Positions 1 to 64,000 of a DNA stretch of 64,000 bases are shown here, piece by piece. Location of the stretch: NCBI RefSeq assembly GCF_014205225.1, contig NZ_JACHNB010000001.1, positions 7,173,501 to 7,237,500 of the forward strand, written 5' to 3'. The position numbers and the translations under genes are program-made. The DNA is from Actinoplanes octamycinicus (GTDB lineage Bacteria > Actinomycetota > Actinomycetes > Mycobacteriales > Micromonosporaceae). How positions within the stretch are numbered: the stretch's first letter is position 1; the number at the start of each line of letters is the position of its first letter. Below the pieces are notes generated by a model. The model did not search any database and was not told where the DNA came from. It worked only from the letters and a program-made list of their open reading frames with translations.

Positions 1-604
1 GCACGTCGCGGGCGGTGGTGTCGCCGATCAGCCGCCACACGTCGAGCAACCCGGCGAGCGTCTTGTGCACGCAGTAGTACGGCACGTTGCCGTTGGACAG
101 GGTGCGCGCCTCCAGCGCGGTGAAGTCGGCCTCCGGGAACCCGGAGAGGTAGCCGTTCGACGCCTGGCACTTGGCCAGCTCGGCGACCATGTAGACGGCC
201 TTGTCCCGGCAGGTGGTGTCGCCGAGTGCGGCCCAGGCCTGCGCCCACGCGGTGAGGAAGTGTCCCTGCATGTGGGTCCGGAACGGGAAGGTGGGCGCGT
301 CCCAGCCGCCGTTGGCGGCGGCCCCGCCGGTGGATCGGCCGTGGTTGGCCCGGAAGTTGTAGAGCAGCCGGTCGACGTCGACGAAGCGCAGGTAGTTGAG
401 GGTACGGGCCTGGTTGTCCAGCCAGCGCCCGGCGGTCAGCCGGACCTGGCCGAACGGGAACGGATAGGCCGCGACGCCCAGGTCGGGCCGGACCGGTGCG
501 ACCGCCGCCTGGGCGGCCCGCGCCGGGGCACCGAGGGTGGCCGCCACCGCACCGGCGCCGGCCGCCTGCAGCAGGTGCCGCCGGCTGAACGGGAACGTGG
601 TCAT
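1..604 (-). CDS. GH127 (DUF1680-like) glycoside hydrolase, 3' part outside window
   Basis: Reading leftwards from an ATG at 604, the frame stays open to the window edge, so only about 201 N-terminal residues are present. They begin with a twin-arginine type leader (SRRHLLQAAGAGAVAATL, then an Ala-rich cleavage region). The next part resembles the start of the GH127/DUF1680 alpha-barrel: RLTAGRWLDNQARTL, a LRFVDVDRLLYNFR stretch, a GGWDAP motif and HMQGHFLTAWAQ. GH127 members are typically beta-L-arabinofuranosidases with a Cys nucleophile near the C terminus, which lies outside this window. The start codon overlaps the stop of the upstream GH43 gene (TGATG), so the two are probably translationally coupled. 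Likely role: secreted removal of arabinofuranosyl units. The exact linkage specificity is inferred from the family. Confidence 0.8.
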   Translation of the reverse strand, partial: MTTFPFSRRHLLQAAGAGAVAATLGAPARAAQAAVAPVRPDLGVAAYPFPFGQVRLTAGRWLDNQARTLNYLRFVDVDRLLYNFRANHGRSTGGAAANGGWDAPTFPFRTHMQGHFLTAWAQAWAALGDTTCRDKAVYMVAELAKCQASNGYLSGFPEADFTALEARTLSNGNVPYYCVHKTLAGLLDVWRLIGDTTARDV

Positions 605-2640
605 CAGCCCTCCCGGGTCAGGTCGAAGCGGCTGACGGTGACCGCGCCGCCCAGCGACTGGGTGGCGTAGTTGAAGATGCCGAAGCGGTAGCCCATGAAG
701 AACTGCCAGGCGTTGTTCAGCGTGAACGCCGGGCCGAGCGGGGTGAACGTGCTGCCGTTGGTGCTGTAGGAGAAGGTGGCGGTGCGCCCCGAGCCGGGCC
801 GAATGTCGGCGGTGGCCCGCAGCCAGATCCGGCCGCCGCTGACCGTGGCGCCGGCCGCCTCGGTCCCGGTGCCGGTGGTGGCCCAGCTGGAGTTCATGGT
901 CAGGCCGTTGGTCATCGACACCCGGGTGACGCCGTTGTCCTTGCGGATGCCGATCCAGGCCGACGAGTCGCGCAGCATCGCCAGGCCGGCCCGGTCACCG
1001 TTGGCCATCTGCGAGTAGTCCAGCTCGATGGTCGCGGTGGAGGCGGGTCCCTGGATCCGGTGGGTGAGCGTGTTCCGGGCGTTGTAGAGGTCGTTCGTCA
1101 CCGTGGCGGTGGACAGCCGCAGCCCGTTGCCGACGCTGAACCGGCTGGTGTCCGGGTTGTGGTTCCACTCCCAGCGGGGCCCCAGAGCGCTTCCGGTGAA
1201 GGTGTCCGGGCCGATCATCGAGGCCACCGTCTTGGACGTGGTGATGTTCGGTTTCGGGTACGTCGCGCCCCACCGCCCGTTCACCGTGGTGAGCACCGGC
1301 CAGTCGTTGCTCCAGGTGATCGGGGCCAGCGTGGGCACCCGGCCGCCGGGGTAGGCGTCGGTGAACGCCATGTACCACCAGTCGCCGTTCTGCGTCTGCA
1401 CCAGGCCGCCCTGGTGCGGCACCCCGCCCCCGGAGATCGGGCCGGGCAGATCGAGCAGGACCTGACGGCTCTCGTACGGCCCCCACGGGCTGGTCGAGCG
1501 CAGCACGTACTGCCCGTTGGCCGGGCGGGTCAGCCAGATGTAGTAGTAGTTGCCGCGCTTGTACATCCGGCTGCCCTCGAGGGTGCCGATGCTCGACGGG
1601 GTGGTGTAGACGGTCTGCGCCCGGACCTGCGAGGTCAGGTCGGCGGAGAGCTGGGCGACGCTGATCGTGCCGTTGCCGTAGGCGACGTACGGCGTGTCGT
1701 TGTCGAAGAGCAGGCCGGCGTCGTAGTAGCAGTTGTTGATCCGGGCCTTCTTCGACCAGGCGCCGTCCACCGCCGACGCGGTGTAGACGTAGGTGCGGTT
1801 GAACTCGGTGCAGCCCAGCCAGTAGTAGGTGCTGTTGCTGGGCCGGTAGTTGAACGCCGACGCCCAGATCCCCTTGACGTAGGCACGGCCGCCGGACAGG
1901 TCGTAGGCGGACGAGTCGAAGTCCAGGCGGGGCACCGAGTGGCCGGCGTACTCCCAGTTCACCAGGTCGTAGGAGCGCAGGATCGGCGCGCCCGGCGAGT
2001 AGTGCATGGTCGACGCCGAGTAGTAGTAGGCGTCACCGACCCGGATGATGTCGCCGTCGGCGAAGTCCTGCCAGACCACCGGGTTGGTGAAGGTGCCGGT
2101 GGACGGGGTGGTGCCGCCGGTCTTCACCAGCTGCCACTGCTGGTTGGCGCCGTTCCAGTCGCTGTACTGCACGATGTTCGCGCCGTCCGCGGTCGACGCG
2201 CCCTGCACCTCGACCGCCTTGCCGCTGTTCCGGTTGATCAGCTGCACGTACCCGTCGACGTCCTGGACGCTGAACTGCTGGTTGGCGGCGTTGTTGTCGG
2301 TCCACTGGATGATCGCGCCGCCGTCCGCGGTGGAGGCGCCGGAGACGTCCAGGACCTTGCCGGAGAGTTTCGATCTGAGCCGGTAGTAGCCGCCGCCGGA
2401 GTCGACGAACTGCCACTGCTGCTGCGCCTGGTCGTTGCGGGTCCACTGGGTGATCCGCGCGCCGTCGTTGGTCGCCAGGTTGTAGAGGTCCAGGGCCTTG
2501 CCGCTGTTGCGGTTGACCAGCACGTAGGAGGCGCTGGTGTCGATCGTGGCGGCCGCGGCCGGGGCGGCCACCGCGCAGGCGAGCGTCGCGCCGAGCACGG
2601 CACTCAGGGCGGCGGCGACCAGTCGCCGGGGATGTGTCAT
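604..2640 (-). CDS. Secreted GH43 glycosidase with N-terminal ricin-type (RICIN/CBM13-like) lectin domain
   Basis: The protein has 678 residues. The start at 2640 is chosen because a signal peptide (MTHPRRLVAAALSAVL, cleaved near AAPAAAA) follows directly and GAGGAG lies just upstream; an open extension to 2889 would cross the promoter. Residues about 35-150 are a beta-trefoil lectin with three QQW/QQF-type repeats. From about 165 comes the five-bladed GH43 catalytic domain (NPVVWQDFADGDIIRVGDAYYY), then a C-terminal beta-sandwich of about 190 residues typical of larger GH43 enzymes. The family acts on beta-xylosides or alpha-L-arabinofuranosides; which one cannot be told from sequence alone. 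The gene has its own promoter with two LacI-type operators and is coupled to the GH127 gene downstream. Confidence 0.88.
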   Translation of the reverse strand: MTHPRRLVAAALSAVLGATLACAVAAPAAAATIDTSASYVLVNRNSGKALDLYNLATNDGARITQWTRNDQAQQQWQFVDSGGGYYRLRSKLSGKVLDVSGASTADGGAIIQWTDNNAANQQFSVQDVDGYVQLINRNSGKAVEVQGASTADGANIVQYSDWNGANQQWQLVKTGGTTPSTGTFTNPVVWQDFADGDIIRVGDAYYYSASTMHYSPGAPILRSYDLVNWEYAGHSVPRLDFDSSAYDLSGGRAYVKGIWASAFNYRPSNSTYYWLGCTEFNRTYVYTASAVDGAWSKKARINNCYYDAGLLFDNDTPYVAYGNGTISVAQLSADLTSQVRAQTVYTTPSSIGTLEGSRMYKRGNYYYIWLTRPANGQYVLRSTSPWGPYESRQVLLDLPGPISGGGVPHQGGLVQTQNGDWWYMAFTDAYPGGRVPTLAPITWSNDWPVLTTVNGRWGATYPKPNITTSKTVASMIGPDTFTGSALGPRWEWNHNPDTSRFSVGNGLRLSTATVTNDLYNARNTLTHRIQGPASTATIELDYSQMANGDRAGLAMLRDSSAWIGIRKDNGVTRVSMTNGLTMNSSWATTGTGTEAAGATVSGGRIWLRATADIRPGSGRTATFSYSTNGSTFTPLGPAFTLNNAWQFFMGYRFGIFNYATQSLGGAVTVSRFDLTREG

Positions 2641-2688
2641 CGTCAGCTCCTCGCATCGGGGGAATGCGCGCGAATACCGGCGCCATCG

Positions 2689-2702
2689 TGGGAGCGCTTC
2701 CA
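2689..2702. promoter_or_regulatory. CebR/CelR-like LacI-family operator
   Basis: The sequence TGGGAGCGCTTCCA differs by one base from the palindrome TGGGAGCGCTCCCA. That palindrome is bound by the cellobiose-responsive repressors CebR (Streptomyces) and CelR (Thermobifida). It lies immediately downstream of the predicted transcription start of the GH43 gene. No cebR-like gene is present in the window. Confidence 0.7.
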
Positions 2703-2704
2703 TT

Positions 2705-2718
2705 CGTGAGCGATAGTG
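2705..2718. promoter_or_regulatory. Second, weaker LacI-type operator overlapping the -10
   Basis: CGTGAGCGATAGTG shares the TGAGCGATA core with the site at 8545-8558 (TGTGAGCGATAACA when read on the minus strand). It covers the -10 hexamer of the GH43 promoter. The match is partial, so this is a suggestion only. Confidence 0.4.
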
Positions 2719-2741
2719 CCAGACCATAAAGGCAAATTCAA
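2713..2741 (-). promoter_or_regulatory. Promoter of the RICIN-GH43 gene
   Basis: On the minus strand there is a TTGAAT -35 element (2741-2736), a 17-bp spacer and a CACTAT -10 element (2718-2713). The predicted start of transcription is near 2706, about 65 bp upstream of the ATG at 2640. Two LacI-type operator sequences lie on and just after the -10, so a bound repressor would block RNA polymerase directly. Confidence 0.6.
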
Positions 2742-2810
2742 AGGATTCCGCGTACGACCGGAGCGGGTCCGTACGCATAACGGTTTTGGAATTGTTTTTC
2801 GCGGCCTGCG

Positions 2811-4373
2811 TCAATCGGCGAGCGCGGGCCGTACCAGAAATGATCCGTCGGCGCGGAAACCGGGGCTGCCGTCGAACTGGTCGACCCACAATTCATCGCC
2901 GCGGTGCCGCAGGAACCAGCCGGGGTAGTTGGAGGATTCGAGCAGGACCGAGCCGGCCGGCTGCCCGGCCTGCGGGCAGAACGTCGCGTCGCCGCGGAAC
3001 AGCGCCGAGCCGTCACTCGGGTTAAGCCGCAGCCGCCAGGACGCGTGCCGCAGGTAACGGCCGTCGGCGGACCGGAACGAGAAGCACGTCCGGTCGTTGA
3101 GCCCGGCCACCACCTGGAAGGTCGCCTGCCGGCGGGCGGCGACCGGGTCGTCCGGGCCGACCGCGGTCAGCAGGCCGTAGCCGCCGGGCGCGGTGACGTA
3201 GCGCCCGGCGGCGTTCGCCGAGCTCAGCGACACCGGTCCGAACCGGAGCAGACCCGCTGCGGCGCTGGTGGGCGGCGTGCTGGCAGCGGGCGCGCTGGTG
3301 GCCGGCACGCTGCTGGCCGGCGCGCTGCTGGCCGGCGCGCCGGCCCCGGCGGCCGAGGTGGGCGCCGGGATGGTGGTCGGGTGCGGGGTCTGCGCCACCG
3401 TGGCCGGCGGCGCCGTCGCCGGGTCGGCCACCACGACCGCCCCGCCGACGGCGCCGACCACCAGGGTGCCGGCCGCGACCGCGGTGACCACCGGATGCGC
3501 CGCGGACAGCGCCGCCAGCTGGCCGGCCACCCCGAGTTTCGCGGCGGTGACCGCGCCCCCGGTCGTCTTGGCCAGCACCGACGCGGTCAGCGCGGCCGGC
3601 ACCGGGACCAGGACCAGGGCGGGCAGCAGCCGGTCGATCGGCACCTGCTCGCCGGCGCCGCGGGTGCAGATCGGGCAGTCCCGGACGTGCCGGGCCAGCC
3701 GCTTGCGCCACCGCGGCGCGGGCATCCCGTCCCAGCCGGACAACTCGCCGGCGAGCAGGCCGCACCGCGGGCGGACGTCGAGCGCCGCCACGATGGCCCG
3801 GCTCAGCTCCAGCTGGGCGCGCATCCGCTGGATCCGGACGCCGGCGTGGATCACGGTGATGCCGAGCGCCCGGGCCAGCTCGGCCCGGGACAGCCGGCCG
3901 GCCACCTCCAGCCACCACAGCGACAGCAGCCGCCGGTCGTCCGGGTCCAGCCAGCGGCCGGCCCGCTGCACCTGGCGGCGCTGGGCGGACAGGTCGGCGC
4001 GCAGGTCGGTGACGCCCTCGAAGGCGGCCTCGGCGTCCGGCATCCCGGCGGCCTCGTCGAGCGGCACGAGCTGGGCCGCGGCCCGGTCCGCCCGGTGCTG
4101 GTGGGTGCCGACCTGGCGCAGCGCGATCGCCGCCAGCCAGGGCCGGAAGCTCTCCGGCGAGCGCAGCGACCGCAGCTGGCGCAGGGCGCGGAGCATGATG
4201 TCCTGAGTGACGTCGTCGACGTCCGGGTGCCCGTCGAGCGCCTGCCGGACGATGGCGTAGACCATCGGCAGGTGCGTCGCGGCCAGCTCGTCCAGCGCGG
4301 CGCGGTCGCCGGCCTGCGCCGCCCGCACCAGGGCGGAGGCACCGGCCCGGGTCACTCCCATGTCCGTCGTCAT
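2811..4373 (-). CDS. ECF sigma factor fused to zinc-finger, membrane segment and AbfB (CBM42) arabinose-binding domain
   Basis: The protein has 520 residues. Residues about 15-95 match sigma region 2 (DVDDVTQDIMLRALRQL, FRPWLAAIALRQ) and about 135-200 match region 4 (helix-turn-helix, LSRAELARALGITVIHAGVR). A Cys plus HxxxCxxC cluster (HVRDCPIC, about 235) resembles the zinc-binding fold of anti-sigma factors. A hydrophobic stretch at about 293-315 (PVVTAVAAGTLVVGAVGGAVVVA in part) could cross the membrane, with a weaker one near 250-270. A Pro/Ser/Ala/Thr linker (about 316-376) leads to a C-terminal AbfB beta-trefoil with repeated YLRH/FLRH and D-x-x-DGS motifs. Sigma factors with regulatory C-terminal extensions are known. 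The inferred role is a one-protein sensor that binds arabinan or arabinoxylan outside and controls transcription inside. The start at 4373 is one option; ATG 4361 is another. It lies 47 bp after the GH43-CBM6 gene. Confidence 0.85.
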   Translation of the reverse strand: MTTDMGVTRAGASALVRAAQAGDRAALDELAATHLPMVYAIVRQALDGHPDVDDVTQDIMLRALRQLRSLRSPESFRPWLAAIALRQVGTHQHRADRAAAQLVPLDEAAGMPDAEAAFEGVTDLRADLSAQRRQVQRAGRWLDPDDRRLLSLWWLEVAGRLSRAELARALGITVIHAGVRIQRMRAQLELSRAIVAALDVRPRCGLLAGELSGWDGMPAPRWRKRLARHVRDCPICTRGAGEQVPIDRLLPALVLVPVPAALTASVLAKTTGGAVTAAKLGVAGQLAALSAAHPVVTAVAAGTLVVGAVGGAVVVADPATAPPATVAQTPHPTTIPAPTSAAGAGAPASSAPASSVPATSAPAASTPPTSAAAGLLRFGPVSLSSANAAGRYVTAPGGYGLLTAVGPDDPVAARRQATFQVVAGLNDRTCFSFRSADGRYLRHASWRLRLNPSDGSALFRGDATFCPQAGQPAGSVLLESSNYPGWFLRHRGDELWVDQFDGSPGFRADGSFLVRPALAD

Positions 4374-4407
4374 CACCACCACGAAGCACCGTTCCCACCG
4401 TGAACCA

Positions 4408-4429
4408 CTGGGATCCTGCCCTATCCCAG
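4408..4429 (-). terminator. Short intercistronic hairpin between GH43-CBM6 and the sigma gene
   Basis: CTGGGAT (4408-4414) and ATCCCAG (4423-4429) form a perfect 7-bp stem with an 8-base loop. The stem includes the stop codon of the GH43-CBM6 gene. It could lower read-through into the sigma gene or protect a 3' end. There is no U-tract, and the effect is inferred. Confidence 0.35.
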
Positions 4430-5797
4430 CGACCCGGCGGCGAATCGCCACCAGTTGACGTTGAACAGATAGCCGCTGCCGCCGGTGAACCGCAGGTAGA
4501 GATCCCGGGTGCCGGAGACGCCGCTGACCGGGCAGCTGACCGTGGTCCAGGTCTGCCAGCCTCCGGTGCCCGGCACCGTGCAGGTCCCGGCGAGGGTGCC
4601 GGTGGGGCTGCCCAGCCGCACCTCGATGCGGCCGCCCGCGGCCGCCGAGGCCACCCGGGCCGAGAACGACGTGGCGCCGGAGCCGAAGGCGACGCCCTTG
4701 ACCTTCACGTAGTCGCCGTTCTCCAGGTAGCCGATGTTCCGGCCGCCCTCACTGGCCGCCTCGGTCTCGACGCCGGAACTCCAGGCGATGGTCTCCGCCT
4801 CCTGCCGGACGTAGGGGTCGAGCGTGCCGTTCTGCGGCGCCCCGCCGGTGGTCATATTGATCGTCGGAATGGTGCCGTCGGCGTTGTAGGTGAATCGCTC
4901 CACGGCCACCGAGCGGGTGTATCCGCCGCCGCCGGGCAGCGCCCCGTTGTGGTAGAAGAAATACGAGCTGCCGTTGAAGTCGATGACGCCCGGATGGTTG
5001 GTGAAGCTGCTCCCCTGGGTGGGCATCACGGTGCCGCGATAGGTCCACGGGCCGGTCGGGCCGGGCGCGGTGGAATAACCGATGAACTCCGAGCAGCACT
5101 TGGCCGCGAAGACGTTGTAGTAGACGCCGTTGCGTTTGTAGACCCAGGGTCCTTCCTCGTAGAGGGTGGGACGGCTGGCGTTGCCGGTACGGGTGCCGAA
5201 ACCGGCGGTGGTGAGCGGGATCGAGGTGACGCCGCCGCTGTAACTGATCATGTCCGGGTTCAGCCGGACGTACCAGAGGTTGGGGTTTCCCCAGTAGAGG
5301 TAGGCCTGGCCGTCGTCGTCGACCAGGACGGTCGGGTCGATCTCGCCGTTCTCCACCAGCGGGCGGCCGAGGGCGTCGGTGAACGGGCCGGTCGGGCTGG
5401 ACGCCACGCCGACGCCGATCGCCATCCGTCCGGTCGCCCGGTTGGTGACCGGGACGTACCAGTAGAACTTGCCGTTGCGGGCGACCACCTGGCCGGCCCA
5501 GGCATCCGATTTGGCCCAGCTGAAGGTGGCGAGGCTCATCGGCGAGCCGTGGTCGGTCCAGTTGACCATGTCGGCCGACGAGTACAGCCGCCACTCCTTC
5601 ATCGTGAAGTAGGTCGAGTTGTCCTCGTCGTGGCCGGTGTAGAGGTAGACGCGGCCGTTGTACACCAGCGGCGCCGGGTCGGCGGTGTAGACCGTCTGCA
5701 CGATCGGGTTGTCGGCGTGCGCGGCGGTCGGCACCGCCGCGGCCAGCACCGCCATGGCAGCTGTGCACAGCAGGCTGAGCAGGGGTCTGGTACGCAT
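4421..5797 (-). CDS. Secreted GH43 arabinoxylan arabinofuranohydrolase (XynD-like) with CBM6
   Basis: The protein has 458 residues with a signal peptide (MRTRPLLSLLCTAAMAVLAA, cleaved after TAAHA). The catalytic part starts NPIVQTVYTADPAPLVYNGR and continues YLYTGHDEDNSTYFTMKEW. This run is characteristic of arabinoxylan arabinofuranohydrolases such as Bacillus subtilis XynD. The base Asp lies in TADPAP and the general acid Glu probably in YEEGPW. Residues about 325-455 are a CBM6 (VRQEAETIAWSSG, YLENGDYVKVKGV, NVNWWRF). It should release arabinofuranosyl side chains from arabinoxylan. The start at 5797 overlaps the stop of the GH27 gene (TGATG) with GGAG upstream. An alternative ATG at 5812 would add MEPSL. 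It is the last enzyme before the sigma-AbfB gene. Confidence 0.9.
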   Translation of the reverse strand: MRTRPLLSLLCTAAMAVLAAAVPTAAHADNPIVQTVYTADPAPLVYNGRVYLYTGHDEDNSTYFTMKEWRLYSSADMVNWTDHGSPMSLATFSWAKSDAWAGQVVARNGKFYWYVPVTNRATGRMAIGVGVASSPTGPFTDALGRPLVENGEIDPTVLVDDDGQAYLYWGNPNLWYVRLNPDMISYSGGVTSIPLTTAGFGTRTGNASRPTLYEEGPWVYKRNGVYYNVFAAKCCSEFIGYSTAPGPTGPWTYRGTVMPTQGSSFTNHPGVIDFNGSSYFFYHNGALPGGGGYTRSVAVERFTYNADGTIPTINMTTGGAPQNGTLDPYVRQEAETIAWSSGVETEAASEGGRNIGYLENGDYVKVKGVAFGSGATSFSARVASAAAGGRIEVRLGSPTGTLAGTCTVPGTGGWQTWTTVSCPVSGVSGTRDLYLRFTGGSGYLFNVNWWRFAAGSLG

Positions 5798-7425
5798 CAG
5801 ACTCGGCTCCATCGCTGGTTGGCGGCGGCGGTGCAGGTCCAGAGCAAGACCAGCGTGCCGTTGGCGGTCAGGTTGTGGTCGACGTCCAGGCAGAGCCCGG
5901 ACGCGACGCCGCGCACGGTCCCGTCGCTGTTGACCGTCCACTGCTGGTTACTGCCCCCGTTGCAGTCCCAGAGCTGGACCTTGGCGCCGGCGGTCGCGCC
6001 GGTCGGCGCGTCCAGGCACTTGCCGAGAGCCTGCAGCGTCGATCCGGTGCTGGTCCAGCGCTGGTTGGCGCCGCCGTTGCAGTCCCAGATGACCGGCTGG
6101 GTGCCGTTGGCGGTGGCGCCGTTCGGGACGTCGAGGCAGCGGCCCGAGGCGGCGCTGACCAGCGTGGTGCTGGCCGGCGGGGTGGTGGTGCCGCCGCCGC
6201 TGACCCGGTAGACCACTGTCCCGTGCGCCGGGACGCTGGCGCTGATCGTGCCGGTGCTGGTCGTGGTGCCGCCGCTCCAGGCGTCCTGCAGGGTGAACGA
6301 GCTGCCGGACTTGCCGATCGCGGCCGCGGTGGTCGACATGGTGACGGTGGATCCGCCCTGGTTGAACAGGGCGACCGCGACGTCGCCGTTGGCCAGGCGC
6401 TTGGCCAGGACGCGACGGCTGCCGTCGTACGAGACCTGGGTCGCCTGCAGGCCCAGGGTGTCCTGGTTGATCGCGATCAGGCGCGGGTTCTTCAGGATGG
6501 TCTGGGTGGCCGCGCTCATCGAGCGCAGGTCGTTGCCGGCGATCAGCGGCGAGGCGAGCATCGACCAGAGCGCGAAGTGGCTGCGCTGCTCGGTGTCGGT
6601 CAGCGTGCCGCGGCCGACCTCCATCATGTCCGGGTCGTTGAACTGGCCCGGCTTGGCGTACCCGGCGAGCGGCACGGTGACGTCGACGATGTTCTTGACA
6701 CCCATCGGGTAGCCGTTGGTCTGCCCGGTGTCCCAGGCCAGGGTGATGTCCTCGGTGGTGCGCCACATGTTGGCCACGTCGCCCCAGTTGCGCTGCGGCC
6801 CGGTCTTGGCGTGGATGCTGTTCGGGTTGATGCTGTAGACGATCGGGCGGCCGGTGGCGGCCAGCGCGTCGCGCATCTTGGCGAAGGTGGCGACCTGGTC
6901 GTTGATCGTGCCGGTGGGTGAGCACCAGTCGTACTTGAGATAGTCGACGCCCCAGGCGGCGAACTGCCGGGCGTCCTGCGCCTCGTGGCCGCCGCTGCCG
7001 GTCGCGCCGGGGTAGCTGTTGAAGTACTGGGCGCAGGTCTTGTCCAGCGGGACCTGGTAGATGCCGAACTTCAGGCCCTTGCCGTGCAGGTAGTCACCGA
7101 GCGCCTTCATCCCGCTGGGGAACCGGGTCGGGTCGCCCTGCAGGTTGCCGGACGCGTCGCGGTTCGGGTTGAACCAGCAGTCGTCGACGACCACGTACTG
7201 GTACCCGGCGTCGCGCATGCCGCTGCTGACCATCGCGTCGGCCATCTGCCGGATCAGCGTCTCGTTGATGTTGCAGCCGAAGGTGTTCCAGCTGTTCCAG
7301 CCCATCGGCGGGGTGCGCGCCACGCCGTTGTCCAGGGCTTGGGCCGGGGAGCCGGGCAGCGCCGCCGCCGTGCCGGCGAGCAGCAGCAGGCCGGCGGCGA
7401 GCATCGAGCGGAGTTTGTTCATCAT
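5797..7425 (-). CDS. Secreted GH27 glycosidase (alpha-galactosidase / beta-L-arabinopyranosidase) with CBM13
   Basis: The protein has 542 residues including a signal peptide (cleaved after SPAQA). The GH27 barrel shows PPMGWNSWNTFGC, VVVDDCWF, YLKYDWC (nucleophile Asp, about residue 165) and FNDPDMMEVG (acid/base Asp, about 265). A beta-sandwich follows, then a C-terminal ricin-type CBM13 (about 420-542) with three RCLD/KCLD/LCLD-QRW repeats. GH27 with this layout is either an alpha-galactosidase or, as in a Streptomyces avermitilis enzyme, a beta-L-arabinopyranosidase; the arabinan context makes the second worth testing. The start overlaps the end of the CE3 gene (ATGA), with GACGAGG as ribosome site. 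It is coupled to GH43-CBM6 downstream. Confidence 0.9.
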   Translation of the reverse strand: MMNKLRSMLAAGLLLLAGTAAALPGSPAQALDNGVARTPPMGWNSWNTFGCNINETLIRQMADAMVSSGMRDAGYQYVVVDDCWFNPNRDASGNLQGDPTRFPSGMKALGDYLHGKGLKFGIYQVPLDKTCAQYFNSYPGATGSGGHEAQDARQFAAWGVDYLKYDWCSPTGTINDQVATFAKMRDALAATGRPIVYSINPNSIHAKTGPQRNWGDVANMWRTTEDITLAWDTGQTNGYPMGVKNIVDVTVPLAGYAKPGQFNDPDMMEVGRGTLTDTEQRSHFALWSMLASPLIAGNDLRSMSAATQTILKNPRLIAINQDTLGLQATQVSYDGSRRVLAKRLANGDVAVALFNQGGSTVTMSTTAAAIGKSGSSFTLQDAWSGGTTTSTGTISASVPAHGTVVYRVSGGGTTTPPASTTLVSAASGRCLDVPNGATANGTQPVIWDCNGGANQRWTSTGSTLQALGKCLDAPTGATAGAKVQLWDCNGGSNQQWTVNSDGTVRGVASGLCLDVDHNLTANGTLVLLWTCTAAANQRWSRV

Positions 7426-8516
7426 CGCCTCGTCCAGAGCTGGTTGGGGGAATTGGTGCAGGTCCAGAGGATGACGGCGGTGCCGTTGGCGGTGGCGTTA
7501 CCGCTGACGTCGAGGCACAGACCGGATTGCGCGTTGCGGATCGTGGAGCCGGAGACGAACGTCCAGCGCTGGTTCGCGGCGCCGCTGCAGTCCCACAGCT
7601 GCGCCTTGGCGCCGGCCGTCGCGCCGGTCGGCGAGTCCAGGCACTTGCCCACCGAGCGCAGCGTCTGGCCGTCGTAGGCCCACTGCTGGTTGGCGGCCCC
7701 GCTGCAGTCCCAGATGATCGGCTGGGTGCCGTTGGCGGTGCTGCCGTTCGGCACGTCCAGGCAGCGCCCGGAGGCGGTGCCGACCAGCGCGGTGCCGGTG
7801 CCGGTTCCGGTGCCCGGGTCGCCGATCGTTCCCGGGACGGTGCGCAGCGCCGCGTACCAGATGGCGGCCATCTTGTCGTAACCACCGGCGGTCGGGTGGA
7901 TGCCGTCGATCAGGTCGCCGGTGGTGAGCGCGGCGTGCATGTCGACGAGGTGCACCCGCGAGCCCTTGCTCCGCACGATGCCGGGCAGGGCGGCGTTGAA
8001 GGTCCGGGCGGCGGCCTCCTGCCCGCTGTTGGCCAGCGGGATCAGGGTGGCCACGAAGACGTCCGCCGACGGCGCGCCGGCCACGATGTGGTCGAGCAGG
8101 GTGGACAGCCGGCCCGGCGCTCCGGACACATTGTAGTTCTGCAGGATGTCGTTGGTGCCGATGTGCAGCAGCACGGTGCGCGGGGTGCTGGCCCGCAGCC
8201 AGCCGCCGATGTTCGCGTCGATCTGATCGATCCGCCACCCGGGGTGACCCTCGTGGTCGTGGTCGCCGAGCTGGGCCGGCCCGTTGAACTGGGAGCCGAC
8301 CAGGTCCACCCGGTAGCCGGCGGCGGCCATCCGCTGCCACAGGCCGATCCGGTATCCGCCGGGCACCTGCGTGCCCTCGGTGATGGAGTCGCCGAGCGGC
8401 ATCACCCGGGTGCCGCCGTTGGACTCGGCGGCAGCCGGACCGGGCAGGCCGGTGACTCCGATGACGGTCAGTGCGGCGGTCAGGACGGCGGCGAGCATCC
8501 AGCGTCTTCTTGGCAT
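7422..8516 (-). CDS. Secreted SGNH esterase (CE3-like acetylxylan esterase) with CBM13
   Basis: The protein has 364 residues. A signal peptide (MPRRRWMLAAVLTAALTVIG, cleaved after PAAA) precedes an SGNH/GDSL hydrolase. Block I is GDSITEG (Ser near 44), the Gly/Asn blocks are around LLHIGTND (about 117), and block V is DGIHPTAGGY (Asp-His, about 202). This arrangement fits carbohydrate esterase family 3, which deacetylates xylan. Residues about 240-364 form a CBM13 lectin very similar to the one on the adjacent GH27. It is the first gene of the leftward operon, with TGGAGACG as ribosome site and LacI-type operators just upstream. Substrate is inferred from family and context. Confidence 0.88.
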   Translation of the reverse strand: MPRRRWMLAAVLTAALTVIGVTGLPGPAAAESNGGTRVMPLGDSITEGTQVPGGYRIGLWQRMAAAGYRVDLVGSQFNGPAQLGDHDHEGHPGWRIDQIDANIGGWLRASTPRTVLLHIGTNDILQNYNVSGAPGRLSTLLDHIVAGAPSADVFVATLIPLANSGQEAAARTFNAALPGIVRSKGSRVHLVDMHAALTTGDLIDGIHPTAGGYDKMAAIWYAALRTVPGTIGDPGTGTGTGTALVGTASGRCLDVPNGSTANGTQPIIWDCSGAANQQWAYDGQTLRSVGKCLDSPTGATAGAKAQLWDCSGAANQRWTFVSGSTIRNAQSGLCLDVSGNATANGTAVILWTCTNSPNQLWTRR

Positions 8517-8544
8517 CGGAACGTCTCCAGGCGTGAGGGGGTTC

Positions 8545-8558
8545 TGTTATCGCTCACA
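8545..8558. promoter_or_regulatory. LacI-family operator, leftward enzyme operon
   Basis: Read on the minus strand this is TGTGAGCGATAACA, an imperfect palindrome of lac-operator type. It lies 29 bp upstream of the CE3 start, where a repressor would block the leftward operon. Confidence 0.6.
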
Positions 8559-8608
8559 CCGCATGAACCACTGGTCCGGCCGGGAGAAACAGGGATGCCG
8601 ACCGGCGA

Positions 8609-8622
8609 TGGGAGCGCTAACA
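8609..8622. promoter_or_regulatory. LacI-family operator between divergent enzyme operons
   Basis: TGGGAGCGCTAACA combines the left half of the CebR-type palindrome (TGGGAGC) with the right half of the 8545 site (TAACA). It lies 64 bp from that site, a spacing compatible with looping or with two tandem repressors. Confidence 0.6.
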
Positions 8623-8715
8623 GCCTGTATCCGCACATTGCCAGCTTGTTTCGGGACATTCAAGAGGTCTTCTGCCGCGAATCCTCGGACGGAATCGCGA
8701 CTCGGCGGCGACTGA

Positions 8716-10236
<1,521 letters not shown>

Positions 10237-10239
10237 CCG

Positions 10240-11499
10240 ATGACCTCCCGACGCCATCTCACGCAGCTGACCACAGTCCTGTCCGCGCTGGCCCTGGCCG
10301 CCGCGATGCTGACCGGTGTGCTCGGCGGGACCGCGTCCGCGGCCCCGGTGAGCGCCGCGGCGGCGACCGCCGGGTGCGGCAAGGCGCCGACACTCACCAG
10401 TGGCACTCGCACCATCAGCAGCGGTGGGCAGAACCGCAGCTACATCCTGCGGGTGCCGGACGGGTACGACCGGAACCGGCCGTACAAGCTGATCTTCGCC
10501 TTCCATTGGCTGAACGGCACCGCGGGCAACGTGGCGAGCGGCGGCTACTACGGATTGCAGGGCCTCTCGGCGAACAGCGCGATCCTGGTCGCCCCGCAGG
10601 GCATCGACAACGGCTGGGCGAACACCGGCGGCCGCGACCTGACCCTGGTCGACAACCTGACCGCGCTGATCGAGGGCGACCTCTGCGTGGACACCTCCCA
10701 GCTGTTCGCCACCGGCTGGAGCTACGGCGGCGCGATGAGCTACGCCGTGGCGTGCGCCCGGCCGGCCGTCTTCCGGGCGGTCGCGGTGCTCTCCGGAGCG
10801 AACCTCAGCGGCTGCTCCGGCGGCACCCAGCCGGTCGCCTACCTGGGCATCCACGGCACCCACGACAGCGTGCTGGACATCTCGCTGGGCCGGTCGCTGC
10901 GGGACACCTTCGTGCGTGCCAACGGCTGCGCGGCGCAGAACCCGCCGGAGCCGGCCCGGGGCAGCCTGACCCACGTCGCGACCAGCTACACCGGATGCCG
11001 CGCGGGCTATCCGGTGCGGTGGGTGGCCTTCGACGGGGACCACACGCCGGAGCCGGTGGACGGGTCGACGACCACCAGCGGCGCGCGCACCTGGGTCGGT
11101 GGTGAGATCTGGAGCTTCTTCTCCCAGCTGCCCAGCACCACCACGACGTCGCCGACACCGTCGTCGCCGGCACCCTCCTCACCGACCCCGTCGACGCCCG
11201 CCGGCGGGTGCGCGGCGGCCTTCCGGGTCACCAACAGCTGGCCGGGTGGCTTCCAGGCGGAGGTCACCGTGACGAACGGCGGGCCGGCGGCCATCACCGG
11301 CTGGCGGGTGAGCTGGGCGCTGCCCGCCGGGCAGTCGATCGGGCAGGTCTGGAACGGCACGCTGACCACCGGCGGCGGCACCGCGACGGTGACCAACGCG
11401 GCCTACAACGGCTCGCTGGCGCCCGGCGCCGGAACCAGCTTCGGCCTGATCGCCAACGGCGGCCCGGCCACGGCTCCGTCGCTGACCTGCACCACCTGA
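10240..11499 (+). CDS. Secreted CE1 / feruloyl-esterase-like hydrolase with CBM2
   Basis: The protein has 419 residues. A signal peptide is followed by an alpha/beta-hydrolase of the LpqC/polyhydroxybutyrate-depolymerase type. It shows GWSYGGAMSY (nucleophile Ser), GIHGTHDSVLDIS (Asp) and FDGDHTPEP (His). In xylan loci this family acts as feruloyl or acetylxylan esterase (CE1). A Thr/Ser/Pro linker and a C-terminal CBM2 (CAAAFRVTNSWPGGF, AAYNGSLAPG) follow. The start lies 3 bp after the xylanase stop, so the two genes form one operon. Removing ferulate or acetate decorations would help the xylanase. Ester specificity is inferred. Confidence 0.85.
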   Translation: MTSRRHLTQLTTVLSALALAAAMLTGVLGGTASAAPVSAAAATAGCGKAPTLTSGTRTISSGGQNRSYILRVPDGYDRNRPYKLIFAFHWLNGTAGNVASGGYYGLQGLSANSAILVAPQGIDNGWANTGGRDLTLVDNLTALIEGDLCVDTSQLFATGWSYGGAMSYAVACARPAVFRAVAVLSGANLSGCSGGTQPVAYLGIHGTHDSVLDISLGRSLRDTFVRANGCAAQNPPEPARGSLTHVATSYTGCRAGYPVRWVAFDGDHTPEPVDGSTTTSGARTWVGGEIWSFFSQLPSTTTTSPTPSSPAPSSPTPSTPAGGCAAAFRVTNSWPGGFQAEVTVTNGGPAAITGWRVSWALPAGQSIGQVWNGTLTTGGGTATVTNAAYNGSLAPGAGTSFGLIANGGPATAPSLTCTT

Positions 11500-11502
11500 T
11501 CT

Positions 11503-11518
11503 CCGTAAGTTTCGGTAA
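11503..11518. promoter_or_regulatory. CCGAAA-S-TTTCGGTAA-type operator (copy 1)
   Basis: CCGTAAGTTTCGGTAA is one base away from the sequence at 14878-14893. It sits between the esterase stop and the cytoplasmic GH43 gene. A looser relative (TTCGGTATTTCCGGT) follows at 11581-11595. CGAAA/TTTCG elements are associated with xylanase genes in Streptomyces, so a xylose- or arabinose-responsive repressor is plausible. Confidence 0.55.
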
Positions 11519-11611
11519 CGAGGTCGACATGTTATCGCCGTGGGCACGGGTCACACCTACCGTGTCCACGGCAGACTTTCTTCGGTATTTCCGGTTTTGA
11601 TCCGAGAGTTG

Positions 11612-11641
11612 TTGACACGCGGTCGGTCGGCGGGCCACGAT
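11612..11641 (+). promoter_or_regulatory. Promoter of cytoplasmic GH43, leaderless start
   Basis: TTGACA (11612-11617), an 18-bp spacer and CACGAT (11636-11641) form a good sigma-70 type promoter. The distance from the -10 to the ATG at 11648 is 6 bases, so transcription should begin at the start codon. This supports ATG 11648 and argues against the longer open frame from 11540. Confidence 0.6.
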
Positions 11642-11647
11642 TCCGCA

Positions 11648-13321
11648 ATGACGGACCTGGATGGCTCCATGACGATCGCCGAGCCCGCCACCGCCGGGGA
11701 TCCCGGCACCGGCCACCGCATGATCCGGAACCCGGTGCTTCCCGGCTTCCACCCGGATCCGTCGATCCTGCGGGTCGGCGCGGACTACTACATCGCGACC
11801 TCGACCTTCGAGTGGTTCCCGGGTGTCCGGGTGCACCACTCCACCGACCTGGTCGACTGGCGGCCGCTCGGTGGCCTGCTGACCGAGCGGCGCCTGCTCG
11901 ACCTGACCGGCACCGCCGACTCGTGCGGCGTCTGGGCGCCCAACCTGACCTACGCGCACGGGCTGTTCCACCTGCTCTACACCGACGTGGCGACGTTCGC
12001 CGGCGGCTACTGGGACCCACAGAACTATCTGATCACCGCGCCGGACATCACCGGTCCCTGGTCCGACCCGGTGGTGCTGCACGGCCGCGGGTTCGACGCG
12101 TCGCTGTTCCACGACGAGGACGGCAGCACCTGGATGCTGTCGATGCGCGCCGACTGGCGCCCCGGCCGCAACCGCTTCGCCGGCATCTCCGTCCAGCGGT
12201 ACGACCGGCACGCGCAGCGCCTGGCCGGCCCGGAGCACCTGATCTTCGAGGGCACCGAGGCCGGGCTCACCGAGGCGCCCAACATCTACCGCAAGGACGG
12301 GTGGTACTACCTGGTCACCGCGGAGGGCGGCACCACCTGGACGCACCAGGTCACCGTGGCCCGCTCCCGGGAGCTGCTCGGCCCGTACCAGGTGGATCCG
12401 GCCGGGCCGCTGCTCACCTCGGCCGGGCGACCGGAGCTGGCGCTGCAGAAGGCCGGGCACGGCAGCCTGGTGCGGACCCCGGAGGGCGAGTGGTACCTGG
12501 CGCACCTGGCCGCCCGGCCGTACGCGCCGACCGGCCGGTGCGTGCTCGGCCGGGAGAGCGCCCTGCAGCGAGTGGACTGGCCGGCCGGCGGCTGGCCGCG
12601 GATCCCCGGCGGGGTGCCGGCCGAGGAGGTCCCGGCCCCGGCCGGCGCCGCCGCGACGCCGGTCGCGGCCGAGCAGCCCGGCGACGACCACTTCGACGCC
12701 CCGGCACTCGGGCCGGACTGGTCGACGTTGCGCCGGCCGGCCGGTCCGGACTGGATCGACCTGTCCGTCCGCCCGTCACACCTGCGGATCCACGGCGGCC
12801 AGTCGCCGATGGCCCGGCACCGGCCCAGCCTGGTCGCCCGCCGGGTCACCGCGCGGCGCTGCACCTTCGAGGCGACCTGCGAGTTCGAGCCGCGCAGCTA
12901 CCGGCAGCTGGCCGGGGTGACCGCCTACTACAACACCCGCAACTGGTACTACCTGCACGTGACCGCCGACGACGACGGTGCCGCGGTGCTCGACGTGCTG
13001 TGCTGCGACAGCGGGCGGGTCACCGAGGTGCCCGGTGTGCGGATCGCACTCGGCGACGTGCGCCGGGTGGGCCTGCGGGTCCGGCTGGACGGCCCGGCGC
13101 TGACCTTCGCCTACACCCTCGACCCGGACCAGCCGGCCTGGCAGGAGATCGGCCAGACCTTCGACGCCACCACGCTGTCCGACGAGTACGCCGCCACGGT
13201 GGTCGCCGGCGAGCCCGAGGCCTGGGGCTTCACCGGCGCCTTCGTCGGGCTCTGGGTGCAGGATCTGGGCGCCGAGGGCGGTTACGCCGACTTCGACCGG
13301 GCGGTCTACCGCACCCCCTGA
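11648..13321 (+). CDS. Cytoplasmic GH43 beta-xylosidase / arabinofuranosidase
   Basis: The protein has 557 residues and no signal peptide. The catalytic domain begins MIRNPVLPGFHPDPSILRVG, then YYIATSTFEWFPGVRVHHS, the hallmark of two-domain GH43 beta-xylosidases (GH43_11-like). The base Asp is in HPDPS and the acid Glu in EGTEAGLTEAPN. From about 340 comes the C-terminal concanavalin-like sandwich that completes the active site. It should hydrolyse imported xylo- or arabino-oligosaccharides. The start at 11648 fits the leaderless promoter; 11669 and 11720 (MIRNPV) are alternatives. It converges with the GH51 gene, leaving 7 bp between stops. Confidence 0.88.
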   Translation: MTDLDGSMTIAEPATAGDPGTGHRMIRNPVLPGFHPDPSILRVGADYYIATSTFEWFPGVRVHHSTDLVDWRPLGGLLTERRLLDLTGTADSCGVWAPNLTYAHGLFHLLYTDVATFAGGYWDPQNYLITAPDITGPWSDPVVLHGRGFDASLFHDEDGSTWMLSMRADWRPGRNRFAGISVQRYDRHAQRLAGPEHLIFEGTEAGLTEAPNIYRKDGWYYLVTAEGGTTWTHQVTVARSRELLGPYQVDPAGPLLTSAGRPELALQKAGHGSLVRTPEGEWYLAHLAARPYAPTGRCVLGRESALQRVDWPAGGWPRIPGGVPAEEVPAPAGAAATPVAAEQPGDDHFDAPALGPDWSTLRRPAGPDWIDLSVRPSHLRIHGGQSPMARHRPSLVARRVTARRCTFEATCEFEPRSYRQLAGVTAYYNTRNWYYLHVTADDDGAAVLDVLCCDSGRVTEVPGVRIALGDVRRVGLRVRLDGPALTFAYTLDPDQPAWQEIGQTFDATTLSDEYAATVVAGEPEAWGFTGAFVGLWVQDLGAEGGYADFDRAVYRTP

Positions 13322-13328
13322 CCCGGGC

Positions 13329-14849
13329 TCAGAGCGCGCCGGTCACCGTCACGAACGAGTGGGCCGGCAGGTGCACCCGCAGCCTGCCGGCGTCCACCGT
13401 CACGCCGTCGTGCGCCCGCGGCGCCACCACCGACGGCGCCTGCGGGGTGTTGTGGTCCGGCAGCGCGCCGGACGTCAGGATCCGGGCGTCGACGGCGGTC
13501 ACCGCGCCGCCGCGCAGCTCGATCTCGACGTCGGCGGCCGCCTCGGCGCCCAGGTTCGACAGCGACACCAGCAGCCGGCCGTCCTTGCGGCTGGCCGACA
13601 TCGAGACGGTGGTCAGCGTCGCGTCGCCGACCGGGCGGACCGGCAGCGGGGTGCGCAGGTCGACGCGCAGCGCCGTGGCGTCCTGGTGACCCCGGTTCAT
13701 CGCGAAGACGTGGTAGGTCGGGGTGAGCACCATGGCGTTCGAGTCCGGATCGGTCAGGATCATCGCCTGCAGCACGTTCACCGTCTGCGCGATGTTGGCC
13801 ATCACCAGGCGGTCGGCGTGCCGGTGGAAGACGTCGAAGTGCACGCTCGCCACCAGCGCGTCGCGCAGCGTGTTCTGCTGGTACAGGAAGCCTGGATGGG
13901 TGCCCGGCTCCACGTCGAACCAGGTGCCCCACTCGTCGAGGACCAGCCCGACGCTCTTGCTCGGGTCGTAGCAGTCCATCACCGCGGCATGGCCGGCCAC
14001 CAACTCCTCGACGCGGGCCGCGGCCAGCATGGTCGCGTAGTGCTCGTCGGCGCCGAAGTCGGTGGCCGAGCCCTTCGCGTCCCAGCTCGGGCCGGTGATC
14101 GTGTAGTAGTGCAGGGACAGGGCGTGGTACGGGGTGCTGCCGATGTGCTGGCAGCCCAGGTGCCCGATCTGCTTCATCAGCGTCTCGGTCCACGCGTAGT
14201 CGGCGCCGTTCGCCCCGGCCGCGATCTTGTAGAGCCGGTTGTCGCCGTGGTCGCGGCAGTAGGTGCCGTACCGCCGGGCCTCCTGCGCGTAGTGCTCGGC
14301 GGTCATGTTCCCGCCGCAGCCCCACGCCTCGTTGCCGAGTCCCCAGAACCGCACTCGCCACGGCTCGGCGCGGCCGTTCGCCGCGCGCAGCCGGGCCATC
14401 GGTGAGTCACCGGCCCGGGTCAGATACTCCACCCAGTCGCTCATCTCCCGGACCGTCCCCGAGCCGACGTTCCCGCTGATGTACGGCTCGGCGCCGAGCA
14501 GCTCGCACAGCGCCAGGAACTCGTGGGTGCCGAAGTGGTTGTTCTCCTCGACGTCGCCCCAGTGGGTGTTCACCATGACCGGCCGCTCGTCCTTCGGCCC
14601 GATGCCGTCCCGCCAGTGGTATTCGTCGGCGAAGCAGCCGCCCGGCCAGCGCAGGTTCGGGATGCTCAGCGCCCGCAGCGCGTCGACCACGTCGAGACGG
14701 ATGCCGCCCTCGTGCGGGATGCCGGAGTCCTCGCCGACGTAGAAGCCGCCGTAGATGCAGCGGCCCAGGTGCTCGGCGAAGTGGCCGTAGAGGTGCCGAT
14801 TGATCCGTGGTCCGTCGAGGTCCACGTTGAGGACGGCTTCGATGGTCAT
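13329..14849 (-). CDS. abfA: GH51 alpha-L-arabinofuranosidase, intracellular
   Basis: The protein has 506 residues with no signal peptide, the usual length for GH51. It shows [20 protein letters not shown] at the N terminus and [15 protein letters not shown]. The acid/base Glu is in [10 protein letters not shown] and the nucleophile Glu in [10 protein letters not shown]. It releases terminal arabinofuranose from arabino-oligosaccharides in the cytoplasm. The start at 14849 has GGAAAGG upstream. The longer open frame to 14996 would run through the operator and is rejected. A CCGAAA-G-TTTCGG operator and a TATTTT -10-like hexamer (14898-14893) lie upstream. It diverges from the ABC importer operon and probably shares its repressor. 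Confidence 0.93.
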
Positions 14850-14877
14850 CCAGTGCCTTTCCCGTGATCTCCGTCGA

Positions 14878-14893
14878 CCGAAAGTTTCGGTAA
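14878..14893. promoter_or_regulatory. CCGAAAGTTTCGGTAA operator (copy 2)
   Basis: CCGAAA-G-TTTCGG (14878-14890) is a perfect 13-bp palindrome, followed by TAA. It lies 29 bp upstream of the GH51 start, next to a minus-strand TATTTT hexamer. With the copies at 11503 and 15051 it defines a motif shared by all three intracellular/transport units. Confidence 0.65.
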
Positions 14894-15000
14894 AAATACC
14901 ACAACTTCCGGTCACCAGCCGCGCAGCAGCGGCCGCGCGACGGCGGGTCGATTCCGCTGCCCCGCAAGGATCACATTGTGCTTCTTTCGAAAACAATATC

Positions 15001-15029
15001 TTGACACCTCGATGAGTCGCTCCTTAGTT
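15001..15029 (+). promoter_or_regulatory. Promoter of the sugar ABC importer operon
   Basis: TTGACA (15001-15006), a 17-bp spacer and TTAGTT (15024-15029) give a strong -35 and an acceptable -10. Transcription would start near 15036, just before the operator cluster at 15044-15065. A repressor could thus block elongation or the initial complex. Confidence 0.65.
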
Positions 15030-15043
15030 TGAGCGCCACCTTC

Positions 15044-15065
15044 CGGTAAATTACCGAAACTTTCG
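15044..15065. promoter_or_regulatory. Double palindromic operator (copy 3) of the importer operon
   Basis: CGGTAA-A-TTACCG (15044-15056) is a perfect palindrome overlapping CGAAA-C-TTTCG (15055-15065). The right part, TTACCGAAACTTTCG, is the reverse complement of the motif at 14878-14893 apart from the central G/C and one flanking base. The operator lies between the predicted transcription start and the GAGAGG ribosome site (15071-15076). Confidence 0.65.
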
Positions 15066-15086
15066 ATAACGAGAGGCGGTCGTTTC

Positions 15087-16376
15087 ATGGCACCGAAGAG
15101 GACCATCGCCGTGGCTGCCGTACTGGCGCTGAGCGCCCTGGGCATCGCCGCCTGCGGCGGCGGGGACGACGACGACTCCAGCTCGGGCGGCACCGTCACG
15201 ATGGAGCTGTGGCAGAACTCCACGACCGGCCCAGGCAAGGCCTTCTGGGAGAAGACCGTCGCCGACTACCAGAACGCCCACCCGAACGTGAAGATCAAGC
15301 TGTCCTCGATCCAGAACGAGGACCTGGACGGCAAGCTGCAGACCGCGCTGAACTCCGGCTCGGCGCCGGACATCTTCCTGCAGCGCGGCGGCGGCAAGAT
15401 GGCCGCGATGGTCGAGGCCGACCAGCTCAAGGACATCACCGACAGCATCTCCGCCGAGTCCAAGCAGGCGGTCGGTGAGGCCGCGCTGAAGACCGGCCAG
15501 GTCGACGGCAAGGCGTACGCCGTCCCGGTCTCGATCCTCCCCGGCGGCTTCTGGTACAGCCAGGACCTGTTCAAGAAGGCCGGGGTCAGCACCCCGCCGG
15601 CCACCCTGGACGACCTGAACGCCGCGGTGACCAAGCTCAAGGCGGCCGGCACCCCGATCGCGCTGGGCGCCAAGGACGCCTGGCCGGCCGCGCACTGGTT
15701 CTACTTCTTCGCGCTGCGCGCCTGCAGCCAGGCCACCCTGGACGCGACCGCCAAGAGCAAGACCTTCGACGACCCCTGCTGGACCAAGGCCGGGGAGCAG
15801 CTCAAGGCGTTCGCCGACACCAAGCCGTTCAACGAGGGCTTCCTGACCACCTCGGCGCAGCAGGGCGCGGGCAGCTCGGCCGGCCTGCTGGCCAACCACA
15901 AGGCGAGCATGGAGCTGATGGGCTCCTGGGACCCGGGCGTGATCGCCTCGCTGACCAAGGACACCAAGCCGCTGCCCGACCTGGGCTTCTTCCCGTTCCC
16001 CGCGGTCCCCGGCGGACAGGGTGACCCGGCCGCGGTGATGGGCGGGGCGGACGGCTACTCGTGCGCGAAGGACGCGCCGAAGGAGTGCACCGACTTCCTC
16101 AACTACATCCTGACCAAGGACGTGCAGGTCGGCTTCTACAAGGGCTTCAACTCGCTGCCGGTGAACAAGGAGGCCCAGGCGGCGGTGACCGAGCCGTACC
16201 TCAAGGCGGTCCTCGACGCCTACAACAAGGCGCCGTACGTCTCCCAGTGGCTGGACACGCTCTACGGGCAGAACGTCGGCAACGCGCTGAACGTCGGCGT
16301 GGTGAACCTGCTGGCCGGCAAGGGCGACGTCGCCGGGATCATTCAGGCGGTCAACGACGCGGCCAAGAAGGGCTGA
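15087..16376 (+). CDS. Sugar ABC transporter substrate-binding lipoprotein
   Basis: The protein has 429 residues. The lipobox LGIAAC places the lipidated Cys at about residue 23, followed by a GGGDDDDSSSGG tether. The body is a cluster-B (MalE/extracellular binding protein family 1) fold: TVTMELWQNSTTGPGKAFWE, SGSAPDIFLQRGGGKMAAM and a Trp/Tyr-rich C-terminal lobe. Its place beside GH51/GH43 and its operator suggest xylo- or arabino-oligosaccharides as ligand, as for BxlE-type proteins; this is inference. It is the first gene of a three-gene operon, with GAGAGG 10 bp before ATG. Confidence 0.92.
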   Translation: MAPKRTIAVAAVLALSALGIAACGGGDDDDSSSGGTVTMELWQNSTTGPGKAFWEKTVADYQNAHPNVKIKLSSIQNEDLDGKLQTALNSGSAPDIFLQRGGGKMAAMVEADQLKDITDSISAESKQAVGEAALKTGQVDGKAYAVPVSILPGGFWYSQDLFKKAGVSTPPATLDDLNAAVTKLKAAGTPIALGAKDAWPAAHWFYFFALRACSQATLDATAKSKTFDDPCWTKAGEQLKAFADTKPFNEGFLTTSAQQGAGSSAGLLANHKASMELMGSWDPGVIASLTKDTKPLPDLGFFPFPAVPGGQGDPAAVMGGADGYSCAKDAPKECTDFLNYILTKDVQVGFYKGFNSLPVNKEAQAAVTEPYLKAVLDAYNKAPYVSQWLDTLYGQNVGNALNVGVVNLLAGKGDVAGIIQAVNDAAKKG

Positions 16377-16378
16377 GA

Positions 16379-17365
16379 GTGGCGAGCAGTCACATGGTCG
16401 CCGACCAGGTCCGTGCCGGGGGTGGCGAGCAGCCGCCGCCCCCGGCGCGTCCCCGCCGGCGCGGCATCGGCTGGGCGCAGCGCCTGGAGATCCTGGCGCT
16501 GTCCGGCCCGGCGATCCTGGTGTTCTGCACCTTCGTGATCCTGCCGGTGCTGCTGGCCGGCTACTACGGCTTCTACAAGTGGAAGGGCTTCGGGCCGCCG
16601 ACCAACTTCGTCGGCCTGGAGAACTACCGGACCATCATGCAGGACCAGGCGTTCCGCGAGGCGCTCGAGCACAACGGCCTGATCGTCGTGCTCTCGCTGG
16701 TCCTGCAGGGCCCGATCGCGGTCGGCCTGGCCATGCTGCTCAACCGGAAGATGCGCGGCCGCTCGGTGATCCGGGTGCTGATCTTCGTGCCGTACGTGAT
16801 CGCCGAGGTGATCGTCGGCACCGCCTGGGCGCTGCTGCTGCAGACCAACGGGGCGGTCAACGACGTCCTGAGATCGATCGGTCTGACCTGGCTCGCGCAG
16901 GACTGGCTGGCCAACCCGAAGCTCGCCATCTGGACCCTGCTGCTGATCCTGACCTGGAAGTACATCGGCTTCGCGGTGATCCTCTTCCTGGCCGGCATGC
17001 AGAACATCCCGGAGGAGCTGGCCGAGGCGGCCGCGGTGGACGGCGCGTCCTACTGGCAGACGCAGCGCCGGATCACCCTGCCGCTGCTCGGACCGACCAT
17101 CCGGATCTGGGGCTTCCTGTCGATCATCGGCGCGCTGCAGCTCTTCGACCTGGTCTACATCATCTGGGGCCAGTACGTGGCGTCCACCGCCGGCACCTCG
17201 ACGATGGTGACCTACCTGGTCAACGAGGGCCGCAACGCCGGCAACTACGGATACGGCAGCGCCGTCGCGGTCGTCCTGTTCATCATCTCGATGGTCATCG
17301 CGCTGGTGTACCAGCGGTTCGTTCTGCGCCGGGACACCGACGGCGCGCTCACCGGAGGACGGTAG
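16379..17365 (+). CDS. Sugar ABC transporter permease (MalF type)
   Basis: The protein has 328 residues. Six membrane segments are visible, starting with ILALSGPAILVFCTFVILPV. The EAA loop that contacts the ATPase is ELAEAAAVDGASYWQTQRR (about residues 215-233). The GTG start at 16379 follows the lipoprotein stop by 2 bp, with AAGAAGGG 6 bp upstream; an ATG at 16394 is a weaker option. It pairs with the next gene. No ATP-binding subunit is encoded here, as in Streptomyces sugar systems served by a shared MsiK-type ATPase. Confidence 0.92.
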   Translation: MASSHMVADQVRAGGGEQPPPPARPRRRGIGWAQRLEILALSGPAILVFCTFVILPVLLAGYYGFYKWKGFGPPTNFVGLENYRTIMQDQAFREALEHNGLIVVLSLVLQGPIAVGLAMLLNRKMRGRSVIRVLIFVPYVIAEVIVGTAWALLLQTNGAVNDVLRSIGLTWLAQDWLANPKLAIWTLLLILTWKYIGFAVILFLAGMQNIPEELAEAAAVDGASYWQTQRRITLPLLGPTIRIWGFLSIIGALQLFDLVYIIWGQYVASTAGTSTMVTYLVNEGRNAGNYGYGSAVAVVLFIISMVIALVYQRFVLRRDTDGALTGGR

Positions 17366-17367
17366 GC

Positions 17368-18201
17368 ATGGCCGGCAAGAAGGACAGCAGCTGGGGCAGC
17401 CCGGTCGTCTACCTGGGCGCCCTGCTGCTGATCGGCGTGATGCTCGGGCCGGTGGTCTACATCATCATCGGCGGGTTCCGGACCAACTCGCAGATCACCA
17501 CCGACCCGGCCGCCCTGCCCGACCCCTGGGTCATGGACAACTACCGCGGCGTGCTGGCCAGCGGTGACTTCTGGCGCCAGGTCGGCAACTCGACGGTGGT
17601 GGCGATCGCCACCACCCTCGGGGTCGTGGTGCTCGGCGTGATGGCTAGCTACGTGCTGGCCCGCTACCGGTTCCGCGGGCGGGGCGCGATGTACGCGCTG
17701 TTCGCCGCCGGGCTGATGTTCCCGGCGACGGTCGCCATCACGCCGCTCTACATCCTGGTGAAGATGATCGGGCTGGTGAACACGCTGCCCGGGGTGATCC
17801 TGCCGCAGATCGCCTTCGCGCTGCCCACCACGGTCATCATCCTGGTGCCGTTCCTGCAGGCGATCCCGAAGGAGATCGAGGAGGCCGCGGCCATCGACCG
17901 GTGCAGCCGGCTCGGCTTCTTCTGGCGGATGGTGCTCCCGCTCTCCGTGCCCGGGCTGATCACCACCGGGATCCTGGCCTTCATCAACAGCTGGAACAGC
18001 TACCTGCTGCCGCTGTTCATCCTCAACGACCAGGACACCTTCACGCTGCCGCTGGGTGTGCAGGCGTTCGTCTCGCAGTACTCGGTCGACACCGCCAAGA
18101 TCCTGGCCTTCACCTCGCTGTCGATGATCCCGGCGCTGATCTTCTTCAGTCTCTTCGAACGCCGCATCGTCGGCGGCCTGACCGGCGCGGTCAAGGGGTG
18201 A
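17368..18201 (+). CDS. Sugar ABC transporter permease (MalG type)
   Basis: The protein has 277 residues with six predicted membrane segments (VVYLGALLLIGVMLGPVVYI first). The EAA loop is EIEEAAAIDRCSRLGFFWRM. It starts 3 bp after the stop of the MalF-type gene, with GGAGGA upstream, so it is co-transcribed. It completes the channel of the oligosaccharide importer. The operon ends here; the 329 bp to the next gene contain one arm of the 123-bp inverted repeat. Confidence 0.92.
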   Translation: MAGKKDSSWGSPVVYLGALLLIGVMLGPVVYIIIGGFRTNSQITTDPAALPDPWVMDNYRGVLASGDFWRQVGNSTVVAIATTLGVVVLGVMASYVLARYRFRGRGAMYALFAAGLMFPATVAITPLYILVKMIGLVNTLPGVILPQIAFALPTTVIILVPFLQAIPKEIEEAAAIDRCSRLGFFWRMVLPLSVPGLITTGILAFINSWNSYLLPLFILNDQDTFTLPLGVQAFVSQYSVDTAKILAFTSLSMIPALIFFSLFERRIVGGLTGAVKG

Positions 18202-18235
18202 CCGCGGGCGGGCGGCACTGAGCAGAACCACCATT

Positions 18236-18358
18236 CTCGCTGCCGCGGCGCCGCTTCTTCCCTCCGGTCGCTTTTCCGGTACGACTCGGCCTCCCGTGCC
18301 CGACGGCCCGCGAGGCCCGCCGGCCCGCACGACCGCCACGCGGCTCGTGCGGGTCCGC
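18236..18358 (-). repeat. 123-bp inverted repeat, left copy
   Basis: Read on the minus strand, this 123-bp block matches 23736-23858 at 110 of 123 positions (89%) with no gaps. Shared stretches include GCGGACCCGCACGAGCCGCG at one end and AGCGGCGCCGCGGCAGCGAG at the other. The two copies flank the kinase-GGDEF gene in opposite orientation. The rest of the gap 18202-18530 shows only the ribosome site of the next gene. Function unknown: it may be a dispersed intergenic repeat, a small mobile-type element or a structured RNA. Confidence 0.8.
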
Positions 18359-18530
18359 TGCCCCTCCCGGCCGGCCCGCCCCGGCCGCCTCGTCCCCGCC
18401 GGCACCGGTCCGGCAGCACGGCGCAGATCCACCGATCCGCAACCGGACGAGTCTCCGGCTGCACCCTCTCCCTGGTGCGATAGAGCATCAGGCTTCGCCC
18501 CGCAGGCGTGGCCACCCAGAGAGGACCAGG

Positions 18531-21500
18531 ATGACCACTTCGCTGGTGACCGGCTCCGGCTCCCGGTCCGGACACTGGTCGGCGGCCGGGCTCGACGTGA
18601 TCGAAGAGCTCGGGCGCGGCGCTCACGCGTCGGTCTACCGGGCACGGCGCGGCGACCGCGACTACGCCGTCAAGGTGCTGCGTGCCGACGTCGTCGACCG
18701 GGGCGCCGCGACGGCGGCGTTCCGGCGTGAGGCGGCACTGCTCGCCTGCGTCGACCACCCGTCGGTGAGCCGCGTCCACGACGTCGGCGAGGTCGACGGC
18801 GATCCGTTCCTGGTCATGGAATTGGTCACCGGGCGGCCACTCGCGGCCGTGCTGGACTCTGGTCGCATGCCGCTGGTCGAGGTCGTGCGGGTCGGTGCCG
18901 AGCTGGCGGGGGCACTGGCCGCCGCGCACCGAGTCGGCGTCGTGCACCGGGACGTCACCCCGCACAACATCATCGTGCTCGCCGACGGCAGCCCGAAACT
19001 GATCGACTTCGGGCTCGCGGCGCAGCAGGACACCGGGACCGGCTCGGACCAGGTGGCCGGGACGTTCGCGTACGCCGCACCCGAGCAGACCGGCATGCTG
19101 GCCCGGCCGGTGGACGGGCGCGCCGACCTGTACGCCCTCGGAGTCGTGCTCTTCGAATGCCTCGCCGGGCGGCTGCCCTTCGAGTCGGCCGACGTGGGTG
19201 AGCTGGTCCGGCTGCACGCGGCAGCGCCGCCGCCCGACGTGCGAGCCCTGCGTCCGGAGGTCCCGGCCGGGCTGGCGGCGGTGGTGTCGCGGCTGCTGGC
19301 CAAGGACCCGGACGACCGGTACGCCGACGGCGACGAACTGGCTGCGGTGCTGAACGGGCTGGTCGACGCCCCGGCCGAGCGGCGCCGCGTCGAGGGCACC
19401 GGCGGCCGGCTCGTCGGCCGTGACGCCGAGCTGGCGACCCTGTCCCGGCTCTGGGCACAGGCGCGCGGCGGCGCCGGAACCGCGGTCCGGCTCACCGGGG
19501 TGGCCGGGGTGGGCAAGACCAAGATCGCCGGCGAGCTGGCCCGCCGGTCCCGCGGCGCCGGACACCCGGTGCTGACCCTGCTGTGCACCCCGGACGCGCC
19601 GTCCATGGCGCCGCTGCGCGCCGCCCTCGAGCGCTACCTGTGCAACCTCGACCGGCTCCCGGACTCCGCCGCCGAGGCGGCCCGGCAGCGGATCCGCGCC
19701 GCCGCCGGCCCGGCCGCGGCCCTGCTCCAGCTGCTGACCCCGGCGCTGCGCGGCGTGCTGAACGCCCCGGACCTGCCGGACGAGGACCGGCAGGAGCAGC
19801 TCGTCACCGCGGCGGCGGCCTTCCTGGCCGAGCTGGCCCGTGCCGAGGGCGGCCTGATCGTGCACGTCGACGACGCGCAGTGGCTGGACGAGGCCACCGC
19901 CCGGGTCTTCACGTCACTGACCACCGTCCTGCCCACCTGTCCGATGCTGATCGTGACCACCGAACGCACCGGGGACGGCGACTGCTGGGCGGCCGCGCTG
20001 GGCAGCTCCACCGTCGAGGTGCCCGCTCTGGGCGACACCGAGCTGGCCACCCTGGCGGCGCACCAGCTGGGCAACGCTGCCGTACCGGCGCACCTGGTCG
20101 ACCAGTTGGTCGCCCGCAGTCAGGGCAACCCGTTCGCCGCGCTGCAGTACCTGCACGCCATGCTCGATGCCGGGGTGCTGGTGCCGCACTGGGGCAGCTG
20201 GGTGCTCGACGAGCAGGCCTTCGACCGGCTCGCCCTGCCGACCGACGTGCTCGACGTCGTCGTGGCCCGGGCCCGGACACTGTCCGGTACCAGCCGGGAG
20301 CTGCTGATCGCCGCGGCCGCGGTGGGCGCGCCGTTCGCCGCCGAGCTGCTGGCCGACGTCTGCGGCACCACCCTTCCCGCAGCGTTGACCGCGGTGCAGG
20401 ACGGCGTGGCCCGGGCGGTGCTCGAACCGGCCGGTGGCGGTCGGTTCGCGTTCCTCCACCAGCGGCTGAGGGAGGCGCTGCTGGCCGACCTCGACGGCGA
20501 GCGCCGCCGGGAACTCCACCAGCGCATCGCCGAGTGCCTGAGCGCCGGGGAACCCGCCGACCCCCGGGAGTGGTACCGCATCGCCCGGCACTACGCCGCC
20601 GGGCAGGTGGGCCGTACCCCGCAGCTCATGCTGGCCGCGTGCCGGTCCGCGGCGCACGCCGCGCTGGGCGCCCACGCGCCGGCCCAGGCGCTGGAGTTCC
20701 TGGACCTCGCCGAACGGACCGCCGGCGACGCCGGGCTGCCGCTCGACCACACCTTCCACCGCCAGCGCGGGCTGGCCTACCTGCGCTCCGGCAAGTTCAC
20801 CGACGCCGAGCAGGAGTTGCACGCCGCGCTGAGCGCCGAGGCCGACCCGGTGCGCCGGGCCGACCTGTACGCGCACATCGCCCGGGCACAGATCAGCGAC
20901 TTCGCCTCCGACGAGGCGATCGACAGCGTACGGGCCGGGCTGCGCGAACTCGGCCGGCCGCTGCCGGCCAGCCCGCTACTGATCGTGCTGTACGGCCTCG
21001 GCCACTTCCTGCTGGGCCTGGTGCGGGCACGTACCCGGCGCCGGGCCAGCACCGCGGACGGGTACGAGCGCGAGCGGTTCCGGCTGGAGGCGGAGCTCTG
21101 CGACGCCGGCTCCATGGGCGCGGCGGTGGGCATGAACATGGGCCTGGCTCTGGGATTCCACCTGCGCGCCTTCCCGGCGGTCGTCCGGCTCGGCTCCGGT
21201 CCGGAGTACGCCCGCCTGCAAGCGTCGTACGGCATGGTGGCCGGTGCGGCGCGGCTTTCCGGGCTGTCGGAGCGCTGCTATGCGCGGGCCGACGCGGCGG
21301 CGCGGGCCGTCGGCGACCCCCGGCTGACCACGCGGGTGCCGTGGACCCGGGCCACCCTCGCCGACGCCGTGGCCGGCTTCGGCCCGACCACCGGCAACGC
21401 CCTCCGCGAGGTGCTGCGCGAGCACGGCCAGTGGCTGCCGCTGGACGAGTACGTGACCAGCACCGGCGGGCTCGGCGCCGCACTGCTGCTGCGTGGCTAC

Positions 21501-23729
21501 ACCGGCGAGGCGCAGACCTGGTACGAGCGTGCCCGCCAGCGCACCGCCGCGGCCCCGATCGTGCCGGGTAACCCCCTGGCCATGTTCGGGGTCCAGCTCG
21601 CCGCGGCGACCGGCGATCCGGCCGAGGCACGGGAGCGCCTGGCCGCGATGACGGCGACCGGGTCGGAGCGCCACGACAATCTCGGCCGCCTGCTGAACAT
21701 TCTGCTGGCCCAGGCCTCGCTGGCCGCCGCCGCGCCCGGCCTGGAGGACGTCGACGCGATCGCCGCCGAGGTGGCGCGACGGCGGATCACCCCGCGCAAG
21801 GTGTGGCGTCAACAGCGCCACCTGTGGCTCTACCTGGCCTGGGCCCGGCTGGCCGCATGCCGGTCCGCCGACGAGGCCGGGCGTGAGCGCCGGCTGGCGC
21901 AGGCCCGCGACGCGGTGCGCGCCCTCGGGCGGGCCGCGGACACCGACGTGTTGCGCGCGTTCCACCACGCGGCCCGAGCCGAGTACCTGGAACTGGCCGG
22001 CAAGCCACGGGAGGCGCTGCGCGACCTGGCTCGCGCGGACCTGCTCGGGCAGCGGCTCGACCTGCCGCTGCTGGGTTTCCTCGTCGCGGCCGGGCGCAGT
22101 CGTGTCCTCACCGTGCTGGGTGACCTGGCCGACGCGGACCGGCAGGCTGATCACGCGGTCACGCTCGCCACCCAGTACGGCTGGGAACATCGCGCGCGGG
22201 AGGCGCGTGCGCTGCTGAAGTCGTCGTCGAGCACCCGCGCCAGCCGGGTCGTCGCCCACGACGGCGGGCAGCTCGTGCGCCGCCGCCTGGCCGCGCTGCA
22301 GCAGCTCAGCGCCGCCGCCACCACCGTCCTCGACCCCGACACACTGGCCCGGATCGCACTCGACGAAACCATCCGGACCTTCGCCGCGGAACGGGCAATC
22401 CTGTTCCTGCTCGACCAGGACACCGGCCGGCTGGAACCGCACCTCGGGCGCGGCGCCGAAGGCACCGACCTCGGCGAGCTTCGCGGCTACAGCGCGAGCC
22501 TGGTCGGCCAGGTGCTCGCCAGCGGTACCGCGATGGTCGTCGCCAGTGCCGACGACGGCGCCGCGCTCGGCTCGCGCAGTGTCGTCGCCAACGGCCTGCG
22601 CAGCGTCATGATCGCCCCGATGCGACTGGGCGGCGACGTGATCGGCGTGGTCTACCTCGACACCCGGCTGGTCAAGGGCGCCTTCACCGGTGACGACGCC
22701 GACATTCTCGCCGCCATGGCCCAGCAGGTGGCCTCCGCGCTGGTGACGGCTCGTGCGGCGCAGCTGGAAGTCACCGTACGGACGGTGGAGCGGCAGCGGT
22801 CGCTCGCCGAGACCATGCGCGCGGCCGCCGCCGAGGTGAGCGGCACTCTGGTGCCCGAGGACGTCCTCGACCGCCTGCTCACCACGTTCATCCGGGTCAC
22901 CGGCGCGGACTCCGGGGTGCTGCTGCCGATCGGCGACACGGCGATGCCCGCCGAGCGGTCCTCGGCCCCCGGCGCGCTGCCCGCGTTCACCGCTCTCGAC
23001 ACCGCACGACGGGGCACCGCCGGCGGTCTGTGGGGCGACCTGGACGTCGTCCTGACCGGCGCGCGGGCCTGGGTGGCGGCGCCCCTGACCGGCCGGGACG
23101 GGCCGGTGGCGGTCGCGGTGCTGGTCGCCACCGACGCCAACCGGTTCGACGACAGCCACGTCAGCATCCTGGCCGCCCTGGCCGGGCAGGGCATGGTGGC
23201 CTACGAGAACGCCCGCCTGTTCACTCAGGTGCAGCGGCTGGCCACCACCGACGCGCTGACCGGTCTGCACAACCGGCGGTACTTCTTCGATGTCGCGAAC
23301 GAGCGGGTGTCCCGGGCCCTGCGCGACCGGCTCCCGCTCGTCGCCATGATGATGGACATCGACCACTTCAAACGGATCAACGACGGGCACGGCCACGGCA
23401 CCGGCGACGACGTCATCCAGCAGGTGACGGCACGCATCCGCGCCGCCGCGCCGCCGCACGCCATCGTGGGCCGATACGGGGGTGAGGAGTTCGCGCTGGT
23501 GCTGCCGGGCGCCGACCGGTCGGCCGCCGACGAACTGGGTGAGACCCTGCGGCGGGCGATCGCCGACGATCCGGTCACCACCCGCACCGGCGACCTCGCC
23601 GTCACCGTCAGCGTGGGCATCGCCGCGCTCACCCCGGCCGATGCCGCTCTCGACGACGTGCTCGGTCACGCCGACCAAGCGCTGTACCAGGCCAAGCAAG
23701 ACGGCCGGAACCGGGTCGCCAGGTTTTAG
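18531..23729 (+). CDS. Ser/Thr protein kinase - STAND-like ATPase - helical repeats - 2x GAF - GGDEF diguanylate cyclase
   Basis: The protein has 1732 residues. The kinase domain (about 20-280) has catalytic Lys48 in YAVKV, HRDVTPHN and DFGLA. An AAA/STAND ATPase (about 290-560) has Walker A GVAGVGKT and an acidic LIVHVDDAQW Walker B. A long alpha-helical repeat region (about 600-1235) contains a hydrophobic patch near 815-830. Two GAF domains follow (about 1255-1415 and 1430-1560), then GGDEF (1568-1732) with an intact GGEEF signature. The RxxD inhibitory site is replaced by APPH, so product inhibition may be lost. It probably couples kinase/ATPase sensing to c-di-GMP synthesis. The start has AGAGAGGA upstream. 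An EAL gene follows, and both sides carry the 123-bp inverted repeat. Confidence 0.92.
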   Translation: MTTSLVTGSGSRSGHWSAAGLDVIEELGRGAHASVYRARRGDRDYAVKVLRADVVDRGAATAAFRREAALLACVDHPSVSRVHDVGEVDGDPFLVMELVTGRPLAAVLDSGRMPLVEVVRVGAELAGALAAAHRVGVVHRDVTPHNIIVLADGSPKLIDFGLAAQQDTGTGSDQVAGTFAYAAPEQTGMLARPVDGRADLYALGVVLFECLAGRLPFESADVGELVRLHAAAPPPDVRALRPEVPAGLAAVVSRLLAKDPDDRYADGDELAAVLNGLVDAPAERRRVEGTGGRLVGRDAELATLSRLWAQARGGAGTAVRLTGVAGVGKTKIAGELARRSRGAGHPVLTLLCTPDAPSMAPLRAALERYLCNLDRLPDSAAEAARQRIRAAAGPAAALLQLLTPALRGVLNAPDLPDEDRQEQLVTAAAAFLAELARAEGGLIVHVDDAQWLDEATARVFTSLTTVLPTCPMLIVTTERTGDGDCWAAALGSSTVEVPALGDTELATLAAHQLGNAAVPAHLVDQLVARSQGNPFAALQYLHAMLDAGVLVPHWGSWVLDEQAFDRLALPTDVLDVVVARARTLSGTSRELLIAAAAVGAPFAAELLADVCGTTLPAALTAVQDGVARAVLEPAGGGRFAFLHQRLREALLADLDGERRRELHQRIAECLSAGEPADPREWYRIARHYAAGQVGRTPQLMLAACRSAAHAALGAHAPAQALEFLDLAERTAGDAGLPLDHTFHRQRGLAYLRSGKFTDAEQELHAALSAEADPVRRADLYAHIARAQISDFASDEAIDSVRAGLRELGRPLPASPLLIVLYGLGHFLLGLVRARTRRRASTADGYERERFRLEAELCDAGSMGAAVGMNMGLALGFHLRAFPAVVRLGSGPEYARLQASYGMVAGAARLSGLSERCYARADAAARAVGDPRLTTRVPWTRATLADAVAGFGPTTGNALREVLREHGQWLPLDEYVTSTGGLGAALLLRGYTGEAQTWYERARQRTAAAPIVPGNPLAMFGVQLAAATGDPAEARERLAAMTATGSERHDNLGRLLNILLAQASLAAAAPGLEDVDAIAAEVARRRITPRKVWRQQRHLWLYLAWARLAACRSADEAGRERRLAQARDAVRALGRAADTDVLRAFHHAARAEYLELAGKPREALRDLARADLLGQRLDLPLLGFLVAAGRSRVLTVLGDLADADRQADHAVTLATQYGWEHRAREARALLKSSSSTRASRVVAHDGGQLVRRRLAALQQLSAAATTVLDPDTLARIALDETIRTFAAERAILFLLDQDTGRLEPHLGRGAEGTDLGELRGYSASLVGQVLASGTAMVVASADDGAALGSRSVVANGLRSVMIAPMRLGGDVIGVVYLDTRLVKGAFTGDDADILAAMAQQVASALVTARAAQLEVTVRTVERQRSLAETMRAAAAEVSGTLVPEDVLDRLLTTFIRVTGADSGVLLPIGDTAMPAERSSAPGALPAFTALDTARRGTAGGLWGDLDVVLTGARAWVAAPLTGRDGPVAVAVLVATDANRFDDSHVSILAALAGQGMVAYENARLFTQVQRLATTDALTGLHNRRYFFDVANERVSRALRDRLPLVAMMMDIDHFKRINDGHGHGTGDDVIQQVTARIRAAAPPHAIVGRYGGEEFALVLPGADRSAADELGETLRRAIADDPVTTRTGDLAVTVSVGIAALTPADAALDDVLGHADQALYQAKQDGRNRVARF

Positions 23730-23735
23730 GGAGAG

Positions 23736-23858
23736 GCGGACCCGCACGAGCCGCGTGGCGGTCGGTCGGCCCAGCGGGCCTCGCGGGCCGACTGCCACGG
23801 GACACCGAGTCGTACCAGAAAAGCAACCGGAGGAAAGCAGCGGCGCCGCGGCAGCGAG
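23736..23858 (+). repeat. 123-bp inverted repeat, right copy
   Basis: This copy begins 7 bp after the stop of the kinase-GGDEF gene and ends 62 bp before the EAL gene. It is the plus-strand partner of 18236-18358 (89% identity, no gaps). Most of its mismatches to the left copy fall in the centre, while both ends are fully conserved. Confidence 0.8.
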
Positions 23859-23920
23859 GAAGGCCGGCCCAAATCCGCCGGCGGGGTCAGGAAAGCGGGA
23901 CGGCTGCCGAAGGGCTGATC

Positions 23921-25147
23921 ATGAAGGTCGCGGATGCGCTCAGCCTGGACGAGGTGCTGCGGGACGGCCTGCACTGCGTCTATCAGCCGTTCATCGACGT
24001 CGACTCCGGGGCGGTGCTGGCCTTCGAGGCGCTGCTGCGCGGGCCCGCCGACACCGCCTGGCAGTCGCCGATGGCGCTGCTCGACGCGGCCCGCCAGGCG
24101 GACCGGCTCGCCGACCTGGAGCGGGCCTCGCTGCGCGCGTCGCTCGCCGACGCCGCGGCGTTCTCCCAGGGCCGCCCGGTGACCCTCTTCGTCAACCTGG
24201 AGCCGAGCACGCTGACCCAGCGCCTGGACGTCGTCCTCGACGCGCTGGCGGACCGGGCGCCGCACGTCCAGGTGGTCGTCGAGATCACCGAGCGGGCCCT
24301 GGCCGAGGACCTGGCCGCCGTGCTGTGCGGTGCCGAGCAGCTGCGCGCGGCCGGCTGCGCGATCGCCCTGGACGACGTGGGCGTGCACCCGGAGTCGCTC
24401 GCCTTCATCCCGCTGCTGCGGCCGGAGGTGGTCAAGCTCGACCTGAAGCTGCTGCGCACGGTCAAGGACCCGCTGACCGTGACGGTGGCCGGGGCGGTGC
24501 GCGCCTACGCCGAACAGGCCGGCGCCGAGGTGGTCGCGGAGGGCATCGAGACGCCGGAGGACCTGACCCGCGCGCTGGTGCTCGGCGCCACGCTGGGGCA
24601 GGGCTGGCTGTGGAGCCGCGGCGAGCGGCGGTTCACGCCGTCGACGTTCCGGCCGGAACGGTTCGCCGCGCGGCCGATCGGCAGCACGCTGCGGACCACG
24701 CCGTACGGGCTGATCGGCGCCGGCCGGCACATCCGGCACGCGCCCAAGCACCTGCTGGTGCCGGTGTCCAAGACCCTGGAGCTGATGGCCCTGCAGGCCG
24801 CGGTGCCGCCGGTGCTGTTCGCCGCGTTCGAGCACGTGCGGTTCTTCCGCCCGTCGACCACCCGGCGGTTCACCGAACTCGCCGCGAAGCTGCCGTTCGT
24901 GGCCGCGCTCGGCGTGGACATGTCGGCCCAGCCGGCTCCCGGGGTGCGCGGCGCCACCCTGCACCCGCAGGACCCGCTGGCCACCGAATGGACCGTGGTC
25001 GTGCTCGGCGCGCACACCGCGGCCGCGCTGATGGCCCGCGACCTGGGCGACACCGGGCCGGACCCGGACCGGCAGTTCGAGTTCGTGGTCACCTACGACC
25101 GGGCCCTGGTCACCTCTGCCGCGCACGCCATGATCGGCCGTTTATGA
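23921..25147 (+). CDS. EAL-domain c-di-GMP phosphodiesterase with DICT sensor domain
   Basis: The protein has 408 residues. The EAL domain (about 5-240) keeps the catalytic set: FEALLRG, FVNLEP (Asn), EITERA (Glu), ALDDVG (two Asp), VKLDLKLL (Lys), VAEGIET (Glu) and GQGW (Gln). It should therefore hydrolyse c-di-GMP. Residues about 250-400 match a DICT domain (ARPIGSTLRTTPYGL, VPVSKTLELMAL, FFRPSTTRRFTELA), a sensory module usually linked to GGDEF or EAL proteins. Being directly downstream of a diguanylate cyclase, it may form an opposing pair with it. The start ATG has AGGG 8 bp upstream. Confidence 0.92.
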   Translation: MKVADALSLDEVLRDGLHCVYQPFIDVDSGAVLAFEALLRGPADTAWQSPMALLDAARQADRLADLERASLRASLADAAAFSQGRPVTLFVNLEPSTLTQRLDVVLDALADRAPHVQVVVEITERALAEDLAAVLCGAEQLRAAGCAIALDDVGVHPESLAFIPLLRPEVVKLDLKLLRTVKDPLTVTVAGAVRAYAEQAGAEVVAEGIETPEDLTRALVLGATLGQGWLWSRGERRFTPSTFRPERFAARPIGSTLRTTPYGLIGAGRHIRHAPKHLLVPVSKTLELMALQAAVPPVLFAAFEHVRFFRPSTTRRFTELAAKLPFVAALGVDMSAQPAPGVRGATLHPQDPLATEWTVVVLGAHTAAALMARDLGDTGPDPDRQFEFVVTYDRALVTSAAHAMIGRL

Positions 25148-25148
25148 G

Positions 25149-25244
25149 ATGACCGCCCCGACGGGCTCTGGCAGCATGCGGGTCATGCCGCAGCACGCCG
25201 TCCGGATGATGCGCCCCGTCACGGGGCCTGCCGGCGTGCGCTGA
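25149..25244 (+). CDS. Candidate Met-rich leader peptide upstream of metG
   Basis: This is an open frame of 31 codons whose ATG lies one base after the EAL stop (TGAGATG). An internal ATG at 25176 would give a 22-residue form, MRVMPQHAVRMMRPVTGPAG plus VR, with four Met in the first twelve residues. It ends 60 bp before methionyl-tRNA synthetase. A GCCCC-GTCAC-GGGGC hairpin (25212-25226) lies inside it and a CTCCGGG/CCCGGAG structure (25273-25287) behind it. This is the layout of ribosome-mediated attenuation. Translation is not proven, and neither ATG has a good ribosome site apart from coupling. Confidence 0.35.
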   Translation: MTAPTGSGSMRVMPQHAVRMMRPVTGPAGVR

Positions 25245-25304
25245 TCCAGTCCAGCCACTCCTCGCCCCGGGTCTCCGGGGCCCGGAGCGGATCGGGGGAT
25301 CATC

Positions 25305-26735
25305 ATGAGCTTCTACGTCACCACCGCCATCCCCTACGTCAACGCCGCACCGCACCTCGGCCACGCCCTGGAGCTGGTGCAGGCCGACGTCCTCGCCCGG
25401 CACCGGCGCCTGCGCGGCGAGCCGGTGCGGTTCCTGACCGGCACCGACGACAACGCGCTGAAGAACGTGACCGCGGCCGCCGCGGCGGGCGAGCCGGTCG
25501 CCGCGTTCGTGGCGCGCAACGCGGACCGGTTCGCCGGCCTGACCGACGCGCTTGACCTCAGTTTCGACGACTTCATCCGGACCGGCAGCGACCCCCGCCA
25601 CGCCCCCGGGGTGGAGCGGCTGTGGCAGCGGACCGCCGCCCGCGGCGACCTCTACCGGCGCGACTACCAGGGCTGGTACTGCGCGGGCTGCGAGCAGTTC
25701 GTCGAGACCGACGAGCTCTGCCCGGAACACGGTGTGGCCCCGGAGCGGGTGACCGAGTCCAACTGGTTCTTCCGGCTCTCCCGTTACGCCCGGGACGTGC
25801 TGGCCGCGCTCGAGTCGGGCCGGGTGCGGATCGAGCCGGCCGCCCGACGCAACGAGGTGCTGGCGTTCGTCCGGGCCGGGCTGACCGACATCAGCGTCTC
25901 CCGGCCGGCGTCCCGCGCGGCCGGCTGGGGCATCCCGGTGCCGGGCGACGCCGACCAGGTCGTCTACGTGTGGTGGGACGCGCTGGCCAACTACGTCACC
26001 GCGCTGGGGTACGGCCGGGACGATCCGGCGTACCGGAAATGGTGGGTGGAATCGGCCGAACGCGTGCACGTCATCGGCAAGGGCATCGTCCGCTTCCACG
26101 CCGTGCACTGGCTGGCGCTGCTGCTCGCCACCGGGCAGCCGCTGCCGACCACGATCTTCGTGCACGACTACCTGACCGTGGACGGCGTCAAACTGTCCAA
26201 GAGCGCCGGCAACGCGGTCGACCCGCACGAACTGGCCGGCCGCTTCGGCGCCGACGCGCTGCGCTGGTGGCTGCTGCGCGACGTGGCCGGGCTGGGCGAC
26301 ACCGACTTCACCGAGCGGCGGCTGCTCGCCCGCTACCACCAGGACCTCGCCAACGGGCTGGGCAACCTGGTCAACCGCACGGTGTCGCTGGCGCACCGAT
26401 ATCGCGGCGGCCGGGTCCGCGCACTCGGGAACACCGGCCTCGGCGCGGCGCTCCCCTCGGCCATCGACCGGGCGCTGGACAAATTCGAGTTCCGGGCCGC
26501 GACCCAGGCGATCGGCTCCGTGGTGGCCGACGCCAATCGCCTCGTCGAGGCGGAGCGCCCGTGGGAGCTCGCCGGCGGCGAACGGTTCGACGACGTGCTC
26601 GCCGTCCTGGTCGCGACCTGTCGCGGTCTCGCGCACGAGCTGTCGCCGTTCCTTCCGGCTGGAGCCGCCCGGCTGGCGGCTCAGCTGGGCACCGGCCCTG
26701 GAGTCGGCGCCCCGCAGCCGGTCTTCCCTCGGTAG
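25305..26735 (+). CDS. metG: Methionyl-tRNA synthetase, compact form
   Basis: The protein has 476 residues. It has the class I signatures HLGHALE (HIGH motif) and KLSKSAG (KMSKS motif). A zinc knuckle YCAGCEQF ... LCPEHG sits in the connective domain, and VYVWWDALANYVTALGY is a typical MetRS core motif. The C-terminal tRNA-binding EMAP-like domain of longer bacterial enzymes is absent. It charges tRNA-Met. The start has GGGGGA upstream. Its position after an EAL gene is unusual; whether this is the only MetRS of the genome or a second, possibly inhibitor-resistant copy cannot be decided here. Confidence 0.93.
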   Translation: MSFYVTTAIPYVNAAPHLGHALELVQADVLARHRRLRGEPVRFLTGTDDNALKNVTAAAAAGEPVAAFVARNADRFAGLTDALDLSFDDFIRTGSDPRHAPGVERLWQRTAARGDLYRRDYQGWYCAGCEQFVETDELCPEHGVAPERVTESNWFFRLSRYARDVLAALESGRVRIEPAARRNEVLAFVRAGLTDISVSRPASRAAGWGIPVPGDADQVVYVWWDALANYVTALGYGRDDPAYRKWWVESAERVHVIGKGIVRFHAVHWLALLLATGQPLPTTIFVHDYLTVDGVKLSKSAGNAVDPHELAGRFGADALRWWLLRDVAGLGDTDFTERRLLARYHQDLANGLGNLVNRTVSLAHRYRGGRVRALGNTGLGAALPSAIDRALDKFEFRAATQAIGSVVADANRLVEAERPWELAGGERFDDVLAVLVATCRGLAHELSPFLPAGAARLAAQLGTGPGVGAPQPVFPR

Positions 26736-26751
26736 GTCACACCAGGTCTCT

Positions 26752-26784
26752 GGCCGGCCGCGTGGTGGGTCATGCGGGCCGGCC
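26752..26784 (+). terminator. Possible terminator after metG
   Basis: GGCCGGCC at 26752-26759 and again at 26777-26784 can pair to an 8-bp GC stem with a 17-base loop, 16 bp after the metG stop. Apart from this hairpin I see no gene in 26736-27069. Confidence 0.4.
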
Positions 26785-27069
26785 GCGGTCCTGCCCGGAC
26801 CCTGGTGGCGGCCGACCAGGCGCCGTTACGAGGTGTGCCGGTGGGAGGGCGGAGCGAGCGCAGCGATCTCACCCGGCGGCGCATCGATGGTTTAGGCGGT
26901 GTCGCGGCGGGGATGCGCGCTCGGGACGACCGGACTCCGGTCATCGGTGACATGGCGGCCGCAGGCCGTCGCCCCGCCGAGGCGGCGCCGTCCGACCGGG
27001 CGTTGTCGCCGGGAATGCGGCGGTGGACCCGGTGACCGCCGGCCCGGCGAGGGGTCGAGAGGAGAATTC

Positions 27070-27210
27070 ATGGATTTGCCTGCCCCGACAGATGACCGCA
27101 AGCCCGCGTCGGAGGTGGACGCGTCCCGGCGCGATCCGAGGAGATCACTGACCTTCCTGGCGCCCGGCGAACCGGTGCATGCCACCAGGCGATTCCCCCT
27201 GAGCCGATGA
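27070..27210 (+). CDS. Small protein (46 aa) coupled to DUF1345 gene
   Basis: The ATG at 27070 has a strong ribosome site, GAGGAG, 5 bp upstream. The frame ends at 27210 and overlaps the next start by 4 bases (ATGA). The product is hydrophilic and basic (MDLPAPTDDRKPASEV, then SRRDPRRSLTFLAPGEPVHA). It has no recognisable domain. The ribosome site and the coupling make a real small gene likely; alternatively it is a translated leader that sets expression of the membrane protein. Confidence 0.6.
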   Translation: MDLPAPTDDRKPASEVDASRRDPRRSLTFLAPGEPVHATRRFPLSR

Positions 27211-27878
27211 CCGGTACCCGTGGCGCGGGCGCCCCGACATCCACCGGGCGGCTGCTGTCCATCCGTCGCCTGTCACTTTCCCTGGCCGCCGGCATCGCGG
27301 CCGCGGCGGTGGCCGTGGTGCTCGGCGCGCCGGAACGGAGCGCGCTTTCGGGCTGGATCGTCGCGGCCGGCGTGATCCTCGTCTGGGTGTGGCGGATCAG
27401 CTGGCCGCAAGGCCCGGACGAGACCGAGCGGCTGGCCGAGGAGGAGAGCCGGTCGCGGTCGACCGACTCCGCCGTGCTGATCGCCAGCGGAGTCAGCTTG
27501 GCCGTGGTGGCCGAAGCGCTGATTCGATCCTCCAGCGGCCAGGACGCCATCGCGGTGGCCACCGTCATCGCCAGCGTCGTCGCGGTCATCCTGTCATGGG
27601 CGCTGGTCAACACCGTGTTCGCGTTCAAGTACGCCCGGATGTACTACCGCGACACCGACGGCGGCATCGACTTCAAACAACCGGACCCGCCCCGTTACTG
27701 GGACTTCGCCTACCTGGCGTTCACCGTCGGCATGGCCTTCGGGGTCACCGAGACCGAACCCACCCTCAGCAAGGTACGGCGGGTGGTGCTCGGGCACGCT
27801 CTGCTCTCCTACGCCTTCGGTACCGGCATCCTCGCCGTGGCGATCAACCTTGTCACGAATCTCGGGCAGTCATCGTGA
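27207..27878 (+). CDS. DUF1345 family integral membrane protein
   Basis: The protein has 223 residues with about five hydrophobic segments, including LSLAAGIAAAAVAVVLGAP, WIVAAGVILVWVWRI and VAVILSWALVNTVFAF. The stretch FKYARMYYRDTDGGIDFKQP followed by YWDFAYLAFTVGMAFGVTE is typical of DUF1345 proteins. Their function is not known. The start overlaps the 46-aa gene. Nothing in the surroundings points to a role. Confidence 0.8.
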   Translation: MTGTRGAGAPTSTGRLLSIRRLSLSLAAGIAAAAVAVVLGAPERSALSGWIVAAGVILVWVWRISWPQGPDETERLAEEESRSRSTDSAVLIASGVSLAVVAEALIRSSSGQDAIAVATVIASVVAVILSWALVNTVFAFKYARMYYRDTDGGIDFKQPDPPRYWDFAYLAFTVGMAFGVTETEPTLSKVRRVVLGHALLSYAFGTGILAVAINLVTNLGQSS

Positions 27879-27980
27879 CCCGGTCTCTGGCGATGCTCTC
27901 CGTGGCCACGCCGCGACGAGTTCACGCCCGAGGTGACATCGAACGGTCAGCCCGTCGATCTTCTGAACGGTGGTGTCCCG

Positions 27981-28223
27981 ATGCGAGGCAAAGTGTGGTT
28001 GCACCGGGCCGCCGCCGTCGTCTGCGTGCTGCTGACCGTACCCGCCGTGCTGTGGTGGAAGGAATCCATCCTCTTCGTGATCCTGCTGTCCCTCGCCACC
28101 CAGGCGTGGACCTCGTGGGGCGCCGCCGAGGCAGCCGACGACCGTGCCGTCTCCCAGCGCCTCGACCGTATCGAACAGCAGTTGCGGCACCTGCCCGGCG
28201 CTGAGCGTGGCCCGGACGACTGA
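27981..28223 (+). CDS. Small membrane protein (80 aa)
   Basis: Two adjacent hydrophobic segments (LHRAAAVVCVLLTVPAVLWW and ILFVILLSLATQAWT) form a hairpin. They are followed by a charged tail with a short amphipathic helix (QRLDRIEQQLRHL). I prefer ATG 27981 to an in-frame GTG at 27933, although neither has a strong ribosome site. No family recognised. Confidence 0.55.
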   Translation: MRGKVWLHRAAAVVCVLLTVPAVLWWKESILFVILLSLATQAWTSWGAAEAADDRAVSQRLDRIEQQLRHLPGAERGPDD

Positions 28224-28482
28224 TCCGGCAGAGACACCCCGCGAAGCCACCGCAACCTTCGCCGCGATCATCTGATGGCCTTGACGATCGACTCGGCGGC
28301 GGCCTCCGGCTGCGAGACGGTCAGGGCGGGCCCGCGAGGCCGCCGGACGTCCTGCCACCTTTGTCGATTGTCGCTGCATCCATCCGGCCTGACGGGTTTG
28401 CGCGACCCGGGCTCGGCGGGCTCCTACCCTGCGAGGCAGGGGCTCGTCGGCCGTACGGGCACCCATCGGGAACGGGGACATC

Positions 28483-28629
28483 ATGACGAAGCTCAAGATC
28501 ATCGCCGCGGCCGCGGGGGCGCTGGCCGCCATGCTGCTGGCCGCGCAGCCGGCCGCTGCCGCGGCGTCCCAGGACACCGCACCGTCCCGGTCGGCGACGA
28601 CCATCACGAACGGCACCAACTGGGACTAG
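28483..28629 (+). CDS. Putative tiny secreted peptide (48 aa)
   Basis: ATG 28483 follows a GGGGAC purine run. The product is almost only a signal peptide (MTKLKIIAAAAGALAAMLLA, Ala-rich cleavage site after PAAAA). It leaves a mature peptide of about 20 residues, SQDTAPSRSATTITNGTNWD. There is no second gene before the PPK2 start 52 bp away. It could be an exported signal, an envelope peptide or a precursor. No known family recognised. The 260 bp before it (28224-28482) show no other gene. Confidence 0.5.
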   Translation: MTKLKIIAAAAGALAAMLLAAQPAAAAASQDTAPSRSATTITNGTNWD

Positions 28630-28680
28630 TGGCCGACGGGCGACCGCGGATGCCGGCTGAGGGCGGCTCGGAAGGGGTGG

Positions 28681-29508
28681 GTGGTGGGGACCAAGCAGGA
28701 GCGGGCCGAGCGGCTGCCGAAGAAGATCTACGAGACGGAGTTGTTCCGGCTGCAGGGGGAGCTCGTCAAGCTGCAGGAGTGGGTGAAGGTCGAGGGCACC
28801 CGGGTGATCGTGGTCTTCGAGGGGCGGGACGCGGCCGGCAAGGGCAGCACGATCAAGCGGGTCGCCGAGTATCTCAACCCACGGCTGGCCCGGATCGCCG
28901 CGCTGCCCGCGCCGACCGAGCGGCAGCGTGGGCAGTGGTACTTCCAGCGGTACATCGAGCAGTTCCCGGCGTCCGGCGAGATCGTGCTGTTCGACCGGAG
29001 CTGGTACAACCGGGCCGGCGTGGAACGCGTGATGGGCTTCTGCACCAAGGCGGAGTACATGCGCTTCCTGCACCAGTGCCCGATCTTCGAACGGCTCCTC
29101 ATCGAGGACGGGATCCTGCTCCGCAAGTACTGGTTCTCGGTCAGCGACCACGAGCAGGAGCAGCGGTTCCGGTCCCGGATGCAGGATCCGATGCGCCGCT
29201 GGAAACTCTCCCCGATGGACCTGGAGTCGGTCAGCCGGTGGGAGGAGTACTCGCGGGCCAAGGACGAGATGTTCCTGCACACCGACATCCCGGAGGCGCC
29301 CTGGTACGTGGTGGACAGCGAGGACAAGCGCCGGGCGCGGATCAACATGATCGCCCACCTGCTCTCCACGATCCCGTACCACGAGGTGCAGCGCGTGCCG
29401 CTGTCGCTGCCGCCGCGCCCGCCGTCGAGCGGCTATCAGCGCACACCGCTCGACATGCAGACGTTCGTGCCCGATCACGCCGGGACGCTGCCGGTCGCCA
29501 AGAAGTAG
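28681..29508 (+). CDS. ppk2: Polyphosphate kinase 2 family protein
   Basis: The protein has 275 residues, the usual length of single-domain PPK2. Walker A is EGRDAAGKGSTIKR, Walker B is LFDRSWYNRAGVERVMGF, and a lid region with basic residues follows. PPK2 enzymes move phosphate between polyphosphate and nucleotides; single-domain class I enzymes mainly make NTP from NDP. The GTG at 28681 (or 28684) has GGAAGGGG upstream. It is followed after 10 bp by a cytochrome P450 gene, so they are probably co-transcribed, though no biochemical link is obvious. Confidence 0.92.
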   Translation: MVGTKQERAERLPKKIYETELFRLQGELVKLQEWVKVEGTRVIVVFEGRDAAGKGSTIKRVAEYLNPRLARIAALPAPTERQRGQWYFQRYIEQFPASGEIVLFDRSWYNRAGVERVMGFCTKAEYMRFLHQCPIFERLLIEDGILLRKYWFSVSDHEQEQRFRSRMQDPMRRWKLSPMDLESVSRWEEYSRAKDEMFLHTDIPEAPWYVVDSEDKRRARINMIAHLLSTIPYHEVQRVPLSLPPRPPSSGYQRTPLDMQTFVPDHAGTLPVAKK

Positions 29509-29518
29509 GAGGTGCCCG

Positions 29519-30709
29519 GTGCCGTACCTCAATGTCGTCGATCCTGGGTTTTCCCTGGTCGCGCCGGAGGTGATGGCGGCGCAGGCGGCCGGCTGGTATG
29601 CCGACAGTCCGCTCGGGCCGTTCGTGTTGCGGCACGCGGAGGCCGATGAGCTGCTCCGCGACCGGCGGTTCGACCACGGCGGCGACGGATACCTGCGGCA
29701 GCACGGGATCACCGAGGGGCCGATCCACGACTGGTGGGTGCCGATGATCGTGAACCGGGACGGTCCCGACCACCGGCGGCTGCGCGGCCTGGTCGCCGGA
29801 TCCTTCACGCCGCGCACCGTCGAGCGGCTGCGGCCGTTCATCCGGGCGACGGTCGCGGCGCTGGCCGACGAGATCGCGGAGCGCGGCGAGGTGGAGTTCG
29901 TCGGCGCGGTCGCCGATCGGCTGCCGCTGGCCGTGATGGGTGAGCTGCTCGGGGTGCCGGCTGCGGACCACGACACGTTCCGGGTCTGGTCCAGCGACCT
30001 CGGCCTGATCTTCGCGCTGGCGACCGGGGGCGACAAGGCGGACCGGGTGGAACGGGCGGTCGCCGGGCTGGACGCCTACCTGGACGGGCTGATCGACGAG
30101 AAGACGAAACACCCGGCCGACGACCTGATCTCCACGATGGTCGCCGCCTGGCAGCGGGAGGAGCCGGGAATCAGCCGCGCCGAGCTGCGGAACCTGCTGG
30201 TCACCCTGGTCTTCGGCGCGCACGACAACACCCGCCAGCAGTTCTCGAACACGCTGGTCACCTTCGCCGCGCACCCCGGGCAGTGGACGCTGCTGGGTGA
30301 GCGGCCGGAGCTGGCCGACAGCGCGGTCCGGGAGGCGATGCGCTGGATGCCGGCGGCGGCCAGCCTGTTCCGCCGGGCCACCGAGGACCTCGAGTTCCAC
30401 GGTCTGCCGGTCGCCGCCGGCGGGTTCCTGACCGTGGCCGCGCAGACCGCCCAGCGGGATCCGCGCGCCTATCCCGGCGGGGACCGGTTCGACATCACGG
30501 CCGGCTTCGACGCGCCGCTGCTCCAGTTCGGCGCCGGACCGCACTACTGCCTCGGCGCCGCCCTCGCCCAGGCCGAGCTGAGTGAAGCCCTGCCGCTGCT
30601 CGCCCGCCGCTTCGAACCGCCGGTGATCGCCGGGGAGGTCACCTGGCGGCCGGCGATCGGCACCCACGGCCCCGACCGGCTGCCACTGCGCTTCATCCGA
30701 TCGGGGTGA
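29519..30709 (+). CDS. Cytochrome P450
   Basis: The protein has 396 residues, typical of soluble actinobacterial P450s. The haem-binding loop is LQFGAGPHYCLGAALAQAE with the Cys ligand. The ExxR motif is REAMRW, and the I-helix oxygen-activation motif is FGAHDNTRQQ rather than the common AGxDT. The GTG start at 29519 has AGGAGG 6 bp upstream. The substrate is unknown. No ferredoxin is encoded alongside, so electron partners must come from elsewhere. Confidence 0.93.
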   Translation: MPYLNVVDPGFSLVAPEVMAAQAAGWYADSPLGPFVLRHAEADELLRDRRFDHGGDGYLRQHGITEGPIHDWWVPMIVNRDGPDHRRLRGLVAGSFTPRTVERLRPFIRATVAALADEIAERGEVEFVGAVADRLPLAVMGELLGVPAADHDTFRVWSSDLGLIFALATGGDKADRVERAVAGLDAYLDGLIDEKTKHPADDLISTMVAAWQREEPGISRAELRNLLVTLVFGAHDNTRQQFSNTLVTFAAHPGQWTLLGERPELADSAVREAMRWMPAAASLFRRATEDLEFHGLPVAAGGFLTVAAQTAQRDPRAYPGGDRFDITAGFDAPLLQFGAGPHYCLGAALAQAELSEALPLLARRFEPPVIAGEVTWRPAIGTHGPDRLPLRFIRSG

Positions 30710-30731
30710 GGCACCCGCGGCAGAGGTCAAG

Positions 30732-31556
30732 GTGGACTTGCTCATGGCCTCGACCCGATATCCGACGACCCCGGCCGAGTGGTCGACGGCCCGGCGCCGT
30801 ACGGTCGGCCCGTTCACCACACACATCACCTATCGGCGGGACGACGGCCGTACCGTCGAATGGTCCTCCCGCGGCCACCGCAAGCATGCCTCCCGCCTGT
30901 CCCGGGCGTCGTGGTGGATCGCGGTGCTGTTCGCCGCCGGGTCGCTCTGTTTCCTGATCGCGCCGATCCCGGCCTTCCTCGACCTTGTCGGCCCGGCCGC
31001 GGACGGCCTGGTCTTCTTCGTGGGGTCGATCCTGTTCACCGCGGCGGCCGGCCTGCAGTGGCTGGAGACGATCAACGCGGAGCGCGGGCCGGGCCGGCGC
31101 CGGTGGCGGCTGCTGACCTTCGAGCCGCGCCGGATCGACTGGTGGAGCTGCGGCGTGCAGCTGGTCGGGACGCTCTACTTCAACGTGACCACCTTCCAGG
31201 CGCTGCGGGTCGGGCTGGACTCGGCCGACTACGACCGCCTGGTGTGGCGGCCGGACGCGATCGGCTCGCTCTGCTTCCTGATCTCCGGCTACCTGGCCTA
31301 CGTGGAGGTCACCGGGCACCTGCTGGGCCGGCCGCGCCGCACCCTGGAGTCGGCGATCGCGAGCGTGAACCTGCTCGGCTGCCTGGCCTTCGGGGCGTCC
31401 GCGGTGGCCTCCTACGTCGTCCCGTCGGCCGATGCCGAGCTCGGCCCGGCGCTGGTGAACACCGGCACCGCGCTCGGCGCGCTGTGCTTCCTCATCGGCG
31501 CTCTCCTGTTGTTCCCGGAAGGTACGCACGAAGCGCGGTCAGCTGCTCGGCGGTGA
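30732..31556 (+). CDS. Integral membrane protein, unknown function
   Basis: The protein has 274 residues. A basic N-terminal region is followed by about six hydrophobic segments (WWIAVLFAAGSLCFLIAPI, GLVFFVGSILFTAAAGLQWL, GSLCFLISGYLAYVEVTG, VNLLGCLAFGASAVASYV and others). The motif SLCFLI recurs three times, which hints at internal duplication. GTG 30732 has AGAGG upstream; ATG 30744 is an alternative. It follows the P450 gene by 22 bp. Its 3' end overlaps the convergent EVE-like gene by 65 bp. Confidence 0.7.
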   Translation: MDLLMASTRYPTTPAEWSTARRRTVGPFTTHITYRRDDGRTVEWSSRGHRKHASRLSRASWWIAVLFAAGSLCFLIAPIPAFLDLVGPAADGLVFFVGSILFTAAAGLQWLETINAERGPGRRRWRLLTFEPRRIDWWSCGVQLVGTLYFNVTTFQALRVGLDSADYDRLVWRPDAIGSLCFLISGYLAYVEVTGHLLGRPRRTLESAIASVNLLGCLAFGASAVASYVVPSADAELGPALVNTGTALGALCFLIGALLLFPEGTHEARSAARR

Positions 31557-31941
31557 CGAAGGACGGGTTGGCGCCCTGCGGCTGGCGCAGCACCTCGAGG
31601 GCGGCGAGGGCGCCGTCGGCCCGCACCGTGTCCCGGTGCACCCGCTGCTCCTCGTCCAGCCAGCGCAGCTCCAGCGGCACCCGCAGCTTGCCGTCGATCA
31701 CCCCGGCCGGGCCGGTCACCTCACCGAGAGCCCAGATGCCCGGCGTCACCCGGCGGCGATCCCCGCTGACCCAGAGCAGCGCCGGCTGCCCGGCCGCCAT
31801 CAGATCGGTGCGGTAGCCGGGCCGCACGCACCAGGTCCGGACCGGCTGCCGGCGCGCCGCCACCTCGGTGATGTCGGAGGTCACGCCGTTGCCCTTGAGC
31901 AGCCACGCTCCCAGATTCTGGATGGTCACCGCATGCGTCAC
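31492..31941 (-). CDS. EVE-like (PUA-superfamily) domain protein
   Basis: The protein has 149 residues. The N terminus VTHAVTIQNLGAWLLKGNG is followed by QPALLWVSGDRRRVTPGIWALGEVTGPAG. This matches the strand-turn-strand core of EVE domains, which bind modified nucleobases. The GTG at 31941 is chosen because a TACCGT -10 (31953-31948) lies exactly 6 bases upstream, giving a leaderless mRNA. An ATG at 31980 would be divergent-overlapping with the remnant at 31979. The partner or target is unknown. Confidence 0.6.
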   Translation of the reverse strand: MTHAVTIQNLGAWLLKGNGVTSDITEVAARRQPVRTWCVRPGYRTDLMAAGQPALLWVSGDRRRVTPGIWALGEVTGPAGVIDGKLRVPLELRWLDEEQRVHRDTVRADGALAALEVLRQPQGANPSFVTAEQLTALRAYLPGTTGERR

Positions 31942-31978
31942 CCCGCCACGGTACGCGCGGCCCGTAGGATCGCCTCCC

Positions 31979-32068
31979 ATGGCGGACCTGTTCGGGCGCA
32001 CGGACCAGGTCCGCACCCTCACCGCGCTGGTCGCCGGCCTGCCCGAGCAGGGCGCCGCGCTGGTCGGA
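31979..32068 (+). pseudogene. Remnant of an AAA/LuxR-type regulator N terminus
   Basis: The frame MADLFGRTDQVRTLTALVAG is followed by LPEQGAALV and looks like the first 30 residues of an ATPase or LuxR-family regulator, just before its P-loop. Similarity then stops abruptly at about 32068, where a different remnant begins on the other strand. A TAGGAT -10 (31965-31970) is still present upstream. It reads as a gene truncated by deletion. Confidence 0.45.
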
Positions 32069-32190
32069 TCGCCTCAACGGTGTCGGCGTCGCCCGGTCAG
32101 CCGGGCGCGGTGGCGCGGTAGCCGCGCTCGGAGACCAGCTCGATCCAGGGCTGCCACGAGGTCGCGTGCAGCCAGAGGCCGGGCTCAAGG
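32069..32190 (-). pseudogene. Remnant of an alpha/beta hydrolase
   Basis: On the minus strand one frame reads PGLWLHATSWQPWIELVSER then GYRATAPG, a stop, and PGDADTVEA. This is the start of a common alpha/beta-hydrolase (LWLHxxSWxPW ... APGWPGxxxTVE). The stop TGA at 32100-32098 replaces the expected Trp codon TGG. Both ends are missing. The gene-free stretch 32191-32267 shows nothing else. Confidence 0.55.
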
Positions 32191-32267
32191 CAGCATCCCG
32201 TGGAGAAAAAGTGGTCAACCGGGCCGGCGGCGCGGAACGCACGCCGGCCACCTGACCGCCTGACTGA

Positions 32268-32840
32268 TCAGGCGCGCACGCCGGCCCGCAGGCCGTGCAC
32301 CCCGGCCTCCACCTTGACCAGCTCGTCCAGCATCGCGGTCGCGGCGTCCTCGGTCGCGGTGCTGGGCGTGAACACCCCGTCGGCGATCTGCGGCGCGTGG
32401 AACGGGATGTTGACGCTCTCGAAGACCGGCAGCATCCGCAGCGTCGTGACGACCTGCTTGAGCTGCTGCACGGCCCGGGTGCCGGCCGCGATCCCGCCGT
32501 AGGAGACGAAGCCGACCGGCGCGTACGCCCACTCCTGCGACAGGTGGTCGAGCGCGTTCTTCACCGCGGCCGGGTAGCCGTAGTTGTACTCCGGGGTGAC
32601 GATCACGAACGCGTCGGCCGACTCGACCTTGGCGCTCCAGTCCCAGGTGTGCTGGTGCACGTACTTCTTCAGCCGCGGGTGGTGCGGGTCGGCCAGCAGC
32701 GGCAGATCGATCTCGGCGAGGTCGGCGACCTGCACGTCGAAGCCGCTGTGCTTGCCGGCGAAGTCGGCGAACCACTGGCCGATGGGCAGACCCGCCCGGC
32801 CGGGCCGGGTGGAACCGATGATGACCATGAGGTTGGGCAT
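32268..32840 (-). CDS. NADPH-dependent FMN reductase family protein
   Basis: The protein has 190 residues. It begins with MPNLMVIIGSTRPGR, the flavin-phosphate loop of this flavodoxin-like family. TPEYNYGYPAAVKNALDHL is the family signature, and GFVSYGGIAAGTRAVQ follows. It should reduce FMN or quinones with NADPH. The start at 32840 follows a purine-rich GGAAAGG; a longer open frame crosses the promoter. It is clearly paralogous to the N-terminal half of the protein at 34429, across the MarR gene. Confidence 0.88.
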   Translation of the reverse strand: MPNLMVIIGSTRPGRAGLPIGQWFADFAGKHSGFDVQVADLAEIDLPLLADPHHPRLKKYVHQHTWDWSAKVESADAFVIVTPEYNYGYPAAVKNALDHLSQEWAYAPVGFVSYGGIAAGTRAVQQLKQVVTTLRMLPVFESVNIPFHAPQIADGVFTPSTATEDAATAMLDELVKVEAGVHGLRAGVRA

Positions 32841-32882
32841 GAGGTGGAGCCTTTCCGTTCGCGCCGCCGGCGGCCGCGCTGA

Positions 32883-32911
32883 ATCATTGAGCACGATTAT
32901 TGACGGTGCAA
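32883..32911 (-). promoter_or_regulatory. Promoter of the FMN reductase gene
   Basis: On the minus strand TTGCAC (32911-32906), a 17-bp spacer and AATGAT (32888-32883) form a reasonable -35/-10 pair, 43 bp upstream of the start at 32840. Confidence 0.45.
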
Positions 32912-33034
32912 GTGTTGGCCCGCACAGCGACGCGCCAGTGTGGCCAGCACCTCGCCGGGACACCGGCCGGACGGCGACCGGGCCTTCATGGTCGATGCCG
33001 GCCGAGGCCGATGACCGCTGCTCGGCATGCCGGG

Positions 33035-33928
33035 TCACCGCAACCACGCCTCGGCTCGGGCCCGCTTGTCGTCGTCACCGGACTGGATCGCCACCGCCAG
33101 CAGGCGTTCCCTCAGGTCAATCGGGATCACGGCGACGTCCTTCGCCTGCTGGTCGCGACTGTTCCACCCGCAGAGGTGCCGCACCGCGCCGGCCTCGATC
33201 CGCGCGTCCCCGGCATGTTCCCGCAGTGTCGCGACGAGGACCGCGATCGGTGTCGCGGCGAGCGCCGACTCCGGGATGCCCTCGTGCACCGGGTAGCCGC
33301 TGCAGCGTCCGGTCCCGGAGCCGTACCAGGCGAGCGTCGCCGCGGCCCGCTCGACCGGGTCCGGGATGGTGGCCGTCAGGCGCTCGGCGACCAACCGGCG
33401 GATCCCCTGCGGAAGGATCCCGGTCGTGTGGGTCGTGACGACCGCCATGTCGAGCAGGTCCACCACGCCGGCCGGCGCCGCCGCACGCCATCGCTTCTCG
33501 GCGACCGCCATCTCGACGTCGCGCCGATGCAGCTCGTCCCGCTTCCCCGCCGGACCCTCGACGCCCTGGCCGGCGAGCCAGCGCAGGACCGCGTCCCCGT
33601 CCCGCAGCAAGGCGTCGCCGTCCCAGCCCGGCCAGCGCAGATGCGTCGCGTGGTGGAACCCCACGACGGCGGCCGACCGCCCCGCCGAGTCGAAGAACTC
33701 GAACGCGAGGTCGCCATGGCACATGCACGACATGCCGGTCACCTCCTCGACGGCGAGAGCGTCCAGCAGCGCACCGAGCAGCGCCGGATCCGCCACGTCG
33801 AGCAGCACCTCAGCGCTCAGCACCCCCGTCTCGGACGCCCCGCCGTCGGTGACCCGCACCCGCACGGCGCCGCGCAGGACCTCGTCGAGCTCCGAGGCCC
33901 CCAGGCTCCTCGAGTCGCCGTCAAGCAT
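33035..33928 (-). CDS. Conserved hypothetical protein coupled to a MarR gene
   Basis: The protein has 297 residues. The start ATG at 33928 overlaps the end of the MarR gene by 8 bases, so translation is coupled. The N-terminal third (SCMCHGDLAFEFFDSAGRSA, GFHHATHLRW) looks like a small beta-rich domain, and the rest is helical (GILPQGIRRLVAERL). A Cys-x-Cys-His cluster is conserved-looking. I recognise no functional family. It probably shares regulation with MarR. Confidence 0.6.
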   Translation of the reverse strand: MLDGDSRSLGASELDEVLRGAVRVRVTDGGASETGVLSAEVLLDVADPALLGALLDALAVEEVTGMSCMCHGDLAFEFFDSAGRSAAVVGFHHATHLRWPGWDGDALLRDGDAVLRWLAGQGVEGPAGKRDELHRRDVEMAVAEKRWRAAAPAGVVDLLDMAVVTTHTTGILPQGIRRLVAERLTATIPDPVERAAATLAWYGSGTGRCSGYPVHEGIPESALAATPIAVLVATLREHAGDARIEAGAVRHLCGWNSRDQQAKDVAVIPIDLRERLLAVAIQSGDDDKRARAEAWLR

Positions 33929-34397
33929 CGAGGCTCCCCGGCTCGTCGAGTCGCCGGGCGATCCGCTCGATGGCGGCGAGATCGTCCGGCGCCAGCCGGT
34001 CGATGAAGTGGTGGCGCACCGACGCGACGTGCGCCGGCGCCGCGCTGCCGAGCACCGCCAGCCCGTGCTCGGTGAGCACCAGGAGACAGCCCCGGCCGTC
34101 GGCCGGGTCGGGGGCGCGCCGCAGCAGCCCGCGCGCCTCCATCCGGGTGGCGTGCCGGGACAGCCGGCTGCGGGACCAGCCCATCTTGTCGGCCTGCTCG
34201 CCCAGCGTGCACGTATGCCCGGGATGTTCGGACAGCGTGCTGAGCACCTCGTAGTCCGGCTCGGACAGGTCGAGCGCGGCCAGGTCACGTGCCATGCCGG
34301 TGCGCACCGCCACCATCACCCGCAGGAACGCCCGCCAGGCCCGCTCCTCGTCGGCCGTCAGCCAGCGCGCGTCGCCGCCCGGCATTGTCGTTGACAT
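33921..34397 (-). CDS. MarR-family transcriptional regulator
   Basis: The protein has 158 residues. The winged helix is LSEPDYEVLSTLSEH, then CTLGEQADKMGWSRSRLSRH (recognition helix) and RMEARGLLRRAPDPADGRGC (wing). Flanking helices would form the dimer. It is divergent from the reductase-GNAT gene with only 31 bp between starts, and a perfect 10-bp inverted repeat covers both start codons. It very likely represses itself and that gene. The ligand is unknown; family members often sense phenolics or oxidants. Confidence 0.9.
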   Translation of the reverse strand: MSTTMPGGDARWLTADEERAWRAFLRVMVAVRTGMARDLAALDLSEPDYEVLSTLSEHPGHTCTLGEQADKMGWSRSRLSRHATRMEARGLLRRAPDPADGRGCLLVLTEHGLAVLGSAAPAHVASVRHHFIDRLAPDDLAAIERIARRLDEPGSLDA

Positions 34398-34437
34398 GTA
34401 ATCAATCTAGCACCTACGCTTCGTTTCCATGTCAACG
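34389..34437. promoter_or_regulatory. Mirror-image divergent promoter/operator with start codons inside the repeats
   Basis: CGTTGACATG (34389-34398) and CATGTCAACG (34428-34437) are exact inverted repeats. Each arm contains the ATG of one gene (ATGTCAACG) and, on the other strand, a TTGACA -35 for the opposite gene. Rightwards, TTGACA (34391-34396) and TACGCT (34415-34420) with an 18-bp spacer give an almost leaderless mRNA. Leftwards, TTGACA (34435-34430) faces a CTAGAT -10 (34410-34405). MarR dimers could bind here. Confidence 0.6.
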
Positions 34438-35496
34438 AAACCGCTCCGCGTCCTGGTGCTGACCTGCAGCACCCGCCCCGGCGCCCTCGGCCCCGCCGTC
34501 GGCCGGTGGCTCCTCGACGCGATCACTGCCCGCGCCGCGCAGCTCGGCGCCGAGCTGGTGCCGGTCGCCCTCAGCGACCTGGACCTGCCGTTGCTGGACG
34601 AGGAGGAGCACCCGTCGTCGGGCGTCTACCACCAGGAGCACACCCGGCGCTGGAGCGCGATGGTCGACGCCGCGGACGGGTTCATCGCGGTCACCCCGGA
34701 GTACAACTACGGCATGCCGGCGAGCCTGAAGAACGCGCTGGACTATCTCGGCCGCGAGTGGGCGTGGAAACCGATCGGCTTCGTCAGCTACGGCAACACC
34801 TCGGCCGGGACCCGGTCGGTGCAACACGCCAAGCAGGTGGTCACCACGCTGCGCCTGGTCCCGCTGGGTGCCACGGTCGCGATCCGCCTCGGCGACGCCG
34901 TCGAGGACGGCCGGCTGCGGCCCGACCCGGCCCGCGACGCGATCGCCACCGGCCTGCTCGACGAACTGGTCCGGGTCGCCCACGCCCTGCGACCGATGCG
35001 CGACGCGGCACGCCCCGACGCCCGCCCCGGTCCCCTGCCCGGCTCCTCCCTGCGACCGCTGACCGGCGACGACGCGCCCGAGGTGACCGTGCTGCAGCGC
35101 TGCTGCTGGGTGGACGAGGCGATCGTCAACGACACGCTGGACATCCCGGCCCTGCACGAGCCGCTCGACGAGGTGCGCGACTGGCTCGCGACCTGGCACA
35201 CCCTGGGCCTGTGGCGCGACGGCCGGCTGCTCGGCATGGTCCGTGCCCGCCGCGACGACACCGACTGGCACGTCGGCCGGCTCGCCGTCGCCCCCGACCT
35301 GCGCGGCCACGGCCTGGGCCGCTGGCTGCTCCGCACCATCGAGGCCGCCGCCCCACCGGCCTGCCGTCGCATCCTGCTCTTCACCGGCTTGAAGAGCCTG
35401 CGCAACATCGACCTCTATCAGAGCGAAGGCTACCGTACGCTGCCGTCCGCCCCGTCCGACGACGTCACCCGCCTGGCCAAGGACCTGCCCCGCTGA
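34429..35496 (+). CDS. FMN reductase - GNAT acetyltransferase fusion
   Basis: The protein has 355 residues. Residues 1-185 are an NADPH-dependent FMN reductase (VLTCSTRPGALGPAVGRWLL, TPEYNYGMPASLKNALDYL, GFVSYGNTSAGTRSVQ). A Pro-rich link at about 190-205 leads to a GNAT domain (about 205-350) with the acetyl-CoA loop VAPDLRGHGLGRWLL and an N-terminal acceptor part (EVTVLQRCCWVDEA). The fusion is unusual. It suggests acylation of a product or protein linked to flavin or quinone reduction. It is divergent from MarR. DUF2625 follows after 4 bp. Confidence 0.88.
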   Translation: MSTKPLRVLVLTCSTRPGALGPAVGRWLLDAITARAAQLGAELVPVALSDLDLPLLDEEEHPSSGVYHQEHTRRWSAMVDAADGFIAVTPEYNYGMPASLKNALDYLGREWAWKPIGFVSYGNTSAGTRSVQHAKQVVTTLRLVPLGATVAIRLGDAVEDGRLRPDPARDAIATGLLDELVRVAHALRPMRDAARPDARPGPLPGSSLRPLTGDDAPEVTVLQRCCWVDEAIVNDTLDIPALHEPLDEVRDWLATWHTLGLWRDGRLLGMVRARRDDTDWHVGRLAVAPDLRGHGLGRWLLRTIEAAAPPACRRILLFTGLKSLRNIDLYQSEGYRTLPSAPSDDVTRLAKDLPR

Positions 35497-35500
35497 CCTG

Positions 35501-36133
35501 ATGTGCCATCGTGCTCCCGTGGATCAATCAGCGTGGGAAGAGCTTCTCGAGGCGGCGGCCGCGGCGCCGTACCCGGTCCGGGTGTTGCCGGCCGCACCGG
35601 GCCGGGCCGACAGCGTACTGACGGACCTGGGTGTCTCCACCCGCTCGTGGCTGGGCGCGGTGGTGGCCAACGCGGGCGGCCTGCTGGTCGACCACGGCTG
35701 GGTCCGCGTGCTGGGCAGCGGCCACGACCCGCTGCCCGACGTGGTCGCCGAGACGAACACCAACGGGATGCTCACCGTCGGCCACGACGTGGCGGGCGGC
35801 CTCTACACCTGGGCGCCGTCCAGCCCCGGCGCGAAGCCCACCGTGCACTACTTCGCGCCCGACGATCTGGCCTGGCTCGACCTGGAGGTGGGCTACGCCG
35901 AGTGGCTGAACGCCATCCTGCGCGGGTCGCTCACCAGCTTCTACGACACGCTCCGCTGGCCCGGCTGGGAGACCGACACCGCGGCACTGACCCTCGACCA
36001 GGGCTTCAGCCTGTGGCCCCCGCCCTTCACCGCGGAAGGCAAAGACCACAACACCGTCTCCCGCAAGCCCATCCCCGTGGCCGAACTGGTCTCCTTCTAC
36101 CAGGACGCCGCCCACCAGCTATCCGGCCACTGA
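35501..36133 (+). CDS. DUF2625 family protein
   Basis: The protein has 210 residues, the common length. Diagnostic stretches are VSTRSWLGAVVANAGGLLVD, HGWVRVLGSGH, YFAPDDLAWLDLEVGYAEWL, FYDTLRWPGWETD and EGKDHNTVSRKPIPVAEL. The biochemical function of DUF2625 is unknown. The start may be ATG 35501 or GTG 35519. It lies 4 bp after the reductase-GNAT gene and probably shares its mRNA. Confidence 0.85.
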   Translation: MCHRAPVDQSAWEELLEAAAAAPYPVRVLPAAPGRADSVLTDLGVSTRSWLGAVVANAGGLLVDHGWVRVLGSGHDPLPDVVAETNTNGMLTVGHDVAGGLYTWAPSSPGAKPTVHYFAPDDLAWLDLEVGYAEWLNAILRGSLTSFYDTLRWPGWETDTAALTLDQGFSLWPPPFTAEGKDHNTVSRKPIPVAELVSFYQDAAHQLSGH

Positions 36134-36190
36134 CCTCCACCGGCAGCCGCCCCGAAGCCCCTGCGCACGACCGCGGCGCGCTCCCGGTTC

Positions 36191-36245
36191 CGGCTGGCTC
36201 TCATGGGTGTCTCACGACAGTTGAGACACCCATGAGAGCCAGCCG
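36191..36245. terminator. Perfect 24-bp hairpin between convergent genes
   Basis: The left arm 36191-36214 and right arm 36222-36245 are exact inverse complements over 24 bp with a 7-base loop (CGACAGT). It lies between the DUF2625 stop and the SpoU stop, so it can end transcription from both sides. The stem is longer and less GC-rich than the usual terminators of this window, so a small mobile-element remnant is also possible. Confidence 0.6.
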
Positions 36246-36290
36246 TCACCTGGACCACAGCGATGGCCGCCCCAGCGGAGTGGGCTGGCG

Positions 36291-36836
36291 CTACAAGAGG
36301 CCGGCGAGTTTGTACAGCACAAGGGAGCCGGCGACCGCGACGTTGAGGCTGGAGCCGGTGCCGACCATCGGGATCTCCACCGCGCTGTCGAGCAGATCGA
36401 GGGCCTCCGGCGGGATCCCGGTGGCCTCGTGGCCGAGGACCATGACGGTACGCCGCCGCGCTACCGGCAGGTCGGCGAGCCGGATCGCCTCGTCGGCCAG
36501 TTCGACACCGAGGATGGCCGAGCCGGCCCGGCGCTCGTCGTCGAGCCACCGCAGCGGGCTGCCGACCCGGTGCACGCAGGCCGGCTGCCGCAAGGTGTTC
36601 CCGCGGGCGAGCGCCGCGTCCACCCAGCCGAACGGCGGCACCGCCAGGCAGGCGCCGACCGCGTCGCAGGTGCGCAGCAGAGTTCCCAGGTTGCTGCCGT
36701 GCATCGGCCAGAGCGCCGCGGCGACGAGATGTCCCCAGCACCGATGCCGGCGGGGACGACGGACGGACCGGATCTCTCGCGGAGTCCGGACCCGGATGGC
36801 GGCCTTCACCGCAGCGGAGCGACCACGCTCCCGCAC
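36291..36836 (-). CDS. SpoU/TrmH-family RNA 2'-O-methyltransferase
   Basis: The protein has about 181 residues. SPOUT knot motifs are present: HGSNLGTLLRTCDAVGACLA (motif 1), MVLGHEATGIPPEAL (motif 2) and SSLNVAVAGSLVLYKLAG (motif 3). The family methylates ribose 2'-O in tRNA or rRNA. The N terminus is unusually basic (PREIRSVRRPRRHR) and its start uncertain: GTG 36836 is the longest option, and the conserved part begins near residue 40. Which nucleotide is modified is unknown. Confidence 0.82.
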   Translation of the reverse strand: MRERGRSAAVKAAIRVRTPREIRSVRRPRRHRCWGHLVAAALWPMHGSNLGTLLRTCDAVGACLAVPPFGWVDAALARGNTLRQPACVHRVGSPLRWLDDERRAGSAILGVELADEAIRLADLPVARRRTVMVLGHEATGIPPEALDLLDSAVEIPMVGTGSSLNVAVAGSLVLYKLAGLL

Positions 36837-36972
36837 TCAGAAGTCATAGGTGACGTGCTTGTCGGCGCACGCGAGCCATCGACGAACGACAGGTTTCCGC
36901 CGCACAGCATACCGCTCGGGCCACCGATCGAGGCGGACCGCTCACCCAGCGCCGATCTGCCAGGATGGCCGG

Positions 36973-37305
36973 ATGGCCGAACAGCTCACGCCTTTCCTCA
37001 GGGTCGAGGACGCGAACGCCTCGACCGCCTGGTATGCCCGGCTGGGCTTCGTCAAACAGTGGGAGCACCGCTTCGAGCCGGGCCTCCCCCTGTTCGTGTG
37101 CGTGGCCCGCGGTCCGATGCAGCTCTTCCTGTCCGAGCACCACGGCGACGCCCGCCCGGGCACCCTCCTCTACCTGCACGTCAACGATCTGCAGGCAGTC
37201 GCCGCGGAATTCGGCGCCGCCGTCGAGGAAGCCCCGTGGGGTCCGGAGCTGGAGCTGACCGACCCGGACGGCAACCGCCTCCGCATCGGCGCCGCCCAGC
37301 CCTGA
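36973..37305 (+). CDS. VOC (glyoxalase/bleomycin-resistance) family protein
   Basis: The protein has 110 residues. It shows LTPFLRVEDANASTAWYARL then GFVKQWEHRF, and ends GPELELTDPDGNRLRIG, the classic end of a glyoxalase-like fold with the metal or ligand Glu. Members bind toxins or catalyse small-molecule chemistry; the substrate is unknown. ATG 36973 fits a CAGGAT -10-like hexamer 6 bases upstream, suggesting a leaderless mRNA. Confidence 0.85.
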   Translation: MAEQLTPFLRVEDANASTAWYARLGFVKQWEHRFEPGLPLFVCVARGPMQLFLSEHHGDARPGTLLYLHVNDLQAVAAEFGAAVEEAPWGPELELTDPDGNRLRIGAAQP

Positions 37306-37394
37306 CCAGCGATGGAGTGACCACCGCCCGCAGCACGCCGCACTCGCTGAGACCGGGGCCGCGCGGGCGGGGCGGTCGCCGATAGGCTCGCGCG

Positions 37395-37805
37395 GTGGCG
37401 GTGAAGTTGAGTGACAGTGCGCGAGGGCTGGTCGACGGGTGCAACCTGGCCGTGCTGGCGACCACCAATCCGGACGGGAGCCCGCAGACCTCGGTGGTGT
37501 GGGTGGCGCGGGACGGCGACGATCTGCTCATCTCGACGCAGGCGGGCCGGCGCAAGGACAAGAACCTGCGGCGCGACCCGCGGGCGAGCGTGACGGTGAT
37601 CGACCGGACCGACTCGTTGCGGTACATCGAGGTGCGCGGCCGGGCGACGGTCACCGAGGATGCCGGGCGGGAGTTCGCGGCGCGGCTCGCCGAGGCGTAC
37701 GAAGGACCGGGGGCGGGCGAGACCTACCGGCAACTGCCGGCCGACGTGGTGCGCGTGGTGATCCGGCTGACGCCCGAGCGGGTCCTCGGTTACTCCGCCG
37801 AGTGA
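37395..37805 (+). CDS. PPOX-class F420-dependent oxidoreductase-like protein
   Basis: The protein has 136 residues, a split-barrel flavin/F420-binding fold: CNLAVLATTNPDGSPQTSVV then WVARDGDDLLISTQAGRRKDKN and RDPRASVTVIDRTDSLRYIE. This resembles mycobacterial F420-dependent members. Substrate unknown. GTG 37395 lies 6 bases after a TAGGCT -10 (37383-37388), again suggesting a leaderless transcript. Confidence 0.85.
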   Translation: MAVKLSDSARGLVDGCNLAVLATTNPDGSPQTSVVWVARDGDDLLISTQAGRRKDKNLRRDPRASVTVIDRTDSLRYIEVRGRATVTEDAGREFAARLAEAYEGPGAGETYRQLPADVVRVVIRLTPERVLGYSAE

Positions 37806-37820
37806 CCCCGGCCCGGCGGA

Positions 37821-38465
37821 CTACCGCCGGGTGAAGGTCAGGTGGGTGACGCCGCTCGGACTGGTCACCGACTCGACCGTGAAACGATCTTCCAGGCTCT
37901 CCAGGCCGTCCCAGAGGCGCACGCCCCGGCCCAGGATGATCGGGACCACGACGACGTGCAGGTGGTCGACCAGGTCGGCGGCGAGGAACTGGCGGACCGT
38001 GGAGGGGCCGCCGCCGATGCGGACGTCCAGGCCGCCGGCCGCCTCGCGGGCCAGCGCGAGCGCCTCGGCCGGGCCCGCGTCGACGAAGTGGAAGGTGTTG
38101 CCGCCCTCCATCGCCAGGGTCGGCCGCGGGTGATGGGTCAGCACGAAGACCGGCGTGTGGAACGGCGGGTCGTCGCCCCACCAACCCGTCCACTCCTCGT
38201 CCTGCCACGGGCCGCGCTGCGGCCCGAACTTGTTGCGCCCCATGATCTCGGCGCCGATGCCGGGTCCCCACGCCGAGGCGAACGCGTTGTCGACGCCTTC
38301 GCTGCCGCCGTCCTTGCCGGTCATCGACTGGAACGTGCGGGTCGGGAAGAACCACTCCATGAGCCGCCCGCCGGCGTGCCCGAACGGCGCCTCCAGGCTC
38401 TGCCCGTCGCCGGTGGCGAAGCCGTCCAGCGAGACCGCGAGGTTGTGCACCCGTACCTTCGACAT
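37821..38465 (-). CDS. Dihydrofolate-reductase-like (RibD C-terminal) protein
   Basis: The protein has 214 residues. It begins VRVHNLAVSLDGFATG and contains AEIMGRNKFGPQRGPW, FVLTHHPRPTLAMEGG, VRIGGGPSTVRQFLAADL and DHLHVVVVPIILGRG. These are the NADPH and substrate regions of the RibD C-terminal/DHFR superfamily. Stand-alone members are oxidoreductases of unknown substrate. It converges with the PPOX gene, with 15 bp between stops. Confidence 0.88.
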   Translation of the reverse strand: MSKVRVHNLAVSLDGFATGDGQSLEAPFGHAGGRLMEWFFPTRTFQSMTGKDGGSEGVDNAFASAWGPGIGAEIMGRNKFGPQRGPWQDEEWTGWWGDDPPFHTPVFVLTHHPRPTLAMEGGNTFHFVDAGPAEALALAREAAGGLDVRIGGGPSTVRQFLAADLVDHLHVVVVPIILGRGVRLWDGLESLEDRFTVESVTSPSGVTHLTFTRR

Positions 38466-38544
38466 GGCCTCACTCTAAGCGGCGCTCAGAGGTGCAGCGG
38501 CCGCTCGGCGCCGGAGTGCGCGATCTTCGCCCGGTCGGCGGGTC

Positions 38545-39033
38545 TCAGGATCGCTGCGCGAGGCGGTGGTTGAGGCGGGTGATCGTGCGAAGGATCTCGT
38601 CGCGGTTCTTGGCCGATTTCAACCAGCGCGGCAAGCGGGCCACCATCGTCAAGCCGGGCCGCTGCGGGTTGCGCTCCCGGAGCGGCGCCCCGACGTAGCC
38701 GGCCAGCAGGGCGAGGTGCGCCTCGTTGAACGCCCAGAGCGTCCGCCCGCCGCAGCATCGCGCCCGCAGCCACAACGGCAGGCGGAAGTACGGATCGACC
38801 GGCCCGCCCCAGTAGGAAATTCCGCCCTTTGGTTGCCACCGCGCGACGTGGGCACAACCGGTGCAGACGAACCGGCGCGGCCAGTGCATGGCGTAGGCGC
38901 CCTCGTCGGGTTCGGCGCTGACCACGGCGCGGCACCCGCAGTGCGGGCACACCACGTCGATGCCGTCGGTCGCCAGCGTCTCGAGCCAGACCGCCGGATC
39001 CTGGAACCTCACCGCCGGTCCGTGTCCGTTCAT
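38545..39033 (-). CDS. Zinc-ribbon conserved hypothetical protein
   Basis: The protein has 162 residues. A four-Cys zinc ribbon is formed by VVCPHCGCRAVV and FVCTGCAHVARW. Next come YWGGPVDPYFRLPLWLRARC and TLWAFNEAHLALLAGYVGAP, then a basic tail. Such proteins are conserved but uncharacterised; nucleic-acid binding is plausible. ATG 39033 gives the shorter form; 39069 would add 12 residues. It is divergent from the diguanylate cyclase gene. Confidence 0.65.
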   Translation of the reverse strand: MNGHGPAVRFQDPAVWLETLATDGIDVVCPHCGCRAVVSAEPDEGAYAMHWPRRFVCTGCAHVARWQPKGGISYWGGPVDPYFRLPLWLRARCCGGRTLWAFNEAHLALLAGYVGAPLRERNPQRPGLTMVARLPRWLKSAKNRDEILRTITRLNHRLAQRS

Positions 39034-39151
39034 GCCGGCCAGCCTCCCAGAGGCCGCCCCGGCCGTCACCGGCTTTTCGACGGCTGGCCGGCCTGACGAT
39101 TCGGGCCGCCCTGATCCTCATGCCGGTAGCCGTCGCGCCGACCTACTTTCT

Positions 39152-40537
39152 GTGAGACGGCTCCTTCCGCCCAAAGACCTGGGGCGGCGCATCCAATGGC
39201 TGTTCCTGTTCATGTCCCTGATCAACGTGGTCACCTCGCTGCCCCGGATGATCAGCGGCGGGCAGGCCACCACCGCGCAGCGAGCCGCCGCGGCGGTCGC
39301 GATCGTGTTCCTGGTGGGCTGGTGGGTGCGCGGCTACCGGCGGCAGAGGGTGCCGGTCTGGGGGCTGCCGCTGGAGGCGCTCGCGCTCGGCACGCTCGCC
39401 GTCGGGCAGCACGACTACGTGGCCACGCTCGGGATGCTGTTCAGTTCGATGTCGTTCCGCGGATTGTTCGGGACGTGGCGGCAGGTGGCGGCGTTCGTCG
39501 TCACGGCGTACGCCGGAACGGTCTCCGGCGTGCTGCTCACCGCGCCCGGTGACCTCGGTCCCTTCCTGGTGCAGTCGATGGGTGTTCCGGCGCTGGCCGT
39601 GTTCACCTCGCTGGTCGCCCTGAGCACCCGGCGCCAGGAGGAGTCGAACGCCCGGGAGCGGATCTTCGCCCAGGTCGGCACGGCCATCGGCACCACCTCG
39701 GCGCCGGAGGACATCCACCGCACCGCCGTGGACGCGGCGCTCGGGATGCTCGGCCCGGACTCCGCCGGGTGGGCGGCGATCCAGCTGCCCGACGGCACGA
39801 CGGCCGCGGAGGCCGGCGTTCCCGGCGCCGCGGGTCAGACGGCGGAGTTCCCGCTGGAGGCCGACAAGCGGCGATACGGCAAGCTGGTCGTCCACGGCAC
39901 TCGCGCCGAGCTGCGGGCGGCGCACAACTCGCTGCGCGCGCTGGCCGGGCAGATCGTGCTCGGCCTGGTCAACGCGGGCCACGCCGCCGACCTGCGGCAC
40001 CAGGCCTACCACGACGCGCTCACCGGGCTGGCCAACCGGGCGCTGCTGCGCGAGCACCTGGACCGGGCCGTGGAGCGGGCTAGGCAGGGCGCGCCGCTCG
40101 CGGTCCTGCTCATCGACCTGGACGGCTTCAAGGGAGTCAACGACACCCATGGGCACGCGACCGGCGACTTCCTGCTGGTCAGCGTCGCGCAGCGGCTCCG
40201 CGAGGCGGTACGCGGCGCGGACACCCCGGCCCGGCTCGGCGGCGACGAGTTCGCCGTGGTGCTGGAAGGGATGCTGACGGCCGAGGACGGCTCGTGTGTC
40301 GCCGACCGCATCCTCGCCGCCATCCAAGCACCGTTGTACTCCGGGCCGGTGGACGTGACCCCGCGCGCCAGCATCGGCCTGGCGATCTTCGACGGGCACG
40401 CCTCCTCGGATGCGCTGCTGCACGAGGCCGACACGGCCATGTACGCCGCCAAGCGCGCCGGCAAGGGCTGCGTGGCCCGGCTGGACGCGACCGGCCGCCC
40501 CGTGATCCACCACGCCAATTCTGTATCGGTCGGCTGA
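39152..40537 (+). CDS. Membrane-bound diguanylate cyclase
   Basis: The protein has 461 residues. About five membrane segments occupy residues 10-160 (IQWLFLFMSLINVVTSL, AAAAVAIVFLVGWWVRG, FLVQSMGVPALAVFTSLVAL). A weak GAF-like linker follows (about 170-280), then a GGDEF domain (about 285-450) with RLGGDEFAVVLEG. The inhibitory RxxD (RGAD) is present, so product feedback is expected, unlike the two other cyclases here. GTG 39152 is the chosen start; ATG 39211 would delete the first helix. A strong hairpin terminator follows. Confidence 0.88.
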   Translation: MRRLLPPKDLGRRIQWLFLFMSLINVVTSLPRMISGGQATTAQRAAAAVAIVFLVGWWVRGYRRQRVPVWGLPLEALALGTLAVGQHDYVATLGMLFSSMSFRGLFGTWRQVAAFVVTAYAGTVSGVLLTAPGDLGPFLVQSMGVPALAVFTSLVALSTRRQEESNARERIFAQVGTAIGTTSAPEDIHRTAVDAALGMLGPDSAGWAAIQLPDGTTAAEAGVPGAAGQTAEFPLEADKRRYGKLVVHGTRAELRAAHNSLRALAGQIVLGLVNAGHAADLRHQAYHDALTGLANRALLREHLDRAVERARQGAPLAVLLIDLDGFKGVNDTHGHATGDFLLVSVAQRLREAVRGADTPARLGGDEFAVVLEGMLTAEDGSCVADRILAAIQAPLYSGPVDVTPRASIGLAIFDGHASSDALLHEADTAMYAAKRAGKGCVARLDATGRPVIHHANSVSVG

Positions 40538-40577
40538 GCTGGGGTTTTGATCTCGGTGACCACCCGCGGACCGTGAA

Positions 40578-40624
40578 GAGGGCGGCGATCGCCATGGACG
40601 CGCAGCGGCCAGATCGCCGCCCTC
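40578..40624 (+). terminator. Terminator of the diguanylate cyclase gene
   Basis: A perfect 13-bp stem (GAGGGCGGCGATC 40578-40590 with its complement 40612-40624) and a 21-base loop start 40 bp after the stop codon. There is no U-tract, which is common in actinobacteria. The rest of 40538-40799 holds the clpP operators. Confidence 0.7.
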
Positions 40625-40696
40625 GCCCCGCGCGGGAGCATGCGATCCGCACCCCCAGCGGACGCGCGCCCAGGGAGATCTTGATGCTCTGAGAAG

Positions 40697-40731
40697 TCTG
40701 CTACGGGCAGAGCGCCTCTGCCCACGGCAGA
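40697..40731. promoter_or_regulatory. Tandem PopR-like operators upstream of the clpP pair
   Basis: TCTGCTACGGGCAGA (40697-40711) and TCTGCCCACGGCAGA (40717-40731) are two copies of TCTGCC-N3-GGCAGA with centres 20 bp apart. In Streptomyces the activator PopR recognises a palindrome with this core in front of clpP3-clpP4. No popR gene lies in the window. Confidence 0.65.
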
Positions 40732-40799
40732 TCGGCTTGGCCGGCGATCGTCGGCGCCGGGATGGTGGTGACAGATCCACCGAACCGAAGGAGCAGGCC

Positions 40800-41408
40800 A
40801 TGCAACAAGCCCTCAGCGGGACCGTCGACGACCAAGTGGCCGTGCAGCTGCTGCACCAGCGGATCATCGTGCTGGGCACCGAGGTCGACGACCCGATCGC
40901 GAACCGGATCTGCGGGCAGTTGCTGCTGCTCTCCGCGGAGGACCCGCAGAGCACGATCCGCCTCTACATCAACTCGCCCGGCGGGTCGGTCACCGCCGGG
41001 CTGGCGATCTTCGACACCATGCGGCTGATCCCGAACGACGTCAGCACGCTCGCGCTCGGGCTGGCCGGCAGCATGGGCCAGTTCCTGCTCACCGCCGGCA
41101 CCCCGGGCAAGCGGTTCGCCCTGCCGCACGCGCAGGTCCTGATGCACCAGGGCTCGGCCGGGTTCGGCGGCACCGCGGCGGACGTGGAGATCTACGCCAA
41201 TCAGCTGGAGCGGATCGGCCGGACCCTGCTGCGGCTGACCGCCGAGCACACCGGGCAGAGCTACGACACGGTGGAGCGGGACAGCCGGCGGGACCGCTGG
41301 TTCACCGCCGAGGAGGCGCAGGAGTACGGCCTCATCGACCACATCATCGAGAGCGTCGACGACGTCCGCCCCGCCATGACCCGCCAGCCGATGGGACTTT
41401 CCGCATGA
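40800..41408 (+). CDS. clpP: ATP-dependent Clp protease proteolytic subunit (first of pair, ClpP3-like)
   Basis: The protein has 202 residues. The catalytic Ser is in [12 protein letters not shown] and the His in AQVLMHQG, with the Asp probably in [23 protein letters not shown] forms the oxyanion/handle region. AAGGAG lies 7 bp upstream. It overlaps the second clpP by 4 bases. No clpX or tig neighbours are present, and PopR-like sites precede the operon. It therefore looks like the secondary clpP3-clpP4-type operon rather than the housekeeping clpP1-clpP2. Confidence 0.92.
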
Positions 41409-42022
41409 GCCAGTACACGATTCCGACCGTGGTGGAGAAGACGCCGAGCGGGGAGCGCGCCTTCGACGTCTACTCCCGGCTGCTGGCGGACCGGATCATC
41501 TTCCTCGGCACCGAGATCGACGACGGCGTCGCCAACGTGGTGATCGCCCAGCTGATCCACCTGGAGTCGAGCGGGGAGCAGGAGATCGGGCTCTACATCA
41601 ACTCCCCCGGCGGCTCGTTCAGCGCGCTGACCGCGATCTACGACACGATGAACTTCGTCCGGTGCGACATCGCCACGATCTGCGTCGGGCAGGCCTCGTC
41701 GGCGGCCGCGGCGCTGCTGGCGGCCGGCACCCCGGGCAAGCGCTCGGTGCTGCGGCACGCCCGGGTCACCCTGCACCAGACCTCCAGCCAGGCCCGGGGC
41801 ACGCTGCCGGACCTGGCCGTGGAGGCCAAGGAGGTGGCCCGGGTGCGGGCCGAGATGGATCAGATCCTGGCCGAGCACACCGGCCACCCGGCCGCCAAGA
41901 TCCGCGAGGACACCGACCGGAAGCTGGCCCTGTCGGCCCACGACGCGGTCGCCTACGGTCTGGCCGACCGGGTGATCACGCGTCGTGAGCCGCGGGCATA
42001 CCGGCTCAGCGCCGCTAGCTGA
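41405..42022 (+). CDS. clpP: ATP-dependent Clp protease proteolytic subunit (second of pair, ClpP4-like)
   Basis: The protein has 205 residues. Its Ser motif is [15 protein letters not shown], and [17 protein letters not shown] carries the His. [20 protein letters not shown] is the handle region. ATGA overlap with the first clpP predicts equimolar synthesis, as needed for mixed ClpP rings. The stop overlaps the convergent lon gene by 8 bp. Confidence 0.92.
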
Positions 42023-44321
42023 CCGGCGCCTTGTCGAGAACCGGCTCCAGCGCGCGGGCCAGGATCTCCCGCACGTCGGCGACGACGTGCACGGTCAGCG
42101 CCGCGAGGACGTCGGCCGGCACGTCGTCCAGGTCGGGCTCGTTGCGCTGCGGCAGGTAGACCTCGGTGAGCCCGGCCCGCTGGGCGGCGAGCAGCTTCTG
42201 CTTCACGCCGCCGATCGGCAGGACCCGGCCGGTCAGCGAGACCTCGCCGGTCATCCCGACCTCGGCGCGCACGTTGCGCCCGAGCAGCAGCGAGACCAGC
42301 GCGGTGGTCATCGTGACGCCCGCGGACGGCCCGTCCTTGGGCACCGCGCCGGCCGGCACGTGCAGGTGGATCGGGTGGTCCAGCTGTTCCGGGGAGATGC
42401 CCAGCTCCTCGGCGTGCGCCCGGACGTAGGAGAGGGCGATCTGGGCCGACTCCTTCATCACGTCGCCGAGCTGCCCGGTGACCGACAGGCCGCCCTTGTC
42501 GCCGGGCAGCAGCGACGCCTCGATGTAGAGCACGTCACCGCCCATCCCGGTCACCGCCAAGCCGGTGGCGACGCCGGGCACGGCGGTGCGCTCGGCCGAT
42601 TCCGGGGTGAACCGGGGCCGGCCGATCAGGTCCTTGAGGTCGGCCGCCTCGACGGTGGCCGGCAGCTCGCCGAGGGCCACCTTGCGGAACGCCTTGGCGA
42701 GCAGGCGCTCGAACGACCGTACGCCGGCCTCCCGGGTGTAATTGGCGGCGATCTCGCGCAGGGCGTCGTCGGTGACGGTCACCTCGCCGTCGTTCAGGGC
42801 GGCCCGCTCCAGCTGCCGGGGCACCAGGAAGTCGCGGGCGATGGCCACCTTGTCGTTCTCGGTGTACCCGTCGATGGCGATCAGCTCCATCCGGTCGAAC
42901 AGCGCCTGCGGGATCGTCTCCAGCACGTTCGCGGTGGCGATGAACAGCACGTCGGACAGATCCAGGTCGAGGTCGAGGTAGTGGTCGCGGAAGGTGTGGT
43001 TCTGCGCCGGGTCGAGCACCTCGAGCAGCGCCGCCGCCGGGTCGCCGCGGTAGTCGCTGCCCACCTTGTCGACCTCGTCGAGCAGCACGACCGGGTTCAT
43101 CGAGCCGGACTCGCGGATGGCCCGGACGATCCGGCCGGGCAGCGCCCCGACGTAGGTGCGGCGGTGTCCGCGGATCTCCGCCTCGTCGCGCACGCCACCG
43201 AGAGCGACCCGGACGAACTTGCGGCCCAGCGTGCGGGCGACCGACTCGCCGAGTGAGGTCTTGCCGACCCCGGGCGGGCCGGCCAGCAGGATCACCGCGC
43301 CGGAGCCCCGGCCGCCGACGGTCGCCAGGCCCCGCTCCTCGCGGCGGGCCCGGATGCCCAGGTATTCGACGATCCGCTCCTTGACCTCGTCGAGGCCGTG
43401 GTGGTCGGCGTCGAGCACCGCGCGGGCCGCGGTCAGGTCGGTGGTGTCCGTGGTCCGCACGGTCCACGGCAGATCGAGGACGGTGTCCAGCCAGGTGCGG
43501 ATCCAGCCGGCCTCCGGGTTCTGGTCGCCGGCCCGTTCCAGCTTGCCGACCTCGGCCAGCGCCGCCTCGCGGACCGCGTCGGGCAGGTCGGCCGCCTCGA
43601 CCCGGGCCCGGTAGTCGTCGTTGCCGTCCGGCTCGCCCTCGCCGAGTTCCTTGCGGATCGCCTTGAGCTGCTCGCGCAGCAGGTACTCACGGTTGCGCTT
43701 CTCGACCGACTCGCGGACGTCCGCCTCGATCGTGTCGTTGACCTCGGACTCGGTCAGGAAGTCCCGGGTCCACTCGATGAGCAGCCGCAGCCGGGCCGTC
43801 ACGTCGGGGGTCTCGAGCAGTTCGCGCTTGCGGTCGTTGGACAGGTAGGGCGCCCAGCCGGCGGTGTCGGCCAGGTCGCCGGGGTCGTCGATGGCGCTGA
43901 CCGACTCGATCACCTGCCACGCCTCACGGCGCTGCAGCACGGTGACGACCAGCTGCTTGTACTCGGCGGCCAGCTCGCGGGCCTGCTCGCTGGGCGGGGC
44001 CGCCGTGACCGGCTCGGCCTCCACCCAGAGCGCGGCGCCCGGGCCGGTCACGCCGCTGCCGATCCGGGCGCGCACGCCGGTCCGCAGCACGGCGGCCGGC
44101 GCTCCGCTCCGCGACTTGCCGACCTGGCGGACGCTGGCCACCACGCCGTGCGAGGCGTAGCGGTCCTCGAGCCGCGGGGCGATGAGAAGTTCCGATCCGG
44201 CCGAGGTGCGGGCCGCGTCGACGGCCGCCTGGGCCGCCTCGTCGAGTTCGATCGGGACGACCATGCCCGGAAGCAGAACGATGTCTTCTAGGAACAACAC
44301 GGGAAGTCGCTTGCTGGTCAC
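42015..44321 (-). CDS. lon: Lon ATP-dependent protease
   Basis: The protein has 768 residues. The N-terminal substrate domain ([20 protein letters not shown]) and coiled-coil region precede the AAA+ module (Walker [17 protein letters not shown], Walker [12 protein letters not shown]). The peptidase has the catalytic Ser in [11 protein letters not shown] and Lys in [10 protein letters not shown]. It degrades misfolded and regulatory proteins. The GTG start at 44321 has GGAGG 6 bp upstream. An HspR-type inverted repeat lies between ribosome site and promoter. In Streptomyces lon is a member of the HspR regulon, which fits. Confidence 0.96.
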
Positions 44322-44336
44322 CCGGCACCTCCGAAG

Positions 44337-44357
44337 GTTGAGTCTGTCGTGCTCAAC
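44337..44357. promoter_or_regulatory. HAIR-like HspR operator of lon
   Basis: GTTGAGT-N7-GCTCAAC (44337-44357) matches the HspR consensus CTTGAGT-N7-ACTCAAG in the TTGAG and CTCAA cores with the right 7-bp spacing. It lies 16 bp upstream of the lon start. A perfect TCAAC-T-GTTGA palindrome of unknown role sits further away at 44485-44495, closer to the receiver gene. Confidence 0.7.
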
Positions 44358-44599
44358 CCCAGCGATCGCGGCTCTCTTCCGGCGTTCACTGTCGGCGAAA
44401 ATCCAGCACCCCGCGCATCCGCCAGGAGCGCGAATATCGCCTGCTCAGGACCATATTCCTGGCGCCGGCGGGCGATTCGAGCGCTCAACTGTTGAAGTGT
44501 CCGCAGCGAACGGCACGAAACTGATCATTCTGCCGACGGGACGCACATATCGGCACTAAAGTCGGGAAACGACGACCCGGGCGCGGAGATGGGAAGCCG

Positions 44600-44959
44600 G
44601 TGGGCACGATCTTGGCGGTCGACGACGAGCCGGACCTGCGCTTCCTCATGCGGCGCATCCTCACCCGGGCCGGCCACCAGGTCGTCGAGGCCGGCAACGG
44701 GGCGATCGCCCTGGACGTGCTGCGGAAGACCCGGCCGGACCTGGTGGTGACCGACGTGATGATGCCGGTGATGGACGGCATCGAGCTGATCGACCGGCTG
44801 CGCGCCGACCCGGCCACCGCGACCATCCCGATCCTGGCGGTCAGCTCGCACTGGCACCTGGCCGCCGGGGCGGACGCGGCGCTCGGCAAGCCTTACGACC
44901 GCGCCGACCTGGTCGCGGCCGCCGAGCGCCTGCTCCGGGAAGGACGTGACCGGCGATGA
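44600..44959 (+). CDS. Single-domain response regulator (receiver)
   Basis: The protein has 119 residues, a CheY-like domain with no output domain. The acidic pocket is ILAVDDEPDLRF, the phosphoryl Asp is in VVTDVMMPVMDG, the Ser/Thr switch is in ILAVSSH and the Lys in LGKPYDRADL. The GTG start at 44600 follows GATGGGAAG. It overlaps the KaiC-like gene by 4 bases. It probably delivers a phosphorylation signal to that ATPase; the kinase partner is not adjacent. Confidence 0.93.
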   Translation: MGTILAVDDEPDLRFLMRRILTRAGHQVVEAGNGAIALDVLRKTRPDLVVTDVMMPVMDGIELIDRLRADPATATIPILAVSSHWHLAAGADAALGKPYDRADLVAAAERLLREGRDRR

Positions 44960-46416
44960 CCTACCTGAGCACCGGCCAGCCCGACCTCGACCTGATCCTC
45001 GGCGGCGGCCTGCGGGCGGGCTCGGTCATCGTCATCGCCGGGCCGCCCGGGACCGGCAAGACCATCCTGGCGCAGCAGCTCTGCTTCACCGCCTCCGGCC
45101 CGGAACGCAAGGCCGTCTACTACACCACCCTGTCCGAGCCGCACGCCAAGCTCGTCGACCACCTGAACGACTTCACCTTCTTCGATCCGGAGGCCCTCGG
45201 CACCCGGGTGGAGTACGTGCATCTCGGCGACCTGCTGCGCGACCACCCCGCCGACAGCATCGAACCGCTGATCGACGAGGTGGTGCGCAAGGCGCTCGAC
45301 GACGAGCCGGTGCTCCTGGTGATCGACAGCGTCATGGTGCTGCGCGACTTCGTCAGCGACCAGACGCTGCGCACCTCGCTGTACGACATGACCAGCCGGG
45401 TCGCGCACAGCGGCGCCGTCCTGCTGCTGATCGGCGAGTACACCGACGAGCTGCAGTCCACCATCGAGTTCACCCTGGCCGACGGCATCGTGCTGCTCTC
45501 CCACCAGGTCCGGGAACCGGTCGACCGGCGCGGCCTGCGGGTGGTCAAGATGCGCGGCTCCAGTCCGCTCGGCGGCGCACACACCATGCACATCACCGAC
45601 GACGGCGTGCGGGTCTACCCGCGCATCGAGTCCTTCCTGCCGACCGACATGCCCGGTCGCGGCGACCGGATCTCGTCCGGCATCCCCGGCCTCGACGAGC
45701 TGATGGGCGGCGGCATCCCGGACGCCGACGGGACCGTGGTGCTCGGCCCGACCGGGGTCGGCAAGACCATCGGCTGCCTGGGGTTCCTGGCCGAGGGTCT
45801 CGCGCAGGGCCACCGGTGTCTCTACGTCACCTTCCAGGACACCGTCGAGGAGTTGCAGGAGATGGCCGCGCGGTTCGGCTGGGACTTCCGGTCGGCCCGG
45901 GAACGCGACCAGCTGATCATCGCCCATGTCCCGGTCGGCGCCCTCGACCTGGACCTGGACGTGCTCGCCTCGATGATCCGGCACAGCCTGAACGACGGGT
46001 CGATCCGCCGGGTGGTGATCGACAGTCTCGCCGAGATGGCCCACGCGGCCCGTGAGGCGCAGCGCTTCCCGGCGTACCTGCGCAGCATGCTCGGCGTGGT
46101 CCGGGCCGCCGGCGCGTCGCTCTGGGTGACCAGCGAGACCCAGCTGTTCGGCCACGTCGAGGATCCGCTCACCGGCCTGATGTACCTGTTCCACAACGTC
46201 ATTCAGGTGCGCTACCTGGAACACCTGGCCCAGGCCGACCGCTTCCTGAACGTGGTCAAGATGCGCAACAGCCGGCACGCCAACGGCATGTACCGCTGCC
46301 ACATCGCCGACCAGGGCGGCCTGATCGTCGGCGACCGGCTGGACCGCGCCACCGGCCTGCTCGGCTGGGACGCCCCGCGCGACTGCGCCCCACCCCCGGA
46401 CGCCGGCGGCGGCTGA
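44956..46416 (+). CDS. KaiC-like double RecA-fold ATPase
   Basis: The protein has 486 residues with two RecA/KaiC domains. Domain 1 has Walker A GPPGTGKT (about residues 30-37) and LLVIDSVMVLRD. Domain 2 has GPTGVGKT (about 262-269) and RVVIDSLAEMAH. The paired catalytic Glu residues of circadian KaiC are not kept: the equivalent places read TTLSEPHAK and VTFQDTVEE. Autophosphorylation as in KaiC is thus doubtful, and the protein belongs to the large non-circadian signalling group. It is coupled (ATGA) to a receiver gene. Confidence 0.92.
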   Translation: MTYLSTGQPDLDLILGGGLRAGSVIVIAGPPGTGKTILAQQLCFTASGPERKAVYYTTLSEPHAKLVDHLNDFTFFDPEALGTRVEYVHLGDLLRDHPADSIEPLIDEVVRKALDDEPVLLVIDSVMVLRDFVSDQTLRTSLYDMTSRVAHSGAVLLLIGEYTDELQSTIEFTLADGIVLLSHQVREPVDRRGLRVVKMRGSSPLGGAHTMHITDDGVRVYPRIESFLPTDMPGRGDRISSGIPGLDELMGGGIPDADGTVVLGPTGVGKTIGCLGFLAEGLAQGHRCLYVTFQDTVEELQEMAARFGWDFRSARERDQLIIAHVPVGALDLDLDVLASMIRHSLNDGSIRRVVIDSLAEMAHAAREAQRFPAYLRSMLGVVRAAGASLWVTSETQLFGHVEDPLTGLMYLFHNVIQVRYLEHLAQADRFLNVVKMRNSRHANGMYRCHIADQGGLIVGDRLDRATGLLGWDAPRDCAPPPDAGGG

Positions 46417-46491
46417 CCACCCCCTGGCATCGCCTCAATTCCCAGCTACTCTATGGGCTATGCGGGCGACGGCTGGCGCGGAGGAGTGCGG

Positions 46492-47631
46492 GTGAGATTC
46501 CAGGTTCTCGACATCCTGCCGAATCTCACGAACCCGGTGACCGGTCGCGAGATCCGGCCGGACGAGCGTTTCTCCCAGGCCCTCACCTCGGCCCGGTACG
46601 CCGAGGAGTTCGGGTTCGACGCGGTCGGGATCGGCGAACGGCACGCCGGGGCGTTCCTGTCCAGCGGGGTCGGCGTGCTGCTCGGCGCGATCGCCGCGAC
46701 CACCAGCCGGGTCCGGGTGACCACCGGGGTCTCGGTGCTGTCCATCCACGACCCGCTGCGGGTCGCCGAGGACTACGCCACCGTCGATCAGCTCTCCCGC
46801 GGCCGGCTGGAACTGGTCATCGGCAAGGGCAACGAGCTGCGCCAGCTGCCGATGTTCGGGATCGCCGACGGCGACCAGTGGGCCGCCCTGGCCGAGAAGT
46901 ACGAGCTGCTGCGGCGGCTGTGGCGCGAGGAGGAGGTGACCTGGCGGGGCCGGTTCCGCGGCCCGCTGGACCGGGTCACCAGCCTCCCCCGGCCGTACGC
47001 CGGCGCCCCGCGCGTCTGGCACGGCTCAGCGACCACGCTGACCTCGGCGGAGCTGGCCGCCCGCTGGGGCGATCCGCTCTTCTCCGCGAACGCCATCCAG
47101 CCGCGGGACAACTACACCGTCCTGATCGACCACTACCGCACGCGCTATGCCGAGCACGGCCACGACCCGCGGTTCGCCTACGTCGGAGCGGGCGCCGGCT
47201 TCCTCTATCTGGCCGACACCACGCAGCAGGCACGGGAGGCGTTCGGGCCGACCTACGAGCGCATCGTGAGGTATTTCAACCAGCCGGGCAATCACACGCC
47301 GGGCAACGAGATGACCTTCGCGAGCATCGACGACGCGATCGCCCGAGGGCCGGTGCTGGTCGGCTCGCCACAGCAGATCACCGAGAAGATCCTCTGGTTC
47401 CACGAGGCGTTCGGTCATGACCTGCAGTCGTTCAGCCTGCCCACGATGATCCCGCACGAGCAGCAACTGGCCATGCTGGAGCGGCTGGCCGCCGAGGTGC
47501 TGCCGGTGGTGCGCGCGGCCGCGCCGACGACCCTGTGGGGCGGGGACGATCCGTACGGCGGGCGGCCCGCCGCGCATGGCCGGACGGTTGCCGACGCGGC
47601 CGCCGAGATCGAGAAGACCCGGACCCGGTGA
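46492..47631 (+). CDS. LLM-class flavin-dependent monooxygenase
   Basis: The protein has 379 residues, a luciferase-like TIM barrel: RFQVLDILPN, GFDAVGIGERHAGAFLSSG, VRVTTGVSVLSIHDPLRVAE and QLSRGRLELVIGKGNE. It uses reduced flavin (FMN or F420) and oxygen or substrate; the substrate is unknown. GTG 46492 is chosen because GGAGGAG ends 5 bp upstream. It overlaps the quinone-oxidoreductase gene by one base (TGATG), suggesting that the two redox enzymes work together. Confidence 0.9.
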   Translation: MRFQVLDILPNLTNPVTGREIRPDERFSQALTSARYAEEFGFDAVGIGERHAGAFLSSGVGVLLGAIAATTSRVRVTTGVSVLSIHDPLRVAEDYATVDQLSRGRLELVIGKGNELRQLPMFGIADGDQWAALAEKYELLRRLWREEEVTWRGRFRGPLDRVTSLPRPYAGAPRVWHGSATTLTSAELAARWGDPLFSANAIQPRDNYTVLIDHYRTRYAEHGHDPRFAYVGAGAGFLYLADTTQQAREAFGPTYERIVRYFNQPGNHTPGNEMTFASIDDAIARGPVLVGSPQQITEKILWFHEAFGHDLQSFSLPTMIPHEQQLAMLERLAAEVLPVVRAAAPTTLWGGDDPYGGRPAAHGRTVADAAAEIEKTRTR

Positions 47632-48587
47632 TGCGCGCGGTCACCTGCGCCCGGTTCGGCGGCCCCGAGGTGCTGACCCCGGCCGACCTGCCGGTTCCGG
47701 TGCCGGGCGCCGGCCAGTCACTGGTCGAGGTGGCCGCGGCCGGGGTCAACTTCGCCGACACGAGCCGGATCTCCGGCACCTATCAGCCCACGCCCCGGCT
47801 GCCGTTCGTGCCGGGCACCGAGGTGGTCGGGCGTACCGCGGACGGCCGCCGGCTGCTGGCCACGCTGTTCGAGGGTGGCGGTTTCGCCGAGTGGGCGGTG
47901 GTCGACGACGCCGCAGCCGTCGAGGTGCCCACCCAGGTGAGCGACGCCGACGCGCTCGCCCTGCTGGTGCAGGGCCTGACCGCCTGGCATCTGCTGCGCG
48001 GCTCGGCCCGGCTGAGCCCGGGCGAGACAGTTGTGGTGCACGCCGCCGCCGGCGGAGTGGGTTCCCTGCTGGTTCAACTGGCCAGGCACTTCGGCGCCGG
48101 GCGGGTGATCGCCACCGCGTCCACACCGGCCAAGCGCGAGCTGGCGTTGTCGCTCGGCGCGGACGCCGCGGTCTCCGGCGAGGCGGAGGACTACCCGGTA
48201 CGAATCCTCGCGGCCAACGGCGGTAAGCCGGTCGACATCGTCCTGGACGCGGTCGGCGGCCCGGTCTTCGGCGCGGCCCTGGCCACGCTGGGCACCTTCG
48301 GGCGCCTGGTGACCTATGGCAACGGGTCCCGGCAGCCGAAGCCGCCGGTCGACCTGGACACCCTGACCGACCGCAACCTGGCCGTCTGCGGCTTCTGGCT
48401 ACGGCCCGCGCTGACCGCCCCGGGCGCCTTCCGGGAACCGCTGCGGGAGATGGTCGAGCTGGTCACGGCCGGCAGGCTGCGCCCGGTGACCGGGGCGAGC
48501 TATCCGCTGGCGCAGGCCCGGCAGGCCTTCGAGGACCTGCTGGCCCGCCGCACCATCGGGAAGATCACGCTAACTCCTCTAGGTTAA
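47631..48587 (+). CDS. Zinc-independent quinone oxidoreductase (MDR superfamily)
   Basis: The protein has 318 residues. ARFGGPEVLTPADLPVPVPG, AAAGVNFADTSRISGTY and the nucleotide-binding HAAAGGVGSLLVQLARHFGA are typical of NADPH:quinone reductases of the zeta-crystallin group. Zinc ligands are missing. The start overlaps the monooxygenase stop. Its last codons run into an inverted repeat that probably regulates the next gene. Confidence 0.9.
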   Translation: MRAVTCARFGGPEVLTPADLPVPVPGAGQSLVEVAAAGVNFADTSRISGTYQPTPRLPFVPGTEVVGRTADGRRLLATLFEGGGFAEWAVVDDAAAVEVPTQVSDADALALLVQGLTAWHLLRGSARLSPGETVVVHAAAGGVGSLLVQLARHFGAGRVIATASTPAKRELALSLGADAAVSGEAEDYPVRILAANGGKPVDIVLDAVGGPVFGAALATLGTFGRLVTYGNGSRQPKPPVDLDTLTDRNLAVCGFWLRPALTAPGAFREPLREMVELVTAGRLRPVTGASYPLAQARQAFEDLLARRTIGKITLTPLG

Positions 48588-48600
48588 GTAGAGTTAGGCT
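48570..48600 (+). promoter_or_regulatory. Promoter/operator of the DUF1684 gene
   Basis: CTAACTC (48570-48576) and GAGTTAG (48591-48597) form a 7-bp inverted repeat with a 14-bp spacer. A TAGGCT hexamer (48595-48600) lies 6 bases before ATG 48607 and would give a leaderless mRNA. The operator would cover the -35 to -10 region. The regulator is unknown. Confidence 0.45.
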
Positions 48601-48606
48601 CGGGGC

Positions 48607-49404
48607 ATGAGCGCAGAGCAGTGGAGCACCTGGCACGCCGAGCACGAGCGCCGGCTGGCCGACCCGCACGGGTTTCTCGCCATCACCAGCCTGAACTATC
48701 TGACCGGCCAGCCGCAGCGTTTCCCGGACGCGCCCGGCGCCTGGCACACCGGACCGTCCGGTGTCGTCGTCGAGCTGGCCGGGGACGAGTCCCTGACCCT
48801 GGACGGCGTCAAGCTCACCGGCCGGCACGAGTTCGGCGTGCTGGCCGAGCGCAGCAGCGTCTTCCCGGCCTTCGGCGAGGCGGTCGTCGAGGTGGCCAAG
48901 CGCGGCGGGTTCGACATCGTCCGGCCGCGGCACCCCTCGCACCCGCTGCTGGTGCAGTTCCACGGCGTGCCGGCCTACGGCTACACCGACCGATGGCGGC
49001 TGACCGGCCGCTACCTGCCGCTCGACGAGCCGCGCGACGTCACGGTCGGCGCCGCCGTCGAGGGCCTGGAGCACGTCTACGAGTCGCCGGGCCGGGTGGA
49101 GTTCACCGTGGACGGCGCAGAGCTGTCCCTGACCGTCTTCAACGGGCGCGCGCCTGGCTCCCTGTTCGCCCTGTTCACCGACCTGACCTCGGGTGTCACC
49201 ACCTATCCGGCGAACCGCAGCCTGGCGATCGACCCGCCGGCCGCGGACGGCACCGTGATCCTCGACTTCAACCGGGCCACCAACCTGGTCTGCGCCTACA
49301 CCGACTTCGCGACCTGCCCGCTGCCGCCGGCCGAGAACCGGCTGGCCGTTGCCGTCGAGGCGGGCGAGCGGATTCCGTACGAAAGGCTGGCTCCGGTCGG
49401 CTGA
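48607..49404 (+). CDS. DUF1684 family protein
   Basis: The protein has 265 residues. It has the DUF1684 pattern WSTWHAEHERRLADPHGFLA, ITSLNYLT, GRYLPLDEPRDV, PANRSLAIDPP, DFNRATNLVCAYTDFATCPL and NRLAVAVEAGERI. The family is common in actinobacteria and uncharacterised. No signal peptide, so cytoplasmic. A perfect hairpin terminator follows at 49466-49494. Confidence 0.88.
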   Translation: MSAEQWSTWHAEHERRLADPHGFLAITSLNYLTGQPQRFPDAPGAWHTGPSGVVVELAGDESLTLDGVKLTGRHEFGVLAERSSVFPAFGEAVVEVAKRGGFDIVRPRHPSHPLLVQFHGVPAYGYTDRWRLTGRYLPLDEPRDVTVGAAVEGLEHVYESPGRVEFTVDGAELSLTVFNGRAPGSLFALFTDLTSGVTTYPANRSLAIDPPAADGTVILDFNRATNLVCAYTDFATCPLPPAENRLAVAVEAGERIPYERLAPVG

Positions 49405-49465
49405 CCCGGCGCTCACCGCGTACCGGGAATGGTGGTGATCCTGGGGGTTGCCGGACGGGTGCGGT

Positions 49466-49494
49466 CCTGCACCTGAGCAAACCTCAGGTGCAGG
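49466..49494 (+). terminator. Hairpin terminator after DUF1684
   Basis: CCTGCACCTGAG (49466-49477), loop CAAAC, and the exact complement 49483-49494 form a 12-bp stem. It lies only 12 bp before the first ATG of the histidine kinase, so it may also influence that gene's start or favour a later ATG. Confidence 0.65.
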
Positions 49495-49506
49495 CCGGGT
49501 GCGCCG

Positions 49507-52095
49507 ATGCCTGCGAGCATGTTTCTGACGCCAGGTATGACGCGGGGTACCGACGAGCGGATGGACACCCTGCACGCCACCGGCCTGCTGACCGCCGGAC
49601 CGGTCGCCGCCCTCGACCGGCTGACCCGGCTCGCCCGGCGGCTGACCGGGGCGCGGGTCGCGGCCGTGACGCTGGTCGGCGACGACCGGCAGCGGCTGGT
49701 CAGCACCGACCGGGCCGGCGGCGTGCTGGGCGAGACGCGGGAGACGCCGCTCTCGCACTCCTACTGCCGGTACGTCGTGCAGGACCGGGCGCCGCTGGTC
49801 GTTCCGGACGCCCGCCGTGACGAGCGGCTGCGGGACAACCCGGCGATCCGCGACTACCAGGCCGTGGCCTACGCCGGTTTCCCGCTGCGGTCGCCGGGCG
49901 GCACGGTGCTCGGCGCGTTCTGCGTGGTCGACTCGGAGCCGCGCGACTGGACCGAGGACGAGCTGCAGATCGTCGGCAGCCTGGCCGCGGCGGCCGAGTC
50001 GGAGATCTCGCTGCGGCTGGCGTACGTCCGGGAGCTGGCCGCCGTGGCCCGGATGAAGGCCGTGCTGTACGGGACCGCCGAGCTGGAACGCCAGCGTCAG
50101 CTGCTCGACGAGCAGCACACCTTCCTGCAGGCGGTGCTGGACAGCCTGGAGTCCGGGGTGGCCGCCTGCGACAGCGACGGGCAGCTCATCCTGTTCAACC
50201 GGGCGATGCGCGAGCTGGTCGGCGACCCGCGGACCGGGTATCACCGGCTCTACACCGCGGACGGCCGCGACGTGGTCGACGACCTGCCGCTCACCCGGGC
50301 GCTGGCCGGCGACACGGTCAGCGGGCAGCAGCTGGTGGTCAAGCTGGACAGCTCGTGGCGGCACCTGGTCGCCAACGCCCGGCCGATCGAGACCGCGCAC
50401 GGCCAGCGGCTCGGTGCCGTGGTCGCACTGCACGACGTCACCGAGGCGCACCGGGCCGAGGAGCTGCGCCGGGCCCGGCACGCGGTCGCCCAGGTGCTCT
50501 CCGACGCCACCAACGCCACCGACGCCGCCATCCAAGCGGTCGCCGCGATCACCGACTCGCTGGGCTGGGTGCACGGCGAGTACTGGACGGTCACCGAGGA
50601 CCGCCGGCACATCGAGCGGCACAGCGCGCACAGCTCCCGCGAGCACGCCGCGCTCACCGACGACCGCCCGCTGGTCTACGTCCTCGGCGAGGGGCTGCCC
50701 GGGCTGGTCTGGGCGCGCAACGGCGAGGTGTGGTGGGACACCGCGACCAAGCCGGAGGATCTGGTCGCCTATGGCCGGGCGCTGCCGGAGGCCGGCATCC
50801 GGGTCGCGGTGGGGGTGCCGGTGCGCTCCGGCCGGCGCACGTTCGGCGTGCTGGCTTTCTACACCGATCAGGATCTGCCGTACGATCCGGACACCGCCGC
50901 GATGCTCGACGCGGTCGCCGCGCACCTGGGTCGTTTCGTCGAACGCCGCTGGGCGGAGGACATGTCGCTGATGCTGGCCGACGCCCGGCGCAGCTTCAAC
51001 CGGGTGGTCGAACAGGTGGACGACTACGTCTGGACGGTCGAGGTGCCGGCCGGTGAGGCGCCGCGGCTGGTCTACGGCAGCCCGAACGTGACGGCCGTCT
51101 TCGGCCACGGCGCCACCGGCACGACCCTCACCGAGCGGATCCATCCGGACGACGCCGAGATCCTGGCCGCGTTCCAGACGGCGCTCGCCGACGGCGGGCA
51201 GGTCGAGATGGAGTGCCGGGTCGTCGGCGTCGACGGGCGGGCCCGATGGGTGTGGACCCGGGCCAAGGCGCGCTGGGACCACGATCGCTACTTCATCGAC
51301 GGGATCAGCACCAACGTCGACGAGCGGCGGGAACTCGCCGAGCAGCGGGAGGCGCTGCTCGCCCAGGAACGTCAGCAGGTCGAGCAGCTGCGCGGCCTGG
51401 ACCGGATGAAGGACGAGCTGGCCGCCCTGGTCATCCACGAGCTGCGCAACCCGGTCGGGGTGATCCGCGGCTACAGCGAGATGCTGGTGGACAGCCCGGC
51501 GCTGGCCGGGTCGGAGCGCCGGTACGCCACCGTCATCGAGCGCACCACGCTGCACCTGCAGGGCCTGGTCGACGACCTGCTCGACCTGGCCCGGCTCAAC
51601 GCCGGGCACCTCAGCATCGACCCGCGCCCGATCTCCGGCACCCGGCTGGCCCGCGAGGTGATCGAGAACCATGCGCCGAGCGCGCTCGCCAAGCGGCTGA
51701 CCGTCGTGGACCGGGTGGCCGCCGAGGTCACCGTGCACGCCGACGGCCGGCGGCTGCGGCAGGCGCTGGACAACCTGCTCTCCAACGCGGTCAAGTACAC
51801 CCCGGAGGGCGGCACCGTCACGGTGGTCGCCGAGCAGCGCGGCGACCGGGTGGTGATCGAGGTCAGCGACACCGGCATCGGCATCCCGGCCGAGCAGTAC
51901 CCGCACCTGTTCAGCCGGTTCTTCCGGGCCAGCAACGCCACCGAGGCCGGCATCAAGGGGACCGGCCTCGGGTTGGCGGTGACCAAGGCGATCGTCGACG
52001 CCCACGGCGGCGCGATCGCGGCCGGCCCGGGCGCCGAGGGTGGCACCACGTTCACCATCTCGCTGCCGGACGGCACTCTCGGGTCGCCGGGGTAG
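49507..52095 (+). CDS. Soluble hybrid-sensor histidine kinase (GAF-PAS-GAF-PAS-HisKA-HATPase)
   Basis: The protein has up to 862 residues and no membrane segment. GAF 1 (about 20-165) contains SYCRYVVQDRAPLVVPDAR. PAS 1 is at about 205-310, GAF 2 at about 320-490 and PAS 2 at about 490-615 (HPDDAEILAAF). The phosphoacceptor His644 lies in VIHELRNPVG. The ATPase has DNLLSNAVKYTPEGG (N box), DTGIGIP (G1) and GTGLGLAVTKAIV (G2). It senses cytoplasmic signals and phosphorylates an unlinked regulator. ATGs at 49537 and 49561 (MDTLHATGLL) are possible starts and would avoid the upstream hairpin. It converges with the STAND gene at a 6-bp distance. Confidence 0.92.
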   Translation: MPASMFLTPGMTRGTDERMDTLHATGLLTAGPVAALDRLTRLARRLTGARVAAVTLVGDDRQRLVSTDRAGGVLGETRETPLSHSYCRYVVQDRAPLVVPDARRDERLRDNPAIRDYQAVAYAGFPLRSPGGTVLGAFCVVDSEPRDWTEDELQIVGSLAAAAESEISLRLAYVRELAAVARMKAVLYGTAELERQRQLLDEQHTFLQAVLDSLESGVAACDSDGQLILFNRAMRELVGDPRTGYHRLYTADGRDVVDDLPLTRALAGDTVSGQQLVVKLDSSWRHLVANARPIETAHGQRLGAVVALHDVTEAHRAEELRRARHAVAQVLSDATNATDAAIQAVAAITDSLGWVHGEYWTVTEDRRHIERHSAHSSREHAALTDDRPLVYVLGEGLPGLVWARNGEVWWDTATKPEDLVAYGRALPEAGIRVAVGVPVRSGRRTFGVLAFYTDQDLPYDPDTAAMLDAVAAHLGRFVERRWAEDMSLMLADARRSFNRVVEQVDDYVWTVEVPAGEAPRLVYGSPNVTAVFGHGATGTTLTERIHPDDAEILAAFQTALADGGQVEMECRVVGVDGRARWVWTRAKARWDHDRYFIDGISTNVDERRELAEQREALLAQERQQVEQLRGLDRMKDELAALVIHELRNPVGVIRGYSEMLVDSPALAGSERRYATVIERTTLHLQGLVDDLLDLARLNAGHLSIDPRPISGTRLAREVIENHAPSALAKRLTVVDRVAAEVTVHADGRRLRQALDNLLSNAVKYTPEGGTVTVVAEQRGDRVVIEVSDTGIGIPAEQYPHLFSRFFRASNATEAGIKGTGLGLAVTKAIVDAHGGAIAAGPGAEGGTTFTISLPDGTLGSPG

Positions 52096-52101
52096 CCGTC
52101 G

Positions 52102-54381
52102 TCAGCCCTCGGCCCGCCACTGCCGGAGAAGATCGACGGCCGCCACCACGGTCGGGTGCCGGTCGTCCAGCGCCTCCTCGTTCACCACCTTCTCCAGGAC
52201 GGCGATGGCATCGGCGGTCCGCCCGCTCTCGCGATAGCAGGCGGCCAGGCCGACCCGGGCGCTGATCGTGTCCGGATGCTCGTCGCCGAACAACCGCACC
52301 CGATCGGCCACCAGCCGCTCCAGGATCCCGACCGCCTCCGCGCGGCGACCCGCCTCCCAGTACGAGGAGGCCAGACCGGCGCGGGCGATCATCGTGTCCG
52401 GGTGCTCGTCACCCAGCAGCCGCGCCGCGTCGCCGACCGCCTTCTCGTCGAGGGCGACGGCGTCGGCGGTCCGCCCCGCCTGCCGGTAGCACGCCGCCAG
52501 ACCGATCCGGGCCCGCAGCGTGTCCGGATGCTCGTCGCCGAACAACCGCACCCGGTCCGCCACCACCCGCTCCAGGACAGCGACCGCCTCGCCGGTCCGG
52601 CCCACCTGCCACAACGACGAGCCCAGGCTCGCGCGGGCGCTGACCGTGTCCGGATGCTCCTCGCCCAGCAGCCGCGTCGCGTCGTCCACGACCTTCTCGT
52701 CGATCACGAGCGCGTCCGCGGTGCGTCCCGCCTGCCGGTAGCCGCCGGCCAGGTCGACCCGGGCGCTGATCGTGTCCGGATGCTCGTCGCCGAACAACCG
52801 CACCCGGTCCGCCACCACCCGCTCCAGCACGGCGATCGTCTCCGCGGTCCGGCCGGCCTGCCACAACGACGAGCCGAGCTTGGCGTGGGCGGTAACGGTG
52901 TCGGGGTGCTCGTCACCCAGCAGCCGTGTCGCGTCGTCCACCATGCGCTGCCAGTAGGTGACGGCAGCGGCGTGCAGCCTCGACTCCAGGAGGCTGGCGC
53001 CGGCCCGGTACAGCAGCGCGCGCCCGCCGGGCGCCCACAACAGGTCACCGGCGAGGGCTGTCGCGTTGGTACGCAGGGCGTCGACGAGGTCGGTGGTGGT
53101 GTGGTCGGCGTCCGGCCACACCTCCAGCAGCGCAGCGGCCGCGGCCTGGACGACGGTGGCCGGGTCGACCAGGCCGGCCTCGCGGGCGGCACGGGCGGTC
53201 AGGGCGTGGATCCGCACGGCTCGGGGGCCGTCGGCCGGGGTGTGGGTGAGCAGGCCGTAACGGTGCAGCGCTCGCACGGCCCGGCGTGCCTCGTCGCCGG
53301 TGACCGGCCGGCCGGCACAGCCGGACAGGTAGCCGGCGACCGCGGCGGTCCGCCACAGCTGGTCAGGATGTCCGTCGGGGTCGAGCGCCGCGGCCAGCGC
53401 CAGGACCGGCCGGGCCAGCCCGGCCGGCTCGGCCGCGTCGGCGGCGTCCAGCGCGAGCAGCAGGGTGACCGCCACCGGCCGGCCGTAGCCGTCCGCATCG
53501 CTGTCGACGGGCATCACCTCGGCCACCCGTGCCGCCCTGGTATAGAGGCCGAGGTACTCCGCGCATCCGATGGCCTGGTCGATCATGTAGGCGGCGGCGT
53601 GCGACAACGCCAGCGGCAGGTGCCCCAGCGCCGCGGCCAGGCCCGGCGCCCCCTCGTCCAGCAGGTCCGCGCACCCGGCCTCGGTGAGCCGCTCGGTCAG
53701 GTAAGCCTCCGACTCGTCCGGGCTGAAAACGCCGATCTCGATGCGCTGCCGGCCGGAACCGGTCAGGGCGGCATCGTGCCGTCGGGTGGTCGCCACTATC
53801 GCTCCCCTCGGTCGCCGCGGCGGCCACCAGCCGGCCAGGTGACCCGGGTCGTCGACGTCGTCGAGGACGATCAGCCAGGACCGGTCGGTGGTGTGCAGCC
53901 ACTCACAGAACACGGCGGCGTCGGCGGCGGGGTCGTCACCGTCGGCGCCCGGCGCGCCGACCCGTGCCGCGGCCCGCGCGTAGGTGGTCACGATCTGCTC
54001 GGGACTGCTCGCCGTCACCCACGCCACCAGATCCGCCGTCCGCTCGTCGAGTGCGCGGCGAGCGAGCCAGGCAGCCAGCTGCGATTTCCCGACGCCACCT
54101 CCACCGGCCAGCACCCATGCGGGCCGGGTCTCGGACGGCCCGCCGTTCACCAGCCTGTCCCGCACCTCCCGTCGCGGTTGGAACGCCGACGCCGACGCCG
54201 GAGGCATACCCACCTGGACCGGCCAGGTAACCACCCGCGGCGCATGGTGGTGGTGCTCGTGGAACTCGGTCCGGACGTCGCCGATGATGATGCCGCTGTT
54301 GGCGACGCCACCCCGGTCGGCCCGCGCGTCACCGGACCCGGTGACCGTCGCCGTGCGTGGCGCCTTCCGGTCGCCGATCAC
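52102..54381 (-). CDS. STAND (NB-ARC) NTPase with tetratricopeptide repeats
   Basis: The protein has 759 residues. A short N-terminal segment (VTGSGDARADRGGVANSGII then IGDVRTEFHEHHHH) precedes the ATPase. Walker A is AGGGGVGKSQLAAWLA, Walker B is SWLIVLDDVDD, and GAIVATTRR and LGHLPLALSHAAAYM are further NB-ARC motifs. Residues about 470-745 are kinesin-light-chain-type TPRs of 42 residues in two alternating versions (LFGDEHPDT and LLGDEHPDT). STAND proteins oligomerise upon signal and often serve in regulation or defence. The start overlaps the small membrane protein gene by 4 bases, and the two share an ANTGI-like motif. No effector domain is visible. Confidence 0.9.
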   Translation of the reverse strand: MIGDRKAPRTATVTGSGDARADRGGVANSGIIIGDVRTEFHEHHHHAPRVVTWPVQVGMPPASASAFQPRREVRDRLVNGGPSETRPAWVLAGGGGVGKSQLAAWLARRALDERTADLVAWVTASSPEQIVTTYARAAARVGAPGADGDDPAADAAVFCEWLHTTDRSWLIVLDDVDDPGHLAGWWPPRRPRGAIVATTRRHDAALTGSGRQRIEIGVFSPDESEAYLTERLTEAGCADLLDEGAPGLAAALGHLPLALSHAAAYMIDQAIGCAEYLGLYTRAARVAEVMPVDSDADGYGRPVAVTLLLALDAADAAEPAGLARPVLALAAALDPDGHPDQLWRTAAVAGYLSGCAGRPVTGDEARRAVRALHRYGLLTHTPADGPRAVRIHALTARAAREAGLVDPATVVQAAAAALLEVWPDADHTTTDLVDALRTNATALAGDLLWAPGGRALLYRAGASLLESRLHAAAVTYWQRMVDDATRLLGDEHPDTVTAHAKLGSSLWQAGRTAETIAVLERVVADRVRLFGDEHPDTISARVDLAGGYRQAGRTADALVIDEKVVDDATRLLGEEHPDTVSARASLGSSLWQVGRTGEAVAVLERVVADRVRLFGDEHPDTLRARIGLAACYRQAGRTADAVALDEKAVGDAARLLGDEHPDTMIARAGLASSYWEAGRRAEAVGILERLVADRVRLFGDEHPDTISARVGLAACYRESGRTADAIAVLEKVVNEEALDDRHPTVVAAVDLLRQWRAEG
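52268..52957 (-). repeat. 252-bp higher-order tandem repeats coding for TPR pairs
   Basis: Nearly identical blocks begin at 52268, 52520 and 52772, a strict 252-bp period (two 42-residue TPRs). The low divergence points to recent expansion or ongoing homogenisation by recombination. Confidence 0.8.
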
Positions 54382-54749
54382 GAGCGGGGGCGGCGCTGCA
54401 CACCGGTGTTGGCCGCTGACCCCGGCCCGTCCGCGGTCGCGTCGCCGGAGCGGGTGACGCGCGCCGCGCGCTCGTCGCCTGGCGCGTCGATGCCGGTGTT
54501 CGCGTGCCCGCCGGCCGAGGCTCGAGCAGCTCCGGTGTCCCGCACCTCATCCGGCACGCTTGCGGACGAGGCAGGCGGGAAGAGATACGGCGCGGCCAGC
54601 GCGACCAAGGCCAGCACCGCGCCGATCCCGCTGGCCAGCTTGTCCGCCTGGTCCAGCCCCACCGCCACGAGGTAGACCACCAGCCCGGCGACGATCACGC
54701 CGAACAATCCACGCCCGACCCACACCCACCGCCGGCTGCGACGAGGCAC
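54378..54749 (-). CDS. Small membrane protein coupled to the STAND NTPase
   Basis: The protein has 123 residues. A basic start (MPRRSRRWVWVGR) is followed by two hydrophobic segments (GLFGVIVAGLVVYLVAVGL and GIGAVLALVALAAPYLFPP). The cytoplasmic tail then carries ASAGGHANTGI and SGDATADGPGSAANTGV. A very similar SGDARADRGGVANSGI opens the STAND protein. ATGA overlap indicates coupled translation. It may anchor or gate the NTPase at the membrane. No known family recognised. Confidence 0.7.
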   Translation of the reverse strand: MPRRSRRWVWVGRGLFGVIVAGLVVYLVAVGLDQADKLASGIGAVLALVALAAPYLFPPASSASVPDEVRDTGAARASAGGHANTGIDAPGDERAARVTRSGDATADGPGSAANTGVQRRPRS

Positions 54750-55014
54750 CCCATCCCCCCATTCACCGTCGTCGGCAGATCGCCGATCGCGGTCAGTCTA
54801 CGAAGGACGGACCGTCGCCGTCGCCCCGTCAGCGTCTCTCGCAGAGCCCGCGACGGCGTGGTCACGCCGGGACGGCGGAGGCGCCCGAGAGGCGGGTCAG
54901 TACGCGGGCGGGCCCGGTTCCGCGACGGGGTCCGCCGAGGCTCATGTGCAAACCATAATCCCCATAGGCGGAGTAGGATAACCGGGCGCCCGCCACACAG
55001 GACGGAGCACCGCC

Positions 55015-55176
55015 ATGGCACTGAGATCCTCCCTCCATGCCTGGATCAGGCAGTTCGCCGCCGCCCTCGGCGCGGCGCTGGCCGGCCTCGCCGAGCTGCC
55101 GCCCGAGCCGAGCGCGCCGGAGCTCGCCGAGCTGGCCGCGGCGAGATGGTTCGAAACACTCGATACAGTCCCATGA
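55015..55176 (+). CDS. Small protein (53 aa), possibly amphipathic
   Basis: ATG 55015 has ACGGAG 7 bp upstream and a TAGGAT -10-like hexamer (54973-54978) further up. The product MALRSSLHAWIRQFAAALGA then ALAGLAELPPEPSAPELAEL has an Ala/Leu-rich helix followed by an acidic tail. It lies 74 bp before the PAP2/haloperoxidase gene. The 265 bp upstream (54750-55014) contain no other gene. No family recognised; real translation is likely but not certain. Confidence 0.5.
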   Translation: MALRSSLHAWIRQFAAALGAALAGLAELPPEPSAPELAELAAARWFETLDTVP

Positions 55177-55250
55177 CGGTCATTGACTGACGAAGTATGT
55201 CGATGCAGGTTTAAGGGGCCCAGATATCCTACCTCTCAGAGGGGTTATCC

Positions 55251-56477
55251 ATGCCTGTCCTGGCCACCGCCCGCTCCCGGGCCGGTGCAACCCTGCTCGG
55301 CGCCGTCACCGCCGCGACGCTGGTCGCCGCCGCCCCGGCGGCCGCCCAGCCGGCCCCCGCCGACTCCGTGCTGACCTGGTACGACACCACCGCCGCCGCG
55401 ATCGCCACCGGCGGCGCGGCCACCCAGGTCACCAACAACCGCACCTGGGCGATCGCCTGGCTGGCCGGCGCCCGCGCCCAGACCGGCACGCACTCCGCCG
55501 TCGGCCAGCGGGCCGCGCTGGCCGGCGCGGTGCACCAGACGCTGATCACCCTGATCCCCGGCCAGCAGGCCGCGGCCGACGCCACGCTCGCCACCGAGCT
55601 GGCCGCGCTGCCGGACCGCAGGCAGGTCCGCGACGGCGTGGCGGCCGGCCGGGCCGCCGCCCAGCGGCTGATCGCCGAGCGGACCGGTGACGGCCTCGAC
55701 CCGGCGTCGGTGAACGCGCCGTTCACCGTGCCGGCCGCCGCGCCCGGCGTCTGGCAGCCCACGCCGCCGCTGTTCCCGGCCGCCACCCAGTACGGCAACC
55801 GGGTCGCCCGCCCGTTCGTGCTGCGCTCGGCGAGCCAGTTCCGGCCGGTCGCTCCCCCGGCGCTCGGCTCGCCGCGCTACGAGGCCGACCTGGCCGAGGT
55901 CCGGGCGTACGGGTCGGCGGCCAGCACGCTCCGCACCCAGGCGCAGACCGACACGGCGACGTTCTGGCTCGGCTCGTCGCTGACCCTCTACACGCCGATC
56001 CTGCGCGCCGCGGTCGCCCAGTCGCCCGCCTCGATCGCCGACCGCACCCGCCTGATCGCGCTCTTCCACGTCGCCTCGGTGGACACCCAGATCGCCACCT
56101 CCGACGCCAAGTACGCCTACCAGCGCTGGCGCCCAGTCACCGCGATCCAGGCCGGCGGTGACACCAGCTGGCTGCCGCTGCACACCACCCCGGCGCACCC
56201 GGACTACCCGAGCGGGCACAACACCTACTCCGGCGCGGCCGAGGGCGTGCTCACCGGGCTGACCGGACCGCATGCCCGGCAGCCGTACACGATCGGCAGC
56301 CCGAGCGCGCCCGGCGTGACCCGCACCTACACCGACTGGCACCAGCCGAGCGTGGAGAACGTGGACGCCCGGGTCTGGTCCGGCATCCACACCCGCAACG
56401 CCGACCTGGCCGGGATCCGGCTGGGCAGCGACGTCGCCCGGTACGTGCTGAGTCACGCGCAGCCACTGCTGCGCTGA
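55251..56477 (+). CDS. Secreted vanadium-dependent haloperoxidase / PAP2 phosphatase family protein
   Basis: The protein has 408 residues. A signal peptide (ARSRAGATLLGAVTAATLVA, cleaved after PAAA) precedes a helical vanadate/phosphate-binding fold. Oxyanion-site residues are visible: KYAYQRWRP (Lys and Arg), HPDYPSGHNTYSGA (Ser-Gly-His) and RVWSGIHTRNADLAG (Arg, His). This layout is shared by vanadium chloroperoxidases and acid phosphatases. Actinobacterial members are often annotated either way, so activity must be measured. A very strong hairpin terminator follows. Confidence 0.88.
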   Translation: MPVLATARSRAGATLLGAVTAATLVAAAPAAAQPAPADSVLTWYDTTAAAIATGGAATQVTNNRTWAIAWLAGARAQTGTHSAVGQRAALAGAVHQTLITLIPGQQAAADATLATELAALPDRRQVRDGVAAGRAAAQRLIAERTGDGLDPASVNAPFTVPAAAPGVWQPTPPLFPAATQYGNRVARPFVLRSASQFRPVAPPALGSPRYEADLAEVRAYGSAASTLRTQAQTDTATFWLGSSLTLYTPILRAAVAQSPASIADRTRLIALFHVASVDTQIATSDAKYAYQRWRPVTAIQAGGDTSWLPLHTTPAHPDYPSGHNTYSGAAEGVLTGLTGPHARQPYTIGSPSAPGVTRTYTDWHQPSVENVDARVWSGIHTRNADLAGIRLGSDVARYVLSHAQPLLR

Positions 56478-56493
56478 CCGCACCTCCATGGAG

Positions 56494-56537
56494 CCGGTAC
56501 GGCCGGGCCGCGCCGATCCGCGGCCCGGCCGTACCGG
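56494..56537. terminator. Bidirectional terminator
   Basis: A perfect 19-bp stem (arms 56494-56512 and 56519-56537, loop CCGATC) lies 16 bp after the haloperoxidase stop and 36 bp after the convergent membrane-protein stop. It can stop transcription from both sides. Confidence 0.8.
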
Positions 56538-56573
56538 ATGTCGCGATGCTCGCGACAGCCGGCTGGGCGGTCG

Positions 56574-57506
56574 TCAGAGCGTACTGAAAGCCCTGGTCCT
56601 GGCCGTTGTCTCAGCTTGATCGGAGACGGTGAGCAGGACAACGACCAGGATCAGCAGCCCGGTGACCGCGCTGACATGGTTCTGCAGGGTCAGCACCCAC
56701 GTCGGCTCCGGCGACGGGAACTCCGGCGTCACCGCGAACGAGAAGACCGCGCGCCAGGAGCCCCAGGCGAACAGGAACCCGGAGGCCAGCCAGGCCAGCA
56801 CCACCGGCAACCGGCCGGTGTGCCGGGTCAGCCTCCAGGCGCTCCACGCGCCGACCAGCGCCCACACGCCGTTGTTCGTGGTCAGCAGGTGCCACTGCGC
56901 GTCCCGCTCGCCGAGCGTCGCGGGATTCAGGCCGATCGTCACGCCCAGCCCCCACCACAGCTGCGGCAGGCCGAGGGCGACGCCGAGCGCCGCCGCCAGG
57001 CGCGCCACGGTGATCCGCACCCCCGGACGCCAGGGCACGTCCTGACCGAACGGCCAGCGCCGGGCGGCGTAGACCGGGGCGGCGATCGCCACCCCGAGGG
57101 CGAACCCGGCGAACGACACCGACAGCAGACCGATCTCCCAGGCACTCATGAAGGCTTCCTCGCCGGCGCCGACCTCCGCACGGTCGACCAGCGCCAGCCC
57201 CGGGATCAGCGGCAGCATCGGCACCAGGAAACCCATCCCGATCCAAGCCGGGACCAGCAGCAGCCAGGCCGGCGCCCGCCGCCCCCAGGGTTGCGCCAGC
57301 GCCAGGCCGAGCAGGATGGCCAGCCCGGACATGCCCACGGTCAGCGCGTTCATCGCCGCCCAGTTCAGGTGGCGCCAGGCGCCCTGGTGCAGACCTCCGC
57401 CCCGGAGGCCGTCGATCGTCCAGAAGATTTTCATGACGAAGTAGGGCGCCATCGCGAGCGCCGCACCGTAGCCCGCGACACGCCCCACCCGTTCCGCTCT
57501 CCCCAT
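56574..57506 (-). CDS. Polytopic membrane protein, unknown function
   Basis: The protein has 310 residues with about eight hydrophobic segments, for example AGYGAALAMAPYFVMKIFW, LTVGMSGLAILLGLALAQPW, LLLVPAWIGMGFLVPMLPL, LPVVLAWLASGFLFAWG and VSAVTGLLILVVVLLTV. The stretch MAPYFVMKIFWTIDGL and a loop NPATLGERDAQWHLLTTNNG look conserved but I know no function. ATG 57506 is chosen. It is divergent from the SDR gene across 87 bp. Confidence 0.7.
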   Translation of the reverse strand: MGRAERVGRVAGYGAALAMAPYFVMKIFWTIDGLRGGGLHQGAWRHLNWAAMNALTVGMSGLAILLGLALAQPWGRRAPAWLLLVPAWIGMGFLVPMLPLIPGLALVDRAEVGAGEEAFMSAWEIGLLSVSFAGFALGVAIAAPVYAARRWPFGQDVPWRPGVRITVARLAAALGVALGLPQLWWGLGVTIGLNPATLGERDAQWHLLTTNNGVWALVGAWSAWRLTRHTGRLPVVLAWLASGFLFAWGSWRAVFSFAVTPEFPSPEPTWVLTLQNHVSAVTGLLILVVVLLTVSDQAETTARTRAFSTL

Positions 57507-57593
57507 GCCGATCACGGTAGGAAGGAGGCCGGCGGGGCACTTCCCTCTCCGGAGGGAGGCCCCTCCCACCCAGTGGGGAATCGACGGGAGACC

Positions 57594-58331
57594 ATGGCCG
57601 TGACACGCATCCTGATCACCGGGTCCGCGGACGGCCTCGGCCGCGCCGCCGCGGAGACCCTGCTCGGCGACGGGCACCAGGTGATCGTGCACGCCCGCAC
57701 GAGCCAGCGCCTGACCGCCGTGCAGGATCTGCTCGACCGGGGCGCGGCGAGCGTCGTGGGCGACCTGGCCGACCTGGACGAGACCCGGGCGCTGGCCGAC
57801 CAGGTCAACCAGCTCGGCCCGGTCGACGCGGTGATCCACAACGCGGGCGTCTACAGCGGCCCCCAGGTGCTCCCGGTCAACGTGGTCGCCCCCTACCTGC
57901 TGACCGCGCTGATCCACCGGCCGCGGCGGCTGGTCTACCTGAGCAGCGGTATGCACCTGGGCGGCCGCGACACCCTGTCCGGCCTGGACTGGACCGGCGC
58001 CCGTCGTACCGGCTCCTACTCCGACAGCAAACTGTTCGTCACCGCCCTGGCCGTCGCCGTCTCCCGCCTCTGGCCCGGCGTGCCGAGCAACGCCGTCGAC
58101 CCGGGCTGGGTCCCGACCCGGATGGGCGGCCCGAACGCCCCCGACGACCTGCGCCTCGGCCACCTCACCCAGGAGTGGCTGGCCACCAGCGACGACCCGC
58201 GGGCCCGGTCCACCGGCGGCTACTGGTATCACCAGCAGCCGCGCGAGCCCCATCCGGCCGCCCGCAGCATCCCTTTCCAGGACCGCCTGCTCGCCGAGCT
58301 GGCCGCCCACACCGGCACACCGCTGAGCTGA
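57594..58331 (+). CDS. Short-chain dehydrogenase/reductase
   Basis: The protein has 245 residues. The cofactor motif is LITGSADGLGRAAAE, HNAG is in AVIHNAGVYSG, the active-site Ser is in VYLSSGMHL and YxxxK is SYSDSKLFVTAL. The substrate is unknown. GGGAG lies 3-4 bp before ATG 57594. The divergent gap (57507-57593) contains GC-rich dyads such as CTCCGGAG and GGGAGGCCCCTCCC that may be operators. Confidence 0.9.
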   Translation: MAVTRILITGSADGLGRAAAETLLGDGHQVIVHARTSQRLTAVQDLLDRGAASVVGDLADLDETRALADQVNQLGPVDAVIHNAGVYSGPQVLPVNVVAPYLLTALIHRPRRLVYLSSGMHLGGRDTLSGLDWTGARRTGSYSDSKLFVTALAVAVSRLWPGVPSNAVDPGWVPTRMGGPNAPDDLRLGHLTQEWLATSDDPRARSTGGYWYHQQPREPHPAARSIPFQDRLLAELAAHTGTPLS

Positions 58332-58530
58332 ACCCGGCGTGCCGCAGCAACTGGTCGACCGGATTCTCCGGATCCTCCCGGAGGATGCGCCGCGGGCGGC
58401 GGGAGAGCGGGTGGGCGACCCAGCGCCAACTCAGCGCCGGCTCAACGGGCGTTCCTAGCGTCGCCTCCATCGGTCCTCGTGGACGGCGCGCCGACGGGGT
58501 GCGTCCGGGGGCCGGCAGTGGGGGCAAGCG

Positions 58531-59079
58531 ATGCGCAAACTTCAGCTCATCCGGAACGCCGTGCTGGCGCTCAGTCTGGGCATGGCGCTGGTCGCCTCGG
58601 TAGCGGCGCCGGCCGCGGCGGCGAAGACCAACACCTTCGGCGGCTCCGGCCGGGCCGGGCTCGGCACCGGATCGGCGGCCTCGTCGCTGGTGCGGCAGCA
58701 GCTCAAGCTGCCCGTCACGGGCGCCACCACCGGTGCCCGGGCGGCGGCCGGTCCGCCCGCCACCACCTGTACCGCCAGCGTCGGCGCACCGGAGCTGATC
58801 GGCAACGGGCAGGTCCGGGTGCCGTACGGGGTCAGCTGTGACAACCAGGTCGACCGCTTCCTCGGCGCGGTCGGGATCGCCCGCAACGGCACCGAACTGC
58901 TCGGCGGCACGATCGACATCATCGACGCGCGGGGGTCCGGCTTCAGCTTCGCGATCACCCGGACCTGCGCGTCCGGGGTGCTCTACGGCGACCTGCTGGT
59001 GCAGGTGACCTTCCGCAACGGCACGCCGCGGCAGATCACCGGTGAGTTCTTCGGCCCGGCCGTCGAGGTCACCTGCTGA
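58531..59079 (+). CDS. Secreted protein with four cysteines, unknown
   Basis: The protein has 182 residues. A signal peptide (MRKLQLIRNAVLALSLGMAL, cleaved after APAAAA) is followed by a low-complexity Gly/Ala/Ser stretch. A beta-rich domain has Cys in TTCTASVG, YGVSCDNQV, TRTCASG and the C-terminal VTC, probably two disulphides. The last residue is Cys. No family recognised. GGGGCAAG precedes the ATG, and a strong hairpin follows. The 199 bp upstream (58332-58530) show no convincing gene. Confidence 0.75.
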   Translation: MRKLQLIRNAVLALSLGMALVASVAAPAAAAKTNTFGGSGRAGLGTGSAASSLVRQQLKLPVTGATTGARAAAGPPATTCTASVGAPELIGNGQVRVPYGVSCDNQVDRFLGAVGIARNGTELLGGTIDIIDARGSGFSFAITRTCASGVLYGDLLVQVTFRNGTPRQITGEFFGPAVEVTC

Positions 59080-59091
59080 CACTCATCGATG

Positions 59092-59124
59092 CGGCCGCAC
59101 TCTCCACCGGGGAGGGTGCGGCCG
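59092..59124 (+). terminator. Terminator after the secreted-protein gene
   Basis: CGGCCGCAC (59092-59100) and GTGCGGCCG (59116-59124) pair over 9 bp, with further TCTCC/GGGAG pairing inside. It ends 13 bp before the SARP start codon. Confidence 0.7.
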
Positions 59125-59137
59125 TTAGTGTGTAACG

Positions 59138-62100
59138 GTGGCACGATTCCGGCTGCTCGGGCCGGTGCGGTACCGGACGGCCGCCGGCTGGTCCGGGGTC
59201 CGGGCGGCGCAGCCCCGGGCGGTCCTGGCGTTGCTGCTGGTCGAGGCGGGCCGCACAGTGTCGGTGGATCGGCTGGTCGACGAGCTGTGGGGAGACCGGC
59301 CACCGCGGACCGCCCGCAACACCGTGCAGGGCTATGTGATGCGGCTGCGCCGCGCGGTCGGCGGCCCGCTGCTGACCCGGGAGCGCGGCTACGAGCTGGT
59401 GATCGGCGACGACGACCTGGACTCGGCGGTGTTCGAGCGGCTCACGGCCGGCAGCCGGACGCGTGCGGCGCCGGAGGCGCTGGCCGAGGTGGAGCGGGCG
59501 CTCACCCTCTGGGACGGCCCGGCGCTGGCCGACGTGCCGCCCACCCCGACGGTCACCGCCGAGGCGGCCCGGCTGGAGCAGCGGCGGCTGGCCGCGCTGG
59601 AGCACCGCTGCCGGCTGCAGCTGCGGCTCGGCCAGCACGCGGAGATCGTGCACGACCTGGCGTCGCTGGTCGCCGAGCATCCGCTGCGCGAGGAGCTGCG
59701 TGCCGGGCTGATGCTGGCGCTCTACCGGTCCGGGCGCCGGGCGGACGCGCTGGCCAGCTACCGGCAGTGCCACGAGCTGATGACCGCCGAGCTGGGCATC
59801 GAGCCCGGACCGGACCTGCGCGAGCTGCACCGGGCGATCCTGGCCGACGATCCCGGGCTGCGGTCCGCCGAGGGCGCGGCGGCCGCGGCGGTCCCGGCGC
59901 AGCTGCCGGCCGCGGTGCCCGGCTTCACCGGGCGGCGGGACCACCTGCGCCGCCTGGACTCGCTGCTCGGCGCACCCGGGGCGGAGCCGGGCGCGGTGGC
60001 GGTGGTGGCGGTCACCGGCCCGCCCGGAGTCGGCAAGACCGCGCTGGTCACCCACTGGGCGCACCGGGTGCGGGACCGCTTCCCGGACGGTCAGCTGCAC
60101 CTCGACCTGCGCGGCTACGCCTCGGATCCGCCGGGCCGGCCGATCGACGCGCTGACCCAGTTCCTGATCGCGCTCGGCACGCCGGCCGATCAGGTGCCCA
60201 CCGACGTCGACGCGGCCGCCCGGCTGTATCGCAGCCGGCTGGCCGGACGCCGCGTCCTGGTTGTGCTCGACAACGCCAACCACCCGGATCAGGTACGGCC
60301 GCTGCTCCCCGGCGATCCCGGCTGCGTGGTCCTGGTGACCAGCCGCGACCAGCTCACCGGCCTGGTGGCGCGGGACGGCGCGCTCGGGCACCGGCTCGGC
60401 GTGCTCGCCGCCGACGAGGCCCGGACCCTGCTGGAGGGGCTGCTCGGCCCGGCCCGGGACGCCGAGGCCCGGCACCTGGACCGGCTGGCCGAGCTGTGCG
60501 GCGGCCTGCCGCTGGCGTTGCGGATCGCCGCGGCGAACCTGACCGGCAACCCGCACCGCCCGATCACCGCCTACCTCGACCGGCTCGCCGAGGACCGGCT
60601 GGCGCACCTGGCGGTGGACGGCGATCCGCAGACCACGGTGCGGGCCGCGTTCGATCTGTCGTACGCCGCGCTGACCCCGGCCGCCCGGCGACTGTTCCGG
60701 CTGCTCGGCCTGGTCCCCGGCCCGGACATCGACGCGGGCGCGGCGGCCGCGCTGGCCGGCGCGCCGCCGGCCCGCGCCGGCCCGCTGCTCGACGAGCTGT
60801 GCCGCGCGCATCTGATCGAGGAGTACCGGGCCGGCCGGCTCCGGCTGCACGACCTGCTGCGCGACTACGCCGAGGACCGCTGCCGGCAGCAGGACCCGGC
60901 GCCTCGCCGGGCCGCCGCGCAGCGCCGGCTGTACGACTACTACCTGGCCGGCGCCGACGCCGCCGCCCGGCTGCTGTATCCGGACAAGCTGCGCCTGCCG
61001 GTCCCGGTCGCGGCCGGCGCCGGCCCGGTCCCGGACGACCCGGCCGCGGCGCTCGCCTGGCTGGACCGGGAGCGGCCCAACCTGTTCGCGGTGTTGCGGG
61101 CCGCCGCGGCGTCCGGGCCGGCCGCCGTCGGCTGGTCGCTGGCCGACACGCTGCGCGGCTACCTCGACATCCGGTTGCGGTTCGCCGACTGGCAGACCGC
61201 CACCGAGCTGGGGTACGCCTGCGCGGTCGCCGACGACGTGCCCGCGGCGCGGGCCGCGGCCCGGTTGAGCCTGGCCGCCCTGCACTGGAAGGTGGGCCGG
61301 TACCGGGATGCGCTCGCCACCTACGCCGAGGCCTCCGAGCTGTGCGACCGGGCCGGCTGGCCGGACGGCGCGGCCGCGGCCACCGGCAACCTCGGCCTGG
61401 TCCACCAGGAGCTGGGCTATCTCGAGCGGGCCGCGGACTGCTACGTCCGCGCGCTCCGGATGATCGAGCACACCGGCTGGCGGCCGGGCCGGGCCAACGG
61501 CCTGGGCAACCTGGCCGAGATCTACCGCCGGATGGGCCGGCTGGGCGAGGCGGTCACCGCGATCCGCGAGGCGATCGCGATCTACCGGTCGATCGGCTCC
61601 CGGGGCGGCGAGGCCGGCGGCCTGGTCACCCTCGCCCGGGTCCGCTGCGACCTGGGCGGCCACCGGCTGGCGCTGCTGCTCGCCGGGCGCGCCGCCGCCC
61701 TGGCCCGCGGGATCGGCGACCAGCGGCACGAATTGGAGGCGCTGCACACCCTGGCCACCGTGCATCGCAGCGGTGGCGGTCACGCCGAGGCGGCCCGGTT
61801 GCACGGGCAGGCGCTGGAGCTGGCCCGGGCGGCGGACAGCCGCTATCCGCAGGCGCAGGCGCTGACCGGTCTGGCGCTGGCCGCCGACGGGCTCGCCGAC
61901 CCGGAGCGGGCGGCCGGGTACGCCCGGGACGCGCTGCGGGTGGCCCGGCAGGCGGACTCGGTGGTGCTGGAGTGCGAGGCGCTGGCCGCCGCCGCGGTCA
62001 TCCAGCTCGGTCAGCGGCGCCCGGAGCGGGCTCTCGGCTACGCCGCGCAGGCGTTGCGCGGGTTCCAGCGGACCGGTCAGCGGGTGGCCGAGGCGCAGAC

Positions 62101-62203
62101 GCACCGGCTGCTGGAGCGGATCCTGCGGGAGCTCGGCCTCGATCGGCAGGCCGAGGCCCATCACACCCGGGCGGTGCGCCTGACCTCGTCGGGCAGCGGC
62201 TGA
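59138..62203 (+). CDS. SARP/AfsR-type regulator (DNA-binding, BTAD, NB-ARC, TPR)
   Basis: The protein has 1021 residues. An OmpR-like winged helix (about 5-90: RTVSVDRLVDELWGDRPPRT, RNTVQGYVMRLRRAVG) and a BTAD domain (about 95-245: FERLTAGSR, ALYRSGRRADALASYRQ, LGIEPGPDLRELH) make the SARP part. The NB-ARC ATPase (about 260-560) has [27 protein letters not shown] and LCGGLPLALRIA. C-terminal TPRs run from about 690 to 1000. The GTG at 59138 lies 6 bases after a TAGTGT -10, so the mRNA is likely leaderless. Such regulators often control secondary metabolism; no biosynthetic cluster is visible here. The target is unknown. Confidence 0.93.
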   Translation: MARFRLLGPVRYRTAAGWSGVRAAQPRAVLALLLVEAGRTVSVDRLVDELWGDRPPRTARNTVQGYVMRLRRAVGGPLLTRERGYELVIGDDDLDSAVFERLTAGSRTRAAPEALAEVERALTLWDGPALADVPPTPTVTAEAARLEQRRLAALEHRCRLQLRLGQHAEIVHDLASLVAEHPLREELRAGLMLALYRSGRRADALASYRQCHELMTAELGIEPGPDLRELHRAILADDPGLRSAEGAAAAAVPAQLPAAVPGFTGRRDHLRRLDSLLGAPGAEPGAVAVVAVTGPPGVGKTALVTHWAHRVRDRFPDGQLHLDLRGYASDPPGRPIDALTQFLIALGTPADQVPTDVDAAARLYRSRLAGRRVLVVLDNANHPDQVRPLLPGDPGCVVLVTSRDQLTGLVARDGALGHRLGVLAADEARTLLEGLLGPARDAEARHLDRLAELCGGLPLALRIAAANLTGNPHRPITAYLDRLAEDRLAHLAVDGDPQTTVRAAFDLSYAALTPAARRLFRLLGLVPGPDIDAGAAAALAGAPPARAGPLLDELCRAHLIEEYRAGRLRLHDLLRDYAEDRCRQQDPAPRRAAAQRRLYDYYLAGADAAARLLYPDKLRLPVPVAAGAGPVPDDPAAALAWLDRERPNLFAVLRAAAASGPAAVGWSLADTLRGYLDIRLRFADWQTATELGYACAVADDVPAARAAARLSLAALHWKVGRYRDALATYAEASELCDRAGWPDGAAAATGNLGLVHQELGYLERAADCYVRALRMIEHTGWRPGRANGLGNLAEIYRRMGRLGEAVTAIREAIAIYRSIGSRGGEAGGLVTLARVRCDLGGHRLALLLAGRAAALARGIGDQRHELEALHTLATVHRSGGGHAEAARLHGQALELARAADSRYPQAQALTGLALAADGLADPERAAGYARDALRVARQADSVVLECEALAAAAVIQLGQRRPERALGYAAQALRGFQRTGQRVAEAQTHRLLERILRELGLDRQAEAHHTRAVRLTSSGSG

Positions 62204-63732
62204 TCGGCCGGCGCCGTCCGCGAGCCGGTGCCGGTCATCTCCGGGTGGTAGTGCAGGTACGCGGTGCCGGGCAGCTTCTTGGCCGCGTACATCGCGATGT
62301 CGGCGTGCCGCAGCAGGTCGCTCGGCTCGTCCCCGGCCTGCCCGTCGGCGATCCCGATGCTGGCCCGGATCGGCAGCTGGTGCAGGCCGGCCGCCACCGG
62401 CGACCGGAACGCCTCGACGATCCGGGCGGCGGCCCGGTCCGCGGCGTCCGGCCCGGCGCCGTCCAGGACCAGCACGAACTCGTCGCCGCCCAGCCGGGCC
62501 ACCATGCCGTGTCCGTCGACGCCGGCCGTCAGGCGCTGCGCCACCGCGATCAGCAGCAGGTCGCCGATCTCGTGGCCGAGCGTGTCGTTGACCTCTTTGA
62601 AGTCGTCCAGGTCGATCAGCGCGACGGCCACCGGCCGGCCCGGCTCGCCGCTGGTCGCCTCGTGCAGCCGGGCGCTGAAGTGCGCCCGGTTCGGCAGCTG
62701 GGTCAGCGCGTCGTGGGTGGCGCCGTGGTGCAGCTGCTCCAGCAGCCGGCCGTTGTCCCGGAACGCGGTGATCTGGCGCAGCACCACCAGCGCGGTGAGC
62801 AGCACGGCGGCGCCGACCACCACCGGGTCGTTGGTGTGCGCGACCCAGGAGACGTACAGCAGCAGTCCGTCGACCGCGACCACTCCGGCGTACGGAAGCA
62901 GGCTGTAGTAGTTGCGGCGGCGTCGCGTGCCGCGCGGCGCGGCGCTCCCGGCCGGCGCCACGCGCTGCTGCTCGCCGGCCCAGGCGGCGAAGAAGAACAT
63001 CGCCGGCAGGCCGATCTGCATCGGGAAGGTCCGCGGGCCGTAGCCCTGCAGCGCGGTCTGGATCGGCGGCGCCGCGGTGCCGACCGCCATCGCGAGGATG
63101 AGCAGCCGCAGCCCCAAGGTGTCGATGAAGGTGAAACCGGACAGCATCACCTTCGCCACGGCGAACACCCCGACCAGCGCGATCGCGGTCAGCGCCAGGG
63201 AGCCGATCACCGTGGCGGTGTCCTCCCGGCCGAGCATCGGCTCGGTCTGGAAGTACCACATGAACACCGCGGCGGCCAGCATCACGGTGCCGGCGTCCAG
63301 CAGGATCCGGACCAGCTGCCCCGGGGTCTGCCGGTCCAGCGGCAGGCGGGCGAGCGCGTAGACGATGAGCAGCACCGCGGTGCCGTTGAAGGCGACCATC
63401 ACCGGGTTGGTCTGCAGGCCGCCGCCGGCCGGGTTGTCCAGCACCTCGGTGACCTGCGACGCCGTGCCGGCCGTGACCAGCGCGGCGACCGCGGTGAGGT
63501 GCCGCCAGAACCGCCGGGTCGGCTCCGGCAGGCGCGGATCGCGGCTGGTGCGCCAGTAGACCGCGGTGAGCACCACGCCACCGGCCGGGATCGGCAGCCA
63601 GAGCAGGATCATCGGCCCGACCGGGTGGATCGCGGTCACGGTCAGCCAGAGCAGGAAGACCGCCAGCAGCGCGCCGGAGAGCTGGAGCAACCGGCTACCG
63701 CCCAGCAGGCGGAACCGCCGCGTGCTCGCCAT
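62161..63732 (-). CDS. Multi-spanning membrane diguanylate cyclase
   Basis: The protein has 523 residues. Nine to ten membrane segments (LLQLSGALLAVFLLWLTVTA, ILLWLPIPAGGVVLTAVYW, VVVGAAVLLTALVVL and others) occupy residues 10-330. A GGDEF domain (about 345-505) follows, with MVARLGGDEFVLVLDG. The inhibitory RxxD is replaced by DGHG, so feedback inhibition is not expected. ATG 63732 has GAGAGGACAGGG upstream. Its 3' end overlaps the convergent SARP gene by 43 bp, so both C termini share the same DNA. Confidence 0.9.
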   Translation of the reverse strand: MASTRRFRLLGGSRLLQLSGALLAVFLLWLTVTAIHPVGPMILLWLPIPAGGVVLTAVYWRTSRDPRLPEPTRRFWRHLTAVAALVTAGTASQVTEVLDNPAGGGLQTNPVMVAFNGTAVLLIVYALARLPLDRQTPGQLVRILLDAGTVMLAAAVFMWYFQTEPMLGREDTATVIGSLALTAIALVGVFAVAKVMLSGFTFIDTLGLRLLILAMAVGTAAPPIQTALQGYGPRTFPMQIGLPAMFFFAAWAGEQQRVAPAGSAAPRGTRRRRNYYSLLPYAGVVAVDGLLLYVSWVAHTNDPVVVGAAVLLTALVVLRQITAFRDNGRLLEQLHHGATHDALTQLPNRAHFSARLHEATSGEPGRPVAVALIDLDDFKEVNDTLGHEIGDLLLIAVAQRLTAGVDGHGMVARLGGDEFVLVLDGAGPDAADRAAARIVEAFRSPVAAGLHQLPIRASIGIADGQAGDEPSDLLRHADIAMYAAKKLPGTAYLHYHPEMTGTGSRTAPADQPLPDEVRRTARV

Positions 63733-63832
63733 CGCCCTGTCCTCTCGTCGTACCGCGCTGGACCCATCGGCCGGCGGCGGCGGAATCTGAACGACGGCGT
63801 GCCGGACCGGACACGGAGACCGGGCACAGAGA

Positions 63833-63866
63833 AGGCCGGGCACCCACGGGGGAGAGTGCCCGGCCT
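63833..63866 (-). terminator. Terminator, probably of a gene beyond the right edge
   Basis: An 11-bp perfect stem (AGGCCGGGCAC and its complement, 63833-63843 and 63856-63866) with a 12-base loop lies upstream of the cyclase gene. The stretch 63867-64000 contains no gene that I can support. Confidence 0.55.
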
Positions 63867-64000
63867 GCATAGATCAAAGCACATCGGGCGGGTCCGCGCC
63901 ATCCGGCGGGGACCTCGGCTTTACCTGTCGGCCGGTGACATGGAGAATCGGTCCCCGCCGATCACGCCGACCGCAGGAACATTTATGCCCTTCGATGGTT

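Follow-up and report, generated by a model that had tools for sequence, protein, structure and literature searches.

The window, by which we mean the whole 64-kb stretch of Actinoplanes octamycinicus DNA that was analysed, carries a gene for a fused ECF sigma factor with enzyme genes on both sides. The genes that one should keep in mind are the following.

1..604 (-): GH127 beta-L-arabinofuranosidase, N-terminal part in the window (PF07944, E 1e-108), the whole gene being in L018
604..2640 (-): GH43 with a ricin-B lectin domain, downstream of the sigma gene
2811..4373 (-): fused ECF sigma gene, ATG start, 520 aa, encoding sigma, zinc cluster, likely membrane helix, linker, and CBM42
4421..5812 (-): GH43-CBM6 (PF04616, PF03422), 47 bp upstream of the sigma gene
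5797..7425 (-): GH27 with a ricin-B lectin domain, overlapping both neighbours
7422..8516 (-): SGNH esterase (CE3-like) with ricin-B, at the start of the probable operon that ends in the sigma gene
8878-10236 (+): GH10-CBM2, divergent from the sigma operon
10240-11499 (+): esterase-CBM2, divergent from the sigma operon
11648-13321 (+): GH43, from the domain search
13329-14849 (-): arabinofuranosidase from the domain search, which we take to be of GH51 type
15087..18201 (+): ABC sugar transporter (binding protein, permeases), with PF01547 and PF00528 on genes 1-2 and gene 3 by position

Beyond the window, past GH127, lie GH62 (PF03664, E 1e-157, on L018) and GH10. The neighbours that an earlier note on this DNA had named are confirmed, GH43-CBM6, GH27, and CE3 lying upstream and GH43 and GH127 downstream (the latter partly in the window), and the substrate proposed there, arabinan or arabinoxylan, is in keeping with the GH43, GH127, GH62, GH10, and GH51-type genes. 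Because the ends of the CE3, GH27, and GH43-CBM6 genes overlap and a gap of 47 bp follows before the sigma gene, CE3-GH27-GH43-sigma is probably a single operon with the sigma gene last.

The sigma protein and its CBM42 pocket

The protein can be sub-divided into the following features.

4092..4283 (-): sigma-70 region 2, residues 31-94 (Pfam PF04542, Sigma70_r2, E 5e-11)
3819..3950 (-): sigma region 4 helix-turn-helix, residues 142-185 (more widely, about 119-189), from TIGR02937 and alignment to ECF structures
3666..3689 (-): anti-sigma-like zinc cluster HVRDCPIC, residues 229-236, motif HxxxCxxC
3573..3629 (-): hydrophobic stretch with VPVP, residues 249-267, from hydropathy and models
3426..3482 (-): likely single membrane helix, residues 298-316, with KD 2.19 over 19 residues and 0 charged residues
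3246..3425 (-): Pro/Ser/Thr/Ala linker, residues 317-376, from the translation and low pLDDT
2832..3230 (-): CBM42 (AbfB) beta-trefoil, residues 382-514 (Pfam PF05270, E 1e-41)
2988..3047 (-): beta-pocket span from H443 to D462 in CBM42, both residues invariant in 25/25 aligned members

ECF regions 2 and 4, an anti-sigma-like zinc cluster, a linker rich in proline, serine, and alanine, and an AbfB domain had all been read from the letters by the earlier note, and each is found in the one chain. Region 4 gave no Pfam call above the cutoff (PF13404 is weak at 142-185, below it); it is spanned by the TIGR02937 (NCBIfam sigma70-ECF) match at residues 26-189 (E 8e-17) and also aligns with ECF factors of solved structure, for example 1or7. 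Pfam zf-HC2 was not called on the 520-aa protein, and the HxxxCxxC motif is kept in 58/58 members examined, with H229, C233, and C236 invariant in two alignments (25 and 50 members). In 24 further CBM42 members, at 41-74% identity, the alignment retains both the zinc residues and the beta-pocket His/Asp, and many residues of the sigma part are invariant among the aligned members.

The full-length AF2 model (pTM 0.41) is confident for the helices of the sigma part and the zinc segment, and leaves the linker unstructured, with pLDDT <50 for residues 272-373. A comparison of the predicted C-terminal domain with CBM42 structures had been proposed beforehand, and it bears the assignment out: CBM42 is modelled at a pLDDT of about 95, and Foldseek aligns it to chains 3kmv, 9fnk, and 9nxi with target-normalised TM of 0.87-0.89. 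By its name in a PDB sequence search, 9fnk is the anti-sigma-I factor RsgI5.

In the available text on AtAbf43C, the arabinose contacts are H70, Y73, and D89 in the beta pocket and H118, N120, Y121, and D136 in the gamma pocket (PMC12493170). By motif, H443 and D462 are taken as the counterparts of H70 and D89. Residues G438, R442, R447, T464, and C466 are likewise invariant in the 25/25 aligned CBM42 members, and two members outside that alignment, L091 and L112, have the beta-pocket His/Asp by eye. The position of the beta-pocket Tyr is a Trp in the window protein and is variable among members, the gamma-pocket His is substituted in some CBM42 members, and no alpha-pocket His was seen in the CBM42 of the window protein. 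Since the beta His/Asp pair is invariant, the gamma His variable, and the alpha His absent, one pocket, the beta pocket, is under strong constraint. The domain resembles the CBM42 of arabinofuranosidases (AkAbfB 1wd3, AtAbf43C) in its fold and its beta-pocket His/Asp, but there it is attached to an enzyme and here to a sigma factor.

One sigma module with many outer domains

Relatives were gathered by protein similarity, independently of their neighbour genes, from six named Actinoplanes loci, 20 genomes, 21 genomes from the family, and 25 from the class; the host genome is counted in each of the 20-, 21-, and 25-genome sets. From the 20- and 21-genome sets, members were taken among the matches listed for the sigma part, to about E 1e-47. 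Outer domains were assigned by Pfam scan in some members, and by alignment or a look at the C-terminus in others.

The host genome alone encodes four proteins with the same sigma/zinc half: the outer domain is CBM42 in two of them, Glyco_hydro_cc (which we presume to be a GH128-type sensor) in the third, and a beta-helix in the fourth. Pfam outer domains across the family are AbfB, Glyco_hydro_cc, Pel9A-like beta-helix, Lcl_C, CAP, DUF4185, and LRR_5, the LRR sensor belonging to a bacterial family other than Micromonosporaceae; the outer domain of L090 was judged lysozyme-like by eye. A GH128-type member is present in 12/12 genomes of the same genus. Among the matches listed, no CBM42 sigma was found in G006, G008, or the sampled genomes outside Micromonosporaceae, and a late-added G008 member (785 aa) is without CBM42 and has none of the enzyme sets nearby. 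As judged from these alignments and domain calls, outer domains have been swapped in Micromonosporaceae on one and the same sigma/zinc/membrane module.

To compare sensors with neighbours, a script based on codon usage was employed for gene calling, and the genes were scored by BLAST to catalytic domains. The arabinan/xylan set comprised three GH43 domains, GH27, CE3, GH10, esterase, GH51, GH62, and GH54 (references from the window, L022, and L084), and the pectin set PL1 and CE8 (references from L095-L097).

The earlier note had suggested searching other genomes for the same fusion beside such enzymes, and the pairing that it had seen between CBM42 and the substrate of the neighbouring enzymes does recur there. 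An arabinan/xylan-set gene lies within 600 bp in 21/26 CBM42 loci with called genes; adding by hand L048 (a GH62 fragment at a contig end) and L112 (GH10) brings this to 23/27 members, the four without such a neighbour being L021, L051, L089, and L091. Counting GH43, GH54, and GH62 alone leaves 15/26, and 18/23 loci keep the neighbour when the reference loci are excluded. Within the same 600 bp, no such gene was found beside the GH128-type members (0/15) or the beta-helix members (0/9).

The beta-helix members have a pectin counterpart of this pairing. A pectate lyase and a pectinesterase (PL1 and CE8) lie within 2.5 kb in 8/9 of them, the exception being L068, and in 5/6 with the reference loci excluded; the beta-helix member of the host genome, L017, has neither enzyme set, which makes the total 8/10. 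PL1 and CE8 occur within 2.5 kb of CBM42 members in 0/26 cases. The Lcl_C (2), CAP (1), and DUF4185 (1) members have no set enzyme within 2.5 kb, although PL1 lies 4.2 kb away at L073, the locus of the DUF4185 member, and no set enzymes were found near L108-L110.

Fisher tests give p values of 1e-10 and 4e-6 for the match between sensor and neighbour, which overstate the evidence because members are related: the sensor types are nearly clades (the AbfB label needs 4 changes on the tree, the GH128 label 3, and the beta-helix label 2), leaving one independent contrast on supported branches and, in all, three for CBM42 or two for the beta-helix. The nearest gene does vary among CBM42 members (GH62, GH10, GH43, GH54, GH27, CE3, or esterase), which argues against plain inherited synteny. 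As far as domain content tells, two sensors, CBM42 and the beta-helix, thus fit the enzymes encoded beside them.

Regulation, topology, and mechanism

We consider it somewhat probable that the window protein belongs to the ECF52/ECF53 kind and works as a one-component ECF sigma factor that is tethered to the membrane, senses a polysaccharide, and raises the expression of genes for that polysaccharide. The CBM42, outside the cell, would use its beta pocket to bind the terminal arabinofuranose residues of arabinan or arabinoxylan, and the zinc-cluster segment would keep sigma regions 2 and 4 inactive at the membrane. Ligand binding, or a change in binding as the enzymes free fragments, would then lead to proteolytic release of the sigma part, and the released part would increase expression of the genes for the same polysaccharide. 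With the sigma gene last in the probable operon, its own expression would rise together with that of CE3, GH27, and GH43. A local switch, with the sigma factor acting on the adjacent enzyme genes, is plausible.

A shared element, TTGA-N8/9-GAAAY-N2-TCTGGCAAYAT, lies ahead of arabinan/xylan genes, and the sites in the window are these.

8635..8663 (-): shared element TTGAATGTCCCGAAACAAGCTGGCAATGT, upstream of CE3-GH27-GH43-sigma, PWM 22.6
8800..8817 (+): shared element without TTGA, upstream of GH10, PWM 25.9, the top site of the window
2713..2741 (-): shared element, weak, upstream of GH43 (604-2640), PWM 13.9, within chance maxima
2689..2702 (no strand): operator-like palindrome TGGGAGCGCTTCCA, from sequence inspection, which we take to be of LacI type

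The third site (13.9) ranks barely above a fourth elsewhere in the 64-kb window (13.6). The geometry of the element (TTGA-nn, 17, CAAYAT, with a preceding TGG) is presumably that of a sigma70-type promoter with an extended -10.

The GAAAY part was missing from the first genome-wide pattern and emerged from the matches of that pattern. Genome-wide, 13 sites were found in 8/12 genomes and, in a larger set, 19 sites in 11/30 genomes, six sites being common to both; the reversed pattern gave 0 in each. Arabinan/xylan-type genes follow at 12/13 and 17/19 sites, and a LacI-type palindrome lies just 3' of the element at 7/13, by eye. Read in this way, the element marks a putative arabinoxylan regulon, to which the sigma gene probably belongs.

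The same element was considered as the target of the window sigma factor, and this is not supported, since three genomes in which no CBM42 sigma was detected have it as well and since it does not track that sigma at GH62 genes. The three are G008 with one site (before a LacI-type gene), G020 with two (GH62, GH43), and G022 with one (GH62). For the GH62 comparison, 47/53 protein-search matches were used, omitting three distant ones and three contig-end fragments, and 9 genes were dropped for too little readable upstream sequence. At a score of 12, the element precedes 8/24 GH62 genes in genomes with a CBM42 sigma vs 2/14 in those without, and at a score of 16 the figures are 5/24 vs 2/14, where the top score of 697 random 500-bp blocks, as a chance level, is 15.5. 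Some GH62 genes bear TTGA-operator-TARCAT instead, four in genomes without and two in genomes with a CBM42 sigma.

Motif searches ahead of the sigma genes covered 24/27 CBM42 members (omitting two close orthologues and L091). They found LacI-type operators above shuffles, with log-likelihoods of 119 vs 79-101 at width 28 and 74 vs 44-49 at width 14, and no ECF-type autoregulatory motif. In L049, L050, L051, and L053, LacI-type palindromes precede the sigma gene at a distance of 26-90 bp. At the pectin loci, a palindrome is common to sigma and enzyme genes and looks like an ordinary regulator site. Of the direct polysaccharide-to-promoter switch that the earlier note had envisaged, the one-chain sigma factor with a fitting CBM42 stands, but the shared promoter element does not track the CBM42 sigma at GH62 genes.

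These promoter findings also suit a different explanation, which we regard as rather unlikely: that the CBM42 membrane sigma has its targets elsewhere (development, envelope, or adhesion), and that the enzymes answer to LacI-type repressors and sigma70-type promoters, the sigma gene riding along or being itself a repressor target. It would account for the palindromes just 3' of many elements and before four sigma genes, and for the element in genomes where no CBM42 sigma was detected; in the available text, SCO4117, an ECF52 factor, affects antibiotics and sporulation. Against it, the adjacency to arabinan/xylan genes recurs with varied nearest genes and is absent beside the GH128-type paralogues.

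The polysaccharide-sensing reading further requires that CBM42 face outward. The earlier note had read one likely membrane segment, and a likely helix is indeed found at 298-316, but the hydrophobic stretches are two, and if both crossed the membrane, CBM42 would come to lie inside the cell. In that case it might be a cytoplasmic arabino-oligosaccharide sensor or a structural part, which we hold to be very improbable. Both stretches are hydrophobic (KD 2.13 for 249-267), the first is charge-free in 18/23 CBM42 members compared, and the charges flanking the second show no clear side preference. The first stretch, however, contains Pro-x-Pro in 46/58 members, and two models show it interrupted, though with low confidence there: residues 254-258 have pLDDT <50 at full length, and a second model, of residues 1-276 (pTM 0.57), which was built from 50 members and agrees closely with the first in its helices, has helices at 246-252 and 260-271 with a gap between them. 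The model helix in the membrane-helix region (294-310) is of low confidence too. We read 249-267 as the last helices of the anti-sigma-like domain on the strength of these models, and not as a membrane helix; presumably it is akin to the helix with which zinc anti-sigma domains end.

The outer domains of the family are also of usually secreted kinds, and a paralogue argues in the same direction. The beta-helix sensor of L017:9855-12053 is duplicated on the opposite strand in L017:8172-9614 (1,194 bp, 99.9% identical DNA), where the product has a lipoprotein-like N-terminus with a lipobox-like LLGGC ahead of the beta-helix. A sensor that recurs in a lipoprotein-like product points to the outside for the sensors of this sigma family, and those, including CBM42, are predicted to lie outside the cell.

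It is hardly credible that CBM42 takes no part in signalling and serves merely to anchor the cell on plant polysaccharide or to bind the arabinose-containing wall of the same cell: CBM42 is a widespread binding module and some members have no enzyme neighbours (4/27), but the fully kept zinc cluster and the many invariant sigma residues indicate a retained signalling role, and a sigma factor would be superfluous for mere adhesion.

Relation to known systems

The polysaccharide-sensing reading has precedents, and the layout and the idea of sensing through a carbohydrate module are, on the available text, already known from ECF52. There, one chain joins a sigma domain, a zinc finger, and a membrane segment to a Pro-rich extension with a carbohydrate-binding domain at the C-terminus, and sensing through the carbohydrate module and proteolytic release have been proposed (PMC5826349, PMC8999054). 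The statement of the earlier note that ECF factors with regulatory extensions are known is thus borne out by ECF52/ECF53, which the available text describes with the same layout; some carry predicted glycosyl hydrolase and carbohydrate-binding domains, and experimental validation is noted there as lacking (PMC10766802). We place the window protein with them by its layout, that is, sigma regions 2/4, a zinc segment, and a Pro-rich extension with a carbohydrate-binding domain.

SCO4117 of Streptomyces coelicolor (ECF52) shares the one-chain layout, the actinobacterial host, and, in the available text, the proposed proteolytic release. Compared by description, it differs in having a smart00776 module, a gene beside atrA, and developmental effects, whereas the window protein has CBM42 in an enzyme cluster. 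ECF53 matches in layout, and the glycosyl hydrolase domains that the available text gives to some ECF52/53 factors may be compared with the Glyco_hydro_cc paralogue of the host; the available text gives no regulon for ECF53.

In the available text, clostridial RsgI likewise carries varied sensors, including CBM42, GH10, and PA14, on a sigma-controlling membrane protein (PMC12203970, PMC4711584). The SigI/RsgI system of Clostridium thermocellum (RsgI5-CBM42) is thus alike as a membrane signalling module with varied sensors (CBM42, CBM3, PA14, GH10), and the CBM42 of the window protein aligns to 9fnk. It differs in consisting of two proteins, a SigI-type sigma and RsgI with an autocleaving periplasmic domain, whereas the window protein is one chain with an ECF sigma and HxxxCxxC, in which no RsgI N-terminal or autocleaving periplasmic Pfam domain was found. 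IutY (ECF243) of Pseudomonas putida is also a fusion of sigma and anti-sigma, activated by intramembrane proteolysis, but answers the siderophore aerobactin, and the available text makes no mention of a carbohydrate module.

No report of a CBM42-sigma fusion, or of sensor-neighbour matching in such sigma factors, was found in the full-text literature searched, which included neither the ECF classification paper nor the survey of Actinobacteria. Within the literature searched, the swapped outer domains in Micromonosporaceae and the two fitting sets of neighbours therefore appear to be new, as far as the sequences go.

We tentatively propose, with belief and doubt nearly in balance, that Micromonosporaceae hold an array in which one sigma/zinc module with many outer domains (CBM42, Pel9A-like beta-helix, GH128-like, CAP, Lcl_C, DUF4185, lysozyme-like; LRR in another family) forms one-protein polysaccharide-to-promoter switches, the outer domain telling the polymer, as a separately evolved counterpart of the clostridial SigI/RsgI array. 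What merits testing here is the swapping of sensors. If the proposal is true, ECF52/ECF53 would gain testable ligand-promoter pairs, and the sensor domains would be usable for engineered polysaccharide-responsive promoters. The outer domain would then predict the plant or fungal polymer sensed and the enzyme genes that respond, so that regulons would become readable from sequence.

The beta-helix paralogue and its loci

Among the paralogues that carry the same sigma, zinc-cluster and membrane module with another outer domain, the beta-helix form of the window's own genome makes a pair with a divergent gene at about C1:6272171-6276052 (locus L017):

L017:8172-9614, minus strand, lipoprotein-like gene
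L017:9855-12053, plus strand, beta-helix sigma paralogue

The two share an inverted repeat of 1,194 bp (99.9% identity), which covers the sensor domain of the sigma paralogue. Gene conversion is one possible explanation; others are a decoy or co-receptor in soluble form, and a DNA segment capable of inversion.

A palindrome-like motif, ACAACAGAAATC..GATTTCTGTTGT, is common to L054, L063, L069, L070, L071, L096 and L097. It lies upstream of the sigma and/or pectin genes at loci pairing a beta-helix sigma with CE8/PL1, and is likely a regulator site.

Promoter elements

The GH62 promoters of L132, L127, L151 and L152, all from genomes with no detected CBM42 sigma, read TTGA-(GGGAGCGCTCCCG)-TAACAT; here the LacI-type operator GGGAGCGCTCCCG occupies the promoter spacer, between TTGA and TAACAT. 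In the window's own genome, an additional copy of the shared arabinoxylan promoter element (G000:C1:7592282-7592299; L159) precedes, by 78 bp, the gene for an exported-looking protein of 474 aa.

Other outer domains

CAP, LRR_5, DUF4185, Lcl_C and lysozyme-like domains are also joined to this sigma module (L093, L109, L110, L073, L056, L061, L090:9284-11026 and L199:7786-10143, the last assigned to DUF4185 by resemblance only).

The GH128-type paralogue was present in all 12 same-genus genomes sampled (L016, L055, L057-L060, L062, L064-L067 and L072), and in these 12 no neighbours from the arabinan/xylan or pectin enzyme sets were found beside it. This paralogue may be a core sensor, either for beta-1,3-glucan or for the wall of the cell itself.
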